Below, one piece after another: positions 1-64,000 of a stretch of DNA of 64,000 nt (position 1 is its first letter; each line of letters opens with the position of its first letter). The notes beneath the pieces were generated by a model. That model did no database searches. It saw nothing but the letters and a program-made list of their open reading frames with translations, and was not told where the DNA came from. This stretch comes from Streptomyces sp. NP160 (lineage in GTDB: Bacteria > Actinomycetota > Actinomycetes > Actinomycetales > Quadrisphaeraceae), in contig NZ_VDMJ01000003.1 of the NCBI RefSeq assembly GCF_006335115.1, forward strand, positions 124,001 through 188,000, given 5' to 3'. Both the position numbers and the translations under genes were made by a program.

Positions 1-379
1 GCGGGGTGACGATGGTCAGCACGTTGGTGGCGAAGTCCACCGGGGCCTGCGCGGTCAGCCCCGCGTCGACCACCTCGAGCATGTTCTCCTCGTCCGCGGT
101 GGCGAGGACGTCGGCCGGCGCGCCGTTGCGGACCTGCGTGGCCAGGTCGGACGACCCGGCGAAGCTGAAGGCGACCCGCACCCCCGGGTGCTCCGCCTCG
201 AACTGCTCCCCGATCTCGGTGAACGCGCCCTTGAGCGAGGCCGCCGCGAACACGGTGAGCGTCCCGGTGGGCGCGGAGGACGACGACGACCCGGCCGCCG
301 TCGTCGTGGCAGCGCTGCCGGAGGCGCAGCCGGTCAGCAGCAGTGCGCCGGAGGCGAGGAGCACCAGCGCCCGCCTCAC
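1..379 (-). CDS. modA: Molybdate ABC transporter substrate-binding lipoprotein ModA (C-terminus outside window)
   Basis: The gene runs off the left edge; 126 codons of the N-terminal part are present. The protein begins with a lipoprotein signal peptide (hydrophobic stretch, lipobox LTGC with Cys18), then a Ser/Thr-rich linker and the periplasmic-binding fold start TLTVFAAASLKGAF, which is characteristic of ModA. Later segments (SFAGSSDLATQVRNGAPADV and a TADEENM-like stretch) match the oxyanion-binding lobe of this family. It would capture molybdate outside the membrane and deliver it to ModBC, presumably encoded beyond the window. The GTG start at 379 overlaps the stop of the upstream regulator as GTGA, so the two are translationally coupled. 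Confidence is high for the family; tungstate cannot be excluded as ligand. Confidence 0.9.
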   Translation of the reverse strand, partial: MRRALVLLASGALLLTGCASGSAATTTAAGSSSSSAPTGTLTVFAAASLKGAFTEIGEQFEAEHPGVRVAFSFAGSSDLATQVRNGAPADVLATADEENMLEVVDAGLTAQAPVDFATNVLTIVTP

Positions 380-792
380 GAGGCGCCGCCCGGGGTCTCG
401 ACGATGACGGTGGTGGCCTTGACCACGGCGACGGCGGTGCGGCCGGGCTCGAGCTGGAGCTCGCGGGCCGCCTCGGCGCTCATGAGGGAGGTCACGCGGT
501 GCGGTCCGCACTGCAGCTCCACCTGCGCCATGACGCCGTCGGCGACCACCGAGGTCACCAGGCCCACGAAGCGGTTGCGGGCGGAGCGGGCGACGCCGGA
601 GGGATCGGCGGGGGTGCGCCCGGCGTGGTCGCGGGCGAAGGCGGCCAGCTCGGCGCCGTCGACGGTGGTGCGGCCCGACGCGCCGCGGCGGGCGGTGAGG
701 GCTCCGGAGTCCGTCCAGCGGCGGACGGTGTCGTCGCTGACGCCGAGCAGCTCGGCAGCCTCGCGGACGGAGTAGGTGGCCGGGGAGCTCAC
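376..792 (-). CDS. Helix-turn-helix plus Mop (TOBE) molybdate-binding regulator
   Basis: This 138-residue protein has two parts. Residues about 7-26 form an excisionase/MerR-like helix-turn-helix (YSVREAAELLGVSDDTVRRW). Residues about 70-136 form a single Mop/TOBE molybdate-binding domain beginning SARNRFVGLVTSVVADGVMAQVEL. Proteins of this type sit upstream of modABC in actinobacteria and are inferred to sense molybdate and regulate its uptake. I chose the GTG at 792 because the conserved part starts there; an upstream in-frame start at 930 would add 46 low-complexity residues. The stop overlaps the modA start (GTGA). It differs from classical ModE, whose helix-turn-helix is longer and which carries two Mop units. 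Confidence 0.85.
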   Translation of the reverse strand: MSSPATYSVREAAELLGVSDDTVRRWTDSGALTARRGASGRTTVDGAELAAFARDHAGRTPADPSGVARSARNRFVGLVTSVVADGVMAQVELQCGPHRVTSLMSAEAARELQLEPGRTAVAVVKATTVIVETPGGAS

Positions 793-902
793 CGCAGGAG
801 CGTATCCGCAGGTGCGGTCCTGATGGCCCCTCTGGTGCCGCACCTGCGGAAGGCGCCCCGCGGGTGACCGCGCGGGCGCATGGACCGCTCCCCGGCGGGA
901 AT

Positions 903-951
903 GAAGTTGCCTGCTGCAAGCACTACACATATGGTTGCTTCAGCGAACTTC
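903..951 (+). promoter_or_regulatory. Promoter and candidate MarR operator for the marR-MFS operon
   Basis: TTGCCT (907-912) and TATGGT (930-935) are separated by 17 bases, a good -35/-10 pair about 30 bases upstream of the regulator's GTG. A short palindrome TTGC-N5-GCAA (907-919) covers the -35, and GAAGTT (903-908) is repeated inverted at 946-951. These dyads are reasonable autoregulatory MarR sites, but the exact operator is inference. The ribosome-binding site GAGGAGG lies at 954-960. Confidence 0.5.
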
Positions 952-964
952 TTGAGGAGGTCCC

Positions 965-1435
965 GTGGCCACACCCCACGCGTGCTCCGAGCTGCTCGAC
1001 ACGTTCCCCCGGCTCGTCCGGTCCAAGCGAGCCCTGCTCGGGCACATGCGCATCGCCCCCGTGTCCGCGCTCGGCGCCGTCGCCGCGCAGGGCCCCGTGC
1101 GCGTCTCGGAGGTCGCCGAGACCCTCGGCCTCGACCTGTCCACCGTCAGCCGCCAGGTCAGCCACCTGCGCCAGGAGGGGCTGGTCGAGGCCGCTCCGGA
1201 CGCCGCCGACGGCCGCTCCCAGCGCCTCTCCGTCACCGCGGCGGGACTCGAGGTGCTGCGGGCCGAGCGCCGCCGGGTGGTCGACCGCCTGGGCGAGCGC
1301 CTGACCGCGTGGGACGACGCCGAGGTCGACCAGCTCATCGGCCTCCTCGAGCGCCTCACCCACGACCTCACCGCGCCGTCGCCGGAGCACCTCATGACCG
1401 CACGCCCCACCGCCACCCCTGCGAGGACCGCATGA
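965..1435 (+). CDS. MarR-family transcriptional regulator
   Basis: This is a 156-residue winged-helix regulator. Residues about 47-95 hold the DNA-binding domain: SEVAETLGLDLSTVSRQVSH recognition region followed by the wing DAADGRSQRLSVTAAG. Flanking helices would form the dimer interface. The start is a GTG at 965 only four bases after a strong GAGGAGG. Its stop overlaps the ATG of the following MFS transporter as ATGA, the usual layout of a MarR repressor controlling its own efflux pump. The inducing compound cannot be told from sequence. Confidence 0.85.
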   Translation: MATPHACSELLDTFPRLVRSKRALLGHMRIAPVSALGAVAAQGPVRVSEVAETLGLDLSTVSRQVSHLRQEGLVEAAPDAADGRSQRLSVTAAGLEVLRAERRRVVDRLGERLTAWDDAEVDQLIGLLERLTHDLTAPSPEHLMTARPTATPARTA

Positions 1436-3231
1436 CCACCACCGCACCGCGGCCGAGCACGGCCTCCGCCGCCCCGCCCACGACCAGCCCGGCCACCGGC
1501 ACCCCGGACGGCCAGTTCCACATGACCCACCGGCAGATCCTCGAGGCGCTCTCGGGCCTGCTCCTGGGCATGTTCGTGGCCATCCTGAGCTCGACGGTCG
1601 TCTCCAACGCGCTGCCGGTGATCCTGCCGGCGCTCGGCGGCGGCGAGTCGGGCTACACCTGGGTGGTGGTGGCCGCCCTGCTCGCCACCACCGTCTCGAC
1701 GCCCATCTGGGGCAAGCTCGCCGACATCTTCTCCAAGAAGGTGCTGGTCCAGACCTCGCTGGTCATCTTCGTCATCGCGTCGGTCGTCGCGGGGTTCTCC
1801 GTCAACGTCCCGATGCTCATCGCGGCGCGCGTCGGCCAGGGCCTGGGCGCCGGCGGCCTCACCGCGCTGGCGCAGATCGTGCTGGCCACGATGATCGCGC
1901 CGCGCGAGCGCGGCCGGTACTCCGGCTACCTCGGGGCGACGTTCGCGCTGGCCACCGTGGGCGGCCCGCTCATCGGCGGCGTCATCACCGAGCACCTGTC
2001 GTGGCACTACACGTTCTTCGTGGGCGTCCCGTTCGCCGTCGCGGCGTTCGTCGTCATCCAGAAGACGCTCGACCTGCCGGTGGTCAAGCGCGAGGTCCAC
2101 ATCGACTACTGGGGCGCCACGCTCCTGGCGGCCGGCGTCTCCGCGCTGCTGATCTGGGTGTCGCTGGCGGGCAAGGACTTCGACTGGGTGTCGTGGCAGA
2201 CGTTCGCGCTGGTGGGCGGAGGCATCGCGCTGCTGGTCGCCCTGGTCCTCGTGGAGCGCCGCGCCCGGGACGCCATCATCCCGCTGCACCTGTTCCGCTC
2301 CTCGACCACCGTGCTGGCCTCGGTCGCGAGCCTCTTCGTCGGCATCGCGATGTTCGGCGCCACCATCTTCCTGGCGCAGTACTTCCAGCTGGCCCGCGGT
2401 GACTCGCCCACGGTCGCCGGCCTGCGCACGCTGCCGATGATCGCCGGGCTGTTCCTGTCCTCCACCGCCATCGGCCAGCTCGTGAGCCGCACCGGCCGCT
2501 GGAAGCGGTGGATCGTCACTGGCGGCGTGCTGCTGACCGCCGGTCTCGGCCTCATGGGCACCGTCGCGTGGGACACCGACTACTGGGTGGTCGCGATCCA
2601 CATGGCGCTGGTCGGCCTGGGCGTCGGCATGATGATGCAGAACCTCGTGCTGGCGGTGCAGAACGTCACGGCACCGCAGGACATGGGCACGGCCAGCTCC
2701 TTCGTGGCCTTCACCCGCTCCCTGGGCGGCTCGATCGGCGTGTCGGTGCTGGGGGCCGTGCTCGGCCACCGCGTGACGGCCTACCTCACGTCCAGCCTGA
2801 CCGACGCCGGGGTCGACCCCTCCCAGCTGGGGGCGGCGGGCAGCGGTGGCGTGCCGGTGCTGGCCGAGATCCCGCAGCCGGTGCGCACCCTCGTGCAGGC
2901 CGCCTACGGCGACGGCATCGCTGACATCTTCCTCGTGGCGGCGCCGTTCGCCCTGCTGTCGCTGCTGTTCGTCCTGTTCTTCAAGGAGACCGCGCTGCGG
3001 ACCTCCAACGCGGCGGCCACCGCGGACGTCCCGGACGGCGAGCAGGCCGCGGGCCAGGTGGGCACCGCTCCCCTGGGCAGCACCGCCCCCACGGGCACCT
3101 CGGCGGTGACGGCCGAGGACGACGCCGTGCACCACGGCAAGCACGCCGCTCCGGTGGAGCCGGCGAGCGGTGACGCCGACCACCTCGGCCGGCACGCCGA
3201 CCGGCGCGTGCCGCTGGACGCCCACCGCTGA
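1432..3231 (+). CDS. MFS drug efflux transporter, DHA2 (EmrB/QacA, 14-TM) family
   Basis: The 599-residue integral membrane protein starts with about 35 polar residues. Some 14 hydrophobic segments follow, up to about residue 515, and then a hydrophilic His/Asp/Ala-rich tail of roughly 80 residues. The MFS motif A appears as GKLADIFSKK at residues 94-103, and RVGQGLGAGG lies further on. Length and segment count fit proton-driven multidrug exporters of the DHA2 group. It is translationally coupled to the MarR gene by ATGA, so a toxic or antibiotic substrate is likely. A strong hairpin terminator follows. The long charged C-terminal tail is unusual but could simply be disordered cytoplasmic sequence. 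Confidence 0.88.
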   Translation: MTTTAPRPSTASAAPPTTSPATGTPDGQFHMTHRQILEALSGLLLGMFVAILSSTVVSNALPVILPALGGGESGYTWVVVAALLATTVSTPIWGKLADIFSKKVLVQTSLVIFVIASVVAGFSVNVPMLIAARVGQGLGAGGLTALAQIVLATMIAPRERGRYSGYLGATFALATVGGPLIGGVITEHLSWHYTFFVGVPFAVAAFVVIQKTLDLPVVKREVHIDYWGATLLAAGVSALLIWVSLAGKDFDWVSWQTFALVGGGIALLVALVLVERRARDAIIPLHLFRSSTTVLASVASLFVGIAMFGATIFLAQYFQLARGDSPTVAGLRTLPMIAGLFLSSTAIGQLVSRTGRWKRWIVTGGVLLTAGLGLMGTVAWDTDYWVVAIHMALVGLGVGMMMQNLVLAVQNVTAPQDMGTASSFVAFTRSLGGSIGVSVLGAVLGHRVTAYLTSSLTDAGVDPSQLGAAGSGGVPVLAEIPQPVRTLVQAAYGDGIADIFLVAAPFALLSLLFVLFFKETALRTSNAAATADVPDGEQAAGQVGTAPLGSTAPTGTSAVTAEDDAVHHGKHAAPVEPASGDADHLGRHADRRVPLDAHR

Positions 3232-3248
3232 CCGCCGGGCGCCGGCGC

Positions 3249-3286
3249 GCAGGAGGCCCGCACCCCTCGGGGTGCGGGCCTCCTGC
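3249..3286. terminator. Hairpin terminator between convergent genes
   Basis: An uninterrupted 18-bp GC-rich stem (3249-3266 with 3269-3286) with a two-base formal loop lies 18 bases after the MFS stop and 14 bases before the end of the opposite-strand small gene. It can serve both directions; there is no clear T-run. Confidence 0.75.
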
Positions 3287-3300
3287 TGCGTCCGGGCGTG

Positions 3301-3450
3301 TCAGCGGGGGTCGGTGGGGTCCGACGGCTCGGCGCGCAGGACGTCGGCAGCGTCCTCCTCGGGACGCGGGGGGACGGTCTCGTCCTCCTCGAGGACCTCG
3401 AGCTCGTGGTCGGGGGCGCCCGGCAGGTCGCCGCCCGGCTGCTGGCTCAC
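3301..3450 (-). CDS. Small acidic hypothetical protein (49 aa)
   Basis: This short frame starts with GTG at 3450, overlapping the stop of the preceding 102-residue gene as GTGA. It encodes a very acidic, Pro-rich peptide (for example LEVLEEDETVPPRPEEDAAD). There is no hydrophobic segment and no recognised domain, and it is probably disordered. The coupling and its end next to a strong terminator are the main reasons to believe it is translated. Function is unknown. Confidence 0.5.
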   Translation of the reverse strand: MSQQPGGDLPGAPDHELEVLEEDETVPPRPEEDAADVLRAEPSDPTDPR

Positions 3451-3755
3451 CGGCCACCGCCCGGGGTGTCGTACGACGAGTGGGGACGCGCGCCGGGGTT
3501 CTCCGGACCGGTGTCCCCGGGGACCGCCTGCTCGGCGTCCTCGGACGAGATGGTGACGCCCGCGAGCGGGTCGCCCGCAGCGGTGCCGTCGGCGCTGCCC
3601 TCGCCGCGCTGGTCCATCACCGGCGGCGGCACGGAGGCACCGGTGGCGCGGGCCGTGCCGTTGCTGCGGTCGGCGATGGCCGAGAGGGTCTCGGGGTTGT
3701 CGGCCGGGTCCACCTGGCCGGTGCCGTCGTCGTCGGGCGTGGTGTGCGTGCTCAC
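3447..3755 (-). CDS. Small disordered hypothetical protein (102 aa)
   Basis: The protein is rich in Asp, Gly, Pro, Thr and Ala and has no predicted membrane segment or known domain. It looks intrinsically disordered. The GTG start at 3755 lies three bases after the stop of the amidotransferase gene, and its own stop overlaps the next small gene, so the three genes form a tight operon. An Asp-rich start followed by ETLSAIADRSNGTA is the only part with helix-like composition. Function is unknown. Confidence 0.6.
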   Translation of the reverse strand: MSTHTTPDDDGTGQVDPADNPETLSAIADRSNGTARATGASVPPPVMDQRGEGSADGTAAGDPLAGVTISSEDAEQAVPGDTGPENPGARPHSSYDTPGGGR

Positions 3756-3758
3756 ACC

Positions 3759-4682
3759 TCAGACCATGGCGCGGGCGGCGGATCCCTGCGACTCGTGGCG
3801 GGCCCCGGGCAGCACCCTCGGCGCGGCAGGCGCCGCCTCGGCGCTCGCGCCGCGGGTGACGGGCACCGGCAGCCTCTGCTCCTCGAGCGTGCGCAGGTCG
3901 ACGCGGAGGACGACGTCGGCCGGCAGCGGCTCCCAGCCGTCCACCCGCAGACCGGAGGAGGAGACGACGACGGCGCCGTCCTCGGAGCGCCGGCGCCACA
4001 GCTGGTAGTAGCCGGTGCGGTGGCCGACGGGCAGCTCCTCCTCGGCGATGCCGCTGGCGTCGAAGTCCTCGTGGGGGATGCGGGCGCCGGCGCTGACGTG
4101 CACCACGACGAGCTCGCGCGCGGAGAGCAGGACGGCGTTGAGGCTGGAGGCCGGGAACAGGGGTGCCAGCTCGGCCGCCGCGGCGGCGGCGCCCCGCGCG
4201 AGGTCCCCGCCGGCGGCAGCGGCGCGCTCGCGCACCAGCGCCGCGTACCGCTCGCTGTCGGTGGAGCCGGCCAGCGCCGCCCGGGAGGCGGGGGCGAGCA
4301 GCTCCTCCAGGCGGGCGGCGGGCTTCACGGCGCCGTTGTGGGCCAGCGCGACGTCCCCCCGTCCCGTCACGCGCCCGACGAAGGGGTGGGTGTTCTCCGG
4401 CTGCACGGGCATCCCGGAGCTCGCGAGGCGCAGGTGCAGCAACCCCGCACGCGCCTGCAGACCGTCCGTGAGCTGCTCCAGCGCGGGGTCCCCGTAGCCG
4501 CTGCGCGGGCTCCGGCGGGTGTGCACCGCGTCGTCGTCGGCTCCCCCGCCCTCCAGCCACGCCGCGCCCCAGCCGTCGTCGTGGAGGCGGGCCATGGCGC
4601 GGAAGGCCGCCACCTGGGTGCTGCCCAGGGCGGCGGCGAGCGAGCGCGGTGAGGGAGCGGCGAACCCGAGGAGCCTGCACAC
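3759..4682 (-). CDS. Class II glutamine amidotransferase (YafJ/EgtC type)
   Basis: The start was set at GTG 4682 because this places Cys directly after the initiator (MCRLLGFA), as needed for the N-terminal nucleophile of class II glutamine amidotransferases. The 307-residue protein also shows the family's ENTHPFV, HNG (in ALAHNGAV) and TDSERYA motifs. It should release ammonia from glutamine or hydrolyse a gamma-glutamyl bond. EgtC of ergothioneine synthesis has this fold, but no egtA, egtB or egtD is nearby, so I do not assign that role. It is followed by two small acidic genes in the same operon. Confidence 0.82.
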   Translation of the reverse strand: MCRLLGFAAPSPRSLAAALGSTQVAAFRAMARLHDDGWGAAWLEGGGADDDAVHTRRSPRSGYGDPALEQLTDGLQARAGLLHLRLASSGMPVQPENTHPFVGRVTGRGDVALAHNGAVKPAARLEELLAPASRAALAGSTDSERYAALVRERAAAAGGDLARGAAAAAAELAPLFPASSLNAVLLSARELVVVHVSAGARIPHEDFDASGIAEEELPVGHRTGYYQLWRRRSEDGAVVVSSSGLRVDGWEPLPADVVLRVDLRTLEEQRLPVPVTRGASAEAAPAAPRVLPGARHESQGSAARAMV

Positions 4683-4830
4683 CCTGTCCACGGTAAGCAG
4701 CGGGCGTGACGTCCGTGTGACAACGACACGCACCGCACGACCGAGCGGACCTTGCGATGAGTTCCCGCGGGGGCCACGGTCTGCAGTGCGTCAGGCGGCG
4801 AGGGCCGCCCCCGTGCACCAGGAGGAAGCC

Positions 4831-5253
4831 GTGGCCTACACGCTCAACCCGTACCTCAACTTCCGCGGCACCGCCCGGGAGGCGATGGAGTTCTACGCCT
4901 CCGTCCTCGGGGGGAAGCTGTCGCTGATGACCTTCACCGAGGGCGGCATGCCGATGGGGGGCGAGGAGGACGGCTGGGTCATGCACGGCCAGCTCGACCT
5001 GCCCAACGGCATGGTCCTCATGGGGTCGGACACCCCCTCGTCGATGCCGTTCGCGGGGGTCGACGGGTTCGCGGTGGCGCTGACCGGCGACGACGGTGAC
5101 ACGCTGCTGGACTGGTACCGGCAGCTCGCCGCGACGGGGCACGAGGACGTGCCGCTGGCGAAGGCGCCCTGGGGCGCCTGGTTCGGCCAGTGCAAGGACC
5201 GCTGGGGCACCCCGTGGATGGTCAACGCCGACGGCGTGACCGACCCCGCCTGA
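4831..5253 (+). CDS. VOC superfamily protein, PhnB-like
   Basis: This 140-residue protein begins AYTLNPYLNFRGTAREAMEF and ends RWGTPWMVN, typical of the PhnB/YdcA group of the vicinal-oxygen-chelate (glyoxalase/bleomycin resistance) superfamily. These are dimers built from paired beta-alpha-beta-beta-beta units. GTG at 4831 is preceded by GGAGGAA at 4821-4827. Many members lack a known substrate, and metal ligands are poorly conserved in the PhnB group, so enzymatic activity is uncertain. It stands alone between the divergent amidotransferase operon and a very long hairpin. Confidence 0.8.
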   Translation: MAYTLNPYLNFRGTAREAMEFYASVLGGKLSLMTFTEGGMPMGGEEDGWVMHGQLDLPNGMVLMGSDTPSSMPFAGVDGFAVALTGDDGDTLLDWYRQLAATGHEDVPLAKAPWGAWFGQCKDRWGTPWMVNADGVTDPA

Positions 5254-5266
5254 CCCCCACCGTCCG

Positions 5267-5319
5267 CGTGATCATGGGCGTCCGCCACCCGCAAGGGGTG
5301 GCGGACGCCCATGATCACG
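5267..5319. terminator. Exceptionally long perfect hairpin between convergent genes
   Basis: Bases 5267-5290 pair perfectly with 5296-5319 (24 bp) around a five-base loop GCAAG. The stem base carries CGTGATCATGGGC and its complement. The hairpin sits 13 bases past the VOC stop and 11 bases before the end of the GH13 gene on the other strand, so it can end both transcripts. Confidence 0.8.
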
Positions 5320-5330
5320 GTCGGGGGGGG

Positions 5331-7082
5331 TCAGCGGCGCAGCCAGACGGCCGTGTCGACGGGCAGCAGCAGGCCGCCGTCGGCGGTGTCCTCGAGGTCC
5401 GCGCTGGCCAGCAGGACCTCTGCGCCGGCCGGCAGGGACACCGGACGCGGGGACGGGTTCACCCAGCAGGCGAAGCCCGGCTCGCGGGTGAAGGCGAGCA
5501 CGCCGTCGAGGGAGCCGTCCGCGGACCGCACCCAGGCGATCTCCCCGTCCCCGAGGGCCTCCAGGGAGCGGCGCAGCGACAGCGCCGAGCGGTAGAGCTC
5601 GAGGGTCGAGGTCGGGTCGCCGTCCTGGTCGGCGACGGTCAGGCCCGCGAAGGACGCGGGCTGCGGCAGCCACGGCTCGCCGGTGGGCGCCGCGCCGTCG
5701 GCGCGCTCGCTGAAGCCGAAGGGCGCCTCGGCGCCCGACCACGGCAGCGGGACGCGGCAGCCGTCGCGGCCCCGGCGCTCGCCACCGGACTGGAACCACA
5801 CCGGGTCCTGCAGGGACTCCTCGGGCAGGTCCTCCACCTCGGGCAGGCCCAGCTCGGCGCCCTGGTAGACGTACGCACCGCCCGGCAGCGCCAGCATGAG
5901 CAGCGCGGCGGCCCGGGCGCGGCGCAGCCCCACCTCGAGGTCGGCGGGCCGGCCGGTGAAGTCCTCCTCGCCGCCCAGCTGCGGGCGGTCCTGCTCGCGG
6001 GCGTAGCGGGAGACCTCGCGGTACACGTCGTGGTTGCTCAGCACCCAGGTGGGCGGCGCGCCGACGGCGGCGTGCGCGGCCAGCGTCCTGTCGATGACGC
6101 CGCGCAGCTCCGGCTCGCGCCACGCGGAGACGAGGAAGTCGAAGTTGAACGCCGTGTGCAGCTCGTCGGGGCGCAGGTACAGGCCCAGGCGCACCGGGTC
6201 GCCGGTCCACGCCTCGGCCACGAAGACCTTCGGGTCGTCGTAGGAGTCGGCGATGGCGCGCCAGCGGCGGTAGACCTCGTGGACGTCGTCGCGGTCGAGG
6301 AAGGGGTGGTCGCCCGCGCCGAAGGGCCGGTGGGGGTTCTCGAGCACGCCGGTGTCGGGCAGGTCGGCGTGCTTGGTGAGGCCGTGGGCCACGTCGATGC
6401 GGAACCCGTCGACGCCGCGGTCGAACCAGAACCGCAGCACGTCGTCGTACTCGGCGCGGACGTCCTCGTGGGACCAGTCGACGTCGGGCTGCTTGCTGTT
6501 GAACAGGTGCAGGTACCACTGGCCGGGCCGGCCGGCGGGGTGCGCGGCGTCGCCGACGGCCTCGACCACGCGGGTCCACGCCGGGCCTCCGAAGTGGCTG
6601 GTCCAGTCGTTGGGGGGCAGCTCGCCGGCCTCGCCGCGGCCGTCGCGGAAGATGAAGCGCGCCCGCTCGGGCGAGCCGGGGGCGCTGGCGAGCGCCGCCC
6701 GGAACCACGCGTGCTCGTCGGAGAGGTGGTTCGGGACGACGTCGAGGATGACGCGCAGCCCGAGCCCGTGCGCCTCGGCGATCATCGCGGAGGCCTGCTC
6801 GAGGTCGCCGAAGAGCGGCTCGACGGCGCGGTAGTCCGCCACGTCGTAGCCGGAGTCGGCCATGGGCGAGGGGTACCAGGGGTTGATCCAGACGGCGTCG
6901 ACGCCGAGGGAGGCCAGGTGCGGCAGGCGGGCGCGCAGGCCGGCGACGTCCCCCGTGCCGTCACCGTCGCCGTCGGCGAAGGAGCGGATGTAGACCTGGT
7001 AGACGACGGCCTCGCGCCACCAGGGCGTGGCGAGGCGGGAGGCGGCGCGCTGCGCGCCGGTGGCGGGTGCCGTGAGGGTCAC
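5331..7082 (-). CDS. GH13 alpha-glucosidase / alpha-amylase family enzyme
   Basis: This 583-residue cytoplasmic enzyme carries the four GH13 regions in order: DVVPNH (114-119), GFRIDVAH with nucleophile Asp230, VAEAW with acid/base Glu290, and VLSNHD with Asp352. The N-terminal WWREAVVYQVYIRSF and the WINPWYPSPMADSGYDV stretch are typical of oligo-1,6-glucosidase/alpha-glucosidase/trehalulose-type enzymes. No signal peptide is present, so it likely splits imported malto- or isomalto-oligosaccharides. GTG at 7082 was preferred, with GGAG about nine bases upstream. An in-frame ATG at 7187 lies inside the operator and upstream of the likely transcription start, which argues against it. Transcription comes from the LacI-controlled promoter just upstream. 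Confidence 0.9.
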   Translation of the reverse strand: MTLTAPATGAQRAASRLATPWWREAVVYQVYIRSFADGDGDGTGDVAGLRARLPHLASLGVDAVWINPWYPSPMADSGYDVADYRAVEPLFGDLEQASAMIAEAHGLGLRVILDVVPNHLSDEHAWFRAALASAPGSPERARFIFRDGRGEAGELPPNDWTSHFGGPAWTRVVEAVGDAAHPAGRPGQWYLHLFNSKQPDVDWSHEDVRAEYDDVLRFWFDRGVDGFRIDVAHGLTKHADLPDTGVLENPHRPFGAGDHPFLDRDDVHEVYRRWRAIADSYDDPKVFVAEAWTGDPVRLGLYLRPDELHTAFNFDFLVSAWREPELRGVIDRTLAAHAAVGAPPTWVLSNHDVYREVSRYAREQDRPQLGGEEDFTGRPADLEVGLRRARAAALLMLALPGGAYVYQGAELGLPEVEDLPEESLQDPVWFQSGGERRGRDGCRVPLPWSGAEAPFGFSERADGAAPTGEPWLPQPASFAGLTVADQDGDPTSTLELYRSALSLRRSLEALGDGEIAWVRSADGSLDGVLAFTREPGFACWVNPSPRPVSLPAGAEVLLASADLEDTADGGLLLPVDTAVWLRR

Positions 7083-7167
7083 GGTGTGCTCCGGGAGGGA
7101 CGTGGGTGTGCGGGGTCCGGGGTCTGGCAGGGCTCGCGGTCGGCTGTCGCCGGGTGGTGCGACGACG

Positions 7168-7197
7168 ATGCTAGATCGATCCAGCACCGCGTGTCAC
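7168..7197 (-). promoter_or_regulatory. Promoter with embedded LacI-type operator for the GH13 gene
   Basis: Read on the minus strand, GTGACA (7192-7197) and TAGCAT (7168-7173) are 18 bases apart. Between and over them lies the 18-bp near-palindrome TGCTAGATCGATCCAGCA (plus-strand 7169-7186), symmetric around a central CG as in LacI-family operators, with one broken pair. The -35 overlaps the stop codon of the upstream lacI-type gene. A leader of roughly 75-80 bases precedes the GTG at 7082. Confidence 0.7.
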
Positions 7198-8249
7198 GCG
7201 CATCCGCACGACTGGCGCACCACCAGCCGCGGCGGGACCTCCAGCTCGACCGGCTCGCCCTGAGGGGCGCTCGCGCCCAGCCGGCGGACGAGGCCCTCGG
7301 CCGCCGTGCGGCCGAGGGCCTCGCCGTGGGTGGAGACCGTGGTCAGCGGCGGTTCGTAGAGCGACGCCGCCGGGATGTCGTCGTACCCGGTGACGGGCAG
7401 CGCACCGGCTCGCCCGGCCTCGCGCAGCGCCCGCAGCAGGCCCGTCGCGTGGACGTCGCTGAAGCAGACGACCCCGTCCGGGACGCCGCTCCCGTCGTCG
7501 TCGTGGTCCCCGGCGGCCGGCGCGCCGGCCAGCAGGCCGGCCACCGCCGCCCGGCCCAGCAGCAGACCGGTCGGGTCCGCCGGCAGCCACCCCAGCGCAG
7601 CCACCACCGCCGCGCCCGGCACCGCGGCGACCGCGTCGCGCACGCCGGCCTCGCGCAGCCGGGCGCTGGCCACGTCCCGCGACGCCCCCACGAGCAGCAG
7701 CCGCCGGCACCGGTGGACGTCCAGCAGGTGCTCGGCGGCCAGCCGGCCCCCGAGGCGGTCGTCGGGGGCGACCGTCCACGTGCTCGCACCGTCGACCGGC
7801 TGCGTGAGCAGCACGTGCTCGAGCCCCCAGGCGCGCAGGTCGTCCACCAGCGACGACGGCGTGCCCGCCACCGGCGCGAGCACGAGGCCGGCCACGCGGT
7901 GCTCGCGCAGCAGCCCCAGCAGCTCCGCCTGCTGCGCGAGGTCGTGCGCGGCGTTGGTGAGCAGCGGCAGGTAGCCCTCCTCGCGCAGCGCCGCCTGGAC
8001 GCCCACGAGCGCCTGCGCGAAGAAGGGGTTGGTGATGTCGCTGACCAGCACGCCCACCACGGGCGCGTGCTCGGAGCGCATGGCGGCCGCCACCCGGTCG
8101 TAGACGTAGCCGAGCTCGGCCATGGCGGCGTGCACGCGCTCCCGCGTGGCGTCCGAGACCCGCCCCTCACCGCGCAGCACCAGCGACGCCGTGGCCCGCG
8201 AGACGCCGGCGTGCGCGGCGACGTCGGACAGGGTGACCCGGGCGCTCAC
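7194..8249 (-). CDS. LacI-family transcriptional repressor of the GH13 gene
   Basis: This is a 351-residue LacI/GalR regulator. Residues 6-26 hold the helix-turn-helix (LSDVAAHAGVSRATASLVLRG) and the hinge region follows. A periplasmic-binding-protein-like sugar domain runs to the end (VGVLVSDITNPFFAQ, the TGYDDIPAASLYEPPLTTV motif near the end). GTG at 8249 begins exactly at the conserved N-terminus. The gene lies directly upstream of the GH13 gene with a matching operator in the gap, so it very probably represses that gene in the absence of a maltose- or glucoside-type inducer. Confidence 0.9.
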   Translation of the reverse strand: MSARVTLSDVAAHAGVSRATASLVLRGEGRVSDATRERVHAAMAELGYVYDRVAAAMRSEHAPVVGVLVSDITNPFFAQALVGVQAALREEGYLPLLTNAAHDLAQQAELLGLLREHRVAGLVLAPVAGTPSSLVDDLRAWGLEHVLLTQPVDGASTWTVAPDDRLGGRLAAEHLLDVHRCRRLLLVGASRDVASARLREAGVRDAVAAVPGAAVVAALGWLPADPTGLLLGRAAVAGLLAGAPAAGDHDDDGSGVPDGVVCFSDVHATGLLRALREAGRAGALPVTGYDDIPAASLYEPPLTTVSTHGEALGRTAAEGLVRRLGASAPQGEPVELEVPPRLVVRQSCGCA

Positions 8250-8286
8250 AGCCCCGATGATGCCCTGCGCACCGCTGCGGGGCTGG

Positions 8287-8796
8287 TCAGCGGCTCCCCC
8301 GCCGCCGGCGCGGCCCCACCCTCGCCCACCACGGCCGCGAGGCGGCGGGGACGCGCCCCGGCAGCGGTGCCTCCGGCTCCGCCGGCCCGAGGGGGTGCGC
8401 CTCCCGCCAGCGGGCGAGCTGCCGCTCGAGGTCCACGAACGGCAGCGCCACCGGCGGCACCTCCTGCGGCCGGCGGTAGGCGGCGTCGAGGCGCTCGTTG
8501 AAGAGGTCCCCCGCCGCACGGACGGACTCCTCGGTGGGCTTGCCGGGCACGGCCTCCACCAGCTCCTCGCGCTCGCGGCGCAGCGCCAGCGCCGGCGGCA
8601 GGGCGGCCGTCATGTCCGCGCCCTCGCGGCGGGCCCACTCCACGGCCCACTCGCCCGCGCTCTGGCCGAGCACCGCGTCGTCCAGGGGCTTGCCGGAGGC
8701 TTCCAGACCGTCGAAGGCCCCGCGCTCGACCGCCTCGCGGACCTGCCGGTCCACCCAGGTCTCCCGGCTCACGCCGGGCGGCTTGCGCTGGCTCAC
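8287..8796 (-). CDS. DUF1992 (DnaJ homologue subfamily C member 28-like) protein
   Basis: The 169-residue soluble protein begins with the DUF1992 signature: VDRQVREAVERGAFDGLEAS then GKPLDD. It continues with a charged helical middle, a second conserved block AGDLFNERLDAAYRRP, and ends in a short Arg-rich tail. Members in bacteria are widespread and uncharacterised; the eukaryotic relatives carry the same domain after a J-domain that is absent here. GTG 8796 is the natural start of the conserved region. It lies 37 bases upstream of the lacI-type gene on the same strand. Confidence 0.8.
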   Translation of the reverse strand: MSQRKPPGVSRETWVDRQVREAVERGAFDGLEASGKPLDDAVLGQSAGEWAVEWARREGADMTAALPPALALRREREELVEAVPGKPTEESVRAAGDLFNERLDAAYRRPQEVPPVALPFVDLERQLARWREAHPLGPAEPEAPLPGRVPAASRPWWARVGPRRRRGSR

Positions 8797-8851
8797 CGCC
8801 CCATGGTCCCCCCGAGCCCGGCCCGGCGCTCGGCCCGGCTCCAGCCCGCGC

Positions 8852-9142
8852 TCAGCCCGGCTCGCCGCGTCGCTTGCGGCGGGCGACCACGACCAGGTCG
8901 ACGACGAAGCCGACCGCCACGAAGGCGGTGAGCAGCAGCAGCCACGCGGGGCCGCCCGCGGCGGCGACCCACAGCGACGCGCCAGCCCACAGCAGCACGC
9001 CGAGCACCGCGAGCGCCAGCCGCAGGCTGAGCGCGCTGCGCACGGGCGGGCCACCGTGCTGCTCGCTCCAGGAGGGGCCGCCCCGGCCCCACCACCCCGG
9101 GCCCTGCCCGGCGCTGCCCCGTCGTCGCTCCGCCACGGACAC
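8852..9142 (-). CDS. Small two-TM membrane protein (DUF6343-like)
   Basis: This 96-residue protein has a Gly/Trp-rich, basic N-terminus, then RSALSLRLALAVLGVLLWAG and a second hydrophobic helix (WLLLLTAFVAVGFVVDLVVV) and a short Arg-Lys tail. The RSAL.LRL start of the first helix resembles the actinobacterial DUF6343 family, a recollection I cannot verify here. Both termini are probably cytoplasmic. Start is GTG 9142. Function unknown. Confidence 0.55.
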   Translation of the reverse strand: MSVAERRRGSAGQGPGWWGRGGPSWSEQHGGPPVRSALSLRLALAVLGVLLWAGASLWVAAAGGPAWLLLLTAFVAVGFVVDLVVVARRKRRGEPG

Positions 9143-9263
9143 CCCCTACCCGGCAGAGGGGTCTCCTCACCGGCGGACGCCACCAGGGTGCCGGTCCCGC
9201 CCGGGGTGGGTGTCCCCCGGGCGGGGCCTCCAGGTGGGGCCGGGGCGTGCCGACACCCAGGAC

Positions 9264-10229
9264 ATGCCGACCGCTGCCCGCCACCGCCTCGTCACCCGCT
9301 CCGACTTCGACGGCCTCGTGTGCGCCGTGCTGCTGAAGCACCTCGACCTCATCGACGAGATCACGTTCGTGCACCCCAAGGACGTGCAGGACGGCGCCGT
9401 GGAGATCACCGGCCGGGACCTGCTCACGAACCTCCCGTACGACCCGCGGGCGCACACCGTGTTCGACCACCACCACAGCGAGGCCCTGCGCAACGGCACC
9501 CCGGCGCCCGGCACCGCGGCCCACGTCATCGTGGAGCACGCGCCGTCGGCGGCGCGCGTGGTCTACGACCACTTCGGCGGCGCCGCGGCGTTCCCGCAGG
9601 TGCCCGAGTCGCTCATGGCCGCCGTGGACCAGGCGGACTCGGCGCAGTACTCCCTGGAGGAGGTGCTGCGCCCCACCGGCTGGGCGCTGCTGAACTTCCT
9701 CATGGACTCGCGCACCGGCCTGGGCCGGTTCCGGGACTTCCGGATCTCCAACTACGACCTGATGCTGCAGATGATCGACCACTGCACCCAGCACGCCGAC
9801 GCCGAGGAGATCCTCGCGCTGCCCGACGTCGCCGAGCGGGTCGACCTGTACCGCGCGCAGGCCGAGCAGTTCGCCGCGCAGCTGCTGCGGGTGAGCACGC
9901 TGCACGACGACGTCGTGGTGGTGGACCTGCGCGAGGAGGAGGTCGTCCACGCGGGCAACCGCTTCCTCGTCTACGCGCTGTTCCCGGCCGCGCGGGTCTC
10001 CGTGCACGTCATCTGGGGCCGCGGGAAGCAGAACACCGTGCTGGCGATGGGGCGCTCGATCCTCGACCGCAGCTCCACCGCCGACATCGGCGCCGTGGCC
10101 CTGCGGCACGGCGGCGGTGGCCACGAGGCCGCGGGCACCTGCCAGGTGCCCCACGAGGACTCCGAGCGCGTGCTGGCCGAGGTCGTGGAGTCGCTGTCAG
10201 GCCGCCGCGCGGCCGTCGTCCCCGCCTGA
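9264..10229 (+). CDS. DHH-family phosphoesterase
   Basis: The 321-residue protein has an N-terminal metal site RSDFDGLVCAVLL, the FDHHHSEAL motif that names the DHH family, and a C-terminal DHHA1-like segment with GGGGHEAAGTC. This is the layout of exopolyphosphatase/NrnA-like phosphoesterases that cut short RNA, pAp or related substrates. It is not the GdpP form because there are no PAS or membrane domains. ATG 9264 was chosen because the conserved RSDFDG motif follows closely. Its last 33 bases overlap tail-to-tail with the EamA gene on the opposite strand. Substrate is undetermined. Confidence 0.85.
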   Translation: MPTAARHRLVTRSDFDGLVCAVLLKHLDLIDEITFVHPKDVQDGAVEITGRDLLTNLPYDPRAHTVFDHHHSEALRNGTPAPGTAAHVIVEHAPSAARVVYDHFGGAAAFPQVPESLMAAVDQADSAQYSLEEVLRPTGWALLNFLMDSRTGLGRFRDFRISNYDLMLQMIDHCTQHADAEEILALPDVAERVDLYRAQAEQFAAQLLRVSTLHDDVVVVDLREEEVVHAGNRFLVYALFPAARVSVHVIWGRGKQNTVLAMGRSILDRSSTADIGAVALRHGGGGHEAAGTCQVPHEDSERVLAEVVESLSGRRAAVVPA

Positions 10230-11141
10230 GGCCTCCGGGACGGCCGACCGCCCCGCCCGCCGCCCGGCGGGCAGGGCGGTGATGACGGCGTTCGCCACGA
10301 CGACGAGAGCACCTCCGACCACCTCGTGCGCGGCCACGCGCTCCCCCAGGAGCACCACGCCGGCGAGGAACGCCCAGACGGGGTTCACGCTCAGCAGCGT
10401 GGAGTACGTCGTAGCCGGCAGGCGCCGCAGCGCGGCCATGTCGGCCGGGTAGGGCAGCGCGGAGGACATCACCCCGCACACCGCTGCGAGCGCGAGCGCC
10501 TGCCACGGCGGACGCGCCAGCAGGACCACCACGAGGACGGGCAGCGCCCACGCGGCAGCCAGCACCGTCGCGGCGGCCGCCGCGCCCTGCAGCCCGGGCA
10601 GCCGGGCTCCGAGGGCGCGGCTGAGCAGGATGTACGTGGCCCAGGCGGCGGCCGCGGTGAGCGCCAGGAGGATCCCCGCCACGTCGCTCGAGGGGCCCGG
10701 GGCCACCAGCACGAGCACGCCGACCGCCGCGGCGACGGCGGCCAGCACGTCGAGCACCCGCCGCGAGGTGCCGACGGCCACGGCGAGCGGCCCCAGGAAC
10801 TCGACCGTCACCGCGAGGCCGAGCCCGATCCTGTCGACGGCCTCGTAGATGGTGAGGTTCATCAGGCCCATCACCGCGGCGAGGGCGAGCACCAGCGTCC
10901 AGGTGCGGCGGTCCAGCGACCGCGGCGACCACCGGACCACGGTGCTCAGCGCGACCGCCGCCACCACCTGGCGCACCGCGACCACGCCGGGCACCCCGAG
11001 GTCGGGGAACGCCAGGGCGCCCACGGCGGCGCCGGTCTGCCCGGAGGCGCTGGCCCCGAGGGCGAGGGCGGTGCCCGCGGCCCTGCGGTCGTGGGGGTGG
11101 TCGGTCCGGGAGGCCGCGGCGTCGACGGGTGCAGCGGCCAC
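10197..11141 (-). CDS. EamA/RhtA-type exporter (10-TM drug/metabolite transporter)
   Basis: This 314-residue protein has about ten hydrophobic segments arranged as two EamA repeats. Conserved segments include NLTIYEAVDRIGLGLAVTVE and LLSVNPVWAFLAGVVLLGE; the latter is typical of RhtA-like threonine/homoserine exporters. GTG 11141 follows the sequence CAGGAT by six bases, consistent with a leaderless mRNA. The start is divergent from menE (33-base gap). The 3' end overlaps the DHH gene by 33 bases on the opposite strand. Substrate (amino acid or other metabolite) is inferred from the family only. Confidence 0.8.
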   Translation of the reverse strand: MAAAPVDAAASRTDHPHDRRAAGTALALGASASGQTGAAVGALAFPDLGVPGVVAVRQVVAAVALSTVVRWSPRSLDRRTWTLVLALAAVMGLMNLTIYEAVDRIGLGLAVTVEFLGPLAVAVGTSRRVLDVLAAVAAAVGVLVLVAPGPSSDVAGILLALTAAAAWATYILLSRALGARLPGLQGAAAAATVLAAAWALPVLVVVLLARPPWQALALAAVCGVMSSALPYPADMAALRRLPATTYSTLLSVNPVWAFLAGVVLLGERVAAHEVVGGALVVVANAVITALPAGRRAGRSAVPEASGGDDGRAAA

Positions 11142-11162
11142 TCCCCCATCCTGACGGGCGCC

Positions 11163-11168
11163 TACGGT
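11163..11168 (+). promoter_or_regulatory. -10 element for leaderless menE
   Basis: TACGGT lies six bases upstream of the menE GTG, so transcription should begin at or next to the start codon. No Shine-Dalgarno sequence is present. Confidence 0.55.
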
Positions 11169-11174
11169 GGTCGC

Positions 11175-12404
11175 GTGGAGGGTCGGGCGCTGCGCGAGGT
11201 GGTCGTCCCGACGGCGGACCAGGAGCGCCGCGTCCCGCAGCTGCTGGGCGACCTCCGCGCGGCGCTGGACGGCACCGGTCCGGCGCTGCTGCCCCTGCCC
11301 GCGGACGCTGCGGCGGCCGGGCGCCTGCGGGCCGCGGCCCGCCCCGACCTCCCGCTGGCGGCGAGCACCTCGCTGGTGCTGGCGACCTCCGGCTCCACCG
11401 GGGAGGCCAAGGCCGTGGAGCTGGGCGGCGGCGCCCTGACCGCCTCGGCGCGGGCCACGGCGCAGCGGCTGGGCGGGCACGGGCGCTGGCTCCTCGCGCT
11501 GCCGCTGGAGCACGTGGCCGCCTGGCAGGTGCTGGTGCGCAGCGCCGTGGCGGGCACCGAGCCCGTGGTGGCCCCGCCCGGTGCCCCGGCCGCCCTGCCC
11601 GGCGCCGTCGAGGCCCTCGACGACGGCACCGGCGCGCCGCTGTACGCCTCCCTGGTGCCCACGCAGCTGGCCCGCGCGCTGGAGGTGCCCGAGGCGGCGG
11701 CCGCGCTGGCGCGCCTGGACGCCGTGCTGCTGGGCGGTGCGGCGGCTCCCGCCCCCCTGCTGGCCCGTGCGCAGGAGGCGGGGGTGCGCGTGGTGCGGAC
11801 CTACGGCTCCACGGAGACCTCCGGTGGCTGCGTCTACGACGGGGTGGCCCTTGACGGCGTCCAGGTGGCGCTGGAGCCCGTGCGGGGCGCCACCGACGAG
11901 GACGACGACGAGGGCCGCGTCCTGCTGAGCGGTCCCGTGCTGGCCACCGGCTACCGCGGCCGCCCCGACCTGGTCGCGGAGGCGTTCGTGCAGCGCGACG
12001 GGCGGCGCTGGTACGCCACCAGCGACCTCGGCCGCGTGGACGCGGCAGGGCGCCTGTCGGTGCTCGGCCGCCTCGACGACGTCGTCGTCACCGGAGGGCG
12101 CAAGGTCGCGCCGCTGGCCGTGGAGCGCGTCCTCGCGGGGCTCCCCGGTGTCGTCGACGCGCTGGTGGTCGGCGTGCCGGACCCCGAGTGGGGGCAGCGG
12201 GTCGTGGCGCTCGTGGTCCCCGCCTCAGGCAGCGCGGTCCCGCCGCTGGACGCGGTGCGCGGCGCCGTCCGCGAGCGCCTGGGCGCGGCCTCGGCACCGC
12301 GGGACGTGCTGGCCGTCGAGGCGCTGCCGGTGCGGGGCATCGGCAAGCCCGACCGCCGCGCGGCCGCGGCCCTGGCGGCCCGGCTGCTCGCCCCGCCGTC
12401 CTGA
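11175..12404 (+). CDS. menE: o-Succinylbenzoate-CoA ligase MenE
   Basis: This 409-residue acyl-adenylate-forming enzyme shows the P-loop-like LATSGSTGEAKAVE, the adenine-binding YGSTETSGG, the hinge GRLDDVVVTGGRKV and the C-terminal catalytic Lys in GIGKPDRRA. It is shorter than most acyl-CoA ligases, as MenE proteins of actinobacteria are, and menA lies 0.9 kb downstream. It should activate o-succinylbenzoate with ATP and CoA in menaquinone synthesis. Start GTG 11175 follows a -10 element by six bases. Other men genes (menB, menD, menF) are not in the window. A different acid substrate cannot be fully excluded. Confidence 0.85.
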   Translation: MEGRALREVVVPTADQERRVPQLLGDLRAALDGTGPALLPLPADAAAAGRLRAAARPDLPLAASTSLVLATSGSTGEAKAVELGGGALTASARATAQRLGGHGRWLLALPLEHVAAWQVLVRSAVAGTEPVVAPPGAPAALPGAVEALDDGTGAPLYASLVPTQLARALEVPEAAAALARLDAVLLGGAAAPAPLLARAQEAGVRVVRTYGSTETSGGCVYDGVALDGVQVALEPVRGATDEDDDEGRVLLSGPVLATGYRGRPDLVAEAFVQRDGRRWYATSDLGRVDAAGRLSVLGRLDDVVVTGGRKVAPLAVERVLAGLPGVVDALVVGVPDPEWGQRVVALVVPASGSAVPPLDAVRGAVRERLGAASAPRDVLAVEALPVRGIGKPDRRAAAALAARLLAPPS

Positions 12405-12452
12405 GCGCCCCTCCCCGCTGGCGACGGCCGGCGGACGGGGCAGGGTGGGGCC

Positions 12453-13232
12453 GTGGCGACCCCGGAGCACCCTGACCCCGTGACCACCGAGCAGGCGCTG
12501 TCGTTCGGGGCGGCCGCCGCGGGGTACGCGGCGGTGCGTCCCACCTACCCCGCCGAGGCGGTCGACTGGCTGCTGGACGGCCTGACGGGCGGCTTCGGCG
12601 AGCGGAGGCTGCGGGCGGCGGACGTGGGCGCGGGTGCCGGCGCGCTGACGGCCCGCCTGGTCGAGCGCGGCCTGGAGGTGGTGGCCGTGGACCCGGACCC
12701 GAAGATGCTGGCGCAGCTGCACGCGGACGTCCCCGGCGTGCCGACCTTCGCGGGCACCGCGGAGCAGCTGCCGCTGCCCGACGCCGCCGTCGACCTGGTG
12801 GTGCTGGGCCAGGCGTGGCACTGGGTGGACCCCGCCCCGGCCAGCGCGGAGGTGGGCCGGGTGCTGGCCCCCGGCGGCCGTCTCGGCCTGCTCTGGAACC
12901 GGCGCGACGAGTCCGAGCCGTGGGTCGCCGCGCTGGGAGACCTGCTGGCCCCCGCGCCCCACATGGCGGCGAGGTCGCAGGACCCGCGGATCGGGGCCCC
13001 GCTGGTCGACGCGGAGCGGCGCACCACCGCCCGGTGGACGCACGACCTCTCCCCCGAGGACGTGGTCGGGCTGGCGGCGAGCCGCAGCTACGTGCTCACC
13101 GCCGCCCCTCAGGAGCGCCAGCGGGTGCTGGGCTCCGTGCGCGACCTGCTCGCCACGCACCCCGACACCGCGGGGCTGGACCGCATCCCCGTGCCGTACA
13201 CGACCACCTGCTGGCGCGCCCGCCGCCCGTGA
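12453..13232 (+). CDS. Class I SAM-dependent methyltransferase
   Basis: The 259-residue protein contains the SAM-binding motif [15 protein letters not shown], the acidic loop VVAVDPDPKML, and the methyltransferase type 11 block GTAEQLPLPDAAVDLVVLGQ followed by AWHWVDP. The GQAWHW signature defines a family of actinobacterial methyltransferases of unknown substrate. A close paralogue lies at 58024-58875. Position between menE and menA is suggestive, but this is not MenG/UbiE: it lacks that family's characteristic C-terminal motif. Start GTG 12453 is preceded by CAGGGT with a six-base gap. Confidence 0.8.
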   Translation: MATPEHPDPVTTEQALSFGAAAAGYAAVRPTYPAEAVDWLLDGLTGGFGERRLRAADVGAGAGALTARLVERGLEVVAVDPDPKMLAQLHADVPGVPTFAGTAEQLPLPDAAVDLVVLGQAWHWVDPAPASAEVGRVLAPGGRLGLLWNRRDESEPWVAALGDLLAPAPHMAARSQDPRIGAPLVDAERRTTARWTHDLSPEDVVGLAASRSYVLTAAPQERQRVLGSVRDLLATHPDTAGLDRIPVPYTTTCWRARRP

Positions 13233-13333
13233 CGCGCGTCCCCGTGGCCGGCCTGGGGGCACCTCCCGCGCGCGGGGGACCGCGGTCGCGGACGGCCCGC
13301 CACCCCGATCGTGGTCAGAGGGGGTCGGCCACC

Positions 13334-13339
13334 TACAGT
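13334..13339 (+). promoter_or_regulatory. -10 element for leaderless menA
   Basis: TACAGT sits six bases before the GTG of menA; no ribosome-binding site is visible in the gap. Confidence 0.5.
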
Positions 13340-13345
13340 CCTCGG

Positions 13346-14236
13346 GTGGCGAGCGCCGGTCAGTGGGTGGCGGGAGCCCGCCCGCGGACCCTCCCCGCGG
13401 CGCTGGCGCCCGTGCTCGTCGGCACCGGTGCGGCTGCCCTGGTGCAGTCGGCCCACGCCGGGCGGGCGCTGCTCGCCGCGCTCGTGGCCCTGGCGCTGCA
13501 GGTGGGCGTCAACTACTCCAACGACTACTCCGACGGCGTGCGCGGCACCGACGCCGACCGGGTGGGGCCGCTGCGCCTGACCGCTTCCGGCGTCGCGCGG
13601 CCCGGTGAGGTCCTGCGAGCAGCGCTGCTGTCCTTCGCGGTGGCCGCAGTGGCCGGCGTGGTGCTCGTGGCCCTGTCGGGCGCGTGGTGGCTGCTGGTGG
13701 TCGGCGCCCTCGCCGTCGTCGCCGCCTGGACCTACACCGGGGGGCCGCGGCCCTACGGCTACGCGGGCCTCGGCGAGGTGTTCGTCTTCCTCTTCTTCGG
13801 GCTGGTCGCCACCCTCGGCACCACCTACACGCAGGTGGGCTCGCTGAACGCCGCCAGCTGGGCCGGCGCCGTGGCGGTCGGCTCGCTGGCGTGCGCGATC
13901 CTCGTGGCCAACAACCTGCGCGACGTGCCCACCGACGCGGTGGCCGGCAAGCGGACCCTGGCGGTGCGCCTCGGCGAGCCGCGAACGCGGGTGCTGTACG
14001 CGGCGCTGCTCGTGGTGCCCTACGCGCTCCTGGCCGTGCCGGCGCTCGCGAGCCCCCGCGCCCCGCTCGCGCTGGTGGCGCTCGTCACAGTCCCGCTGGC
14101 CCTCGCGGCGGCCAGCACGGTGCTGCGCGGGGCGTCCGGCCGCGACCTGGTGCCCGTCCTGGGCGCGACGGGCAGGCTGGAGATGGTCTACGCGCTGCTG
14201 CTGGGCCTCGCCCTGGCCGTCACCCCGCTGCTCTGA
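13346..14236 (+). CDS. menA: 1,4-Dihydroxy-2-naphthoate polyprenyltransferase MenA
   Basis: This 296-residue UbiA-family prenyltransferase has about eight to nine hydrophobic segments. The first Asp-rich motif is NYSNDYSDGVRGTD (about residues 57-70) and the second is DVPTDAVAGKRTLAVRLG; together they bind Mg-prenyl diphosphate. It attaches the polyprenyl side chain to dihydroxynaphthoate in the membrane, giving demethylmenaquinone. GTG 13346 is right after a -10 element, and the conserved GARPRTLPAALAPVLVG follows. The downstream convergent DUF4229 gene and the PLDc_N gene are common companions of menA in actinobacteria. Confidence 0.93.
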   Translation: MASAGQWVAGARPRTLPAALAPVLVGTGAAALVQSAHAGRALLAALVALALQVGVNYSNDYSDGVRGTDADRVGPLRLTASGVARPGEVLRAALLSFAVAAVAGVVLVALSGAWWLLVVGALAVVAAWTYTGGPRPYGYAGLGEVFVFLFFGLVATLGTTYTQVGSLNAASWAGAVAVGSLACAILVANNLRDVPTDAVAGKRTLAVRLGEPRTRVLYAALLVVPYALLAVPALASPRAPLALVALVTVPLALAAASTVLRGASGRDLVPVLGATGRLEMVYALLLGLALAVTPLL

Positions 14237-14240
14237 GACC

Positions 14241-14280
14241 CGCGGCCCCGCTCCACCGCGGGCGGGGTCCGGCGGCCGCG
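14241..14280. terminator. Nested hairpin after menA
   Basis: CGCGGCC (14241-14247) can pair with 14274-14280, and CCCCGC (14246-14251) with 14262-14267, giving two competing stems in the 44-base gap between convergent menA and the DUF4229 gene. This is a moderate candidate. Confidence 0.4.
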
Positions 14281-14595
14281 TCAGCGGGGCCGGCGCTGGG
14301 CGTCGTCGTCGGCGTCCTCGGCGGCGGCGTCGCGCTCAGCAGCGGACACGCGCCCGGAGCGCCTCCCTGCAGCCTCGCGGGCCGCGGCCCTCTCGTGCCG
14401 TGCGGCGGTGCGCTGCTCGAGCCGCTCCACCAGGGCCCGCCGCGGGCCGCCCAGCACGAGGTAGGACAGCAGGGCCGAGACCACCAGCGCGAACACCACG
14501 AGCAGCAGCTCGCGCATGCCGACGGCGTACCCGAGCAGGGCCACGAGGAAGAACAGCAGGATCCGCATGAGCGCGTAGCGGACGAAGGGGGACAC
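14281..14595 (-). CDS. DUF4229 small membrane protein
   Basis: The 104-residue protein starts SPFVRYALMRILLFFLVALL and has two to three hydrophobic segments followed by LGGPRRALVERLEQRTA. It ends in a long Arg/Ala/Asp-rich charged tail. This matches the actinobacterial DUF4229 family that typically neighbours menA. GTG 14595 is six bases after TACTCT on the minus strand, so the mRNA is probably leaderless. Function unknown; the tail may lie in the cytoplasm. Confidence 0.7.
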   Translation of the reverse strand: MSPFVRYALMRILLFFLVALLGYAVGMRELLLVVFALVVSALLSYLVLGGPRRALVERLEQRTAARHERAAAREAAGRRSGRVSAAERDAAAEDADDDAQRRPR

Positions 14596-14601
14596 AGCAC
14601 G

Positions 14602-14628
14602 AGAGTAGGTGGACGACGTGCTTACCAT
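14602..14628. promoter_or_regulatory. Two divergent -10 elements for leaderless genes
   Basis: On the minus strand TACTCT (plus 14602-14607) is six bases from GTG 14595. On the plus strand TACCAT (14623-14628) is six bases from GTG 14635. Both genes thus appear to start transcription at the start codon within a 39-base divergent gap. Confidence 0.55.
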
Positions 14629-14634
14629 CGTCAC

Positions 14635-14922
14635 GTGCCGATGCTGGTCGCCCTCGTGGCTCTCGTGCTGGGGATCTACGCGCTGGTCGACTGCCTGCGC
14701 ACCACCGGGTCCCAGGTCCGCGGACTGCCCGTCGGGGTGTGGGTCGCGGTCATCGTCCTGCTGCCGGTCGTGGGCCCGCTGGCCTGGCTGCTCGCGGGGC
14801 GCACCCACGGGCCGCGCCCCGCTCCGCCGGTGAGCACCTCCCGCGGCGGCGCCCCGAAGGGCCCCGACGACGACGAGGACTTCCTGCGCTCGCTCGACCG
14901 CAAGCACCGCGGCGACGTCTGA
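14635..14922 (+). CDS. PLDc_N domain small membrane protein
   Basis: This 95-residue protein has two transmembrane helices: PMLVALVALVLGIYALVDCL and VGVWVAVIVLLPVVGPLAWLL. The second has the LPVVGPLAWLL.G signature of the PLDc_N (phospholipase D nuclease N-terminal) family. A hydrophilic tail with DDDEDFLRSLDRKHR follows. Despite the family name there is no catalytic HKD motif. It could be an accessory membrane protein. A strong terminator comes 33 bases after the stop. Confidence 0.75.
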   Translation: MPMLVALVALVLGIYALVDCLRTTGSQVRGLPVGVWVAVIVLLPVVGPLAWLLAGRTHGPRPAPPVSTSRGGAPKGPDDDEDFLRSLDRKHRGDV

Positions 14923-14955
14923 CGAGGTCCGAGGCACCGGCTCCTCCCCCGCACG

Positions 14956-14993
14956 CGAGAGCCCCGGGACCCTGCGGGGTCCCGGGGCTCTCG
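14956..14993. terminator. 17-bp hairpin terminator
   Basis: Bases 14956-14972 pair perfectly with 14977-14993 around a TGCG tetraloop. It lies between the PLDc_N gene (plus) and the end of ccsB (minus), which are convergent. Confidence 0.8.
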
Positions 14994-15009
14994 TGCGCGC
15001 CGGTGCCGG

Positions 15010-16041
15010 TCAGCCGATGCCGGCGTAGGAGTGGTTGCCGGGGAAGAAGACGTTGACCACGCCGTAGTTGATCATCAGGCAGGCGAAGCCGGCCATGGAC
15101 AGGTACGCCGCGCGGCGCCCGTTCCAGCCACCGGTGGCCCGGGCGTGCAGGTAGGCGGCGTAGACCACCCAGATGATGAAGGTCCACACCTCCTTGGGGT
15201 CCCAGTTCCAGTACCGGCCCCAGGCGACCTCGGCCCAGATCGCGCCCGCCACCAGCGTGAACGCCCACAGCGGGAACGAGATGGCGATGAGGCGGTAGGA
15301 CAGCTTCTCCAGGTCGGCGGCGCTGGGGAGCGCCTCCATGAAGCGGCCGGCACCCAGGGTGGCGCCGGCGGCGCGCTGCGCCTCGCGGCGCTCCTGCACC
15401 AGCTGCAGCACGGTGGTGGAGAACGCCAGCACGAACAGCGCCGAGCTCACGAACGCCACCGACACGTGGATGATCAGCCAGTAGCTCTGCAGCGCCGGCA
15501 CCAGCGGCGCGGAGTCGGTGTACAGGACGGCGACGGCGAGGCCCAGGCTCAGCAGCACGGGGGCCAGCACGAACGTCGACAGCCAGCGCACGTCGCGCCG
15601 CGTGAGCACCAGCAGGTAGACGAGGACGACGACGGAGGTGCCCGTCACGGAGAACTCGTACATGTTGCCCCAGGGCGCCCGGTGCGCCGAGAGACCGCGG
15701 GTGACCACGCCGCCGAGGTGCAGCAGCAGCGCCAGCACCGTCAGCGAGGTGGCGATGCCGGCCGCCTTGCGGGGGGCGCCGTCCTCGGCGAGGGGCACCG
15801 GCTCCTCCGTGGCGGAGGTGCGCACCACCGGACCGGCAGCACCGGCCCCGACGACCGCCGGCTGGCGCGACGCCGCCTGCAGCGCCTCCCTGCCCTGCTG
15901 CTTGCGGCGGTTCCTCGCCGTGGCGCGCTCGCCGAGGCCGGCGAGGTCCATGGCGCTGGCGCCGAGGGCCAGGGTGTACACGGCCATGGCCGAGTAGACG
16001 AGGGAGTTGCTGGCCGAGGCCAGGGTCTCGTCGACGCTCAC
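15010..16041 (-). CDS. ccsB: Cytochrome c biogenesis protein CcsB (CcsA/ResC type haem handler)
   Basis: The 343-residue polytopic protein has about eight transmembrane helices and the Trp-rich haem-binding WWD motif WGRYWNWDPKE near residue 275. Conserved His residues lie in flanking helices (LHLGGV, LIIHVS). A charged cytoplasmic loop follows the first helix. With ResB it forms the System II haem lyase, which exports haem and attaches it to the CXXCH motif of apocytochrome c outside the membrane. The GTG start overlaps the resB stop (GTGA). It is the last gene of the five-gene operon ending at the terminator at 14956-14993. Confidence 0.93.
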   Translation of the reverse strand: MSVDETLASASNSLVYSAMAVYTLALGASAMDLAGLGERATARNRRKQQGREALQAASRQPAVVGAGAAGPVVRTSATEEPVPLAEDGAPRKAAGIATSLTVLALLLHLGGVVTRGLSAHRAPWGNMYEFSVTGTSVVVLVYLLVLTRRDVRWLSTFVLAPVLLSLGLAVAVLYTDSAPLVPALQSYWLIIHVSVAFVSSALFVLAFSTTVLQLVQERREAQRAAGATLGAGRFMEALPSAADLEKLSYRLIAISFPLWAFTLVAGAIWAEVAWGRYWNWDPKEVWTFIIWVVYAAYLHARATGGWNGRRAAYLSMAGFACLMINYGVVNVFFPGNHSYAGIG

Positions 16042-17702
16042 GGCTCCTCCTGTCGCGGGGGCTTGTCGGACGGGGTCTGGTCAGTGTCTCGGGCGGGCAG
16101 GCGCGCGAGCACGGCGGACAGGACCGCGTCGGCCTCCGCGGCCAGGCCGTGGTCCTCGCTGCGCGCCAGGGCGCCGACCTCGAGCAGCGTCCGGCCCTGC
16201 GCGGCGTCACCGGTGGCGGGTGCTGCCCGCACCCACAGGCGGCGCCGCGGCACGAACAGCGAGGCGGTGAGCCCGGCGATCGCCAGCAGGGAGAAGACGA
16301 GGGCGGCGGCGCGGGCCGGGTCGTGCCGGACGGTGAACCCGGCGTACCTGTCGACGCGGTCGAACGTCACCGACCCGAGGCCGTTCGGCAGCTCGTAGGT
16401 CTGGCCCGGGGTCATGGCGAAGCGCAGCGGCTGCCCGTCGGGGCTGGTCACGCGCTCCATGCGCGAGGTGTCGAGCTCGTAGACGTTCTGCGGCACGCCG
16501 TCGTCGATGCCGAGGTCGCCGGTGTAGGCGAACAGCAGCAGCTCGGGGTTCTCGAGGTCGGGGAAGGTCGAGACCGGCACGCCCTCGGAGTCCGGCGAGG
16601 CCGTCGGGAGGAACAGCCCCTGCAGGCCCAGGTCGCCGTAGCTGCCGGCCGCGGGGACCTTCACCACGCCCGTGGAGGTGTAGTTGGCGTCCTGGACGAG
16701 GAAGGGGGTGCCCTGGTCGAAGACGACGTTCCCCGCGGCGTCGCGCACCGTGATGACCGGGGCGTACCCGTTGCCGGCCAGGTAGACCGACGCGCCGCCG
16801 GCGCGCAGCGGCTCGTTGACCCTGATCTGCTGCCGCCGCGGCGCGTCACCGGGAGCGTCCGTGACCGTGACGTCGGCGGAGAAGCTGCGCGGGGCGCCGA
16901 ACTGGTTCCCGGTGGAGTCCCTGTCGAAGGCGACGTGCAGCGCGTCGAGGGTGAAGGCGAACGGGGGCAGCGAGGCGCCGTCCACCAGCGCGCCCGGGTC
17001 CCAGCTGTCGTAGGACGCCTGGGAGTTGGCGTAGGCGTCGCCCTGCTCGACGATCACCTGCGCCCGGTAGCCCCACAGCCCGCCGACGGCGATGGCGATG
17101 AGCACGCCGACCAGCGCCAGGTGGAAGAGCAGGTTGCCGGTCTCGCGCAGCTCCCCGCGCTGGCCCGCCAGCGAGGCGCCTCGTCGGTCGTCCTCGACGT
17201 CCGCGGTGCGGTAGCGGCGTCCCCGGAGCACCTCCTGCGCGGCGCGCAGGACGTCCGCGGGTGCGGCGTCGACCTCGACCGCGCGGTGCTCGGGCAGCCG
17301 GGACAGGCGCGCCGGCGTGCGCGGCGGGGCCTGGCGCAGGTTGGCGAGGTGCACCCTCGTCCGCGGGAGCACGCAGCCGACCAGGCTGATGAACAGCAGC
17401 AGGTACACCGCGGAGAACCACGGCGAGGAGTAGACGTCGAAGAGGCTGACCCGGTTGAGCCACGGCGCGAGGTCGGGGTGGTCCTGGTAGTACTGCGCCA
17501 CGGCGACCTGGTCGATGTTGCGCTGGGGGAAGAGCGACCCCGGCACCGCCAGGACGGCGAGCAGCATGAGCAGGAGCAGCGCGGTGCGCATGCTCGTCAG
17601 CTGGCGCCAGGTCCAGCGCAGCCACCCGACCAGGCCCAGCCCGACGGGCCGCGGGTCCGACGGCGGCTCGGCGGAGGTGCGCCGCTCCTCGACGGTCGTC
17701 AC
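16038..17702 (-). CDS. resB: Cytochrome c biogenesis protein ResB (Ccs1)
   Basis: This 554-residue membrane protein has two N-terminal helices near the start (with MRTALLLLMLLAVLAVPGSL and FPQR), a third after LYLLLFISLVGCVLPR-type sequence, a large extracytoplasmic domain and a final helix near residue 460 (AALVFSLLAIAGLTASLFV). This is the usual Ccs1/ResB plan. It partners CcsB in the System II haem lyase. The stop overlaps ccsB by four bases and ccdA ends 16 bases upstream, so expression is coordinated. Start ATG 17702 fits the conserved first block. Confidence 0.93.
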   Translation of the reverse strand: MTTVEERRTSAEPPSDPRPVGLGLVGWLRWTWRQLTSMRTALLLLMLLAVLAVPGSLFPQRNIDQVAVAQYYQDHPDLAPWLNRVSLFDVYSSPWFSAVYLLLFISLVGCVLPRTRVHLANLRQAPPRTPARLSRLPEHRAVEVDAAPADVLRAAQEVLRGRRYRTADVEDDRRGASLAGQRGELRETGNLLFHLALVGVLIAIAVGGLWGYRAQVIVEQGDAYANSQASYDSWDPGALVDGASLPPFAFTLDALHVAFDRDSTGNQFGAPRSFSADVTVTDAPGDAPRRQQIRVNEPLRAGGASVYLAGNGYAPVITVRDAAGNVVFDQGTPFLVQDANYTSTGVVKVPAAGSYGDLGLQGLFLPTASPDSEGVPVSTFPDLENPELLLFAYTGDLGIDDGVPQNVYELDTSRMERVTSPDGQPLRFAMTPGQTYELPNGLGSVTFDRVDRYAGFTVRHDPARAAALVFSLLAIAGLTASLFVPRRRLWVRAAPATGDAAQGRTLLEVGALARSEDHGLAAEADAVLSAVLARLPARDTDQTPSDKPPRQEEP

Positions 17703-17718
17703 GGGCGTGCTCCCTCCA

Positions 17719-18471
17719 TCAGACGACGGTCTCCCAGCCGGCGATGCTGCCCTGCAGCGCGCCGATCCACTGGCCCCACAGGCCGGTGACCAGCAGCACC
17801 CCGACCACGACGAGGGCCGCCCCGCCGGTGCGCGCGATGACGAGCCGGCGGCGCCGCAGCCAGTCGAGCGCGCGGGCCGAGCGGCCCAGGCCGAGCGCGA
17901 CGAGCACGAACGGCAGCCCGAGCCCCAAGCAGTAGGCGATCGTCAGCAGCACCCCGCGCGAGGCGGTGCCGGAGTTCGTGGCCAGGGTCAGCACGACGGC
18001 GAGCGTCGGGCCGATGCACGGCGTCCAGCCCAGCCCGAAGGTCGCACCGAGCAGCGGTGCGCCGACGAGGCCCGCGGCGGGCCGCCAGCGGACCTTCGCC
18101 TCGCCGCGCAGGCCGGGCACCAGCCCGAGGAAGGCCAGGCCCATGAGCACGACGACCACGCCCATCCACCGGGTCAGCTCCAGCTGGTTCCCCACGAGGA
18201 AGGCACCCAGCGCCCCGAAGGCCGCTCCGGCGGCCACGAAGACCGCAGAGAACCCGAGCACGAACAGCACCGCGCCGAGCAGCAGCCGACCGCGGCGCTG
18301 GCGCTCGAGGTCGACGCCGGTCAGGCCCGTCACGTACCCCAGGTAGCCGGGCACCAGCGGCAGCACGCACGGCGAGGCGAAGCTCACCAGCCCGGCGACC
18401 GCGGCGACGAGAGCGGCGAGCAGCAGCGGGCCGCCCCCGGCGACGCCCTGGAACAGCTCGGCCAGGCTCAC
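17719..18471 (-). CDS. ccdA: Thiol-disulfide transporter CcdA (DsbD-like)
   Basis: The 250-residue protein has six or so transmembrane segments and two conserved membrane Cys motifs: FASPCVLPLVPGYLGYVTG (Cys35) and GWTPCIGPTLA about 115 residues later. These Cys pairs carry reducing power from cytoplasmic thioredoxin to extracytoplasmic ResA, which keeps apocytochrome c reduced. GTG 18471 overlaps the resA stop as GTGA. It is upstream of resB in the same operon. Confidence 0.93.
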   Translation of the reverse strand: MSLAELFQGVAGGGPLLLAALVAAVAGLVSFASPCVLPLVPGYLGYVTGLTGVDLERQRRGRLLLGAVLFVLGFSAVFVAAGAAFGALGAFLVGNQLELTRWMGVVVVLMGLAFLGLVPGLRGEAKVRWRPAAGLVGAPLLGATFGLGWTPCIGPTLAVVLTLATNSGTASRGVLLTIAYCLGLGLPFVLVALGLGRSARALDWLRRRRLVIARTGGAALVVVGVLLVTGLWGQWIGALQGSIAGWETVV

Positions 18472-19097
18472 GCGCTGGTCCCCGCACTCGTGGTGCCACC
18501 GCTGTCGGCGCGGCCGCTCTTCACGTCCTCGATGACGCCGCGCAGCACGCTCTCCTCGACCCTGCCCACGACGCACGCGGCCGGACGGCCCTCGACGTCG
18601 AGGACGACGGTGGAGGGCACGGCGGTCGGCGGGATCGTCCCGCGCAGCGCGAGCAGACCCTGCCCCGACCCCTTGTCGAGGATGCTCGGGTAGGGGATCT
18701 CGAACTGCTTCTCGAAGGTCTGCGCCTGGGCCTGCCCGTCGCGGGTGTTGAGGCCCAGGAAGCGCACGTCGGGGTTGTCGTCCGCCACGGCGGCGAGGTG
18801 GGGAGCCTCGACCCGGCACGGCGCGCAGGCGGCGTACCAGACGTTGATCACCACGACCTGGCCCCGCCAGGCGGCGACGTCAGCGGTGTCGCCCTCCGTC
18901 GTGGTCCCGGACAGGACCACCGGCTGGCCCCGCTCCACCACCGGCAGGATGGTCAGGTCGCCGTTGCCGGAGACGTAGCCCTGCTGGTTGCCCGTGTCCG
19001 AGACGGTGTTCCCCAGACCGTCGCACGCCGCGAGCGCGGCGGCGGCCGGCACGGCGAACGCCCCGGCCAGCAGCGTCCGCCGCGAGACGCCGCTCAC
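18468..19097 (-). CDS. resA: ResA/TlpA-type thioredoxin lipoprotein
   Basis: This 209-residue protein starts with a twin-arginine-like SRRTLLAG followed by a hydrophobic stretch and the lipobox ALAAC (Cys25), so it is probably an exported lipoprotein, possibly via Tat. The thioredoxin domain has VVVINVWYAACAPCRVEAP with active-site Cys91 and Cys94 (CAPC). It should reduce the CXXCH cysteines of apocytochrome c with electrons from CcdA. The GTG at 19097 overlaps the phosphatase stop, and its own stop overlaps ccdA, giving a continuous translational coupling chain. Confidence 0.9.
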   Translation of the reverse strand: MSGVSRRTLLAGAFAVPAAAALAACDGLGNTVSDTGNQQGYVSGNGDLTILPVVERGQPVVLSGTTTEGDTADVAAWRGQVVVINVWYAACAPCRVEAPHLAAVADDNPDVRFLGLNTRDGQAQAQTFEKQFEIPYPSILDKGSGQGLLALRGTIPPTAVPSTVVLDVEGRPAACVVGRVEESVLRGVIEDVKSGRADSGGTTSAGTSA

Positions 19098-19741
19098 GCC
19101 GCACCCGCCGTGTCGACGGCGCCCGGCAGCAGCGAGGCGGCGGGCTCGCGGTAGTCCACCCCCACCAGCGCCGTGCCGTCGAAGCGCAGGGTGGTGAGGC
19201 TGGCCAGGGTGCACTCGCGCTTGCGGGGGTCGTGCCAGAGGCGGCGGCCCTCGGCGCGGCGGCGGGCGGAGTAGATGGGCAGCTGGTGGGACACGAGCAC
19301 GCATCCGTGACCGGCGTTGCGGGCAGCCGCCTCGCGGGCCACGGCGAGCACGCGCTCGGCCTGCTCGGCGTACGGCTCGCCCCAGGAGGGGCGCAGCGGG
19401 TTGCGGAGCACCCACCAGTGGCGCGGCCGGGTCAGGGCGCCGTCCCCGACGCCGAAGGTGAGGCCCTCGAAGTGGTTGGCTGCCTCGATGAGCCGATCGT
19501 CGGTGCCGACGGGCAGGCCGAAGGCCTCGCCGATCGGCGCGGCCGTCTCCTGGGCGCGCTGCAGCGGGGAGGCGACGACCTCGACGACGTCGGCCTGCTC
19601 GTCCGCGAGGGTCTTCGCGACGAGGGCGGCCATGGCCTGGCCCCGCTCGGAGAGGCGGTAGCCCGGGAGCCGGCCGTAGAGCACGCGCTGGGGGTTGTGG
19701 ACCTCCCCGTGGCGCAGCAGGTGGACGGCGGTCAGGGCCAT
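19094..19741 (-). CDS. Histidine phosphatase (phosphoglycerate mutase-like)
   Basis: This 215-residue enzyme has the LLRHGEVHNP motif containing the phospho-accepting His and Arg, a conserved SPLQRAQETA block, and VLVSHQLPI with the second catalytic His. The same gene order (phosphatase before resA) is known in Mycobacterium (Rv0525 to Rv0529). A link to cytochrome c maturation is only suggested by context; the substrate is unknown and it need not be a true phosphoglycerate mutase. ATG 19741 begins exactly at the conserved N-terminus. Confidence 0.85.
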   Translation of the reverse strand: MALTAVHLLRHGEVHNPQRVLYGRLPGYRLSERGQAMAALVAKTLADEQADVVEVVASPLQRAQETAAPIGEAFGLPVGTDDRLIEAANHFEGLTFGVGDGALTRPRHWWVLRNPLRPSWGEPYAEQAERVLAVAREAAARNAGHGCVLVSHQLPIYSARRRAEGRRLWHDPRKRECTLASLTTLRFDGTALVGVDYREPAASLLPGAVDTAGAA

Positions 19742-19830
19742 GCGAGAAGCATCCCATCCGCACCTGGGTGCCGGGGCACGCGCGCCCGGCACCTGCGCGC
19801 GACGTCACACGCCGCCCGCGGCGCGGGGCG

Positions 19831-20748
19831 TCAGGGCTGGATGCTGACGACGCCGAGGTCGCGCGTGGACGCCAGCGCGCCGCGCACGCCCTCGCCGCTG
19901 TAGCTGCCGGAGACGGGCGCGACGTCGGTGTAGTCGCGGCCCACGGCGATGGTCAGGTGCCCGGCTCCGGCGCGCTTGTCGTTGCACGGGTCGAAGGCCA
20001 CGGCCACGGCACCCGGCTGTCCGTCGACCAGGCCGGGGACGACGACGTCCACCCAGGCGTGGGTGCCGCCCTGCCCGATGAGGTGCCCCGAGACGTACCG
20101 GGTGGGGATCCCCAGGTGGCGCATCACTGCGATCATGACGTGCGCGTAGTCCTGGCAGACGCCCACGCCGCCGGCGAGCGCCTGCGCGGCGGTGGTGCGC
20201 GTCGTCGTCGTCCCGAAGCGGTAGGTGAAGGCGGCGTGCACGGCGGAGCAGACGCGCTCGGCGGTCTCGAGGGGGTTCTCGGGGCGGCGCAGGGACTCGG
20301 CCAGCTCGACGACGGCGGCGTCCGGGGTGGTCAGCGCCGTGGGGGTGAGCAGGCGCGGGTCGCGCAGGGCGGTGCGGGGCACCGCGGCGTGGGCCTCGTG
20401 GGCGGCGGTGGGGACGACGCGCTCCAGCACGGCGGCCAGGCGGAACTCCACGTGGTCGGCCACGCGGTCGGCGCGGACGCGGGTGACGGTGTTGCCGAAG
20501 GCGTCCCGGCGGTCGGTGCGGCGCACGGCGCCGTCCTCGAGCCCCGTGACGGTCAGGCTGGCCAGGCGGCGGTGCACGTCGCCGTGGACGGCCGGCGGCA
20601 GCACCACCAGGCGCTGGCGCAGGTCGGTGACGGGCGCGTCGTAGGTGTACCGGAAGGTCTGCTCCAGGCGGTACGTGACCCGGGAAGCGGCGTCGAGCTC
20701 CGCCGTCTGCGCGATGAGCAGCGGGGCGGACAGCGCGTCGAGCATCAC
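19831..20748 (-). CDS. Transglutaminase-like cysteine protease family protein
   Basis: This 305-residue cytoplasmic protein has an N-terminal beta-rich bacterial transglutaminase-like region (YRLEQTFRYTYDAPVTDLRQ) and a core domain with the catalytic triad: Cys198 in GVGVCQDYAH, His230 in GGTHAWVDV and Asp253 in AFDPCND. Proteins of this kind probably act as peptidases or amidases rather than cross-linkers. GTG 20748 and ATG 20745 are adjacent possible starts. An AGGGG lies upstream, otherwise the ribosome-binding site is weak. It stands between the cytochrome c operon and hemL, all on the same strand, but a hairpin separates it from hemL. Confidence 0.82.
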   Translation of the reverse strand: MMLDALSAPLLIAQTAELDAASRVTYRLEQTFRYTYDAPVTDLRQRLVVLPPAVHGDVHRRLASLTVTGLEDGAVRRTDRRDAFGNTVTRVRADRVADHVEFRLAAVLERVVPTAAHEAHAAVPRTALRDPRLLTPTALTTPDAAVVELAESLRRPENPLETAERVCSAVHAAFTYRFGTTTTRTTAAQALAGGVGVCQDYAHVMIAVMRHLGIPTRYVSGHLIGQGGTHAWVDVVVPGLVDGQPGAVAVAFDPCNDKRAGAGHLTIAVGRDYTDVAPVSGSYSGEGVRGALASTRDLGVVSIQP

Positions 20749-20880
20749 AGGAGGACCCCTTCAGCAGGGCCTCGCACCACGACCTTCGCCGCCATGCACG
20801 GAGCCTGCACGTCTCGCGTTTCCACGGTGTTGCGCCGGTGTGGCGCTGGTGTGGTGATCGGCGGACCAGGCCCGTTCCTT

Positions 20881-20917
20881 GAGCCGTCCGGGTGACCCGA
20901 GGGCCACCCGACGGCTC
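20881..20917 (-). terminator. Hairpin terminator after hemL
   Basis: GAGCCGTCCGGGTG (20881-20894) pairs with 20905-20917 with one bulged C and a ten-base loop. It begins four bases beyond the hemL stop on the minus strand. Confidence 0.65.
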
Positions 20918-20921
20918 CTGC

Positions 20922-22289
20922 CTACCCGCGCTGGGCCGCTGCCGCAGCCCGAGCAGCGCCCGGCAGCGCCTCCAGGACGACGCCGACCGCGTCGTCGTCG
21001 TGGGAGGCCGAGACGAACCAGGACTCGTAGCAGGACGGCGGCAGGTGCACCCCGGCGTCGAGCATCGCGTGGAAGAACGCGGCGAAGGCACCCGCGTCCT
21101 GGGTGCGGGCGGTGTCGTAGTCGACCACGTCGACGTCGGTGAAGAAGACGCTGAACATGCTGCCCGCCACGCCCAGGGTGTGCGGGACGCCCTCGGCGGC
21201 CAGCGCCGCGGAGGCGGCGTCGCGGACGGTCGCGGCGACGGCGTCGACGCGCTCGTAGACCTCGGGCGTGCAGTGCTGCAGCGTGGCCAGGCCCGCGGCG
21301 GAGGCGACGGGGTTCCCCGACAGCGTGCCCGCCTGGTAGACGGGCCCGGCGGGTGCCAGGTGGGCCATGACGTCGGCGCGGCCGCCGAACGCCGCCACCG
21401 GGAAGCCGCCGCCCATCACCTTGCCGAAGGTGAACAGGTCCGGGGCGAGGGGCTGCTCCCCCGCGCCGTCGCCGAGGTCCACGCCCTGGCGGCCCTCCAG
21501 GCCGAACCAGCCGGCGCGCGAGAGGCGGAAGCCGGTCATGACCTCGTCGCTGATGAGCAGCGCACCGGCCCTGCGGGTCTCGCGCAGCAGCGCCGCCGTC
21601 CACCCCGGCGCGGGCGGCACCACGCCCATGTTGCCGGCGGCGGCCTCGGTGATGACGCACGCGATGCGGCTGCCGTGGGCGGCGAAGGCCTGCTCCAGGG
21701 CAGGGACGTCGTTGAAGGGCAGCACCAGGGTCTCGGCGGCGCTCTCCGGGGTCACGCCGGGGGTGTCCGGCAGGGCGAAGGTGGCCAGGCCGGACCCGGC
21801 GGAGGCGAGGAGGGCGTCGACGTGGCCGTGGTAGCAGCCGGCGAACTTCACCACCACGGGCCGGCCGGTGAAGCCGCGGGCGAGGCGGATGGCGCTCATC
21901 GTGGCCTCGGTGCCGGAGCTGACCAGGCGCACCTTCTCGAGCGGCTCGACGCGGGAGACCAGCTCCTCCGCGAGCAGCACCTCGCCCTCGCTGGGCGTGC
22001 CGAAGCTGAAGCCCTTCGCGGCGGCGGCCACCACGGCCTCGCGGACGGCGGGGTGGCCGTGGCCCAGGATCATCGGGCCCCAGGAGCCGATGAGGTCCAC
22101 GCGGCGCACGCCGTCGGCGTCGGTGAGCCACGGGCCGCTCGCCGAGGCGGTGAAGCGCGGGGTGCCGCCCACCGCGCGGAAGGCGCGCACCGGGGAGTTG
22201 ACGCCGCCGGGCAGCACCGCGCTCGCGCGCTCGAACAGGGCCTGCGACGCGGGGGCGGGCGTGGTGCCGGTCGGGGTGGTGGTGCTCAC
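20922..22289 (-). CDS. hemL: Glutamate-1-semialdehyde 2,1-aminomutase HemL
   Basis: This 455-residue fold-type I PLP enzyme has the cofactor Lys290 in [19 protein letters not shown], the [11 protein letters not shown] Asp that contacts the pyridine nitrogen, and [15 protein letters not shown]. It converts glutamate-1-semialdehyde to 5-aminolevulinate, the second step of the C5 route started by HemA in this window. GTG 22289 precedes a Ser/Thr/Pro-rich N-terminal leader of about 14 residues before the conserved [22 protein letters not shown] part. Its location beside the phosphatase and System II genes resembles the Mycobacterium order. Confidence 0.95.
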
Positions 22290-22331
22290 GCGACCATCCT
22301 CCCCGCGGCGGGCCGCGGGGACGAGCGGGCC

Positions 22332-22337
22332 TAGCGT
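22332..22337 (+). promoter_or_regulatory. -10 element for a leaderless membrane-protein gene
   Basis: TAGCGT is six bases upstream of GTG 22344, in the 54-base gap divergent from hemL. Confidence 0.5.
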
Positions 22338-22343
22338 GCGGGT

Positions 22344-23090
22344 GTGACCGACGGCGCGCTCGACGGGCTCGGCGGCCTGCTGCTGGCCGCCCTGGGCCTG
22401 GGGGTGGCGGGGCTCGACCCGACCGGTGCGCTGCTGGCCGCGGCCGCGCTCGCCGCGGGGGCCCGCCCCCGCGCGGTGCTGGTCTTCGGCGTCTCGGTGC
22501 TGGTGCTCACGGCCGCGCTGGGCGCGGTGCTCTCGCTGACCGCCGGCGCCTCGCTGAGCGGGGTCGACTGGGCCGGCTCGCTGCCGGGCGGGCCCGTCAC
22601 CGCCGCGCTGGAGGCGCTGGCGGGCCTGCTGGCCCTGGCGTGGGCCGCGGCGCGGCTGCGCCGCCGGGGGGCCCCGGCGCGCGAGGAGGCGGCGGCGGAG
22701 GCGAGCCGGCGCGGCGGCGCGCGCCTGGCCAGCGGGGCCGGGATGGTCGGTGCCGCGGTGCTCTTCACGGGCGGGGCGGTGCTGGACCCCTCCTTCGTCG
22801 GCCTCGTGGTGCTGGCCGGGCGCGGGGAGCCCCTCGGCCAGGTGGTGGCGGCGCACACCACCTGGTCGGTGGTCAGCCAGGCGCCGCTGCTGCTGCTGCT
22901 CCTGGTGGCCGTGGCACGCGGGGGCCACGAGCGGGCGGCGGCGCTGTTCGCCCGCTGGTGGGCGCGGGTCCGCCCGCTGGTGCGGCACCTCGTCACCGCC
23001 GCGCTGGCGCTCCTCGGGGCCGGGCTGCTGGTGGACGCCGGCTGGTACGCCACCACGGGCGGCTTCCTCGTGCTCGATCCCGGTCCCTGA
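22344..23090 (+). CDS. Polytopic membrane protein of unknown function (LysE/GAP-like?)
   Basis: This 248-residue, very Ala/Leu-rich protein has about six hydrophobic segments. The second contains [20 protein letters not shown] and the charged loop in the middle is rich in Arg and Glu. The general layout (three helices, charged loop, three helices) and the Asp-Pro in an early helix are reminiscent of GAP/LysE-type small exporters, but similarity is weak and I do not assign a substrate. It lies 51 bases upstream of the iron-exporter gene on the same strand, so they may be cotranscribed. Confidence 0.5.
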
Positions 23091-23141
23091 CCGCTCCGGC
23101 ACGGCGCCGCCTGCGCGCGCGGGGCGCCCGGCGCGACCATC

Positions 23142-24290
23142 ATGAGCGCCGTGCCCGGCACCTCCGCCCCGACCTCGTCGCGCGACGTCCGGCGCTGGCG
23201 CCGCCTGCTCGCCGACGAGCAGTACGAGGCCACCGTCTACCGGCGGCTGGCGCAGCGCCGCGGCGGCGAGGAGCGCGAGGTGCTGCTCGCGCTGGCCGAG
23301 GCCGAGGGCCGCCACGCCGCGCACTGGGCGGCGCTCATCGAGCAGAGCACCGGGGCGCCTCCCCGGCCCGGTCGCCCGAGCACCGGGCTGCGCCTCCTGG
23401 CGCTGCTGGCCCAGCGGTTCGGGTCGGTGTTCGTGCTGGCGCTGGCCCAGCAGGCGGAGGGCCGGTCCAGCTACGGCAGCGAGCCGCACGCCACCGCCGC
23501 GATGGCGGCGGACGAGCAGGTGCACGGCGAGGTGGTGCGCGGCCTGGCGGCGCGCGGGCGGGCCCGGGTGTCGGGCACGTTCCGCGCCGCGGTCTTCGGC
23601 GCCAACGACGGGCTGGTCTCCAACCTCGCGCTGGTCCTGGGCGTGGCCGGTGCCGGCACCAGCACCCGGGTGGTCCTGCTGACGGGCGTCTCGGGGCTGC
23701 TCGCCGGCGCGCTGTCCATGGCCGCCGGCGAGTACGTCTCGGTGCGGTCCCAGCGCGAGCTCATCGCCGCCTCGGCCCCCGCGCCGCACTCGCCGCAGGT
23801 GGTGGGCGCGCTGGACGTCGACGCCAACGAGCTCGCCCTGGTGTACCGGGCCCGCGGCATGGCCGAGGCCGAGGCCGAGCAGCACGCGGCCGAGCAGCTC
23901 GCTGCGCTGCGGGGCGGCCGCACGGTCCAGGGGCGGGGCGCCGCGGCGCGACCGCTGTCGCCGTCGCCCGGCCTCGGCGTCCCGCAGGAGGACGACGACG
24001 GCGACGACGTGGTCGGGAGCGCCTGGGCCGCCGCGGGCTCGTCGTTCGCCTTCTTCGCCAGCGGCGCGCTCGTGCCCGTGCTGCCCTTCCTCGTGGGGCT
24101 GGAGGAGGGTGCTGCGCTGGTCACCGCGCTGGTGCTCGTGTCGCTGGCGCTGCTGACCACCGGCGCCGTGGTCGGCGTGCTGAGCGGCGGCCCGCTGCTG
24201 CCCCGGGGGCTGCGCCAGCTGGCCATCGGCCTGGGGGCCGCTGCGGTCACGTACCTGCTGGGGCTGCTCTTCGGGACCGCGGTCGGCTGA
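23142..24290 (+). CDS. Erythrin-VIT family iron/manganese exporter (MbfA-like)
   Basis: This 382-residue protein fuses two domains. Residues about 15-130 form a rubrerythrin/ferritin-like helical bundle with metal-ligand pairs ([31 protein letters not shown]). From about 145 a VIT1/CCC1 transporter domain follows, with [20 protein letters not shown] and [15 protein letters not shown]. The membrane part has five helices, with a charged cytoplasmic loop containing [15 protein letters not shown]. Relatives (MbfA) export iron and protect against hydrogen peroxide. No IdeR/DtxR box is visible upstream. Confidence 0.88.
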
Positions 24291-24350
24291 CGGGCCGGGC
24301 CTGCGTCGCGCGCGGTCGGCGTCGCCGTCGTCAGCGGTGACCGCGGGCGG

Positions 24351-24839
24351 TCAGCGCAGGTGCTCGGCCAGCCGCCCGCAGATCCGGCCGAGCGCCTCGA
24401 CGTCCTCGCGGGGGAGCTGGTCGAAGAGGTGCTGGCGGACACCGGTGACGTGCAGCGGAGCGGCGGCCTCGAGCGCGGCGAAGCCCGCGGGCGTCAGGAC
24501 GGCGAGCACGCCGCGGCGGTCCTCGGGGCACGCGCGGCGCTCGACGAGCCCGCGGTCCTGCAGGCGGGAGATGGCGTGCGTGAGGCGGCTGCGGGAGTGC
24601 ACGAGGTCGTCAGCGAGGTCCGACATGCGCAGCGAGCGGTCGGGTGACTCCGAGAGCCTCACCAGCAGCTCGTAGTCGGCGAGGGACAGGTCGTGCTCGG
24701 ACTCGTCCAGCTCCTGGCTCAGCCGGCGGGCGAGCAGCTGGGTGGCCTCGAGGTAGGTCCGCCAGGTGCGCTGCTCGTCCGCGTCCAGCCAGCGGGTCTG
24801 CGCGGTGGTCTCAGCGGTGGTCTCAGCGGTGTCGGTCAT
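24351..24839 (-). CDS. MarR-family regulator divergent from yceI
   Basis: This is a 162-residue winged-helix regulator. The core is DLSLADYELLVRLSESP, the recognition region MSDLADDLVHSRSRLTHAIS with the wing ACPEDRRGVLAVLTPAG. ATG 24839 was preferred because GGAGGTG is eight bases upstream; a start at 24893 would extend through the operator region. Divergent MarR-yceI pairs are common in actinobacteria, and the dyad in the gap is the probable binding site. Confidence 0.85.
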   Translation of the reverse strand: MTDTAETTAETTAQTRWLDADEQRTWRTYLEATQLLARRLSQELDESEHDLSLADYELLVRLSESPDRSLRMSDLADDLVHSRSRLTHAISRLQDRGLVERRACPEDRRGVLAVLTPAGFAALEAAAPLHVTGVRQHLFDQLPREDVEALGRICGRLAEHLR

Positions 24840-24876
24840 GTCGGCCACCTCCGGGCGGGCTGACAGCGGGAACAAA

Positions 24877-24896
24877 GTTGAATGTTGAACCATTAT
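24877..24896. promoter_or_regulatory. Candidate MarR operator and promoter between marR and yceI
   Basis: GTTGAATGTTGAAC (24877-24890) is an imperfect dyad with an internal TTGAA direct repeat. It touches CATTAT (24891-24896), whose complement ATAATG gives a -10-like CATAAT on the minus strand for the marR gene. The site is unusually AT-rich for this genome. Confidence 0.5.
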
Positions 24897-24965
24897 GCGT
24901 CACAGTGGAGGTGCAGCGCACCCCCGCGGCGCCTGAACCGCACGTCGACCCACCTGGAGGACACC

Positions 24966-25517
24966 ATGGCCACCACCCTGCCCGCCGGCCTCGTCGCTGG
25001 CACCTACACCGTGGACCCGTCGCACACCGAGGTCGGCTTCACCGCCCGCCACGCGATGGTCACCAAGGTCCGCGGCCGCTTCTCCGACGTCGCCGGCACC
25101 GTCCAGATCGCCGAGGACGCCTCCCTCATCTCGGTCGAGGCCACCGTGCAGGTCGCCAGCGTCGACACCCGCAGCGCCGACCGCGACGGCCACCTCAAGA
25201 GCGCCGACTTCTTCGACGTCGAGCAGTTCCCCACCATGACCTACCGCTCCACCTCGGTGCAGGTCTCCGGTGACGGCTTCCTCGTGGACGGCGACCTGAC
25301 CCTCCACGGCGTGACCAAGCCCGTGCAGCTCGAGGTCACCGCCGAGGGCGTCGCCACCGACCCCTTCGGCAACTCCCGAGCCGGCTTCTCGGCCGAGACC
25401 GAGATCAACCGCAAGGACTTCGGCCTGACCTGGAACGCCGCGCTGGAGACCGGCGGCGTGCTCGTCAGCGAGAAGATCAAGATCACGCTGGACGTCTCGG
25501 CCATCAAGCAGGCCTGA
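24966..25517 (+). CDS. YceI family lipid-binding-like protein
   Basis: The 183-residue protein has the YceI signature: GTYTVDPSHTEVGFTARHAM, a central RSADRDGHLKSADFFDVEQF and the end RKDFGLTWNAALETGGVLV plus ISVDA-type strands. The fold is a lipocalin-like beta barrel that binds polyisoprenoids in characterised members. No signal peptide is evident, so this member acts in the cytoplasm. ATG 24966 is preceded by TGGAGG. A link to isoprenoid quinones is possible but is only inference. A clear terminator follows. Confidence 0.9.
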   Translation: MATTLPAGLVAGTYTVDPSHTEVGFTARHAMVTKVRGRFSDVAGTVQIAEDASLISVEATVQVASVDTRSADRDGHLKSADFFDVEQFPTMTYRSTSVQVSGDGFLVDGDLTLHGVTKPVQLEVTAEGVATDPFGNSRAGFSAETEINRKDFGLTWNAALETGGVLVSEKIKITLDVSAIKQA

Positions 25518-25531
25518 GCCTCCGCACCCTC

Positions 25532-25568
25532 GAAGACCCCCACCCGGCGCGGCCGGGTGGGGGTCTTC
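25532..25568. terminator. 17-bp hairpin terminator after yceI
   Basis: GAAGACCCCCACCCGGC (25532-25548) pairs perfectly with 25552-25568 around a three-base loop, 14 bases after the yceI stop. It may also serve the convergent DUF385 gene. Confidence 0.8.
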
Positions 25569-25625
25569 TGCGTTCCCACCCGGCGCGCCTGCGACCCCCG
25601 CTCCCGGACCGCAGCGAAGGGGGGG

Positions 25626-26126
25626 TCAGGTGGCGGGCGTGATGACGAAGACGGGGTGCTTCGGAGCTGCAGCCAGGAGCTGCTCGTCGCTGGCGCCCGC
25701 GCCGACGCCGTCGAAGAAGGCACCCACCTCCCACGCCCACCGGCGCAGGTACTCGCGCAGGACGGGCAGCTTGTCGGCGTCAGGCAGCTCCACGGCGCGG
25801 AAGGGCTCGGTGCGGCGCCCCGCGCGCAGCTCCCCCTCGCCCGCGACGCGCAGGTTGCGCACCCACTGCGTGTGCCCCCGGGGCGCCACGAGGTAGCGCT
25901 CGCCCCCCAGCGACAGCGGGTTCACCGGCGTGGTCCGCCACTCACCGGAGCTGCGCCCCCGCACGGCGAGGACCCGCGAGCCCGCCACGGGCAGGCCCCA
26001 GCGCGTCAGGACGGCGACGCCGGGGTTGAGGACCCGGGCGGTGAACCGGCCGGGCGCGAGGTAGCGGGTCCCCGCGCCAGAACCGTGAGCACTGGACTTC
26101 TTCGAGAGCGCTGCTCTTGTCGACAT
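25626..26126 (-). CDS. Deazaflavin (F420)-dependent nitroreductase family protein (DUF385)
   Basis: The 166-residue protein matches the small split-barrel DUF385/Ddn family: VLAVRGRSSGEWRTTPVNPL, then GERYLVAPRGHTQWVRNLRV, the typical nucleotide/F420-binding strands. Family members in actinobacteria use F420H2 or bind it. ATG 26126 lies six bases after CACACT on the minus strand, suggesting a leaderless transcript. One TetR-type operator falls inside codons 4-7. The divergent tetR gene is the likely regulator. Substrate unknown. Confidence 0.82.
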   Translation of the reverse strand: MSTRAALSKKSSAHGSGAGTRYLAPGRFTARVLNPGVAVLTRWGLPVAGSRVLAVRGRSSGEWRTTPVNPLSLGGERYLVAPRGHTQWVRNLRVAGEGELRAGRRTEPFRAVELPDADKLPVLREYLRRWAWEVGAFFDGVGAGASDEQLLAAAPKHPVFVITPAT

Positions 26127-26173
26127 GGCACGAGTGTGCACCCGCAGCCCTCCAGGAACAAGAGCAGTGCTCT
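26105..26173. promoter_or_regulatory. Two TetR operators flanking the DUF385 promoter
   Basis: The 13-bp palindromes AGAGCGCTGCTCT (26105-26117) and AGAGCAGTGCTCT (26161-26173) lie exactly 56 bases apart and extend to a 17-base inverted pair with one mismatch. The minus-strand promoter CTTGTT (26157-26162), 18-base spacer, CACACT (26133-26138) is enclosed by them. The distal box overlaps the -35 and the proximal box is just inside the coding region. Confidence 0.75.
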
Positions 26174-26213
26174 CGGTTCCGAGCACCGATCTCGCGGGTG
26201 GCAGGATGCGCCC

Positions 26214-26900
26214 GTGACCGCCGTCCTGACCGCCCGCGAGCGCGCCCGCCGGGAGCTGACGGCCGAGATCCTCGGCGCCGCGCGCCGCCAGCTGGCCGAG
26301 GTCGGTGCCGCCGGGCTCTCGGTGCGCGCCGTCGCGCGGGAGCTGGGGATGGCGTCCTCAGCGGTCTACCGCTACTTCGCCACGCGGGACGAGCTGCTGA
26401 CGGCCCTCATCGTGGAGGCCTACGACAGCTGCGGCGCCGCCGTCGAGGCGGCGTCCGCCGCCGGCGGGGACAGGACGCCGCGCGACCGCTTCACCGCCGG
26501 CTGCGCCGCGCTGCGGACCTGGGCGGTGGAGCACCCGCACGAGTTCGCCCTGGTCCACGGGTCGCCGGTACCGGGCTACCGGGGGGACGAGCGCACCACG
26601 GCGGCCGGCTCGCGCAGCCCCCTGGCGCTGCTGGCCGTCCTGGCGGGCGCCGACGCCGTGCGCGCGCGGCAACCGGGGCCGCCCCTGGGCGAGCAGGCCG
26701 CCCGGGTGCTCGCGGCGGCCGCCGGAGGGCCCGCGGCCCAGGCCTCGCCCGCCGTCGTGGTGGCCGGGGCCCGGGCGTGGACGGCGCTCCTGGGCCTGGT
26801 GAGCAGCGAGCTCTTCGGGCAGCTGGCGAACACCTTCGACCCCGCCGACGCCTTCTTCGCCGAGGCCGTGGCGTCGATGGCCGACGACCTGGGCCTGTGA
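26214..26900 (+). CDS. TetR-family transcriptional regulator
   Basis: This 228-residue regulator has the TetR helix-turn-helix at residues about 15-62 (LAEVGAAGLSVRAVARELGM, then SSAVYRYFATRDELLTALIV) and a C-terminal ligand domain of the TetR_C_33/WHG-like type, with ending DPADAFFAEAVASMADDLGL. GTG 26214 follows CAGGAT by six bases. The gene is divergent from the DUF385 gene and the intergenic region carries two matching palindromes, so it likely represses that gene and perhaps itself. Ligand unknown. Confidence 0.87.
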   Translation: MTAVLTARERARRELTAEILGAARRQLAEVGAAGLSVRAVARELGMASSAVYRYFATRDELLTALIVEAYDSCGAAVEAASAAGGDRTPRDRFTAGCAALRTWAVEHPHEFALVHGSPVPGYRGDERTTAAGSRSPLALLAVLAGADAVRARQPGPPLGEQAARVLAAAAGGPAAQASPAVVVAGARAWTALLGLVSSELFGQLANTFDPADAFFAEAVASMADDLGL

Positions 26901-27063
26901 GCCGGCGCCCGTGGTCCGTCCTGCGGCTGCTCGCCGACGCCCGCCGCGGCGGTCCGGCGGGTCCCCACCGCAGCGGCGCGCCGGGCCGCCGCCCTCGCCT
27001 AGGCTCGCCGGGACCGCCCCAGCACCGGGCAGTCGCCCTGCACGTCCCGGAGGGGGTCAGCTC

Positions 27064-27900
27064 GTGAGCCGGCACCGCGCGCCCTCGTCCGTGACGCGGC
27101 GCGGAGCACTCGTGGCGGGGGCCGCGTGGGTGGCGGGCGCCTTCGCAGCCTCCTCCGGCCTCGGCGGGCGCTGGGGCGCCACCGCGGCCCCGTCGGCGGC
27201 GCCGGCGGAGGCGCTGGCGGCTGCGCAGGTGCCCCCGACCCCCGCCGGCACCCCGTCGACGCCCCCCACCGCGAGCCCCACCACGGCCACCGCGACCGCG
27301 AGCGCCACCTTCGACAGGACCGCGCACTCCACCGGCGAGGCGTCCAGCCCGTGGGTGGTGGTGAACAAGCAGCACCCGATCGTCCCTGCGGACTACGAGC
27401 CCGCCCAGGTGGTGCGCGTGGCCGGTGAGCTGGTGAGCGCCGTCGCCGCCCCCGACCTGGAGGCCCTGCTCGCCCACAGCCGCGACGACGGCGTCGCCCT
27501 GACCCTGGTCAGCGGCTTCCGCACGCACGAGTACCAGGAGCAGGTGCACCGCCGCTCGGTCGCCCGCAACGGCCAGGCCGGCGCGGACCGGTACAGCGCG
27601 CGCGCCGGGTACAGCGAGCACCAGACGGGTCTGGCCGTCGACTTCTCCTCCGCCGACGGCAGCGCCACCCTGAGCCCTCGGTTCGGGGAGACCGACGAGG
27701 GGCTGTGGCTCGCCGAGCACGCCGGCGCCCACGGCTGGCTGCTCCGGTACACCGAGGCCGACCAGGCCGTCACGGGCTACAACCCGGAGCCGTGGCACTT
27801 CCGCTGGGTGGGCGTGGAGCTGGTGGCGGCCATGGCGGCGGCGGGCACGCCCACGCTGGAGCAGTTCTTCGGCGTGAGTGGCGGCCCCGACTACGCCTGA
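27064..27900 (+). CDS. Exported D-alanyl-D-alanine carboxypeptidase, VanY (peptidase M15) type
   Basis: The 278-residue protein has an N-terminal twin-arginine-like signal (VTRRGALVAGAAWVAGAFAA), a Thr/Pro/Ala-rich linker of about 50 residues and a VanY domain. Zn-binding and catalytic motifs are visible: SEHQTGLAVDF (His, Asp), the SGFRTHEYQEQVH block, and EPWHFRWV (Glu, His). It would trim the terminal D-Ala of peptidoglycan stem peptides outside the membrane. GTG 27064 has GGAGG at 27051-27055. Resistance to glycopeptides is not implied, because no vanHAX genes are near. Confidence 0.88.
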   Translation: MSRHRAPSSVTRRGALVAGAAWVAGAFAASSGLGGRWGATAAPSAAPAEALAAAQVPPTPAGTPSTPPTASPTTATATASATFDRTAHSTGEASSPWVVVNKQHPIVPADYEPAQVVRVAGELVSAVAAPDLEALLAHSRDDGVALTLVSGFRTHEYQEQVHRRSVARNGQAGADRYSARAGYSEHQTGLAVDFSSADGSATLSPRFGETDEGLWLAEHAGAHGWLLRYTEADQAVTGYNPEPWHFRWVGVELVAAMAAAGTPTLEQFFGVSGGPDYA

Positions 27901-27966
27901 CCGCGACGGGTCGGCGCAGCGGGGCCGCCCTCAGCAGCCCCGGGCCGGGAGAGGCCGGTCAGGCGG

Positions 27967-28449
27967 TCAGGACGCCGAGCCGACGGCGTCGCGCTGCTCG
28001 CTGGTGCTCTCCACGACCTCGTGGTGGTCGGAGCGGGAGCTGCGCGAGACCTCGATGCGCCGCGGCTGCGCCGAGGGCGCGACCGGCACCAGCAGGTGCA
28101 GCACGCCGTCGCGGTAGTCGGCGCTGACGCCCGCGGCGTCGAGGCCGTCCCCGATCTGGAGCTGCCGGACGAACGAGCCGTGCGGCCGCTCGGCGATGAG
28201 CACCTCGCGCGAGCCCGCCGCCCGGGTGGACCGCTCGGCGCGGACGGTGATGACGTTGCGCTCGGTGGTCACGTCCACGCTGCTCGGGTCGACACCGGGC
28301 AGGTCGAGCTCGACGTGGTAGCCGCTCTCGTCCTTCCAGACGTCCATCGGCATGCGCATCGGGGTGCGAGCGCCGCTGACCAGCTGCTGGGCCATGCGGT
28401 CGAGCTGGCGGAAGGGGTCGCCGAAGGGGTCGAACTGCATGACGGTCAC
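27967..28449 (-). CDS. Hsp20 small heat-shock protein
   Basis: This 160-residue protein has a short N-terminal arm (QFDPFGDPFRQLDRMAQQL), an alpha-crystallin domain starting MDVWKDESGYHVELDLPGVD with the conserved ADYRDGVLHLLVPV strand, and a polar tail. It acts as an ATP-independent holdase that binds unfolding proteins. GTG 28449 has GAGGAGG seven bases upstream, which decides it over the ATG 12 bases further on. No CIRCE or HAIR element is visible upstream, so its heat control is unclear. Confidence 0.92.
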   Translation of the reverse strand: MTVMQFDPFGDPFRQLDRMAQQLVSGARTPMRMPMDVWKDESGYHVELDLPGVDPSSVDVTTERNVITVRAERSTRAAGSREVLIAERPHGSFVRQLQIGDGLDAAGVSADYRDGVLHLLVPVAPSAQPRRIEVSRSSRSDHHEVVESTSEQRDAVGSAS

Positions 28450-28559
28450 GGGGATCCTCCTCACCGGATCACGGGATCACAGGACGCGGTCCGCCGTCGC
28501 GGTCCGCGGGCACCCTCTGCGGTGCCACCCCGGGGATACCCGAACCGACCACGCACCAA

Positions 28560-28592
28560 ACCTGGGTTGAGCGTCCTCCGCTCAACCCAGGT
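28560..28592 (-). terminator. Hairpin terminator of the hem operon
   Basis: Bases 28560-28573 pair with 28579-28592 (14 bp, loop TCCTC). The stem touches the hemB stop codon and is followed on the minus strand by TTTGG, the closest to a U-run in the window. Confidence 0.8.
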
Positions 28593-29572
28593 CAGCCCCG
28601 GCGCAGCAGGTCTGCGACCTCCGTCGCCCAGTAGGTGAGCGTGGCCGTGGCCCCGGCGCGCTGGACCGACGTCAGCGACTCGAGGATCGCGCGCTGGCGG
28701 TCGATCATCCCGGCGGCCGCAGCGGCCTCGACCATCGCGTACTCCCCCGAGACCTGGTAGGCCCACACCGGGACGTCGACGGCGGCGGCCACGTCGCTGA
28801 GGACGTCGAGGTAGGGCAGCGCCGGCTTGACCATGACGACGTCGGCGCCCTCCGCGACGTCCAGGCGCACCTCGCGCAGCGCCTCACGGCGGTTGCCCGG
28901 GTCCATCTGGTAGGCCCGGCGGTCGCCCTGCAGGGTCGACTCGACTGCCTCGCGGAAGGGGCCGTAGAAGGCCGACGCGTACTTGGCGGCGTAGGCCAGC
29001 AGGACGACGTCGGAGCGGCCGACCGCGTCGAGCGCGGAGCGCACGACACCGGTCTGGCCGTCCATCATCCCGCTGAGCCCCAGCAGGGAGGCCCCCGCCT
29101 CGGCCTGCGCCAGCGCCATGGAGGCGTACCTCTCGAGCGTGGCGTCGTTGTCGACCCGGCCCGCGTCGTCGAGGACGCCGCAGTGGCCGTGGTCGGTGAA
29201 CTCGTCGAGGCACAGGTCGGCCATGACGACGCAGTCGGAGCCGACCGCCTCGTCCAGCACCCGCAGGGCGGTGTTGAGCACGCCCTCGGGGTCGTCGGCG
29301 CCCGAGCCGCGCGCGTCGCGCACCGCCGGGACGCCGAAGACCATGATCCCGCCGACGCCGGCGGCGACCGCCTCCTGCGCGGCGTCGACCAGGGACGTCA
29401 TCGTGTGCTGCACCACGCCCGGCATCGACTGCATGGGCGAGGGCTCGCGCAGCCCCTCCTTGACGAAGACCGGCAGCACCAGCCGCTGCGGCGCCAGGTG
29501 CTCCTGCGCGCTGAGCGACCGCAGCGCCGGGGTGGCGCGCAGGCGCCGCGGCCGCTCAGCGGGGAAGGGCAT
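28592..29572 (-). CDS. hemB: Delta-aminolevulinic acid dehydratase (porphobilinogen synthase) HemB
   Basis: The 326-residue TIM-barrel enzyme has the two active-site lysines (Lys197 in [12 protein letters not shown] and Lys249 in [10 protein letters not shown]) and the metal loop [12 protein letters not shown] at 121-132. That loop keeps two Cys but has Asp where full zinc enzymes have the third Cys, as in other actinobacterial and Mg-dependent forms. It joins two aminolevulinate molecules into porphobilinogen. ATG 29572 lies ten bases after the hemD stop, and the hem terminator follows directly. Confidence 0.95.
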
Positions 29573-29582
29573 CAGCGGCCGA

Positions 29583-31370
29583 TCACCGACGCCGGCGGGC
29601 GCCGGCGCGGCGCTCGCTCGGACGCAGCACGGGCTCACCGGCCTCCTCGGCCTGGGCGCGCAGCTGCGCGCCGTAGGCGGCGAGGGAGTCGACGAGCGAT
29701 GCGGTGCTGGCGTGCTCGGCCTGGACGTCGACGCGCAGCCCCAGCTCGGTGGCCGTGGCGCAGGTCGCCGGGCCGATGCAGGCCACCACCGTGCTCGGGT
29801 GCGGCTTGCCGGCGATGCCGACGAGGTTGCGCACCGTCGACGACGACGTGAAGACGACGGCGTCGAAAGCACCCGTCTTGATGGCGTCGCGCACCGGCGC
29901 CGGCGGCGGGGCCGCCCGGACGGTCCGGTAGGCGGTGACGTCGTCCACCTGCCAGCCGATCTGCTGCAGGCCCTCGACGAGGGTGTCGGTGGCGATGTCG
30001 GCGCGGGGCAGGAACACCCTGTCGATGGGGTCGAGGACCTCGTCGTAGGGCGGCCACTCGGCCAGCAGGCCGGCGGCGGACTGCTCGCCCTCGGGCACCA
30101 GGTCGGGCTCGATGCCCCAGGCGCGCAGCTCGGCGGCGGTGACCCCGCCGACGGCCGCGACCTTCAGCCCGGAGAACGCGCGGGCGTCCAGGCCGTACTC
30201 GGCGAACTTGTCCTTGACGGCGCGGACGGCGTTGACGGAGGTGAACCCGACCCACTCGTAGCGGCCGGTGACCAGGCCGCGGACGGCCTTCTCCATCTGG
30301 TGGGGGCTGCGCGGCGGCTCCACGGCGATGGTCGGCACGACCTCGCTGACGGCGCCGACGGCGGCGAGCCGCTCGACGGTGGCCGACGACTGCGCCTGCG
30401 TGCGGGGCACGAGCACGCGCCAGCCGAACAGCGGACGCGACTCGAACCACGCCAGCTTGTCGCGCTTGGCGACCCCCGGGCCGAGGACGGCCACGAGCGG
30501 CTCGGGCAGGTGGTCGCCCTCCGCGGCCAGCACGTCGGGCAGGGTGGCGAGGGTCGCCGAGACCGAGCGCTGGGCGGTGGTGGTGCCCCCGGAGGTCACG
30601 ACGACCTCGGCGGACCCGCTGCGCCCGGAGGCCAGCAGCGCCTTGGCCGCGCCCACGACCTCGTCCGCGGTGCCCGTCACGACGACGGTCCCGGGCACGC
30701 CCGTCACCGCGTCGACCGCGGCCTCGCCCTGCGCGGCGTCGAGCACGTGCACGTCGCTGGCGCGGGAGGTGGCGGTGGCGATGCCGGCGTACAGCGGCAC
30801 CGCGGTGGCCACGGACACCCCCGGCACCACCTCGACGGCCACCCCGGCGCGGCGGACCGCCGCGAGCTCGTCGGCGAGCTGCGGGGAGCTGGCGGCGTCC
30901 CCGCTGAACAGGCGGACCACCGCGCGGCCGGAGCGGGCGGCGGACAGGGAGAGCTTGGCGCGCGCGGCGCCCGTCAGCGGTGCGCCGCCCTCGGGGGCCG
31001 CGGTCTCCAGCACCTCGACGCCGTCGCCGCAGTGGCGCGCGACGGCGGCCAGCGCGGCGCTCTCCGGCGCCCCGGTGGAGCCGGCGTCGGCACCGCGGTC
31101 GACGACGACGACGTCAGCGGCCGCGAGCAGCTCCGCCGCGCGCAGCGTGAGGAGCCCGGGGTCGCCGGGGCCGGCGCCGACGAAGGCGACGGCCGGCACG
31201 GGCGCCGGAGCGACCTGGCTGCTGGCACCGCCGGCCGACGACGCGGTCGAGGAGGTGGTGGGACCGCCGGCGGCACCCGCGGAGGTGCTGGGGGCGGTGG
31301 TGGCGCCGGCGTCGGTCGCTGCCTGCGGCGCAGCGGCGGTGAGCGTCGGGGCGGAGGTGGGCGGGGTCAC
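29583..31370 (-). CDS. hemD: Uroporphyrinogen-III synthase with degenerate N-terminal methyltransferase-like domain (CobA-HemD fusion)
   Basis: This 595-residue protein has an N-terminal low-complexity leader of about 55 residues and then a tetrapyrrole methylase fold ([22 protein letters not shown] to [10 protein letters not shown]). From about residue 330 a complete HemD domain begins ([44 protein letters not shown]). In the methylase part the usual GGDPFVFGRGGEE site of uroporphyrinogen methyltransferases is replaced by [14 protein letters not shown], so methylation activity is doubtful. HemD activity should be intact. GTG 31370 overlaps the hemC stop. Mycobacterial homologues have a similar divergent fusion. 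Confidence 0.9.
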
Positions 31371-32476
31371 GGGTGCACCCTCTCCGGCGGCGCGTCGGCC
31401 GCCGTGTCGTGAGTGTTCGAGGCTGGCTGCGGTGCTGCGCTGCTGGTGCGCGGGGTGTCGGGGTGGGCGGGGTCGGGGGGTGTCACCAGGCGGGCTGCCT
31501 GAGGGGTCTGCGCGTCCTGCGGTGAGGAGGCCGGTCCGGGGACGAGCGGTGCGAGGGCCGGCGAGCCTGAGGCGAGCAGCTCCGCGGCCACCCGGCGCCC
31601 GGTGCCGGCGGCGTCGTCGAGCTGGCCGGCGCCGGTGCGCACCGCGGTGGCGGAGCCGTCCAGGGCGGCGACCAGACCGGTGAGCCGCAGCCCGCCGTCG
31701 TCCTCGGTGACCGCCAGCGCGCCGACGGGCGCGGCGCAGCCGGCCTCCAGCGCAGCGAGCAGGGCGCGCTCGGCGGTGGTGGCGGCCCGGCTCGCGGGGT
31801 CGTCCAGGAGCGCGCAGGCGGCGCGCACGGCCTCGTCGTCGGCGCGGCACTCCACGGCCAGCGCTCCCTGGCCCGGCGCGGGCAGCAGCTGGTCGGTGCC
31901 CAGCACCTCGGTGACCTCGTCGCCGCGACCCAGCCGCAGCAGGCCCGCGCGGGCCAGCACCACCGCGTCGAGGTGGCCCTCGGAGACCATCCGCAGCCGG
32001 GTGTCGACGTTGCCGCGGACGTCCACCACCTGCAGGTCGGGGCGCAGCGCCCTCAGCTGGGCGGCGCGCCGCGGCGACCCGGTGCCGACGCGCGCGCCGG
32101 CCGGCAGGTCGGCCAGCCGGCGGCCGGAGGAGGCGACGAGCACGTCGCGGGGGTCCTCGCGGGGCGGGACCGCCGCGACCACCAGGCCCGGGGCCGGGGC
32201 GGTGGGCAGGTCCTTGAGGGAGTGGACGGCGAGGTCGACCCGGCCCGCCAGGAGCGCCTCGCGCAGCGCCGTGGCGAAGACGCCCGTGCCGCCCAGGCTC
32301 GACAGGGGCGCGCGGGACACGTCGCCCTCGGTGGTGACCTCGACGAGCTCCACGGCCCGGCCGGTGCGCTCGCGCAGCGCCTGGGCGACGTGCTCGGACT
32401 GCGTGCGGGCCAGGGCGCTGCGGCGCGTGCCGAGCCGCAGCGCGGGCGCCGAGGCAGCAGCGGTGCCGGCGCTCAC
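31367..32476 (-). CDS. hemC: Porphobilinogen deaminase (hydroxymethylbilane synthase) HemC
   Basis: The 369-residue enzyme has LRLGTRRSALARTQ at the start, DLAVHSLKDLP, GTGSPRRAAQL and the dipyrromethane-cofactor Cys247 in LEAGCAAPVGA. It polymerises four porphobilinogens into hydroxymethylbilane. Length exceeds the usual ~310 residues because of a Pro/Ala/Thr-rich C-terminal tail of about 55 residues with no known role. Its GTG overlaps the hemA stop and its stop overlaps hemD (both GTGA). Confidence 0.94.
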   Translation of the reverse strand: MSAGTAAASAPALRLGTRRSALARTQSEHVAQALRERTGRAVELVEVTTEGDVSRAPLSSLGGTGVFATALREALLAGRVDLAVHSLKDLPTAPAPGLVVAAVPPREDPRDVLVASSGRRLADLPAGARVGTGSPRRAAQLRALRPDLQVVDVRGNVDTRLRMVSEGHLDAVVLARAGLLRLGRGDEVTEVLGTDQLLPAPGQGALAVECRADDEAVRAACALLDDPASRAATTAERALLAALEAGCAAPVGALAVTEDDGGLRLTGLVAALDGSATAVRTGAGQLDDAAGTGRRVAAELLASGSPALAPLVPGPASSPQDAQTPQAARLVTPPDPAHPDTPRTSSAAPQPASNTHDTAADAPPERVHP

Positions 32477-33939
32477 GCGGCGCCCTCCTCGGGTGCCTGC
32501 GCGGTGGCGGGCGCGGCGACCGCCCGCAGGACCTCGGCGACGCTGCCGCCACCGGTGGACGCGCTGCCCGAGGTCTGCACGGTCGGCGCGACCGGCCCCG
32601 CGCCCAGGCCGCCCAGGCCCCCGGCGGGGCCGTCCAGCGCGAAGAGCTCGCGCAGCACCGCGGCGTAGCCGGCCCCGTCCGCGCCGTCGGCGGCGAGCGC
32701 CTTCACCCGGACGGTGGGGGTGTGCAGCAGCTTCTCGGTGACGCGGTGCACGGCCAGCTCGGCCTCCGCCACCACGCGGGGGTCGGCGTCGGCGCCCAGA
32801 CGCCCCCGCAGACGGGCCACCTCGGCCTCGACCACGTCGCGTGCGAGGGAGCGCAGCGCCGCCACCGTGGGCGCCACCGCGGCGGCGCGCTGCTCCGCGA
32901 GGTAGCCGGCCACCTCCTCGGCGACCACCGCGCGCGCGGAGCGGACGCTGCCGGCCACGCCGGCGAGCGCCTCGTCGTCCTCGGGGGCGACCGCGAGCCG
33001 CCGGCGCAGCGCGTCCAGCCCCACCAGCTCGACGCCCGGCAGCTCACCGGCCGCTGGGTCGACGTCGTGCGGGAGGGCCAGGTCGACCACGAGCTGCGGG
33101 GCAGCCCCGCCGTCCGCACCGGTGCGGCGCTCGGCGCGCGCGGCCTCCAGCTCCGCCGCGTCCAGGACCGTGCCCACGGCGCCGGTGCACGAGACCACGA
33201 CGTCGGCCTGCGCCAGCGCGGCCCTCAGCGCCGCGGCGTCGTCGAGGCCGAGCCAGGTGCCGCCGACGGCGGCGGCGAGGCGCTCGGCCCGGGCGGGGGT
33301 GCGGTTGGCCACGGCGATCGACCCGACGCCGAGCCGCTGCAGCGTCGTGGCCGCGAGGGCGCTCATCGAGCCCGCGCCCACCACCAGAGCGTGCGCGTCC
33401 GCGAGCGGCCCGACCACGGCGTCGGCGCCCTCGAGCGCGGCCTCGACCAGGGAGCGGCCGGCGCGGTCGAGGCCGGTCTCGCTGTGGACGCGCTTGCCGA
33501 CCCTCAGCGCGCGCTGGACCAGCTGGTCCAGGACGCGCCCCACGGTGCCGTCCTCCTGGCCGCGGCGCAGCGAGGCGCGCACCTGGCCCAGCACCTGCGA
33601 CTCGCCCAGGGCCATGGAGTCCAGGCCGGCGGAGACGGAGAACAGGTGCTCCACGGCGCGCTCGCCGTAGGCGAAGAGCAGCGACTCGGCCAGGTCGGGC
33701 AGGGGCACGCCCGCGCGCTCCGCGAGCGCCGCCGACAGGTCCTGCACGCCCAGGTGGAACGACGGCACCACCGCGTACACCTCGACGCGGTTGCAGGTGG
33801 CCAGCACGGCGGCCTCCTGCACCGCACCGCCGCACAGCTCGCGGGCCAGCTCGCGGGCGCCCTCGGCGTCCAGCGCCGCACGCTCGAGCAGGGAGATCGG
33901 AGCGGTCCGGTGGGACATCCCCACGAACAGCAGGCTCAT
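32473..33939 (-). CDS. hemA: Glutamyl-tRNA reductase HemA
   Basis: This 488-residue enzyme begins MSLLFVGMSHRTAPISLLER and has the catalytic Cys49 in VLATCNRVEVYA, the tRNA/dimer region ESQVLGQVRASL, and the NADPH-binding ALVVGAGSMSALAATTL. It reduces glutamyl-tRNA to glutamate-1-semialdehyde, the committed step of C5 haem synthesis, using tRNA-Glu. A Gly/Ser-rich C-terminal tail of about 45 residues extends it. ATG 33939 overlaps the rex stop as ATGA, so Rex and HemA are translationally coupled. Confidence 0.95.
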   Translation of the reverse strand: MSLLFVGMSHRTAPISLLERAALDAEGARELARELCGGAVQEAAVLATCNRVEVYAVVPSFHLGVQDLSAALAERAGVPLPDLAESLLFAYGERAVEHLFSVSAGLDSMALGESQVLGQVRASLRRGQEDGTVGRVLDQLVQRALRVGKRVHSETGLDRAGRSLVEAALEGADAVVGPLADAHALVVGAGSMSALAATTLQRLGVGSIAVANRTPARAERLAAAVGGTWLGLDDAAALRAALAQADVVVSCTGAVGTVLDAAELEAARAERRTGADGGAAPQLVVDLALPHDVDPAAGELPGVELVGLDALRRRLAVAPEDDEALAGVAGSVRSARAVVAEEVAGYLAEQRAAAVAPTVAALRSLARDVVEAEVARLRGRLGADADPRVVAEAELAVHRVTEKLLHTPTVRVKALAADGADGAGYAAVLRELFALDGPAGGLGGLGAGPVAPTVQTSGSASTGGGSVAEVLRAVAAPATAQAPEEGAA

Positions 33940-34682
33940 CGCGCGGCCCCCGCGCTCGAGGTGGTGCGCTGGGCGGGCCCGGCCAGCCGCTGCGCCTGCT
34001 CGCCGGCGGCCGCGGCGCGGCGGCGCTCCCGGAAGGCGAGGATGCCCAGCTCGGTGGACAGGTCGACGCTGCGCAGCTCGACGCCGGCGGGGACCTGCAG
34101 CTCCACCGGGGCGAAGGACAGCACGCTCGTGATGCCGGCGGCGACCACGGCGTCGCAGGCGGCCTGGGCGGCGCCGGCGGGCACCGCGAGGACGGCGATC
34201 CGCACGCCCAGCTCGGCCACCACGCCGGCGGTGCGCTCGGCGGGGAGCACCTCCAGGCCGGCCACGCGCTCGCCGACGACGGCGGGGTCGTTGTCCAGCA
34301 GGGCGACCACCCGGGTGCCCAGGGGCGCGAACCCGCTGTAGTTGGCCAGGGCGCGCCCGAGGCTGCCGATGCCCACGATGACGACGCGCCACTCCTCGGC
34401 CAGCCCGAGGCAGCGACCGACGTGCTGGACGAGGCGGGCGACCTCGTAGCCGACGCCGCGGACCCCGTAGCTGCCGAGGTGCGAGAGGTCCTTGCGGAGG
34501 GTGGCCGACCCCACCCCCGCCGCGAGCGCCAGCTCCTCGCTGGAGACCGTGGCGACGCCGCGCTCGCCGAGGCCCGTGAGCACGCGCAGGTACACCGGGA
34601 GCCTGGCCACGGTGGCGTCGGGGACGCCCCTGGCGCCGTCGCGCTGGGCGCGCAGCGGCGGGGTGGCGTTCGGGTCGGTCAC
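33936..34682 (-). CDS. rex: Redox-sensing repressor Rex
   Basis: The 248-residue protein has the winged-helix DNA-binding N-terminus (VARLPVYLRVLTGLGERGVA, then SSEELALAAGVGSATLRKDLSHLGSYG) and a Rossmann domain (VVIVGIGSLGRALANYSGF) that binds NADH/NAD. High NADH releases Rex from DNA, which induces respiratory and haem genes. A matching Rex box lies 107 bases upstream of the start, consistent with autoregulation of rex-hemACDB as in Streptomyces. GTG 34682 starts the conserved part; the C-terminal tail is disordered. Confidence 0.94.
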   Translation of the reverse strand: MTDPNATPPLRAQRDGARGVPDATVARLPVYLRVLTGLGERGVATVSSEELALAAGVGSATLRKDLSHLGSYGVRGVGYEVARLVQHVGRCLGLAEEWRVVIVGIGSLGRALANYSGFAPLGTRVVALLDNDPAVVGERVAGLEVLPAERTAGVVAELGVRIAVLAVPAGAAQAACDAVVAAGITSVLSFAPVELQVPAGVELRSVDLSTELGILAFRERRRAAAAGEQAQRLAGPAQRTTSSAGAAR

Positions 34683-34789
34683 GGTGGGGCAGGGCTCCTG
34701 CTGGCGGTGTGCTGGCGGAGCCGGACCCCTGCGGGTCAGAGCTCCGGCCGCGCCCGTCGCGGGTGGCGCGGGCAGTCCAGACTAGGCAC

Positions 34790-34807
34790 TTGTGAAGGGC
34801 AGAACAA
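34790..34807 (-). promoter_or_regulatory. Rex operator (ROP) upstream of rex-hemACDB
   Basis: TTGTGAAGGGCAGAACAA matches the 18-bp Rex consensus TTGTGA-N6-TCACAA perfectly in the left half and at four of six positions in the right half. It lies 107 bases upstream of the rex GTG. Confidence 0.7.
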
Positions 34808-34835
34808 AGTCCGCGCGCGCCGTCGGCACAGCGCC

Positions 34836-34862
34836 GGCGGGCGGGCGGGCGGGCGGGCGGGC
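34836..34862. repeat. GGCG tetranucleotide tandem repeat
   Basis: About 6.75 copies of GGCG in direct order, between the rex promoter and the end of the glutaredoxin-like gene. This is likely a slippage-prone simple repeat. Confidence 0.9.
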
Positions 34863-34885
34863 CGCACCGGGCCGCCGCCGGTCCC

Positions 34886-35152
34886 TCAGCGGGCCGCCAG
34901 GGCGGTCAGGAGGTCCTGCTCGCTGACGCGCCAGTGCGCGTGGTGGCGCCCGTCCACGGTGACCACGGGCACGAGGTCGCTGTAGCGGGCCACCAGCTCG
35001 GCGTCGTCGTCGACGTCGACCTCGCGCCAGCCCGCCCCGGCCTGAGCACAGGCCCGTGAGACCTGCTCGCGCGCGACGTCGCACAGGTGGCACCCGCGTC
35101 GGCCGTACAGCACGACGCGCTCGTCCCGCCCGTCCCCCACGCCAGCCCCCAC
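34886..35152 (-). CDS. Glutaredoxin-like (thioredoxin-fold) protein
   Basis: The 88-residue protein has a thioredoxin-like fold start VVLYGRRGCHLCDVAREQV with a CHLC redox pair, DVDDDAELVARYSDLVPVV with the cis-Pro loop, and VDGRHHAHWRVSEQDLL. It belongs to the glutaredoxin family DUF836/YruB-like group common upstream of hem genes in actinobacteria. GTG 35152 is the longest sensible start; an inner GTG at 35140 is possible. Redox partner unknown. Confidence 0.8.
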   Translation of the reverse strand: MGAGVGDGRDERVVLYGRRGCHLCDVAREQVSRACAQAGAGWREVDVDDDAELVARYSDLVPVVTVDGRHHAHWRVSEQDLLTALAAR

Positions 35153-35164
35153 GTCAGCGAGGCT

Positions 35165-35236
35165 ACCCGGCGGCCTCCGCGCCGCCGGGTGCGCCCCCGA
35201 CGCACGAGACCCGCACCGCGCGGGGCGGTGCGGGTC
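35165..35236 (-). terminator. Tandem hairpins after the bS22 gene
   Basis: ACCCGGCGGC (35165-35174) pairs with 35181-35190, and GACCCGCACCGC (35208-35219) pairs perfectly with 35225-35236. The second stem is 17 bases past the bS22 stop on the minus strand and is the likely terminator; the first may be a backup. Confidence 0.7.
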
Positions 35237-35253
35237 CTCAGCAGGTGCGCCTG

Positions 35254-35352
35254 CTACTTCTTGTTGCGGCGCTGGTGGCGCGTCTTGCGCAGCAGCTTGC
35301 GGTGCTTCTTCTTCGCCATGCGCTTGCGGCGCTTCTTGATGACCGAGCCCAT
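35254..35352 (-). CDS. Small ribosomal subunit protein bS22 (AURKAIF/mS38-like)
   Basis: This 32-residue, extremely basic peptide begins MGSVIKKRRKRMAKKKHRK and ends TRHQRRNKK. It matches the short 30S protein seen in the Mycobacterium smegmatis ribosome (bS22) and annotated as AURKAIF-domain protein. It binds rRNA near the decoding region in that structure. ATG 35352 begins exactly at the family start; longer frames are not supported. The excisionase-like gene upstream on the same strand is its usual actinobacterial neighbour. Confidence 0.92.
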   Translation of the reverse strand: MGSVIKKRRKRMAKKKHRKLLRKTRHQRRNKK

Positions 35353-35458
35353 CAGTGCCTCAGATCGTTCGGGGCAGCGACGAGCGCTGCCTGCGGATGC
35401 TCCTGCGCCCCAGCGTACCGACTGCGCGCAGCGCGTCCGGATCGCTCGGGGCGCGGGG

Positions 35459-35665
35459 TCACATCGCCTCGGTCTCCACGAAGGAGTGCGCCAGGTACTG
35501 GTCGACGGCCGTCTCCGGCACGCGGAACGAGCGGCCCACGCGCACGGCGGGCATCTCACCGGAGTGCACCAGGCGGTACACCGTCATCTTCGACACGCGC
35601 ATCATCGTGGCGACCTCGGCCACGGTGAGGAAGCGCACACCGCTGAAGTCGCGGTCCATCGCCAT
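35459..35665 (-). CDS. Excisionase-type helix-turn-helix DNA-binding protein
   Basis: This 68-residue protein is a MerR/excisionase-like winged helix: RFLTVAEVATMMRVSKMTVY (residues 11-30) plus VRVGRSFRVPETAVDQYLAH. The same gene sits beside the bS22 gene in Mycobacterium (Rv0500A-Rv0500B). ATG 35665 is preceded by GGGAGGAA. In spite of the family name no phage context exists; it is a conserved host regulator whose targets are unknown. Confidence 0.88.
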   Translation of the reverse strand: MAMDRDFSGVRFLTVAEVATMMRVSKMTVYRLVHSGEMPAVRVGRSFRVPETAVDQYLAHSFVETEAM

Positions 35666-35734
35666 GGTTCCTCCCGGTCGTCCCTGGACCCTGAGCTCCA
35701 GGGGCCTCTGAGCACTCACAGTAGTGGCTCGTGT

Positions 35735-35750
35735 GACTTCTGGGGAAGTC
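35735..35750. other. Small inverted repeat upstream of the excisionase-like gene
   Basis: GACTTC-TGGG-GAAGTC is a perfect six-base inverted repeat about 70 bases upstream of ATG 35665, within the 284-base gap between this gene and acuC. No other structure was seen in that gap; the rest is likely promoter and terminator sequence. Confidence 0.35.
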
Positions 35751-35949
35751 GTTGCGGAAGTTACAAGCGTGTGAGACACCCTGGTGGCGGCGCCGGGCAG
35801 CCTGGCAGACCCCTGCCCGGCCATCGTGCTCCGGCCCCGCCGGCCCCGCGGGCGTTCCGGGGCGCAGGTCAGCGGCGGGCGGCGTGTCCGCCCCGACGCG
35901 CGGGCGAGGGCTGCGCAGCGGCGGAAGCGGTCGGCCGCCCGGGGAGCCG

Positions 35950-37131
35950 TCAGTCGAACCAGGGGTCGAGGCCGTGGTTCGGGAAGACCGCCCGCCGGGT
36001 CGCCAGGACCGCCCGGTCGAGCGGGTCGGCGGGGTCGGCCCCGGCCTCCCAGGGCGAGAACCAGGCCGGCGCGCCGTCCGTCATGGCCTCCGGCGCGTCC
36101 CAGCCCGCCGCCGTGACGAAGTCCCGCCACTCCCGCGGCACGGGCGTGGACGGCGCCACCGGCGCGTGCGCGGCGATGCCGAGCAGGTGCGACCACACCC
36201 GGGGGACGACGTCGACGAGGTCGTAGCCGCCACCGCCCGTGGCGACCCACCGGCCCCCGCACACCTCGTGGGCCAGATCGTGCAGGGACCGCGCCGCGGC
36301 GCGCTGCGCGTCCACGCTGACGGCGAGGTTGGCCAGGGGGTCCTGCGCGTGGGCGTCAGCGCCGTGCTGGGTCACGAGGACCTCCGGGCGGAACGCGCGC
36401 ACGAGGGGGTGCACCACGGCGTGCACCGCCCGCAGCCAGCCCGCGTCGGCCGTGCCGGCGGGCAGGGCCACGTTGACGGCGCTGCCCTCGGCACCCGGGC
36501 CCCCGGTCTCCTCCGGCCAGCCCGTGCCCGGGAAGAGCGTGCGGCCGGACTCGTGCAGGGAGATCGTCATGACGCGCGGGTCGTCCCAGAACGCGGCCTC
36601 GACGCCGTCGCCGTGGTGCACGTCGAGGTCCACGTAGGCCACGCGGCGCGCGCCGCGCTCGAGCAGGTGGTTGATGCCGACGGCGAGGTCGTTGTAGATG
36701 CAGAACCCGCTGGCCCGGTCGGGCATGGCGTGGTGCATGCCGCCGCTGACGTTCACCGCGTGCTCGGCCTGCCCCGACCACACGGCGTCGGCGCAGTCGA
36801 CGGTGGCGGCGACCACGCGCGCCGACGTCTCGTGCATGCCGGCGAACACCGGGTCGTCGTCGGTGCCGAGGCCGTGCGCGAGGTCCACCCGCCGCGGGTC
36901 CGCGGAGGCGCGGCGGACGGCGGCGACGTAGCGCGGGTCGTGCACGGTGGTGAGGAGCTCGTCGGAGGCGACCCGCACCCCTGCCAGCCGCACGCCGGGC
37001 GCCGAGAACAGGCCCAGCTCGCGCGCCAGGCGCGCGGTCAGCTCCAGGCGCAGCGGCGCCATGGGGTGGCCGGGGCCGAAGTCGTGCGCCGCGAGGGCGT
37101 CGTCCCAGACCACCAGGGTGCGATCCGCCAC
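35950..37131 (-). CDS. acuC: Acetoin utilization protein AcuC (class I HDAC-like deacetylase)
   Basis: The 393-residue enzyme has the arginase/deacetylase fold motifs: NVSGGMHHAMPDRASGF (tandem His), YVDLDVHHGDGVE (metal Asp and His), GADAHAQDPLA (metal Asp) and GGGGYDL (Tyr). In Bacillus AcuC deacetylates acetyl-CoA synthetase; that role here is inferred. GTG 37131 is six bases after TAGCGT on the minus strand, so it is probably leaderless. The frame covers the full length of the family. Confidence 0.92.
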   Translation of the reverse strand: MADRTLVVWDDALAAHDFGPGHPMAPLRLELTARLARELGLFSAPGVRLAGVRVASDELLTTVHDPRYVAAVRRASADPRRVDLAHGLGTDDDPVFAGMHETSARVVAATVDCADAVWSGQAEHAVNVSGGMHHAMPDRASGFCIYNDLAVGINHLLERGARRVAYVDLDVHHGDGVEAAFWDDPRVMTISLHESGRTLFPGTGWPEETGGPGAEGSAVNVALPAGTADAGWLRAVHAVVHPLVRAFRPEVLVTQHGADAHAQDPLANLAVSVDAQRAAARSLHDLAHEVCGGRWVATGGGGYDLVDVVPRVWSHLLGIAAHAPVAPSTPVPREWRDFVTAAGWDAPEAMTDGAPAWFSPWEAGADPADPLDRAVLATRRAVFPNHGLDPWFD

Positions 37132-37137
37132 TCCTGC

Positions 37138-37143
37138 ACGCTA
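37138..37143 (-). promoter_or_regulatory. -10 element for leaderless acuC
   Basis: Minus-strand TAGCGT lies six bases upstream of the GTG at 37131. Confidence 0.55.
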
Positions 37144-37205
37144 GCGGGCCGCCGGGGCCGCCGGGGCCGCCAGGTCGGCGGTCGGGCCACCGGTGGGGTC
37201 GGCGG

Positions 37206-37997
37206 TCAGGTCGCCGGGCCCGCTCCCAGGTGCTCGCGGGCGAAGGCGAGCGCCCCCGCCAGCGCGGCGCGGCGCTCGTCGGGCCCCCGGCTGCGGCGCG
37301 TGGTGACCTCCACGCAGGCGTCGCCCTGCCAGTCCCGGGCGGCCAGGTGCGCCAGCAGCTCCGCCACCGGCTGGGAGCCCTGGCCGGGGAGGAGGTGCTC
37401 GTCCTTGGGAGACCCGTTGCCGTCGGTCAGGTGCAGGTGGACGAGCCGGTCGCCCATGCGCCGGGCCAGCTCCAGGCAGCTCAGCCCGGACGTCGCGGCG
37501 TGCGAGACGTCGAGCAGCAGCGCGTCGTAGTCGAGCTCGCACGGGTCCCACCCGGGCAGGTAGGCGGCGAACTCGCGCCCGCCCGCGCGCCAGGGGTACA
37601 TGTTCTCGACCGCGAGCGTGACGCCCTCGGCCTGCGCGATGCGCCGCACGCCGGCCTCGAAACCGGTGGCGTAGTCCTTCTGCCAGCGGAAGGGCGGGTG
37701 CACCACCACGGTGCGCGCGCCGAGCCGCTTGGCCATCCGGGCCGCGCGCTCCACCTTCGGCCACGGCTCCTTGCCCCACACCCGCTGGGTGAGGAGCAGC
37801 GTGGGGGCGTGGACGGACGTCACGGGCACGCCGAAGTGGTCGGAGAGCTCGGCGATGGCGTCCTCGTCCTGGCTGACCGGGTCGGTCCAGACCATCACCT
37901 CGACCCCGTCGTACCCGACGCGGGCCGCCATCTCGAAGGCGTCCGCCACCCCCTGCGGGTACACCGACGCCGTCGAGAGGGTCACCGCGACAGCCAC
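37206..37997 (-). CDS. Sugar phosphate isomerase/epimerase-like TIM-barrel protein
   Basis: The 263-residue protein is an AP-endonuclease family 2/xylose isomerase-like barrel: VGYDGVEVMVWTDP, then VTSVHAPTLLLTQRVW, RTVVVHPPFRWQ, VTLAVENMYPW and HLHLTDGNGSPKDEHLLPG. Metal-binding Glu, His and Asp positions are present. Members act on sugars or inositols; the substrate is unknown. Homologues lie near proC and the rex region in actinobacteria. GTG 37997 is six bases after TAGGGT. Confidence 0.82.
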   Translation of the reverse strand: MAVAVTLSTASVYPQGVADAFEMAARVGYDGVEVMVWTDPVSQDEDAIAELSDHFGVPVTSVHAPTLLLTQRVWGKEPWPKVERAARMAKRLGARTVVVHPPFRWQKDYATGFEAGVRRIAQAEGVTLAVENMYPWRAGGREFAAYLPGWDPCELDYDALLLDVSHAATSGLSCLELARRMGDRLVHLHLTDGNGSPKDEHLLPGQGSQPVAELLAHLAARDWQGDACVEVTTRRSRGPDERRAALAGALAFAREHLGAGPAT

Positions 37998-38003
37998 CGG
38001 ATC

Positions 38004-38009
38004 ACCCTA
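38004..38009 (-). promoter_or_regulatory. -10 element for the leaderless isomerase-like gene
   Basis: Minus-strand TAGGGT is six bases from GTG 37997. Confidence 0.5.
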
Positions 38010-38098
38010 CGGTCGGTGTCCCGGGCGCACCCGGCGGAGGTCCCGCGCCCCCGCCACCACCCGGGTCGGCGGGTGGCGGCGGGGCGCAGCCGGGACGC

Positions 38099-39637
38099 TC
38101 AGACGCCGCGCTGCAGGACCCGGTAGGCGCTCTCCCAGCGCAGCTCGCGCTTGAAGGAGCGGGTCGTCGTCCCGGCGCCGATGACCGCGAGCTCGGTGCC
38201 GACGACGTCGGCCAGGTCCTCCAGGACCTCGAGGCCGAACTGCGTCGACATGACGGTGTGGTGGGGCCCGCCGGCCTCCAGCCAGCACTCGGTCGAGGTG
38301 CGCCAGTCGGGCAGGGGCTCCCAGACGGCGCGGGCCACCGGGAGGTTCGGCAGGTCCTGCGGCGGGGTCACCACGCGCACCTCGTTGGCCACGAGGCGGA
38401 ACCGCTCGCCCAGGTCGCACCAGCCGACGATGACGGCGTCGCCCGGGTCGGCGGTGTGCACCATGCGGACCGGGTCCTCGCGGTCGCCGATGCCCAGGGG
38501 GTGGACCTCGATGCGCGGCGTGGAGGTGGTGATGGTGGGGCAGACCTCGAGCATGTGGGCCCCGAGGATCCTCTGCGGCTGGCCCGGGACGAGGTCGTAG
38601 GTGTAGTCCTCCATGAACGCCGTGCCGCCGGGCAGGCCGGCACCGGCCGCCTTCAGCACCCGCGTGAGGGCCGCGGTCTTCCAGTCGCCCTCGCCGGCGA
38701 AGCCGTAGCCGTCGCCCAGGAGGCGCTGGACGGCCAGGCCGGGGAGCTGGCGCAGGGAGCCGAGGTCCTCGAAGTTGGTGGTGAAGGCCTCGGCCCCGTT
38801 GGCCTCGAGGACGCGGCGCAGCGCCACCTCGATCTTGGCGCCGTAGTGCAGCGAGTCGGCGCGCTCGGCGCCGGGCAGCAGCTCGGGGGCCACCTCGTAG
38901 CGGTCGGCGTACTCCGCCACCACGGCGTCGGCCTCGGCGTCGGAGACCTGCAGGACGACGTCGGCGAGGGCGTTGACGCCCAGGGCCTCCACGTCGACGC
39001 CCCAGCGGATCTGGGCCTCGACCTTGTCGCCCTCGGTCACGGCGACGTTGCGCATGGTGTCGCCGAAGCGGACCAGCTTGAGCGAGCGCGCCACCGAGGC
39101 GGCGACGGCGGCGCGGGCCCACTCCCCCACGCGCTGCTGCACGCCGGCGTCACCGGCGTAGCCGGCCACCGTGGTGCGGGACGAGCGCAGGCGCGACAGG
39201 ACGTACCCGAACTCCCGGTCGCCGTGGGCGGCCTGGTTGAGGTTCATGAAGTCCATGTCGATGGTCGCCCACGGCAGCGCCGGGTCGGCCTGGGTGTGCA
39301 GGTGCAGCAGCGGCTTGGACAGCACCGACAGGCCGGCGATCCACATCCGGGCCGGGCTGAAGGTGTGCATCCAGGTGATGACGCCGGCCACGGAGTCGTC
39401 GGCGCTCGCCTCGAGCATGACGCGGCGGATGGCGTCGGAGCTCTTGACGACCGGCTTCCAGACCACCTTGACGGGGACGGCGTCGGCGCCGTCGAGCAGC
39501 GCCGCGACGCGCTGGCTCTGCTCGGCCACCTGGGCGAGGGTCTCCTCGCCGTACAGGTCCTGGCTGCCGGTGAGGAACCAGACCTCGCGGGTGGAGAACG
39601 GGTCGAGCAGGGACGACGTCGGGGCTGCGGAGCTCAT
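38099..39637 (-). CDS. araA: L-arabinose isomerase AraA
   Basis: The 512-residue enzyme starts [19 protein letters not shown] and keeps the Mn-binding and catalytic Glu and His residues: [38 protein letters not shown] and GGPHHTVMS. It converts L-arabinose to L-ribulose. The gene is 58 bases downstream of araD and shares its promoter. GC-rich inverted segments in the downstream gap (about 38047-38086) form only an imperfect terminator candidate. Confidence 0.96.
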
Positions 39638-39695
39638 GCGGTGTTCTTCTGCCTTCCGTGGTGGTGTCGCGCTGGACGGGGCCGCGTCGTCGCGG

Positions 39696-40379
39696 TCAGC
39701 GCTGGCCGTAGACGTTCTGGTAGCGGTTGAAGAGCCGGTCGACGGCGTCCTGCGGGATCGGCAGCGGCTCGCCGTGCTGGCGGGACAGGTGGACGGTGCG
39801 GGCCACGTCCTCGGTCATCACGGCGGCCTTGACCGCCGAGCGGGCGTCCTTCCCGATGGTGAAGACGCCGTGGTTCTGCATGAGGACCGCCGGGCTGCGC
39901 GACCCCTCCAGCGTCGCCACCACGCCGCGGCCGATGGAGTCGTCGCCGATGATCGCGAACGGCCCCACGGGGATCGGTCCGCCGAACTCGTCGGCCATGG
40001 CGGTGAGCACGCAGGGGATGGACTCCCCGCGCGCGGCCCACGCCGTGGCGTACGGGCTGTGCGTGTGCACCTGGCCGCCGACGTCGGAGCGGGAGCGGTA
40101 GACGAAGGCGTGGGCGGCGGTGTCGGAGCTGGGCGCGTGCTCGCCGTCGACGAGGTTGCCGTCCAGGTCGCACACGACCACGCCGCGCCAGTCCAGCGAC
40201 TCGTAGTCGACGCCGGAGGCCTTGATGACGAAGAGGTCCTCGCCGGGGACGCGCGCCGAGACGTTGCCCGCGGTCCACGTGACCAGCTGGTAGCGGACCA
40301 GGTGGCCGTGCAGCGCGGCCACCTCCTCGCGCAGGCGGCGGTGCGTGCCGCGGTCGGTGCGGGCGGTGGGGGTGCTCAT
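39696..40379 (-). CDS. araD: L-ribulose-5-phosphate 4-epimerase AraD
   Basis: This 227-residue class II aldolase/epimerase has [20 protein letters not shown], then [12 protein letters not shown], the Zn ligands [11 protein letters not shown], and [13 protein letters not shown]. It converts L-ribulose-5-phosphate to D-xylulose-5-phosphate. ATG 40379 was chosen over upstream 40427 because the latter lies close to the operator and adds only Pro-rich sequence. L-ribulokinase (araB), which should act between AraA and AraD, is missing here. Confidence 0.94.
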
Positions 40380-40439
40380 GGGTGCGGGGTGCTCCTCGTC
40401 GGGCGTGCTCGGGCCCGGCGCGGGCACCGGCGGCCGCGA

Positions 40440-40471
40440 CGATTGTGAGCGCTCACACAGCGACCGGTCAA
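40440..40471 (-). promoter_or_regulatory. araDA promoter with embedded LacI-type operator
   Basis: On the minus strand TTGACC (40466-40471) and CACAAT (40442-40447) are 18 bases apart. The perfect 14-bp palindrome TGTGAGCGCTCACA (40444-40457) covers the -10 side, and the 18-base CGATTGTGAGCGCTCACA (plus 40440-40457) is repeated with one change at 51166-51183. The -35 contains the stop codon of the lacI-type gene. Confidence 0.8.
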
Positions 40472-41556
40472 CCTCCGGCGCGCCGCCGGCCGGCCCCTCG
40501 GGGCCGATCGGGCGGCGGCCCCGAGCTCGCGCGGACCACGAGCTCGGGGACCACGCGGCGCACCTGCGCGGGCTCGTCCCGCAGGCGCGCCAGCAGCACC
40601 TCCAGGCAGCGCCGGCCCAGCGCGCCGAAGTCCTGGCGGACCGTGGTCAGGGGCGGCACCAGGTAGGCGGCCTCGGGCACGTCGTCGAACCCGACCACGC
40701 TGACGTCCTGCGGGACGCGCAGCCCGCGCTCCCACAGGGCGCCGAGCAGGCCGATGGCCACCTGGTCGTTCACGGTGAAGACGGCCGTCGCGCCCTGCTC
40801 GAGGAGCGTCCCGGCCGCCCGGTGGCCCGCCGCAGCCGCCCAGTCGCCCGGCACGGGCTCCGGGACCGGGGCACCGGCCGCGACCAGCTCGGCGCGCCAC
40901 CCCGCCTCCCGCGCGCGCGCCTCCAGCCAGTCGCGCGGCCCGCTGACGTGGTGGACCGTCGCGTGCCCCAGCCCCAGCAGGTGGCGGACCGCCAGGCGCG
41001 CCCCCTGCTCCTGGTCGACGCTGGCCGAGGGGAGCACGGGGCGCCCACCGGGACCGGGGGCGCCGTCCAGCGGGGCCTCGAGCGTCACCACCGGCACCGA
41101 GGCGTCCAGCGCCTCGACGGCCGCCACCGCGGCGTCGTCGGGGGCGATCACCACCAGCCCGTCCACCCCGAGGTCGCGCAGGTGGTCCACCGCCTCGCCG
41201 ACCTCGCGGCGCCCCACCTCCGGGAGCAGCACCACGGAGGTCGCGTAGCCCTCGGCCCGGGCCGCCTGCTCCACCGCCAGCAGGGCGCTGGTGGGCCCGA
41301 ACTCGGCGGTGCTCGCGCTGACCAGCCCGATGGTGCGCGTCGACCGCGTCACCAGGGCCCTCGCGGCGCCGTTGACCCGGTAGCCCAGGTCGGCGACGGC
41401 CCGCTCGACGCGGCTGCGCGTCTCGGGGCGCACGCTCGGGTGGCCGTTGACCACGCGGGACACCGTCTGCAGCGAGACGCCGGCGCGAGCGGCGACGTCG
41501 GCCATGACGGGGGCGCGCCCGGGAGCGGGGCCACCGCCCGCCGCGTCGACCGGCAC
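40468..41556 (-). CDS. LacI-family regulator of L-arabinose catabolism (and probably uptake)
   Basis: This 362-residue regulator carries a helix-turn-helix at about residues 18-40 (VMADVAARAGVSLQTVSRVV then NGHPSV), a sugar-binding domain of the LacI/GalR type, and ends with a Pro/Arg-rich tail. GTG 41556 is preceded by AGGAGG. It sits directly upstream of araD with a palindromic operator in between. A second copy of the operator at the sugar ABC transporter suggests it controls both. The natural inducer is inferred to be arabinose or a phosphate of it. Confidence 0.88.
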   Translation of the reverse strand: MPVDAAGGGPAPGRAPVMADVAARAGVSLQTVSRVVNGHPSVRPETRSRVERAVADLGYRVNGAARALVTRSTRTIGLVSASTAEFGPTSALLAVEQAARAEGYATSVVLLPEVGRREVGEAVDHLRDLGVDGLVVIAPDDAAVAAVEALDASVPVVTLEAPLDGAPGPGGRPVLPSASVDQEQGARLAVRHLLGLGHATVHHVSGPRDWLEARAREAGWRAELVAAGAPVPEPVPGDWAAAAGHRAAGTLLEQGATAVFTVNDQVAIGLLGALWERGLRVPQDVSVVGFDDVPEAAYLVPPLTTVRQDFGALGRRCLEVLLARLRDEPAQVRRVVPELVVRASSGPPPDRPRGAGRRRAGG

Positions 41557-41685
41557 CGCCACCTCCTGCCAGGGCCGCCCGGGACCCGCCGCGAGCGCCG
41601 ACTCCCGGCGGCCGCGACCCGGGGACGAGCGATGGTAGGGCGTGGGGGCTGGCGCGCAGCAGCGGCGCAGAGCACAGTGACGCCC

Positions 41686-42063
41686 ATGAGCAGCACGCAC
41701 GCCGAGACGCGCCGCCCGGGCCCCCCGGGTCGCGGCGCCATCCGCAAGCCCATCTTCTCCCCGGCCTCCGTGGCCCTGTTCCTGCTGTTCCTCGGCGGCA
41801 CGGTCCTGGCGACCGTCGTCCCGGCGGGCATCGCCCCGCCCAGCGACCTCGACGGCACCACCCTGGAGCAGGCGTGGCAGGCCTTCGGCATCTCCGTGGT
41901 GGGTCTGCTGGTGATGGCGATCGCCTCCGGCTTCCTCTACGCCCGCACCAAGGAGATCGCGATGCTGATCCTCGCGATCGCCCCGACCACGGCCGGCTTC
42001 GTCGGCGCCGTCGTCCTGCTGGCGATGCACGGCTTCGCCTCCGCCTACCCGAACGCCTACTGA
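41686..42063 (+). CDS. Hypothetical membrane protein (125 aa, three TM)
   Basis: This small protein has a polar start, a first helix in SVALFLLFLGGTVLATVV, an outside loop with DLDGTTLEQAWQAFG, then a second and third helix (ISVVGLLVMAIASGFLYA and AMLILAIAPTTAGFVGAVVLLAM). No family was recognised. It stands alone between divergent lacI and convergent-oriented repeats before radA. CACAGT seven bases before ATG 41686 may be its -10. Confidence 0.55.
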   Translation: MSSTHAETRRPGPPGRGAIRKPIFSPASVALFLLFLGGTVLATVVPAGIAPPSDLDGTTLEQAWQAFGISVVGLLVMAIASGFLYARTKEIAMLILAIAPTTAGFVGAVVLLAMHGFASAYPNAY

Positions 42064-42099
42064 CCGCCCCCGGCCGGCGGCACCGCGCCGCCGGCCGCG

Positions 42100-42157
42100 C
42101 CCGGGACCTGCGCCCGGGACCTGCGACCGGGACCTGCGACCGGGACCTGCGACCGGG
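42100..42157. repeat. 13-bp tandem repeat, about 4.4 copies
   Basis: Four complete copies of (C/A)CCGGGACCTGCG lie head-to-tail at 42100-42112, 42113-42125, 42126-42138 and 42139-42151, followed by a partial copy. They occupy the gap between the membrane protein and radA. Copies 1-2 begin with C and copies 3-4 with A, a sign of stepwise duplication. Confidence 0.9.
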
Positions 42158-42202
42158 CCGGGAGGCCTCCCGCCGGTGACCCGGGGTGTCGGTGGCAGCG
42201 CC

Positions 42203-42208
42203 TAGCGT
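42203..42208 (+). promoter_or_regulatory. -10 element for leaderless radA
   Basis: TAGCGT is seven bases upstream of GTG 42216. Confidence 0.5.
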
Positions 42209-42215
42209 CACCCCC

Positions 42216-43640
42216 GTGAGCACCCGCACCACCCGAGCGCCCCGCACCGAGCACCGCTGCGCCGAGTGCGGCTGGACCACCCCGCGCTGGGTCGGGCGCT
42301 GCGGCCAGTGCCAGGCGTGGGGGTCCCTCACCGAGGCGGCTCCCCTGCTCGCCAGCGCACCGCGCGGGGCGGGAGCACCGGCTCCCGCCGCTCCCGTGCG
42401 CGCCGCCCGCCGGGCCAGCGAGGTGGTGGCCACCGGGCGGCTGCAGCGGCTGCCCACGGGCCTGGCCGAGGTCGACCGCGTGGTCGGCGGGGGGCTGGTG
42501 CCGGGGCAGGTGCTCCTGCTCGCCGGTGAGCCCGGCGCGGGCAAGAGCACCCTGCTCCTCGCGGTGGCGGACGCGGTGGCCGCGGCCGCCGGTCCCGGGG
42601 CGGTGGTGCTCTACGTCTCCGCCGAGGAGTCCGTGGAGCAGATCGCCGTGCGCGCGCGGCGCACCGGCGCCCGCTCCGACGCGCTGCTCCTCGCCGACGA
42701 CACCGACCTCGGCGCGGTGCTCGGGCACGTCGAGCAGCTCAGCGCCTCCTCGGAGCGGCTGGTGCTGCTCGTGGTCGACTCGGTGCAGACCGTCTCCTCG
42801 TCGGAGGTCGACGGTCGCCCCGGCGGCGTGTCGCAGGTCATGGCGGTGGCCGGGGCGCTGACCCGGCTGGCGAAGGAGCGCGGCCTGCCCGTCTGCCTGG
42901 TCGGCCAGGTCACCAAGGAGACCACCGTGGCCGGACCGCGGTCGCTGGAGCACCTCGTCGACACCACGCTCACCCTCGAGGGCGACCGCCACACCGCGCT
43001 GCGCCTGCTGCGGGCGGTGAAGAACCGCTACGGCCCCGCGGACGAGGTCGCCTGCTTCGAGCAGACCGACACCGGCCTGAGGGAGGTGCCCGACCCCAGC
43101 GCGCTCTTCCGCGGCACCCGCGACGCCCCCGTCGCGGGGACCTGCACGACCATCACCGTGGAGGGGCGCCGCGCCCTGCTGGCCGAGGTGCAGGCGCTGG
43201 TGGCGCCCACGCAGGCGCCCGTGCCGCGGCGGGCCGTGTCCGGCCTCGACAGCGCGCGCACGGCCATGCTCACCGCCGTCACCGAGAGGCACGCCCGCGT
43301 CACGGTCCACGCCAAGGAGCTCTACGTCTCCTCGGCGGGCGGCATGCGGCTGGCCGACCCCGGCGCCGACCTGGCCGTCTGCCTGGCCATCGCCTCCGCG
43401 GCGCGGGACCGGGCCCTGCCGGCCGACGTCGCGGCCCTGGGCGAGGTGGCGCTCTCGGGCGACGTGCGCGCGGTGCCGATGCTGCAGGCGCGGGCGGCCG
43501 AGGCGGTGCGGCTGGGCCACACGCGCCTGCTGGTGCCGCCGGGCGCCGTCGAGCTGGTGGACGAGCGCACCCGCCGCGCGGCCCGGCTCGAGGTGGTCGG
43601 CTCCCTGTCCGAGGCCGTGGCGGCGGTGCTGCCGGACTGA
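42216..43640 (+). CDS. radA: DNA repair protein RadA (Sms)
   Basis: The 474-residue protein has the zinc finger (Cys15, Cys18, Cys29, Cys32), a RecA-like ATPase core with Walker A GEPGAGKST and Walker B LVVDSV, the RadA-specific KNRYGPADE motif (KNRFG in many bacteria) and a Lon-like C-terminal domain (GGMRLADPGADLAVCLAIAS). It drives branch migration in recombination. disA follows 69 bases downstream, a common actinobacterial pairing. Confidence 0.95.
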   Translation: MSTRTTRAPRTEHRCAECGWTTPRWVGRCGQCQAWGSLTEAAPLLASAPRGAGAPAPAAPVRAARRASEVVATGRLQRLPTGLAEVDRVVGGGLVPGQVLLLAGEPGAGKSTLLLAVADAVAAAAGPGAVVLYVSAEESVEQIAVRARRTGARSDALLLADDTDLGAVLGHVEQLSASSERLVLLVVDSVQTVSSSEVDGRPGGVSQVMAVAGALTRLAKERGLPVCLVGQVTKETTVAGPRSLEHLVDTTLTLEGDRHTALRLLRAVKNRYGPADEVACFEQTDTGLREVPDPSALFRGTRDAPVAGTCTTITVEGRRALLAEVQALVAPTQAPVPRRAVSGLDSARTAMLTAVTERHARVTVHAKELYVSSAGGMRLADPGADLAVCLAIASAARDRALPADVAALGEVALSGDVRAVPMLQARAAEAVRLGHTRLLVPPGAVELVDERTRRAARLEVVGSLSEAVAAVLPD

Positions 43641-43697
43641 CCGCGGCGACCGGGGGACCCCCCGCCCACCGGGACGGCCGGACGGCGGACGGCCCCC

Positions 43698-43703
43698 TAG
43701 ACT
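43698..43703 (+). promoter_or_regulatory. -10 element for leaderless disA
   Basis: TAGACT is six bases upstream of GTG 43710. Confidence 0.55.
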
Positions 43704-43709
43704 CCCCGC

Positions 43710-44810
43710 GTGGACGAGCGCGAGGAGGAAGCCCTCCTGCGGGCCACGCTGGCCGTCGTGGCACCGGGCACGGCCCTGCGGGACGGTCTGGAGCGCATCC
43801 TGCGCGGCCGCACCGGCGCGCTCGTCGTCCTCGGCCACGACGCGACCGTCGAGCAGCTGTGCACCGGCGGCTTCAACCTCGACGTCGACTTCTCCGCGAC
43901 CCGCCTGCGCGAGCTGGCGAAGATGGACGGCGCCATCGTCTGCGACCGCGCGGTCACGCGGATCGTGCGCGCCGCGGTCCAGCTGGTCCCCGACCCGTCC
44001 ATCGAGACCAGCGAGTCCGGTACGCGGCACCGCACCGCCGAGCGGACCGCCAAGCAGACCGGGCTGCCCGTCGTGTCCGTGAGCGCCTCCATGAACATCG
44101 TGGCGCTCTACGTGGGCTCGCGCCGCCACGTGGTGGAGGGCTCGGACTCGATCCTGGCCCGCGCCAACCAGGCCCTGGCCACCCTCGAGCGCTACAGGTC
44201 CCGCCTCGACGAGGTCACCGGCACGCTGTCGGCCCTCGAGATCGAGGACCTCGTCACCCTGCGCGACGTGGCCAGCGTGCTGCAGCGCCTGGAGATGGTC
44301 CGCCGGATCTCCGCGGAGATCTCCGGCTACGTGGTGGAGCTGGGAGCGGACGGCCGGCTGCTGTCGCTGCAGCTGGACGAGCTGGTCAGCGGCATCGGCG
44401 GTGACCGCGAGCTGGTGGTGCGCGACTACCTCACGGGCCCGGCCGGCAGCGAGACCACCGTCCGCACGGGTCGCTCGGTGCAGGGCGTCCTGGAGGACCT
44501 GTCCGCCCTCACCGACTCGCGCCTGGTGGACCTCGAGGCGCTCTCCCGGGTGCTGGGGCTGCTGGGCGACGGCGACACGCTCGACTCCCCCGCCTCCCCG
44601 CGCGGGTACCGCCTGCTGTCCAAGGTGCCGCGGCTGCCCGCCGTCGTCGTCGAGCGGCTCGTCACCCACTACGACGGGCTGCAGAAGCTGCTGGCCGCCA
44701 GCACCGACGACCTCATGGGCGTCGGCGGGGTCGGCGAGCACCGCGCGCGGGCCGTCCGGGAGGGCCTGTCCCGCCTGGCGGAGTCGAGCATCCTCGAGCG
44801 CTACGTCTAG
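43710..44810 (+). CDS. disA: DNA integrity scanning protein DisA (diadenylate cyclase)
   Basis: The 366-residue protein has the diadenylate cyclase domain with DGA (73-75, in [10 protein letters not shown]) and RHR (106-108, in GTRHRTAER), a central helical spine and a C-terminal helix-hairpin-helix ([20 protein letters not shown]) for branched DNA. It makes c-di-AMP while scanning DNA. GTG 43710 lacks a ribosome-binding site, fitting the leaderless -10. It is adjacent to RadA, which moderates DisA in Bacillus. Confidence 0.95.
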
Positions 44811-44860
44811 CAGCGCGGCCAGCGCGGGTGCTCCCGGCCCGGCCGGGGGATGATCTGGGC

Positions 44861-46669
44861 GTGAGCGTCCACGGTGAGGCCCGAGCAGGCGGCGTCCCCG
44901 AGCTGGTGCTGGGGCCGATGCTGCGCCACGTGGACGCGACGAGCGCCACGCTGTGGTTCGAGACGAGCGGTCCGTGCACGGTGTGCGTGGAGGTCGGCGG
45001 TGGGGTGCTCGACGCCCCCGTGACCGCCTCCGCGAGCACCTGGGGCGTGCACGGCCACCACTACGCCATCCTCGTGGTGCGCGGCCTGCCGGAGGCGTCG
45101 GAGCTGCCGTACCGCGTGGACCTGGCCGAGCCCGCCGGCCCGGACGCGCTGCACCCGCCCGCCACCCGGCGGGTGTGGCCGCCCGCGAGCCCCGACGCGG
45201 AGCTGGCCGCCTTCCCGACCAGCACCGTCCGGACCGCCCGCTCGGACGGCAGGCTGCGGCTGGCCTTCGGCTCGTGCCGCCGCTCGGAGCCCCTCGACGC
45301 CGAGGGGGTCGCCGCGGTCGGGCCCGACGCCCTGGTGGAGCTGGCCCACCGGATGGCGTTCCCGCCACCGGACGCCCCCGCGCTGGAGCGGCCCGACGTG
45401 CTGCTGATGCTGGGCGACCAGCTCTACGCCGACGAGCCCTCGGCCCCGATCCGCGAGCGCCTCGAGCGCGCGCGGCGCGACCCCGACGTCGCCGACCACC
45501 CCGAGGTCGCCGACGAGATCTGCACCTTCGAGGAGTACACGTGGCTGTACACCGAGAGCTGGAGCGCCGCCCCGGTGCGCTGGCTGCTCTCCACGGTGCC
45601 CACGTGCATGCTCCTGGACGACCACGACCTGCGCGACGACTGGAACACCTCCCAGGCGTGGCGCGAGGAGATGCGGCGCAAGCCGTGGTTCGACGACCGG
45701 GTGCGCGGCGCCCTGGGCAGCTACTGGGTCTACCAGCACCTGGGCAACCTCAGCCCCGCCGAGCTCGACCGCGAGCAGCTGCTGGCCGCCATCACCGCCG
45801 CTGAGGACGACGACGCGCGCACCGCCCTGCTCGACGCCTACGCCGAGCGGGCCGACGCCGAGCCCGACACCGCCCGCTGGAGCTACGTGCGCGACTTCGG
45901 GCGCTCCGGCACCGGTGGCGGCGAGGACGGTGCCAGCGGCGGGGTGCGCCTGGTGGCCGTGGACTGCCGCTGCTCCCGCCGACTCGACCCCGGGAACCGG
46001 GCGATCCTCGACGACGCCGAGTGGGCGTGGGTGCAGCAGCAGGCGCAGCCGGACGCCCCCGTCGACCACCTGCTGCTGGCGAGCACGCTGCCCGCGCTCA
46101 TGGTCCCGGCCTTCTCCGACGTCGAGGCCTGGAACGAGGCCGTGGTGCAGGGGCGGTGGGGGCGCTGGCTCCAGCGTCCCGGGGAGGTGCTGCGGCAGGC
46201 GATCGACCTGGAGCACTGGCCGGCCTTCGGCACGTCGCTGCACGACCTGCTGCAGCTGCTGGCGCGGGTGGCGGGCGGAGCCCGGCCGCCGGCGAGCATC
46301 CTGATGCTGTCCGGGGACGTGCACTGCAGCTACACCGCCCGCGCGCAGCTGGACGGGGTGGTGGGCAGCCCCACCGCCGTCCACCAGCTGGTCATGTCGC
46401 CCTTCCGCAACCCCCTCAAGCCCGCGCTGAGGGTGGCCAACCGCCTGGCCGACGCGGCACCCGTGCGGGCCCTGGCGGCGCTGCTGGCGCGCGCCGCGGG
46501 GGTGCAGCGCCCGCCGGCCTCCTGGGAGGTCGAGGAGGGTCCCTGGTTCGACAACGGCGTCATGACCGTCGTGCTCGACGGGCGCAGCGCGCGGCTCGAG
46601 GTCGACCACGTGCGGGTGGACTCCTCCGGGCGCTGGCTGCGCCGCACGCACCACCGCTCGCTCGCCTGA
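44861..46669 (+). CDS. PhoD-like metallophosphatase (alkaline phosphatase D family)
   Basis: This 602-residue protein has an N-terminal fibronectin-like domain (MLRHVDATSATLWFET) and a metallophosphatase domain with LMLGDQLYADEP, LLDDHDLRDDWNTSQAW and LSGDVHCSY. These are the PhoD/calcineurin-like metal-binding motifs. No signal peptide is visible, unlike secreted PhoD, so it may be cytoplasmic. The motif GSCRRSE replaces the GSC start typical of the family. Substrate unknown. It may be transcribed with disA or on its own. Confidence 0.82.
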   Translation: MSVHGEARAGGVPELVLGPMLRHVDATSATLWFETSGPCTVCVEVGGGVLDAPVTASASTWGVHGHHYAILVVRGLPEASELPYRVDLAEPAGPDALHPPATRRVWPPASPDAELAAFPTSTVRTARSDGRLRLAFGSCRRSEPLDAEGVAAVGPDALVELAHRMAFPPPDAPALERPDVLLMLGDQLYADEPSAPIRERLERARRDPDVADHPEVADEICTFEEYTWLYTESWSAAPVRWLLSTVPTCMLLDDHDLRDDWNTSQAWREEMRRKPWFDDRVRGALGSYWVYQHLGNLSPAELDREQLLAAITAAEDDDARTALLDAYAERADAEPDTARWSYVRDFGRSGTGGGEDGASGGVRLVAVDCRCSRRLDPGNRAILDDAEWAWVQQQAQPDAPVDHLLLASTLPALMVPAFSDVEAWNEAVVQGRWGRWLQRPGEVLRQAIDLEHWPAFGTSLHDLLQLLARVAGGARPPASILMLSGDVHCSYTARAQLDGVVGSPTAVHQLVMSPFRNPLKPALRVANRLADAAPVRALAALLARAAGVQRPPASWEVEEGPWFDNGVMTVVLDGRSARLEVDHVRVDSSGRWLRRTHHRSLA

Positions 46670-46725
46670 CACCGCCCGTCCGGCACCGCCCGTCCGGCAC
46701 CGCCCGTCCGGCACCGCCCGTCCGG
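46670..46725. repeat. 14-bp tandem repeat, four copies
   Basis: CACCGCCCGTCCGG occurs four times head-to-tail (46670-46683, 46684-46697, 46698-46711, 46712-46725) without mismatch, starting at the last base of the phosphatase-gene end. A fifth copy begins but diverges after CACCGC. Confidence 0.92.
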
Positions 46726-46740
46726 CACCGCGGACCGGGC

Positions 46741-46780
46741 ACGACGAAGGGCCCCGGCACGCGCCGGGGCCCTCCGTCGT
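46741..46780. terminator. Hairpin terminator between convergent genes
   Basis: A six-base outer stem, one mismatch and an 11-bp inner stem (46741-46758 with 46763-46780, loop ACGC) lie between the phosphatase gene and the end of the permease gene. Confidence 0.78.
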
Positions 46781-46820
46781 CGTCCTGCTGGTCCCGGGTG
46801 ACCGGGTGAGCAGCGAGGTG

Positions 46821-48044
46821 TCAGCGGGTGCCGGAGCGCCGCTTGTTGTAGACGTCGAAGGCGACGGCGAGCAGCAGCACCATGCCGCGGATGATGAACT
46901 GCCACTCCTGGCCGAGGCCGAGGATGATCATGCCGTTGTTGATGACGGCGACGAGCAGACCACCGACCATGGCGCCGACGATGGTGCCGACGCCGCCGGT
47001 CACCGCCGCACCGCCGATGAAGGCCGCCGCGATGGCGTCGAGCTCGGCGCCGGTGCCGGCGGCCGGCTGGGCGCCGTTGGTGTAGGCGGAGAAGATGACG
47101 CCCGCGACACCGGCGAGGAAGCCCATGTTGACGAAGATCCAGAAGTTGACCTTCCGGACGTTCACGCCGGACAGCATCGCCGCGGACAGGTTGCCGCCGA
47201 TGGCGTAGACCTGGCGCCCGAAGACCGTCGACTTGGTGATGACGGCGTAGAGCATGATCAGGATCGCCAGGGTGATGAGCACGATCGGCAGGCCGCGAGC
47301 GTGGGCGAGCTGCCAGGCGAACCACATGACGACCGCACCGACGACCACGATCTTCAGCAGCAGCACCGGCAGCGCCTCGACCACCTGCTGGTACTTGACG
47401 CGGGCCCGGCGGGTGCGGAGCTGCTGGACGACGAAGCCGACCACGGCGAGCGCCCCGATGAGCAGCGTGAACGCGTCGTACCCGTAGCCCCCCATGAGGC
47501 CGTTGAGGTAGCCCGTGGCGATCTTCTGGTACGAGGACGGGAAGCCCGACAGGGAGATGTTCTCCAGCACCAGGTAGTCGAGGCCGCGGAAGAGCAGCAT
47601 GCCGGCCAGGGTGACGATGAAGGCCGGGACGCCCACGTAGGCGACCCAGAAGCCCTGCCAGGCGCCGATGACGACGCCCACGGCCAGGCCGGCCAGCGCC
47701 GCCACCCACCACGGCTGCTCGTAGGTGATGGCGAGGCGGGCCGCGACCGCGCCGACCACCGCGAGCACGGAGCCGACCGACAGGTCGATGTGGCCGGCGA
47801 CGATGACGATGAGCATGCCGATGGCCAGGACCAGCACGTAGGCGTACTGGGTGACGATCGTGGAGACGTTGGCCGCGGCCAGGCTCCTGCCGTCGGTGAG
47901 GACGGCGAAGAGCGCCACCACCAGCACGAAGGCGATGTAGATGCCGCTCTGGCGGAGGTTGGCCGTGAGCGCCACCAGCGGGTTGGCGCTGCCGGTCTTC
48001 GGCTGGGGCGCGCTCGGGGCGGGCGCGGTGGTCTGCGTGCTCAT
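46821..48044 (-). CDS. Sugar ABC transporter permease (MmsB/GguB/XylH type)
   Basis: The 407-residue protein has about ten to eleven transmembrane helices, with [40 protein letters not shown]-type, [16 protein letters not shown] and [20 protein letters not shown] matching the RbsC-like BPD_transp_2 family. It forms the channel for a pentose or related sugar. Its ATG overlaps the ATPase gene stop (ATGA). Members with this longer layout are typical of ChvE/GguB and xylose systems. Confidence 0.93.
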
Positions 48045-49753
48045 GCGAGGTCCTCGGGGTTCTGGCTGGAGATGGGCGAGCGCGACTGCTCGGACTGCTG
48101 CGGGGCGCCCGGGACGGAGGGGGCCTCGCCGGAGGTGCCCGTCGTGGCGCCACCGGCCGCACCGGAGCGCGCGGAGACGCGCTCGAGGGTCATGAGCTCC
48201 ATGAGGCGCTCCTGGCTGGCGTCGGCGATCGGCAGGTCACCGGTGATCCGCCCCTGCGACAGGGTGTAGATGCGGTCGCAGATGCCGAGCAGCTCGGGCA
48301 GCTCCGAGGAGATGACGATGACCGCCTTGCCCGCCGCGACCAGCTTGTTGATGATCACGTAGATCTCGTACTTGGCGCCCACGTCGATGCCGCGGGTCGG
48401 CTCGTCGAGGATCAGCACGTCGGGGTCCGCGAAGATCCACTTCGACAGGACGACCTTCTGCTGGTTGCCGCCCGAGAGCTTGCCGGTCACGGACATCACG
48501 GTGGGCGCCTTGATGTTCATGTCCTTGCGCGAGCGCTCCGCGACCGCGATCTCCTCGTTGGCGTTCACCAGTCCGCCACCGCCGGCGAGCTTGTCCAGCG
48601 CCGCGGCGGAGACGTTGCGCTTGATGTCGTCGATGAGGTTGAGGCCGTACTTCTTGCGGTCCTCGGTGGCGTACGCGATGCCGTGCTTGATGGCCTCGCG
48701 GACGTTCCTCGCCTGGATCTCCTGGCCCCGCTTGTACAGGCGCCCGCCGAGGTAGCGCCCGTAGGAGCGGCCGAAGATGCTCATCGCCAGCTCGGTGCGG
48801 CCGGCACCCATGAGGCCGGCGATGCCGATGACCTCACCGGCGCGCACGGACAGGTTGGCGCCCTCCACCACGAGGCGGTCCTGCGTGGCGTGGCCGACCG
48901 TCCAGTCCTCCACGCGCAGCACCTCCTCGCCGGGGTGGCTCTCGCGCTCGGGGTAGCGGCTCTCGAGGTCGCGGCCGACCATCCCGCGGATGATGCGCTC
49001 CTGCGTCACCTCGCCGGCGGCGATGTCCAGCGTCTCGATCGTCCTGCCGTCGCGGATGATCGTCGTCGACTGGGCGATCGAGATGATCTCGTTGAGCTTG
49101 TGGCTGATGATGATGCAGGTGATGCCCTCGGCCTGCAGCTGGCGCAGCAGCCCCAGCAGGTGCTCGGAGTCGTTGTCGTTGAGGGCGGCCGTGGGCTCGT
49201 CGAGGATGAGCAGCTTCACGTCCTTGGTGAGCGCCTTGGCGATCTCCACCAGCTGCTGCTTTCCGACGCCCAGCTGGCCCACCGGGGTGGTGGGGTTCTC
49301 CTTGAGCCCGACGCGGCGCAGCAGCTTGCCGGCCTCGCCGTTGGCGCGGTTCCAGTCGATGAGGCCGCCGCGGCCCTTGACCTCGTTGCCCAGGAAGATG
49401 TTCTCCGCGATGGAGAGGTAGGGGACCAGGGCGAGCTCCTGGTGGATGATCACGATGCCGGCGTGCTCGGAGTCGTTGATGCCGCTGAAGCGCGCCACCT
49501 CGCCCTCGAAGACGATCTCGCCGTCGTAGGTGCCGTGCGGGTAGACGCCCGACAGCACCTTCATGAGGGTGGACTTGCCGGCGCCGTTCTCGCCGCAGAT
49601 GGCGTGGACCTCACCGCGACGGACCCTGAGCGTCACGTCGGAGAGCGCCTTGACGCCGGGGAAGGTCTTGGTGATGGAGCGCATCTCCAGGATGTCGTCC
49701 GTCGCGCCGCGCGGCGTCCCGCCGCCCTGTGGAGTGCTGTCGGTCGCTGTCAC
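48041..49753 (-). CDS. Sugar ABC transporter ATP-binding protein (two-domain, MmsA/GguA type)
   Basis: This 570-residue protein has two ABC domains. The first has Walker [10 protein letters not shown] (54-62), the ABC signature [14 protein letters not shown] and [14 protein letters not shown]. The second has degenerate [11 protein letters not shown], signature [14 protein letters not shown] and [15 protein letters not shown]-terminal Ser/Gly-rich tail of about 35 residues is present. It drives import by the permease. GTG 49753 lies 118 bases from chvE-like gene's end, with a strong hairpin between. Confidence 0.95.
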
Positions 49754-49810
49754 TTCGCCGCCCGCCTGGTTGTGTTGGTGCTTGCTGTGCGCATGGGCCC
49801 ACCCTCGCCA

Positions 49811-49859
49811 CTGCCGGCCGCCCCGCGCCCCCGGGTGGGGGGCGCAGGACGGCCGGCAG
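49811..49859 (-). other. Large hairpin between binding-protein and ATPase genes
   Basis: CTGCCGGCCG (49811-49820) pairs with 49850-49859, and GCGCCCCC (49825-49832) with 49838-49845, making an 18-bp interrupted stem 13 bases past the stop of the binding-protein gene. Such structures often protect upstream mRNA or attenuate read-through, so the binding protein exceeds the ATPase and permease. This role is inference. Confidence 0.65.
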
Positions 49860-49871
49860 CGTCAGGACGTG

Positions 49872-51017
49872 TTACTTCTGGCCCTTGTCGACCTGCTCCT
49901 GGGTGTAGTAACCGGAGTCGATCAGCACGGACTTGATGTTGTCCTTGGTGACCACCGTCGACTCGAGGAGGTACGACGGGACGACCTTGTTGCCGTTGTC
50001 GTAGTCGGTGGTGTTGTTCGCCTCCGGCTCCTTGCCCGACAGGTAGTCACCGGTGACCTTGATGGCCTCCTCGGCCAGCAGGCGCGTGTCCTTGAAGATC
50101 GTGGAGTACTGCTGGCCGTCGTTGATGAGCTTGACGTTGTCGATGTCAGCGTCCTGCCCGGTGACGACCGGGAACTTCTTGCTGCCCTGGCCGTAGCCGT
50201 CGTTGGCGAGCGCGGTGATGACGCCGCGGCTGATGATGTCGGCCGGGGCCAGCACGCCGTTCAGGGTGACGTTCGCGTCCGCGGAGGTCAGGAGCGTCTC
50301 CATGCGCTTCTGCGCGACGTCCGTCTTCCACTGCTGCGTGGCGATCTGCGAGATGTCCGTCTGCCCGGACGGGATCTTGATGACGCCCTTGTCGATGTAG
50401 GGCTTGATGGTGTCCATGGCGCCGTTGTAGAAGAACGTCGCGTTGTTGTCGTCCAGCGAGCCGGCGAAGAGCTCGACGTTGAACGGACCGGTGGCGGCGG
50501 GGTTCTCCGAGCCGTCGGCGTTGAGGATGCCCAGGCCGGTCAGCAGCGAGGTGCCCTGCTGGACGCCGACCTTGTAGTTGTCGAAGGACACGTAGAAGTC
50601 GACGTTCTCCGTACCGCGGATGAGGCGGTCGTAGGAGATGATCTTGATGCCGGCGGCGGCGGCGTCGGCCAGCTGGCTGCTCAGGGCGGTGCCGTCGATC
50701 GACGCGATGATGAGGACCTTGTCCCCGTTGTTGATCATCGTCGAGATCTGGGAGGCCTGCGTGGGGATGTCGTCGTTGGCGTACTGGAGGTCGACCTTGT
50801 AGCCGAGCTCCTCCAGGCCGGCCTTGACGTTGTTGCCGTCGTCGATCCAGCGCTGCGAGGTCTGGGTGGGCATCGCGACGCCGACGGTCACGTCCTCGGG
50901 GGCGGCGCTGGTGGCGGACTCCCCGGGGGCGGTGGAGCCGGCCCCGCCGCCGCCGCAGGCCGACAGGCCGAGGGCGAGGGCTGCTCCGACGGCCACGAGT
51001 GCGAAACGCTTGTTCAC
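49872..51017 (-). CDS. Multiple-sugar/pentose-binding lipoprotein (ChvE type)
   Basis: The 381-residue lipoprotein has a signal peptide with lipobox LGLSAC (Cys21), a Gly/Ser linker, then the periplasmic-binding fold: VGVAMPTQTSQRWIDDGNNV, YANDDIPTQASQISTMINNG, IISYDRLIRGTENVDFYVSF and VVTGQDADIDNVKLI. The YDRLI and TGQDAD segments define ChvE/XylF-like sugar binders. Ligand is likely a pentose (arabinose or xylose) from the shared operator with araDA. GTG 51017 has GAGAGGT upstream. Confidence 0.93.
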   Translation of the reverse strand: MNKRFALVAVGAALALGLSACGGGGAGSTAPGESATSAAPEDVTVGVAMPTQTSQRWIDDGNNVKAGLEELGYKVDLQYANDDIPTQASQISTMINNGDKVLIIASIDGTALSSQLADAAAAGIKIISYDRLIRGTENVDFYVSFDNYKVGVQQGTSLLTGLGILNADGSENPAATGPFNVELFAGSLDDNNATFFYNGAMDTIKPYIDKGVIKIPSGQTDISQIATQQWKTDVAQKRMETLLTSADANVTLNGVLAPADIISRGVITALANDGYGQGSKKFPVVTGQDADIDNVKLINDGQQYSTIFKDTRLLAEEAIKVTGDYLSGKEPEANNTTDYDNGNKVVPSYLLESTVVTKDNIKSVLIDSGYYTQEQVDKGQK

Positions 51018-51165
51018 GCGGTACCTCTCTGTGCCTCGAGACCCGACCGTGCTCCAGCGCCCGGACGTGGCCTTCGCACCGGCCTCTCGGGAGAGGTCGG
51101 TGAGCGCGGGGAGCCGGCGGGCGGGGCGCCGTTGCTGCACCGGGCCTGCGTCTCCTGCGCGGGGT

Positions 51166-51198
51166 CGATTGTGAACGCTCACAGCCCCGGCCGGTCAA
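51166..51198 (-). promoter_or_regulatory. Sugar transporter promoter with LacI operator shared with araDA
   Basis: Minus-strand TTGACC (51193-51198) and CACAAT (51168-51173) are 19 bases apart. CGATTGTGAACGCTCACA (51166-51183) matches the araDA site at 17 of 18 bases. The site is about 150 bases upstream of the binding-protein GTG. The same -35 context TTGACCGG occurs at both promoters. Confidence 0.8.
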
Positions 51199-51314
51199 GG
51201 GCACAGAGCCTCTTGGGTGGTCACGATCCGGTCACGCCCATCGCGCGCGACGCGACGGCCCCGGGCGCCGGGCGCGCCCTCACCCGCCTGCGCTCCCTGG
51301 GGGAGCATGGGGCC

Positions 51315-52247
51315 GTGCCCGTGACACCCCCTGGTCCCGCCCCGGCCGGGCCCGAGCAGGAGGCGGCGCTGGTGGACGCGGTCCTGCGCTGGTACTCCTC
51401 GCACGCCCGCGACCTGCCGTGGCGCCACCCAGGGCCCCCCGAGCAGGTGGCGTGGCCCGTGCTGGTCAGCGAGGTGATGCTGCAGCAGACCCCGGTGGCG
51501 CGTGTCGAGCCGGTGTGGCGCGCCTGGCTGGAGCGCTGGCCGACGCCCGCGGCCCTCGCCGCTGACAGCGCCGGCGAGGCGGTGCGGGCCTGGGGCCGGC
51601 TGGGCTACCCCCGCCGTGCCCTCAGGCTGCACGCCGCGGCCGTCGCCGTCGTCGAGCGGCACGGCGGGAGGGTCCCCTCGGAGCAGGCGGAGCTGAGGGC
51701 GCTGCCGGGTGTCGGCGCCTACACGGCGGCAGCGGTGGGAGCGTTCGCCTTCGGCCAGCGCGTGGCGGTGGTCGACACCAACGTGCGCCGGGTGCTGGCC
51801 CGCGCCGTGCAGGGCTCGGCGGAGCCGGCACCGGCCCTGACGGCCGCCGAGACCGCGCTGGCGGTGCGGGTGCTGCCGCACGCCCCGCCCGAGGAACCGC
51901 GGCTCCCGGCGCGCTGGTCGGTGGCGGTGATGGAGCTGGGCGCCCTGGTGTGCACCGCCAGGGCGCCCCGCTGCGGCGCGTGCCCGGTGGCGGACCTGTG
52001 CGCCTGGCAGCGCGCCGGGGCCCCTCCCGATGACGGTCCCGCCCGCCGCGGGCAGGCGTGGCACGGGACCGACCGCCAGGTGCGAGGGCGCCTGCTCGCC
52101 CTGCTGCGCGAGGCGCCCGGGCCCCTGGACGCCGCCGCGCTGTCGGCCGCCTGGGACGACGACGCCCAGCGCGAGCGCTGCCTGGCCTCGCTCGCGGCCG
52201 ACGGGCTCGTGGTGCCCTCCGGCGGCGGCTGGTCGCTGCCCCTCTGA
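51315..52247 (+). CDS. mutY: A/G-specific adenine glycosylase MutY
   Basis: This 310-residue enzyme has the helix-hairpin-helix LPGVGAYTA (130-138) with catalytic Asp154 (VVDTN), Glu53 in VSEVMLQQT, and the 4Fe-4S ligands Cys213, Cys220, Cys223 and Cys229. It removes adenine opposite 8-oxoguanine. The C-terminal NUDIX-like 8-oxoG reader domain is short, as in other actinobacteria. GTG 51315 or the next GTG at 51321 are both possible; GGGAG is placed better for 51315. Confidence 0.92.
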   Translation: MPVTPPGPAPAGPEQEAALVDAVLRWYSSHARDLPWRHPGPPEQVAWPVLVSEVMLQQTPVARVEPVWRAWLERWPTPAALAADSAGEAVRAWGRLGYPRRALRLHAAAVAVVERHGGRVPSEQAELRALPGVGAYTAAAVGAFAFGQRVAVVDTNVRRVLARAVQGSAEPAPALTAAETALAVRVLPHAPPEEPRLPARWSVAVMELGALVCTARAPRCGACPVADLCAWQRAGAPPDDGPARRGQAWHGTDRQVRGRLLALLREAPGPLDAAALSAAWDDDAQRERCLASLAADGLVVPSGGGWSLPL

Positions 52248-52260
52248 CCGCCCCCCGACG

Positions 52261-52324
52261 CGCACTCGCGCACCCCAGTGCGGCTTCACGGCCCTCCGAA
52301 GGCGCACTCACGCACCCGAGTGCG
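52261..52324. repeat. Duplicated 22-bp hairpin element
   Basis: CGCACTCGCGCACCCCAGTG followed by CG (52261-52282) is repeated at 52303-52324 with two changes. Each copy is an internal dyad: the CGCACTC arm faces its inverted repeat. They lie 13 bases after mutY and before the GNAT gene end, so they may act as tandem terminators. Confidence 0.75.
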
Positions 52325-52356
52325 TCTTGGGGGGTCACCGGAGGCGCGCCGGCCGG

Positions 52357-52896
52357 TCAGCGCAGGTGCAGGAGCATCCGGGTGTTGCCCAGGGTGTTGG
52401 GCTTCACGCGGGCCAGGTCGAGGAACTCCGCGACGCCGTCGTCGTGGGAGCGCAGCAGCTCCGCGTAGACCTCCGGCGCCACGGGCGTGCCCTCGATCAC
52501 CTCGAAGCCCAGCCGGGCGAAGAAGGGCACCTCGAAGGTCAGGCAGAAGACCCGCGAGACGCCGGACTCGCGGGCGTCGGCCAGCAGCGCCTCCACGATC
52601 GCCGACCCCACGCCGAGCCCGCGGGCCGAGGAGGCCACGGCCAGGGTGCGCACCTCGGCGAGGTCCTCCCACATGACGTGCAGCGCGCCGCAGCCGACCA
52701 CGGCGCCGTCCAGCTCGGCCACCCTCGTCTCGGGGACGGACTCGTAGGTGGCCACGGCGTGCTTGGCCACGAGCACGCCCTTCTCCGCCAACGGCTCGGT
52801 GAGGGCTCGGACCGCGCGCACGTCGGTGGCGCGGGCGCGCCGGACGACCACCCGGGACGTGGTCGGGCCGCCGGTGCCGAGGTGGGGTGCGGGCAC
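52357..52896 (-). CDS. GNAT acetyltransferase, N-acetylglutamate synthase-like
   Basis: The 179-residue protein has a GNAT fold: VRRARATDVRAVRALTEPLA, the acetyl-CoA loop VASSARGLGVGSAIVEALL, and CLTFEVPFFARLGFEVIEGT. The combination with VPFFARLGFE resembles the short ArgA-type amino-acid acetyltransferase of actinobacteria (Rv2747-like), which supplies N-acetylglutamate for arginine synthesis. That role is inferred; other small-molecule targets are possible. GTG 52896 is six bases after CACGAT. Confidence 0.8.
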   Translation of the reverse strand: MPAPHLGTGGPTTSRVVVRRARATDVRAVRALTEPLAEKGVLVAKHAVATYESVPETRVAELDGAVVGCGALHVMWEDLAEVRTLAVASSARGLGVGSAIVEALLADARESGVSRVFCLTFEVPFFARLGFEVIEGTPVAPEVYAELLRSHDDGVAEFLDLARVKPNTLGNTRMLLHLR

Positions 52897-52933
52897 GACC
52901 CCATCGTGCCCGACCCGTCCCCCCGTCGACGCG

Positions 52934-52967
52934 AGGAGCCCCCGACCCTGGTGGGTCGGGGGCTCCT
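52934..52967 (-). terminator. 15-bp hairpin terminator after clpC
   Basis: AGGAGCCCCCGACCC (52934-52948) pairs perfectly with 52953-52967 around a TGGT loop, 20 bases past the clpC stop on the minus strand. Confidence 0.8.
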
Positions 52968-52986
52968 GCTCAGGTCGGGCGCCTCG

Positions 52987-55518
<2,532 letters not shown>

Positions 55519-55744
55519 GGTGCGCTCCTCGCGAGCGTGGGCGGTGCGGATTCCGACCACCGGCTGCCACCGGGGGCGGACGACCTCACTGACCCTGACG
55601 ATGCTATCCCCGGGGTGCGACGGCGGTGGGGGTCCGCAGACCCCCGCGTGACCGTCCCGGGTGGGGAGGACCGGGTCGGCCTCCCGTCACGGGGAGCAAC
55701 GCTCCCAGGTCAAGGGGGTGTTCCGCCCCGGGGCGCTCCGGGTG

Positions 55745-55759
55745 TTCGCTGGTGGCGGA
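55745..55759. promoter_or_regulatory. Candidate ClgR-type operator upstream of clpC
   Basis: TTCGCTGGTGGCGGA resembles the ClgR consensus (CGC-Y-N-A-N-R-GCG core) with one core mismatch. It lies about 230 bases upstream of the clpC ATG in the 269-base gap before lsr2. ClgR controls clp genes in corynebacteria and mycobacteria. No other element was recognised in this gap. Confidence 0.3.
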
Positions 55760-55787
55760 CGCCCCGCTGCCGGGGTGGGCCGAGGGG

Positions 55788-56126
55788 TCAGGCGCCGGTG
55801 GCCGCCCGGTAGGCCTCCACCACGGCCGCCGGGACCCGGCCGCGCTCGTTCACCGTGTGGCCGTTCTCGCGCGCCCAGGCGCGCACCGCGGCCACGTCGA
55901 CGCCGCTGCCGGCGCCGGCCGCGCCGGCGGCGGCCCGGGCGCGCCGCCCGGCCGTGGTCCTGCGGGCGTGGCCCACCCAGACGGCGAGGTCGTCGCGCAG
56001 GCGCGCGGCGTTCTCGGCGGACAGGTCGATCTCGTAGTCGACCCCGTCGAGGGAGAAGGCGACCGTCTGGTCCGCGGTGCCGCCGTCGAGGTCGTCGACG
56101 AGCACCACCTGCATCGTCTGCGCCAC
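55788..56126 (-). CDS. lsr2: Nucleoid-associated protein Lsr2
   Basis: The 112-residue protein has the N-terminal dimerisation domain (TMQVVLVDDLDGGTADQTVA) and a C-terminal DNA-binding domain (VRAWARENGHTVNERGRVP) with the RGR minor-groove hook. It is an H-NS-like xenogeneic silencer that binds AT-rich DNA. GTG 56126 is one base after the preceding gene's stop, implying cotranscription with lysS. Length is the usual one. Confidence 0.96.
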   Translation of the reverse strand: MAQTMQVVLVDDLDGGTADQTVAFSLDGVDYEIDLSAENAARLRDDLAVWVGHARRTTAGRRARAAAGAAGAGSGVDVAAVRAWARENGHTVNERGRVPAAVVEAYRAATGA

Positions 56127-56127
56127 G

Positions 56128-56325
56128 TCAGGCCCCCTCGCCCGACGAGGACGACGACGCGCGCTCGCGCGCCGCCCGCTCGGCCGCCGCCCGCTCGGCG
56201 TCGGCGCGGTCGAGGGCCGCCATCGCCTCGCGCTCGCTGCGGTCCGCGCGCAGCACGGCGCGCATGACGAACCAGAAGAGCAGGGCCACCCCGATCGGGG
56301 GCGTCAGCGCGGCGATCGCGGCCAT
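56128..56325 (-). CDS. Small single-TM hypothetical protein (65 aa)
   Basis: This short protein has one N-terminal transmembrane helix (LTPPIGVALLFWFVMRAVL) and a charged tail rich in Ala, Arg and Glu ending SSSSSGEGA, which should form a coiled coil in the cytoplasm. ATG 56325 or GTG 56328 are the possible starts. It lies between lysS and lsr2 with minimal gaps, a position where similar small membrane proteins are known in actinobacteria. Function unknown. Confidence 0.6.
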   Translation of the reverse strand: MAAIAALTPPIGVALLFWFVMRAVLRADRSEREAMAALDRADAERAAAERAARERASSSSSGEGA

Positions 56326-56375
56326 CACGCCCCGAACGGTACCCCGTGGAGCGGGGACGGCCCCTCCTCCGGCGC

Positions 56376-57935
56376 TCAGGCCTCCGGCTTGACCAGCGGG
56401 AACAGGATGGTCTCGCGGATGCCGAGGCCCGTGAGCGCCATGAGCAGCCGGTCGATGCCCATGCCGACGCCCCCCGCGGGGGGCATGCCGACCTCCATGG
56501 CGCGCAGGAAGTCCTCGTCGACGGGCATCGCCTCGTCGTCGCCGGCGGCGCCCAGGCGGGCCTGCGCCTCGAGGCGCTCGCGCTGGACCACCGGGTCGTT
56601 GAGCTCGGAGTAGCCGGTGGCCAGCTCGAAGCCGCGCACGTAGAGGTCCCACTTCTCCACCACGCCGGGCACCGAGCGGTGCGACTTGGTGAGCGGGGAG
56701 GTCTCCAGGGGGAAGTCGCGCACGAACGTCGGCGCCACCAGGTGGTCGCCCACGAGGTGCTCCCACAGCTCCTCGACGAGCTTGCCGGCGGTGGCCGTGG
56801 GCGCGACGCCCACGCCGAGGCGCTCGGCGCGCTCCACCAGCACCGAGCGCGGCGTCCGGGGCGTGACGGGCTCGCCCAGCGCCTCGCTCAGGGACGGGTA
56901 CATCGACAGCTGGGCCCAGGTGCCGCCGAGGTCGTACTCGGTGCCGTCGGCCAGGAGCACCGTCGTCGACCCGAGGGCGTCGCGGGCCGCGGTCTGGACG
57001 AGCCCGCGGGTGCGCTCGGCCATGAGGTCGTAGTCGGCGTAGGCCTCGTAGAACTCGAGCATCGCGAACTCCGGGGAGTGCGAGGAGTCGGCGCCCTCGT
57101 TGCGGAAGTTGCGGTTGATCTCGAAGGCCCGGTCCAGGCCGCCGACCACCGCGCGCTTGAGGAACAGCTCCGGGGCGATGCGCAGGTACAGGTCGATGTC
57201 GAAGGCGTTGGAGTGCGTGACGAACGGCCGCGCCGCGGCCCCGCCGTGCAGCGTCTGCAGCATGGGGGTCTCGAGCTCGAGGTAGCCCAGGCCGTCGAAG
57301 GTGGTCCGCAGCGACCTCACGACGGCGGCGCGCGTGCGCACCACCGCCCGCGCCTCCGGCCTCACGATGAGGTCGACGTAGCGCTGGCGCACCCGGACCT
57401 CCTCGCTGGTGTCCTTGTGGAGCACCGGCAGCGGCCGCAGCGCCTTGGTGGCCATCGCCCACGAGCTGGCCATGACGCTCAGCTCACCGCGCTTGGACTG
57501 CACCACGCGCCCGGTGGCGGAGACGACGTCACCCAGGTCGACGTCGGACTTCCACGCCGCGAGCGCGTCGGCGCCGACCTCGGCGAGGCTGAGCATCACC
57601 TGCAGGCGCGTGCCGTCGCCGTCCTGGAGGGTGGCGAAGGCGAGCTTGCCGGTGCCGCGCTGGAACACGACCCGCCCCGCCACGGAGACGACGACGTCGG
57701 TCTCCTCACCGGCGGCCAGGCCGGCGTGCGCCTCGCGGACCTGCGCCAGGGAGGCGGTGCGGGGCACCGAGACGGGGTACGGCTCGACGCCGGCGTCCAG
57801 CAGCCGCTGCCGCTTCTCGCGGCGCACGCGCAGCTGCTCGGGCAGCTGGTCCGCCGCGAGGGCGGCCGCCTCGGCGGCGGCGGCGTCAGCGGCGTCAGCG
57901 GAGGTGCTGGGTGCGGTGGGCGGGACCTCGGACAC
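56376..57935 (-). CDS. lysS: Lysyl-tRNA synthetase, class II
   Basis: The 519-residue enzyme has an N-terminal OB-fold anticodon-binding domain ([20 protein letters not shown]) and a class II catalytic core with motif 2 ([20 protein letters not shown]) and motif 3 ([15 protein letters not shown]). It charges tRNA-Lys. GTG 57935 is preceded by TACGCT eight bases upstream. The N-terminal 45 residues are Ala-rich and poorly conserved. lysS, the small membrane gene, lsr2 and clpC follow in one direction, as in mycobacteria. Confidence 0.96.
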
Positions 57936-58023
57936 GGTCCACGAGCGTATCGGGGCCGCGCGCGGGCGGTGCGGACCCGGCCCGGGGCTCCCGCTGCGGC
58001 CCCGGGCGTGCTGGGATCGGGTG

Positions 58024-58875
58024 GTGGCGGACCTCCACCCCGACGGCGCACCCCCGGCTGACGACGCCCCCCAGGCCGACGACGAGGAGCGGCGCACCTC
58101 CTTCGGCACCCTGGTCGACGCCGAGCGCTACGACCGGCTGCGCCCCGACCACCCCGACGACGCCGTCCACTGGCTCACGGGCTCGCCCGGGGGTCCCCTC
58201 GACGTCCTCGACCTGGCGGCCGGCACCGGCAAGGTGTCCCGCGCGCTCGCCCGGCGCGGTCACCGCGTGGTGGCCGTGGACCCCAGCGACGGCATGCTCT
58301 CGGTGCTGCGCCACTGGCTGGCCGAGTCGCCGCGGGCGCAGGTGCGGGCCGTGGCGGGCACCGCGGAGCACGTGCCGCTGCCGGACGCCTCGGTCGACGC
58401 CGTGGTGGTCGGCCAGGCGTGGCACTGGCTGCGCCCCGCGGCCGCCGCGGCCGAGGTGGCCCGGGTGCTCCGCCCCGGCGGGGTGCTGGGGCTGGCGTGG
58501 GTGGTGCGCGACGCGTCGGTCGGCTGGGCCGCGGAGCTGGAGGCCCTGTTCGGCGGCGAGGGCGTCGGGGAGGCCACCGGCGCCGACGAGGCCGCGCCGG
58601 GCGCGCACGCCCGCGACCTCGCCGACGCGGACTGGTGGCCGCGGGTCCCGCTGCGGGGCGCGCAGCGGGAGCGCGCGTCGTTCCCGGCCGTGCAGCGGCT
58701 GGCCTCCGTCGACGACGTCGTCGCGCTGGCCTCGACCTACTCGGGGCTCGCCGTGAGCCGCCGGCGTGAGGGCCTGCTGGCGCGGGTGCGCGAGCTCGCC
58801 GAGGGGGCGGCCGGTCCCGACGGCTCGGTGCTGCTGCCGCAGGTCTGCCACTGCTTCCGCTACCGGCTCCCCTGA
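58024..58875 (+). CDS. Class I SAM-dependent methyltransferase (paralogue of 12453-13232)
   Basis: The 283-residue protein has [50 protein letters not shown] and AWHWLRP, the same GQAWHW family as the gene at 12453. The N-terminal 25 residues are acidic and variable. GTG 58024 is favoured over 58021, because TGGGAT ends six bases upstream of it. It interrupts the usual lysS-panD-panC order; panD is absent. Substrate unknown. Confidence 0.8.
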
Positions 58876-58888
58876 CCGGGCGCGGGCG

Positions 58889-59806
58889 TCAGCGGGCGGC
58901 GCCCACCACGAGCGGGAGGTTGTCGATGAGCCGGGTGGGTCCGACCTTGGCCGCCACGGCCAGCAGCGCCGGTCCGCGGAAGTGCTCGGGCACGTCGGCG
59001 AGGGTGTCCGGGTCGACCAGGGCCAGGTAGTCGACGCGGGCCAGCGGCTCGGCCACCAGCACGTCGCGCGCGGCGCGGCGGACCGCGCTGGCCCCCTCCG
59101 GCGCCGCCGCCTCCCCCGCGCGCAGCGCGCGCGACAGCACCAGGGCGACCTCCCGGTCCAGCGGGGACAGGTGCGCGTTGCGGCTGGACAGCGCCAGGCC
59201 GTCCCCGTCGCGCACGGTGGGGACGGCCACCACCTCCACGCCGAGGTCGAGGTCGCGGACCATGCGGCGCACCAGCAGCAGCTGCTGGGCGTCCTTCTGG
59301 CCGAAGAGGGCGACGTCGGGGCGCACCAGGTGGAGGAGCTTCGCGACGACGGTCAGCACGCCGTCGAAGTGGCCCGGGCGCGAGGCGCCCTCCAGCACCG
59401 ACCCGAGCGCGCCGGAGGAGACCCGGACCGCCGGGTCGCCGTCGGGGTAGACGACGTCGGGGGAGGGCGCGAAGACGACGTCCGCGCCCACCCGGCCCAA
59501 CAGCTCCAGGTCGGCGTCGAGGGTGCGCGGGTAGCGCGCGAGGTCGGCGCCGGCCTCGAACTGCAGCGGGTTGAGGAAAATCGTGACGACGACGCTGGCC
59601 GCCCGCTCGCGGGCGGCCTCCACGAGGGCCGCGTGCCCGGCGTGCAGGGCCCCCATGGTCATGACGACGGCGACGGGCCCGGGCAGGCCGGCGCGCACGG
59701 CCGCCAGCTCGGCGCGCGTGCGCACCAGCCGCGGGGTGCGCGCACCCGGGGCCGCCGGCGCCGTCGCCGGAGCCGCGGCGCTCGCCGGGGTGGAGGTGCT
59801 GGTCAC
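58889..59806 (-). CDS. panC: Pantothenate synthetase PanC
   Basis: The 305-residue enzyme has [20 protein letters not shown] (HxGH site), [38 protein letters not shown] and [18 protein letters not shown] (KMSKS-like). It joins pantoate and beta-alanine with ATP in coenzyme A synthesis. The first 25 residues are an Ala/Pro/Ser-rich extension. Its start overlaps the stop of the DUF2520 gene by four bases, showing coupling. Confidence 0.95.
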
Positions 59807-60744
59807 GAGGGGTCTCCGCTCTGCAGGGCGCTGTCGACGTCGTCGGCGGGCAGGCCGGTGAGCCGCCCGCCGGCGCGGGCCCGGGCCGCCGTGGCCCGCG
59901 CCAGGGCGAGGTGGGCGGCGGGGACGTCGGGCCCCACGAGCCCGTCGGCGGCCGCCTGCGCCAGCACGGCGCGGTGCGCGGTCAGGGTGCCGGCGTCGCC
60001 GCGCGCCACCGGGCCGGTCAGCGCGTCGTCGCCGGAGCGCAGGGCACCGTCGAGCGCCGCCTGCAGCAGCGGCCCGAGCACGCGGTCGGGGCGGTCGAGG
60101 CCGGCGGCGCGCAGCACCTCCGCGGCCTGCGCGACCAGCGTCACGAGGTGGTTGCTGCCGTGCGAGAGCGCCGCGTGGTAGAGCGCGCGGTCGGCCTCGT
60201 CCACCACCACCGGCTCCGCGCCGACCTCCACCACCAGCGCCTGCGCCACCGGCAGCACGGGCGCCGGCGCCGTCACCCCGATGACGGCGTCCGCCAGCCG
60301 GACCAGGTCGAGGCTGGTGCCGGTGAACGTCATGGCGGGGTGCAGCGCCAGCGGGATGCCGCCGGCGGCGCGCGCCGGTTCCAGGACCGCGGTGCCGTGG
60401 CGGCCGCTGGTGTGCACCACCAGCTGCCCCGCCTGCCAGCTGCCGGTGGCCGCGAGGCCGGCGACGAGGTCGGCCAGGGCGTCGTCCGGGACGGCGAGCA
60501 GCACCAGCTCTGCCCGCTCCACCACCTCGGGCACGGGGAGCACGGGCACCCCGGGCAGCAGGGTGGCGACGCGCTCGAGGCTGGCCTCGGAGACGGCCGA
60601 CGCCCCCACCACGGCGTGCCCCGCGGCGCGCAGGGCGGCGCCCATGACGGCGCCGACCCGGCCGGCGCCCACCACGCCGACGCCCAGGCGCCCCGGGGCG
60701 GGGCGGCGGCGGGCCCGGCGACCTGCGTCGTCGTCGTCCAGCAC
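59803..60744 (-). CDS. Rossmann-like and DUF2520 domain protein
   Basis: This 313-residue protein has an N-terminal nucleotide-binding fold ([20 protein letters not shown]), [16 protein letters not shown], then [16 protein letters not shown] and a DUF2520 helical C-terminal domain ([20 protein letters not shown]). The order with panC matches Mycobacterium Rv3603c-Rv3602c. An oxidoreductase related to ketopantoate reductase is plausible from the fold and panC linkage. GTG 60744 is six bases after TACGCT. Confidence 0.85.
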
Positions 60745-60750
60745 CCGGGG

Positions 60751-60756
60751 AGCGTA
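60751..60756 (-). promoter_or_regulatory. -10 element for the leaderless DUF2520-panC operon
   Basis: Minus-strand TACGCT is six bases from GTG 60744. Confidence 0.55.
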
Positions 60757-60815
60757 CGTGCGGCGCAGCGGCCGGGCCCGGCCGCCTGCGTCCGTCCGGG
60801 GTCCCGGGCGGCGGC

Positions 60816-60821
60816 TAGGGT
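60816..60821 (+). promoter_or_regulatory. -10 element for a leaderless methyltransferase gene
   Basis: TAGGGT is seven bases from GTG 60829; the gap to the divergent DUF2520 gene is only 84 bases. Confidence 0.5.
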
Positions 60822-60828
60822 CGCCCGC

Positions 60829-61572
60829 GTGGGACGGCACGAGCGCGTGGCCGAGCTGGCGCGGCTGGACGTCGAGGGCCTCGTCGTGGCCGACGTGGGG
60901 TGCGGCAGCGGGCGCACCGTGAGGGCGCTGCTGGACCCGCCGCCCGGCGGGCACGCCCCGCGCCTGGTGCACGCCCTCGACCACGTGTCCGCCCTGGACG
61001 ACGACCTGCTCGCCGACGCGCGCGTGCGCAGCCGCATCACCGACCTCGACGGGCCCCTGCCGTGGCGCGACGGCGAGCTGGACCGCGTGGTCTCCCTCAA
61101 CACGGCCGAGCACCTGGGCGACCCGGTGGCGCACCTCGCGGAGGTCCACCGGGTGCTGCGCCCCGGCGGGCTGTGCGTCCTGGCCCACTCCGACTGGGAC
61201 ACCGCGCTGTTCACCAGCACCGACGACCAGCTGACCCGCACCCTCGTGGACAGGTTCACGGCCGCGGCGCCCGGGCCCGGCCGCTCCGACGGCTTCATGG
61301 GCCGCAAGCTGCTGGCCCTCGCCGCGACCGCCGCCCGGCGGGGAGCCGGCTGGACCGTGGAGGCGGCCACCTCCTGGGCGGACCCCCACCGCCGCTTCGA
61401 CGACGGGTCCCTCGCGTGGAAGGTGGCCACCGGCGTGCTGGCCGCCTCCCAGGACGACCCCGTGCTGGCCGCCCGGGCCTCGGGGTGGATGGAGGAGCTG
61501 CGCTCGCTGGCCGCCGCGGGGCAGTTCCTCTTCGCGGTGACGGACGTCGCCGTGGTGCTGCGCCGCGACTGA
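60829..61572 (+). CDS. SAM-dependent methyltransferase, type 11-like
   Basis: The 247-residue protein has LVVADVGCGSGRTVRALLD, RVVSLNTAEHLGDPVAHLAE and VHRVLRPGGLCVLAHSDWDT, a typical small-molecule methyltransferase core with the NTAEHL variation of the usual motif. A C-terminal helix cap ends with QFLFAVTDVAVVLRR. It differs from the GQAWHW paralogues. Its stop lies three bases from the end of the convergent PH-domain gene. Substrate unknown. Confidence 0.78.
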   Translation: MGRHERVAELARLDVEGLVVADVGCGSGRTVRALLDPPPGGHAPRLVHALDHVSALDDDLLADARVRSRITDLDGPLPWRDGELDRVVSLNTAEHLGDPVAHLAEVHRVLRPGGLCVLAHSDWDTALFTSTDDQLTRTLVDRFTAAAPGPGRSDGFMGRKLLALAATAARRGAGWTVEAATSWADPHRRFDDGSLAWKVATGVLAASQDDPVLAARASGWMEELRSLAAAGQFLFAVTDVAVVLRRD

Positions 61573-61575
61573 GGC

Positions 61576-63096
61576 TCAGCCGGCCTGCTCCATCCACCGC
61601 TCCGGTCCCGCCGCTGCGCGGGCGGTGCGGGCGCGCCCGGCCTGCTCCTCGAGCAGGGCCACCGCCTGGCCGGCGGACAGGTGCTCGGCGCGGGGCCGCA
61701 CCGGTCCGGGCGTGGAGTGCAGCGCCAGGGTGGCGAGGCCCAGGCGGCGCTGCAGCGGCCCCTGCTCCACGGCCAGCGACTGCGTGCGCTCGTGGGGCAC
61801 CACGTCGAGCTCGCGCCGCAGGCGGCCGCGCCGCAGCAGCAGGGCGTGCTGGGTGACCAGCGCGCCGCGGCGGCGCCAGGAGACGAGGTCCACCCAGCGC
61901 GCGGCGGGCGGGGCGACCAGCCAGCCGCCGTCGGCGGAGGTGCCGCGCAGGCCCGCGTCGATGCCGTCCCCGCCGAGGTCGTCGTGGATCGCGGGCAGCA
62001 CCAGCGCCAGCACCGTGCGCACCTCGGCCGCCGAGGCCACCGGCACCAGCGTGCTCGCGGACGCGCTCTCCTGGCCCTCCCCCGCGAAGCCCGCCACGTT
62101 GACCTGCACCCGCCACCACCCGAACAGGCGCCACAGCAGCGGCTGCGTCAGCCGCACGGCCTGCACGCGACCCGGCGGGACGGTCTGGGTGCGGCTCTCC
62201 AGCAGCCCCGAGCGCAGCCGCAGGCCGTCGGGGGAGGTGGCGATGCGCCAGTTGGCGCTCTTCGCCAGCGCCGTCCAGACGCTGCCGGCCAGGCCGAGCA
62301 GGGGCGCCGCGGCGGCGAAGAGCAGGCCCGCCTCCCGCGTGGTCACCGCCCCCACCACCACGCCCAGGAGGACGACGACGAGCGCGACCGCGGCCCCCGA
62401 CAGCGCCACCGAGGCCGCCACCCGCCCGAACGGCACCTCGAGCACCTGCTGCTCGGGCGCCTCCGGAGCGGCGTCGCCCTCGAAGGCCAGGCCGGCCGAG
62501 CGCGCCAGGAGCAGGTTGCGCAGGCGCTGGGCGTCGTGCTCCCTGAGGTAGGCCAGCTTGACCTGCGAGCCCGCACCCCCCGCCACCTCGACGCGCAGCT
62601 CGGCGAACCCGAGCAGCCGCGCCACCAGCGGCTGCACCACGTCCACCGCCTGCAGCCGGTCCAGGCGCGCCACCCGCTGGCGCTTGGCGACGACCCCGCT
62701 GTGCAGGCGGACGGCCTCGTCGTCGACCGTGAAGCGGGTGGCGCGCCACGACAGCGCCGAGGCGGCCACGGCCACCACCACGCAGCCCACCAGGGCCGCG
62801 AGGGCGATGAGCAGCTCCACGTGGCCCGGCAGGTCGCGCCCGTCCACCGCGCTGCGCCCGCGCTCCTGCGCGTAGAGGAAGAGCAGCACCACGAGCACGC
62901 GCCAGCTGCGCAGCACCGGGGTCACCGGGTGCAGGCGCTCCCACCGCTGGCCCTGCGGCTGGCCCTCCCCGGGCGGCTGCCCTCCGGCCCGGTCCTCGAC
63001 CGGCCCGGAGGGCGCCGCCTCCACCGGCGAGGCCCCGGTGTGCTGCGCCGGGTCCGCCGGCGCCGGCGCGGGGCGCTCGGCGGGACCGTCGCTCAC
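61576..63096 (-). CDS. Membrane protein with three bacterial PH (bPH2) domains, YdbT-like
   Basis: This 506-residue protein has an acidic Pro-rich N-terminus, two pairs of transmembrane helices and three bPH_2-like segments: TRFTVDDEAVRLHSGVVAKR (first), NWRIATSPDGLRLRSGLLES (second) and RGALVTQHALLLRRGRLRRE (third). The order TM-PH-TM-PH-PH matches YdbT of Bacillus, whose partner is YdbS. Its GTG overlaps the YdbS-like stop (GTGA). Role in membrane or stress physiology is inferred from Bacillus. Confidence 0.85.
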   Translation of the reverse strand: MSDGPAERPAPAPADPAQHTGASPVEAAPSGPVEDRAGGQPPGEGQPQGQRWERLHPVTPVLRSWRVLVVLLFLYAQERGRSAVDGRDLPGHVELLIALAALVGCVVVAVAASALSWRATRFTVDDEAVRLHSGVVAKRQRVARLDRLQAVDVVQPLVARLLGFAELRVEVAGGAGSQVKLAYLREHDAQRLRNLLLARSAGLAFEGDAAPEAPEQQVLEVPFGRVAASVALSGAAVALVVVLLGVVVGAVTTREAGLLFAAAAPLLGLAGSVWTALAKSANWRIATSPDGLRLRSGLLESRTQTVPPGRVQAVRLTQPLLWRLFGWWRVQVNVAGFAGEGQESASASTLVPVASAAEVRTVLALVLPAIHDDLGGDGIDAGLRGTSADGGWLVAPPAARWVDLVSWRRRGALVTQHALLLRRGRLRRELDVVPHERTQSLAVEQGPLQRRLGLATLALHSTPGPVRPRAEHLSAGQAVALLEEQAGRARTARAAAGPERWMEQAG

Positions 63097-63578
63097 AGGC
63101 CCGCCAGCCGCGCCTCGCCGCGGCGGGAGAGCCTGTCGCGCAGCCTCGCGGCCTCCTCCGGACGCAGGCCCGGGATGGTCGCGTCGCTGCTGGCGGACGC
63201 CGTGTGCAGCTGGACCGTGGCGATGCCGAGCCAGCGCTCGAGCGGTCCCGCGGAGACGTCGACGTACTGCATCCGCCCGTAGGGCACCACCGCCAGCGAG
63301 CGGAACAGGATGCCGCGGCGCACGAGCAGGTCGTCCTCGCGCTCGGCGTACCCGATGGCCCGGACCTGGCGGCCGGCGAGCCACCACTGCCAGCCGTCCA
63401 GCGCCAGGAGCACCGCCCCGGCCACCACCCACCACGGGCTCCAGAGCAGGACCGCCCCCACGACGACGACGGCCAGACCGACCGCCGCGCCCACCGACGC
63501 CACCAGGCGCCGCGCCAGGACCAGGCGGTCGGACACCGGGGTCCACTCCACGCCGGGCAGGTCGAACGGGGTGCTCAC
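63093..63578 (-). CDS. PH (bPH2) domain membrane protein, YdbS-like
   Basis: The 161-residue protein has two hydrophobic helices (VGAAVGLAVVVVGAVLLWSP and WWVVAGAVLLALDGWQWWLA) followed by one bPH_2 domain (RAIGYAEREDDLLVRRGILF, VVPYGRMQYVDVSAGPLERW). This is the YdbS layout. It is coupled to the YdbT-like gene by GTGA, and the pair should form a membrane complex. Start GTG 63578 is the first codon of the conserved region. Confidence 0.85.
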   Translation of the reverse strand: MSTPFDLPGVEWTPVSDRLVLARRLVASVGAAVGLAVVVVGAVLLWSPWWVVAGAVLLALDGWQWWLAGRQVRAIGYAEREDDLLVRRGILFRSLAVVPYGRMQYVDVSAGPLERWLGIATVQLHTASASSDATIPGLRPEEAARLRDRLSRRGEARLAGL

Positions 63579-63632
63579 GGCCTCAGCGTCCCCCTGCGCG
63601 CCCCGCGGGCGCCAGGCGGGTTCCCGTCCGGC

Positions 63633-64000
63633 TCAGGCAGCCGGTGCCGCGGCGCGCAGGGAGCCCGTGTCGGGACCGGTGCCCACGGCCCACAGGCGCT
63701 TCAGCTGCGCGATCTCGAGGGCGCGCTGCTCGGGGGCGACCTCCGAGGCGGGCGGGCCGACGTGCACGGCGACCTCGCCCGTGGCGGCTGCCACGTGCAC
63801 GACCACCTCGGCGCGGACGACCGGCGCCGCGGCGTGGGCGGCCGCCTCGGCGTCGCGCTCGAGGGCGGGCTCGGCGCGCTGGGACGGGATGATCTGGGGC
63901 AGGTGCAGCACGGTGGCCTCCTCGCGCTCGGCGGCCCGCACCACCTCGACGACGTCCGCGGCGCCGGCGGCGGTCGGCGCCTCGACGGCCGCGGGAGCGA
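63633..64000 (-). CDS. C-terminal part of an unrecognised protein (start outside window)
   Basis: An open frame enters from the right edge and stops at 63633. The visible 121 residues include AADVVEVVRAAEREEATVLH, LPQIIPSQRAEPALERDAEA, VVRAEVVVHVAAATGEVAVH and ALEIAQLKRLWAVGTG. The segment is Ala/Val/Glu-rich with no membrane helix and no domain I recognise. The GTG at 63944 is not a convincing start because the frame is open upstream. It lies 54 bases upstream of the YdbS-like gene and may be its operon partner. Confidence 0.5.
   Translation of the reverse strand, partial: APAAVEAPTAAGAADVVEVVRAAEREEATVLHLPQIIPSQRAEPALERDAEAAAHAAAPVVRAEVVVHVAAATGEVAVHVGPPASEVAPEQRALEIAQLKRLWAVGTGPDTGSLRAAAPAA

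What the first reader, a model, noticed from the sequence alone, without database searches (positions are those of the whole stretch)
26105..26173. Two TetR boxes enclose a leaderless promoter, one inside the target's coding sequence
The 13-bp palindromes AGAGCGCTGCTCT and AGAGCAGTGCTCT are 56 bases apart. One covers the -35 of the DUF385 gene and the other lies over codons 4-7 of the same gene, just downstream of a predicted leaderless start. Dual occupation could block initiation or loop the DNA. The ligand and role of the F420-type protein are unknown.
Basis: partly seen in the sequence, partly recalled or inferred. Interest (0 to 1): 0.5.

Follow-up and report, generated by a model that had tools for sequence, protein, structure and literature searches.

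The report
Repressor clamp inside its target gene
A bacterial repressor probably docks at two matching DNA sites that bracket the start of the neighbouring gene, an arrangement widespread in related bacteria; here one site doubles as the gene's first codons because the gene apparently starts right at its promoter.

Summary
The two boxes are the only exact AGAGCRCTGCTCT sites in the 4.77-Mb genome. The motif lies upstream of 77 of 80 relatives of the neighbouring TetR gene, at least twice in 67; control stretches 0 of 80. In reverse, a search for the DNA pair hit 66 of 394 genomes; all 30 loci fetched carry this TetR. Aligned on box B, 78 loci share one promoter register: -35 at the box edge, 17-bp spacer, -10. 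In leadered DUF385 relatives box A lies before the start codon (13 of 13). In the window's clade and, separately, one other lineage, the ATG sits 6-7 nt behind the -10, so box A became codons. It is kept as DNA: rare AGA codons, and synonymous recoding almost never restores it in 6 of 8 genes (about 2% in the other two). Weaker boxes lie 19 bp outside each main box. Best reading: an autoregulated divergon whose repressor clamps the core promoter; looping is not needed. Binding, 5' ends and ligand are untested.

The parts
25626..26126 (-). DUF385 / F420H2-dependent reductase-like gene (166 aa), ATG at 26126, predicted leaderless target gene
   Evidence: PF04075 34.8 bits, cut-off 22; model resembles F420 reductases Msmeg_3358 and Ddn; beside the TetR gene in 6 of 6 same-genus genomes, own included
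26214..26900 (+). TetR-family regulator, TetR_N + TetR_C_33, GTG start, the presumed binder of the boxes
   Evidence: PF00440 and PF13305 above cut-off; relatives Rv1816 and SCO4313
26105..26117 (.). Box A, main operator inside codons 4-7 (+10 to +22 from the predicted start point), 11 of 12
   Evidence: a box at this place in 6 of 6 same-genus sequences, own included
26161..26173 (.). Box B, main operator abutting the -35 (-35 to -47), 12 of 12
   Evidence: relatives
26086..26098 (.). Box A0, weaker box 19 bp outside box A, inside the DUF385 coding sequence, 9 of 12
   Evidence: 13 of 78 loci have 8 or more of 12 at this offset, shuffled background 0.25%
26180..26192 (.). Box C, weaker box 19 bp outside box B towards tetR, 9 of 12
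   Evidence: 32 of 78 loci have 8 or more of 12 at this offset; its GCTCT half is conserved
26156..26161 (-). -35 hexamer TTGTTC of the DUF385 promoter
   Evidence: T, T, G at this register in 77, 75 and 76 of 78 loci
26133..26138 (-). -10 hexamer CACACT of the DUF385 promoter, 6 nt before the ATG
   Evidence: A at second position in 54 of 78 and T at sixth in 52 of 78
26202..26207 (+). candidate -10 (CAGGAT) of tetR, 6 nt before its GTG; tentative
   Evidence: no clear conservation at this place

Best explanation
This is an autoregulated divergon. The TetR protein (26214-26900) binds as dimers to two strong 13-bp operators, one abutting the -35 (box B) and one just downstream of the transcription start (box A), each with a weaker satellite 19 bp outwards. 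Bound repressor clamps the core promoter of the DUF385 gene, keeping RNA polymerase off the -35 and off the start region, and through B and C also damps its own promoter. An unknown ligand, by analogy with Rv1816 perhaps fatty-acid-like, releases it and induces an F420-type reductase. Box A is coding only because the 5' leader was lost: the ATG now sits at the start point between -10 and box A, so the fixed operator was captured as codons 4-7 and dictates N-terminal residues. Shown by comparison: the motif, its tie to this TetR, the promoter register, the ATG position, DNA-level constraint. Inferred: binding, repression, leaderless mRNA, ligand release, and the order of events (leader loss rather than gain).
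For: Motif fixed on the window's genus and family, then scored on 80 TetR loci (one of them, L038, repeats a genus member): 77 of 80 have a box at 10 or more of 12, 67 of 80 at least two; control stretches 0 of 80; 14 loci around weaker TetR-type hits of the family genomes 0 of 14. Reverse search with the DNA pair: 66 of 394 genomes, control pattern 0; 30 of 30 fetched loci (window included) have this TetR beside the boxes, 21 with an epimerase-like and 9 with a DUF385 partner. Promoter register on box B. ATG at +47 or +48 from box B in the 8 leaderless loci; box A upstream of the start codon in 13 of 13 leadered DUF385 loci. In L012 that ATG is the only in-frame start found from 66 nt upstream (a stop) to codon 29; in L038 a stop lies 6 nt upstream. 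AGA 0 of 2717 codons in gene bodies against 9 in codons 3-4 of 7 genes. Random synonymous recoding keeps as good a box in 0 of 20000 trials for 5 genes, 2 for one, 461 and 429 for two. The leaderless state needs 2 changes on the TetR tree.
Against: No binding, expression or 5'-end data. The window's -10 and -35 are weak and the standard promoter scan finds none. Box A is imperfect. 3 of 80 relatives lack any box, as does the G003 family homologue. Among the 12 loci whose neighbour is neither epimerase-like nor DUF385, only 3 have two boxes, against 54 of 58 and 21 of 21. Boxes 19 bp away also occur on the inner side of box A (14 of 78), so 'outer satellites' is not the whole pattern. In the window an in-frame GTG 15 nt upstream, behind a GGAGG, could be the start.
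Confidence: 0.76

Rival explanations
1. Looping: dimers on boxes A and B contact each other and bend the promoter segment into a small loop, and this, not simple occlusion, represses.
For: Spacing 53 is the commonest value (20 of 78) and is close to five helical turns; resultant 0.37 at period 10.5.
Against: Spacing also clusters at 33-35, 40-42 and 48-52, which are not one phase; rows are related and the 53 peak weighs heavily in the statistic; box B stays at the -35 and box A within 33-56 bp of it in 74 of 78, as occlusion needs.
Confidence: 0.12
2. The gene is leadered: translation starts at the in-frame GTG at 26141, behind GGAGG (26153-26149), from a promoter further upstream; box A is then deeper in the coding sequence.
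For: A well-spaced GGAGG-GTG is present in the window (sequence; start listed).
Against: In the other 7 leaderless loci no in-frame start lies at that position; L012 has no upstream in-frame start before a stop and L038 a stop at -6. The -10 to ATG distance is 6 nt in six and 7 nt in two of the 8 loci.
Confidence: 0.1
3. Box A in the coding sequence is kept for its peptide (TRAALS-like N terminus), not as DNA.
For: The encoded N termini are similar in the 7 clade members.
Against: Rare AGA codons and the recoding test; a different frame and peptide in L109; leadered relatives keep the box outside the gene and lack the peptide; the segment has low model confidence.
Confidence: 0.03
4. The boxes are bound by a regulator other than the adjacent TetR.
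For: No binding was tested.
Against: Box pair and TetR co-occur in both search directions, while 14 other TetR-type loci lack the box and target genes vary.
Confidence: 0.04

Closest known systems
tetR-tetA divergon, as described in PMC3511530 (passages read)
   Same: Divergent TetR-type repressor and target, two palindromic operators, control of both promoters
   Different: Operators there lie in intergenic DNA; here one is inside the target's codons; different palindrome, and weaker boxes at 19 bp
Zur- and DtxR-controlled leaderless genes of Corynebacterium glutamicum (PMC2823685 and PMC1382209, passages read)
   Same: Mapped leaderless transcripts whose candidate repressor motif overlaps the core promoter; one Zur motif serves a divergent pair
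   Different: Other regulator families; in the passages read the motif overlaps the promoter, and no second site within the first codons is mentioned
Rv1816 of M. tuberculosis (PDB 5d1r)
   Same: Closest solved homologue (3.4e-61), near-identical recognition-helix stretch (SSAVYRY); a review says palmitic acid reduces its DNA binding (PMC6463170, passages)
   Different: Reported targets there are mmpL genes and kasA; no operator letters in the passages read
SCO4313 (PDB 2oi8)
   Same: Homologue, 2.6e-42
   Different: Recognition-helix stretch differs (GPALYRY); no paper in the library names it
Leaderless mRNAs of mycobacteria (PMC7148126, abstract and passages read)
   Same: Start codon at the 5' end; about 14% of genes there
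   Different: No repressor site within the first codons in the passages read
F420-dependent reductases (Msmeg_3358, Ddn)
   Same: Fold (Foldseek 6.8e-07, TM 0.58 by query, to Msmeg_3358) and PF04075
   Different: TIGR00026 just under its cut-off (44.3 of 46.35 bits); substrate unknown

Membership tests
TetR/AcrR family, TetR_C_33 (Rv1816-like) branch | TetR_N helix-turn-helix and TetR_C_33 domain | tested here: met
   49.1 and 64.2 bits against cut-offs 24 and 26.8
TetR/AcrR family, TetR_C_33 (Rv1816-like) branch | Palindromic operator next to its own gene | tested here: met
   77 of 80 relatives; by comparison only
TetR/AcrR family, TetR_C_33 (Rv1816-like) branch | Ligand-released DNA binding | not testable with these tools
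   no binding assay
PF04075 F420H2-dependent reductase | Pfam model over cut-off | tested here: met
   34.8 bits, cut-off 22
TIGR00026 deazaflavin-dependent oxidoreductase subfamily | Curated score cut-off | tested here: not met
   44.3 against 46.35 bits; not filed there
PF04075 F420H2-dependent reductase | Host makes F420 | tested here: inconclusive
   cofD present, 320.6 bits, cut-off 257.45; other F420 genes not sought
PF04075 F420H2-dependent reductase | Binds F420 and reduces a substrate | not testable with these tools
   none
Leaderless gene | Start codon about 7 nt behind the -10 | tested here: met
   6 nt between -10 and ATG in the window; 6-7 nt in 8 of 8 loci so classed
Leaderless gene | No alternative start codon | tested here: inconclusive
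   none in L012; an in-frame GTG 15 nt upstream exists in the window
Leaderless gene | Mapped 5' end at the start codon | not testable with these tools
   no RNA data
Looping repressor pair | Sites kept in helical phase | tested here: inconclusive
   resultant 0.37 at period 10.5, weighted by one spacing value in related rows

The most novel reading that the evidence does not exclude
A repressor family common in actinobacteria uses an operator array not described under its letters in the library searched (two main boxes clamping the core promoter, weaker boxes at 19 bp), and change from a leadered to a leaderless start has at least twice turned the downstream operator into obligatory codons, so that a transcription-factor site writes the N terminus of the enzyme it controls.
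Probability: 0.6. Interest if true: 0.55.

Novelty: new variant of a known kind. Interest (0 to 1): 0.44.

Why it matters
It gives a testable operator and likely targets for a large, little-studied TetR branch that includes Rv1816, and a clear comparative case of a promoter-operator layout kept while the start codon moves: the operator stays in place and the protein's N terminus adapts. On print: six spellings of the 13-mer gave one unrelated paper. A looser half-site search gave 2,183 papers, of which 20 were listed; one TetR-type Streptomyces paper (PMC7480387) was opened, and the letters there are in primers. The 19-bp satellites were not searched for in print. Leaderless-plus-operator searches were judged from listings, except two papers opened. 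Most subscription journals are missing from that library.

Tried and rejected
Sigma-70 and terminator scan: no promoter; one terminator-like hit is an inverted repeat overlapping box B, not pursued. Regulon elsewhere: no other exact site; the five one-mismatch loci L003-L007 hold one box of 10 or more each; two-mismatch places were not examined. Helical phasing as proof of looping: inconclusive. Rv1816 operator letters: 13 papers listed; passages of PMC6463170, PMC10312376, PMC9430723 and PMC10843139 read, none seen. Searches for TetR with leaderless, deazaflavin, F420, epimerase and roadblock terms and with Rv1816, mmpL3 and palmitic-acid terms showed nothing on this arrangement, by listings. 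First DUF385 alignment stopped on a wrong frame; coordinates recomputed and re-run. Codon count over window genes: 3 AGA in 2330 codons, but it includes the DUF385 box itself and one stretch in a wrong frame, so it was not used.

It also said that loci with other partners mostly keep the pair; the recount shows 3 of 12. Confidence was lowered slightly for this, and interest for the Corynebacterium precedents.

13 of 91 loci lack two boxes at 10 or more of 12 and are outside the 78-locus counts. In L014 the picker took another pair (spacing 19), so that row is out of register but still counted. L013 was left out of the DUF385 alignment A2. The 80 loci are the best 80 of 580 confirmed candidates, themselves from a capped list, so they lean to close relatives. 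Only 30 of the places found were fetched.

Full report
Observation. The two 13-mers lie where stated. The DUF385 gene runs from 26126 down to 25626 on the minus strand and the TetR gene starts at 26214 on the plus strand. Counted from a start point at the A of the ATG (26126), box B is at -35 to -47 and box A at +10 to +22. The -35 TTGTTC touches box B and shares one base; the -10 CACACT is 6 nt before the ATG. Among all 13-mers of the 64-kb window only these two reach 10 of the 12 motif positions; eight reach 9, and four of the eight are within 107 bp here, the extra two exactly 19 bp outside each main box. In the 4.77-Mb genome there is no other exact AGAGCRCTGCTCT. Loose matches (up to two mismatches) are no commoner in the window than chance.

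Who binds it. I fixed the motif AGAGCANTGCTCT after looking at the genus and family, then fetched 80 TetR relatives from named genomes (L038 repeats a genus member). Of these, 77 have a box with 10 or more of 12 positions within -300 to +45 of the match start, 67 have two or more, and the last 345 bp of the same loci have 0 of 80. Fourteen loci around weaker TetR-type hits of the family genomes have 0 of 14. A search for two boxes 34-56 bp apart, blind to protein, hit 66 of 394 genomes of the class; the reversed control pattern shows none. The 30 loci fetched, the window included, all encode a homologue of this TetR (48-100% identity) beside the boxes, with an epimerase-like partner in 21 and a DUF385 partner in 9. 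Against: 3 of 80 have no box; two Streptomyces loci carry an AGAACANTGTTCT version, which the 10-of-12 threshold still counts; the G003 homologue has none.

Partners. Of 91 loci, 58 have an epimerase-like divergent gene (PF01370 in the two scanned), 21 a DUF385 gene, and 12 something else or unassigned. Two boxes are present in 54 of 58, 21 of 21 and 3 of 12 of these. So the pair goes with the TetR together with these two target types; where the neighbour differs the pair is mostly reduced.

Promoter register. In the 78 loci with two boxes, sequences aligned on box B alone show T, T, G in 77, 75 and 76 of 78 at its edge, then A, C, A in 54, 53 and 38, and 17 bp on a -10 with A in 54 and T in 52 of 78. 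So box B and the target promoter form one unit. Box A starts 53 bp from box B most often (20 of 78); in 74 of 78 it is 33-56 bp away, which places it on or just after the -10 or start region. At exactly 19 bp outside box B, 32 of 78 loci have a second box of 8 or more of 12; outside box A, 13 of 78; inside box A, 14 of 78; shuffled background 0.25%.

Why one box is coding. Among 21 DUF385 loci, 13 have the start codon 26-59 nt downstream of the start of box A, with a Shine-Dalgarno-like stretch visible by eye in the printed sequences. In the other 8 the ATG is 47 or 48 nt from box B, box A begins 6-9 nt into the gene, and the -10 is 6 or 7 nt before the ATG. Seven of these form one clade (window genus and Kineococcus indalonis; support 99), the eighth (L109) lies elsewhere; the state needs two changes on a FastTree tree that is poorly resolved at depth. 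No epimerase-class locus has an ATG at 47-48; GTG codons at 48-51 occur in L014, L016, L017 and L060 and an ATG at 50 in L059, and of these L060 could be read either way. In L012 the ATG is the only in-frame start between an upstream stop (66 nt) and codon 29; in L038 a stop lies 6 nt before it. In the window itself an in-frame GTG with a GGAGG before it lies 15 nt upstream, and is the main rival start.

DNA or protein? AGA is absent from 2717 codons of the seven clade members (whole TetR genes and DUF385 after codon 15) but occurs 9 times in codons 3-4 of their DUF385 genes, at or beside the edge of box A. Recoding the first 12 codons at random with clade codon usage gives a box as good as the real one in 0 of 20000 trials for five genes, 2 for L010, 461 for L012 and 429 for L109 (for L109 the usage is not its own). 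In L109 the box is in another frame and gives a different peptide. In the model of the window protein the first three blocks of ten residues average pLDDT 50, 42 and 49, while 87 of 166 residues reach 90. The operator, not the peptide, appears to be what is kept.

The proteins. The TetR matches TetR_N and TetR_C_33; nearest solved homologues are Rv1816 and SCO4313. Rv1816 shares the SSAVYRY stretch; a review says palmitic acid lowers its DNA binding (PMC6463170, passages). The ligand idea is by analogy only. The target matches PF04075 over its cut-off, falls just short of TIGR00026, and its model resembles Msmeg_3358 and Ddn; cofD is present.

Mechanism. Best reading: occlusion by a repressor clamp on both sides of the core promoter, with autoregulation through boxes B and C. 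On the tetR side the GCTCT half of box C is conserved (G 66, C 55, T 64, C 63, T 49 of 77), but a -10 for tetR is not clearly conserved; the candidate 6 nt before its GTG is tentative. Looping is possible but not required. That leadered DUF385 loci and the epimerase loci keep the same register argues that the clamp came first and the coding overlap followed; the direction is inferred.

Ordinary and not ordinary. A divergent TetR with two operators is textbook (PMC3511530, passages), and leaderless genes with a repressor motif over the core promoter are known in Corynebacterium (passages of PMC2823685 and PMC1382209). Not seen in the searches made: this motif with a TetR and an operator captured as first codons (by listings except those two papers).

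Noticed in passing
window 24870-24895: A TTGAATGTTGAAC-like repeat lies at the upstream ATG of a MarR-type ORF (24893, minus) beside a YceI-like gene; perhaps a second case of an operator over first codons if that ATG is used (names by eye).
   Followed up: no
L114 and L115, upstream of tetR: Streptomyces relatives carry AGAACANTGTTCT in place of AGAGCANTGCTCT, suggesting a shifted specificity.
   Followed up: no
L117, 1002-2450 minus: Here the divergent neighbour is an MMPL-family transporter, recalling the mmpL targets reported for Rv1816.
   Followed up: no
L064 and L102: Divergent neighbour is serine hydroxymethyltransferase, with only one box upstream of tetR.
   Followed up: no
L085, upstream of tetR: Three identical perfect boxes 22-26 bp apart, a tighter array than in the other loci.
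   Followed up: no
L021 (G008 second copy): A 39% identical paralogue in the window's genus has its own box pair upstream of a different gene.
   Followed up: partly
L061: Record titled 'UNVERIFIED_ORG: Bacillus sp. AZ43' groups with Blastococcus in the TetR tree, so the label is probably wrong.
   Followed up: no
window 20922-32552: ORFs that look like hemL, hemB and a uroporphyrinogen-synthase/methyltransferase fusion flank the region, that is, haem genes on both sides (by eye).
   Followed up: no
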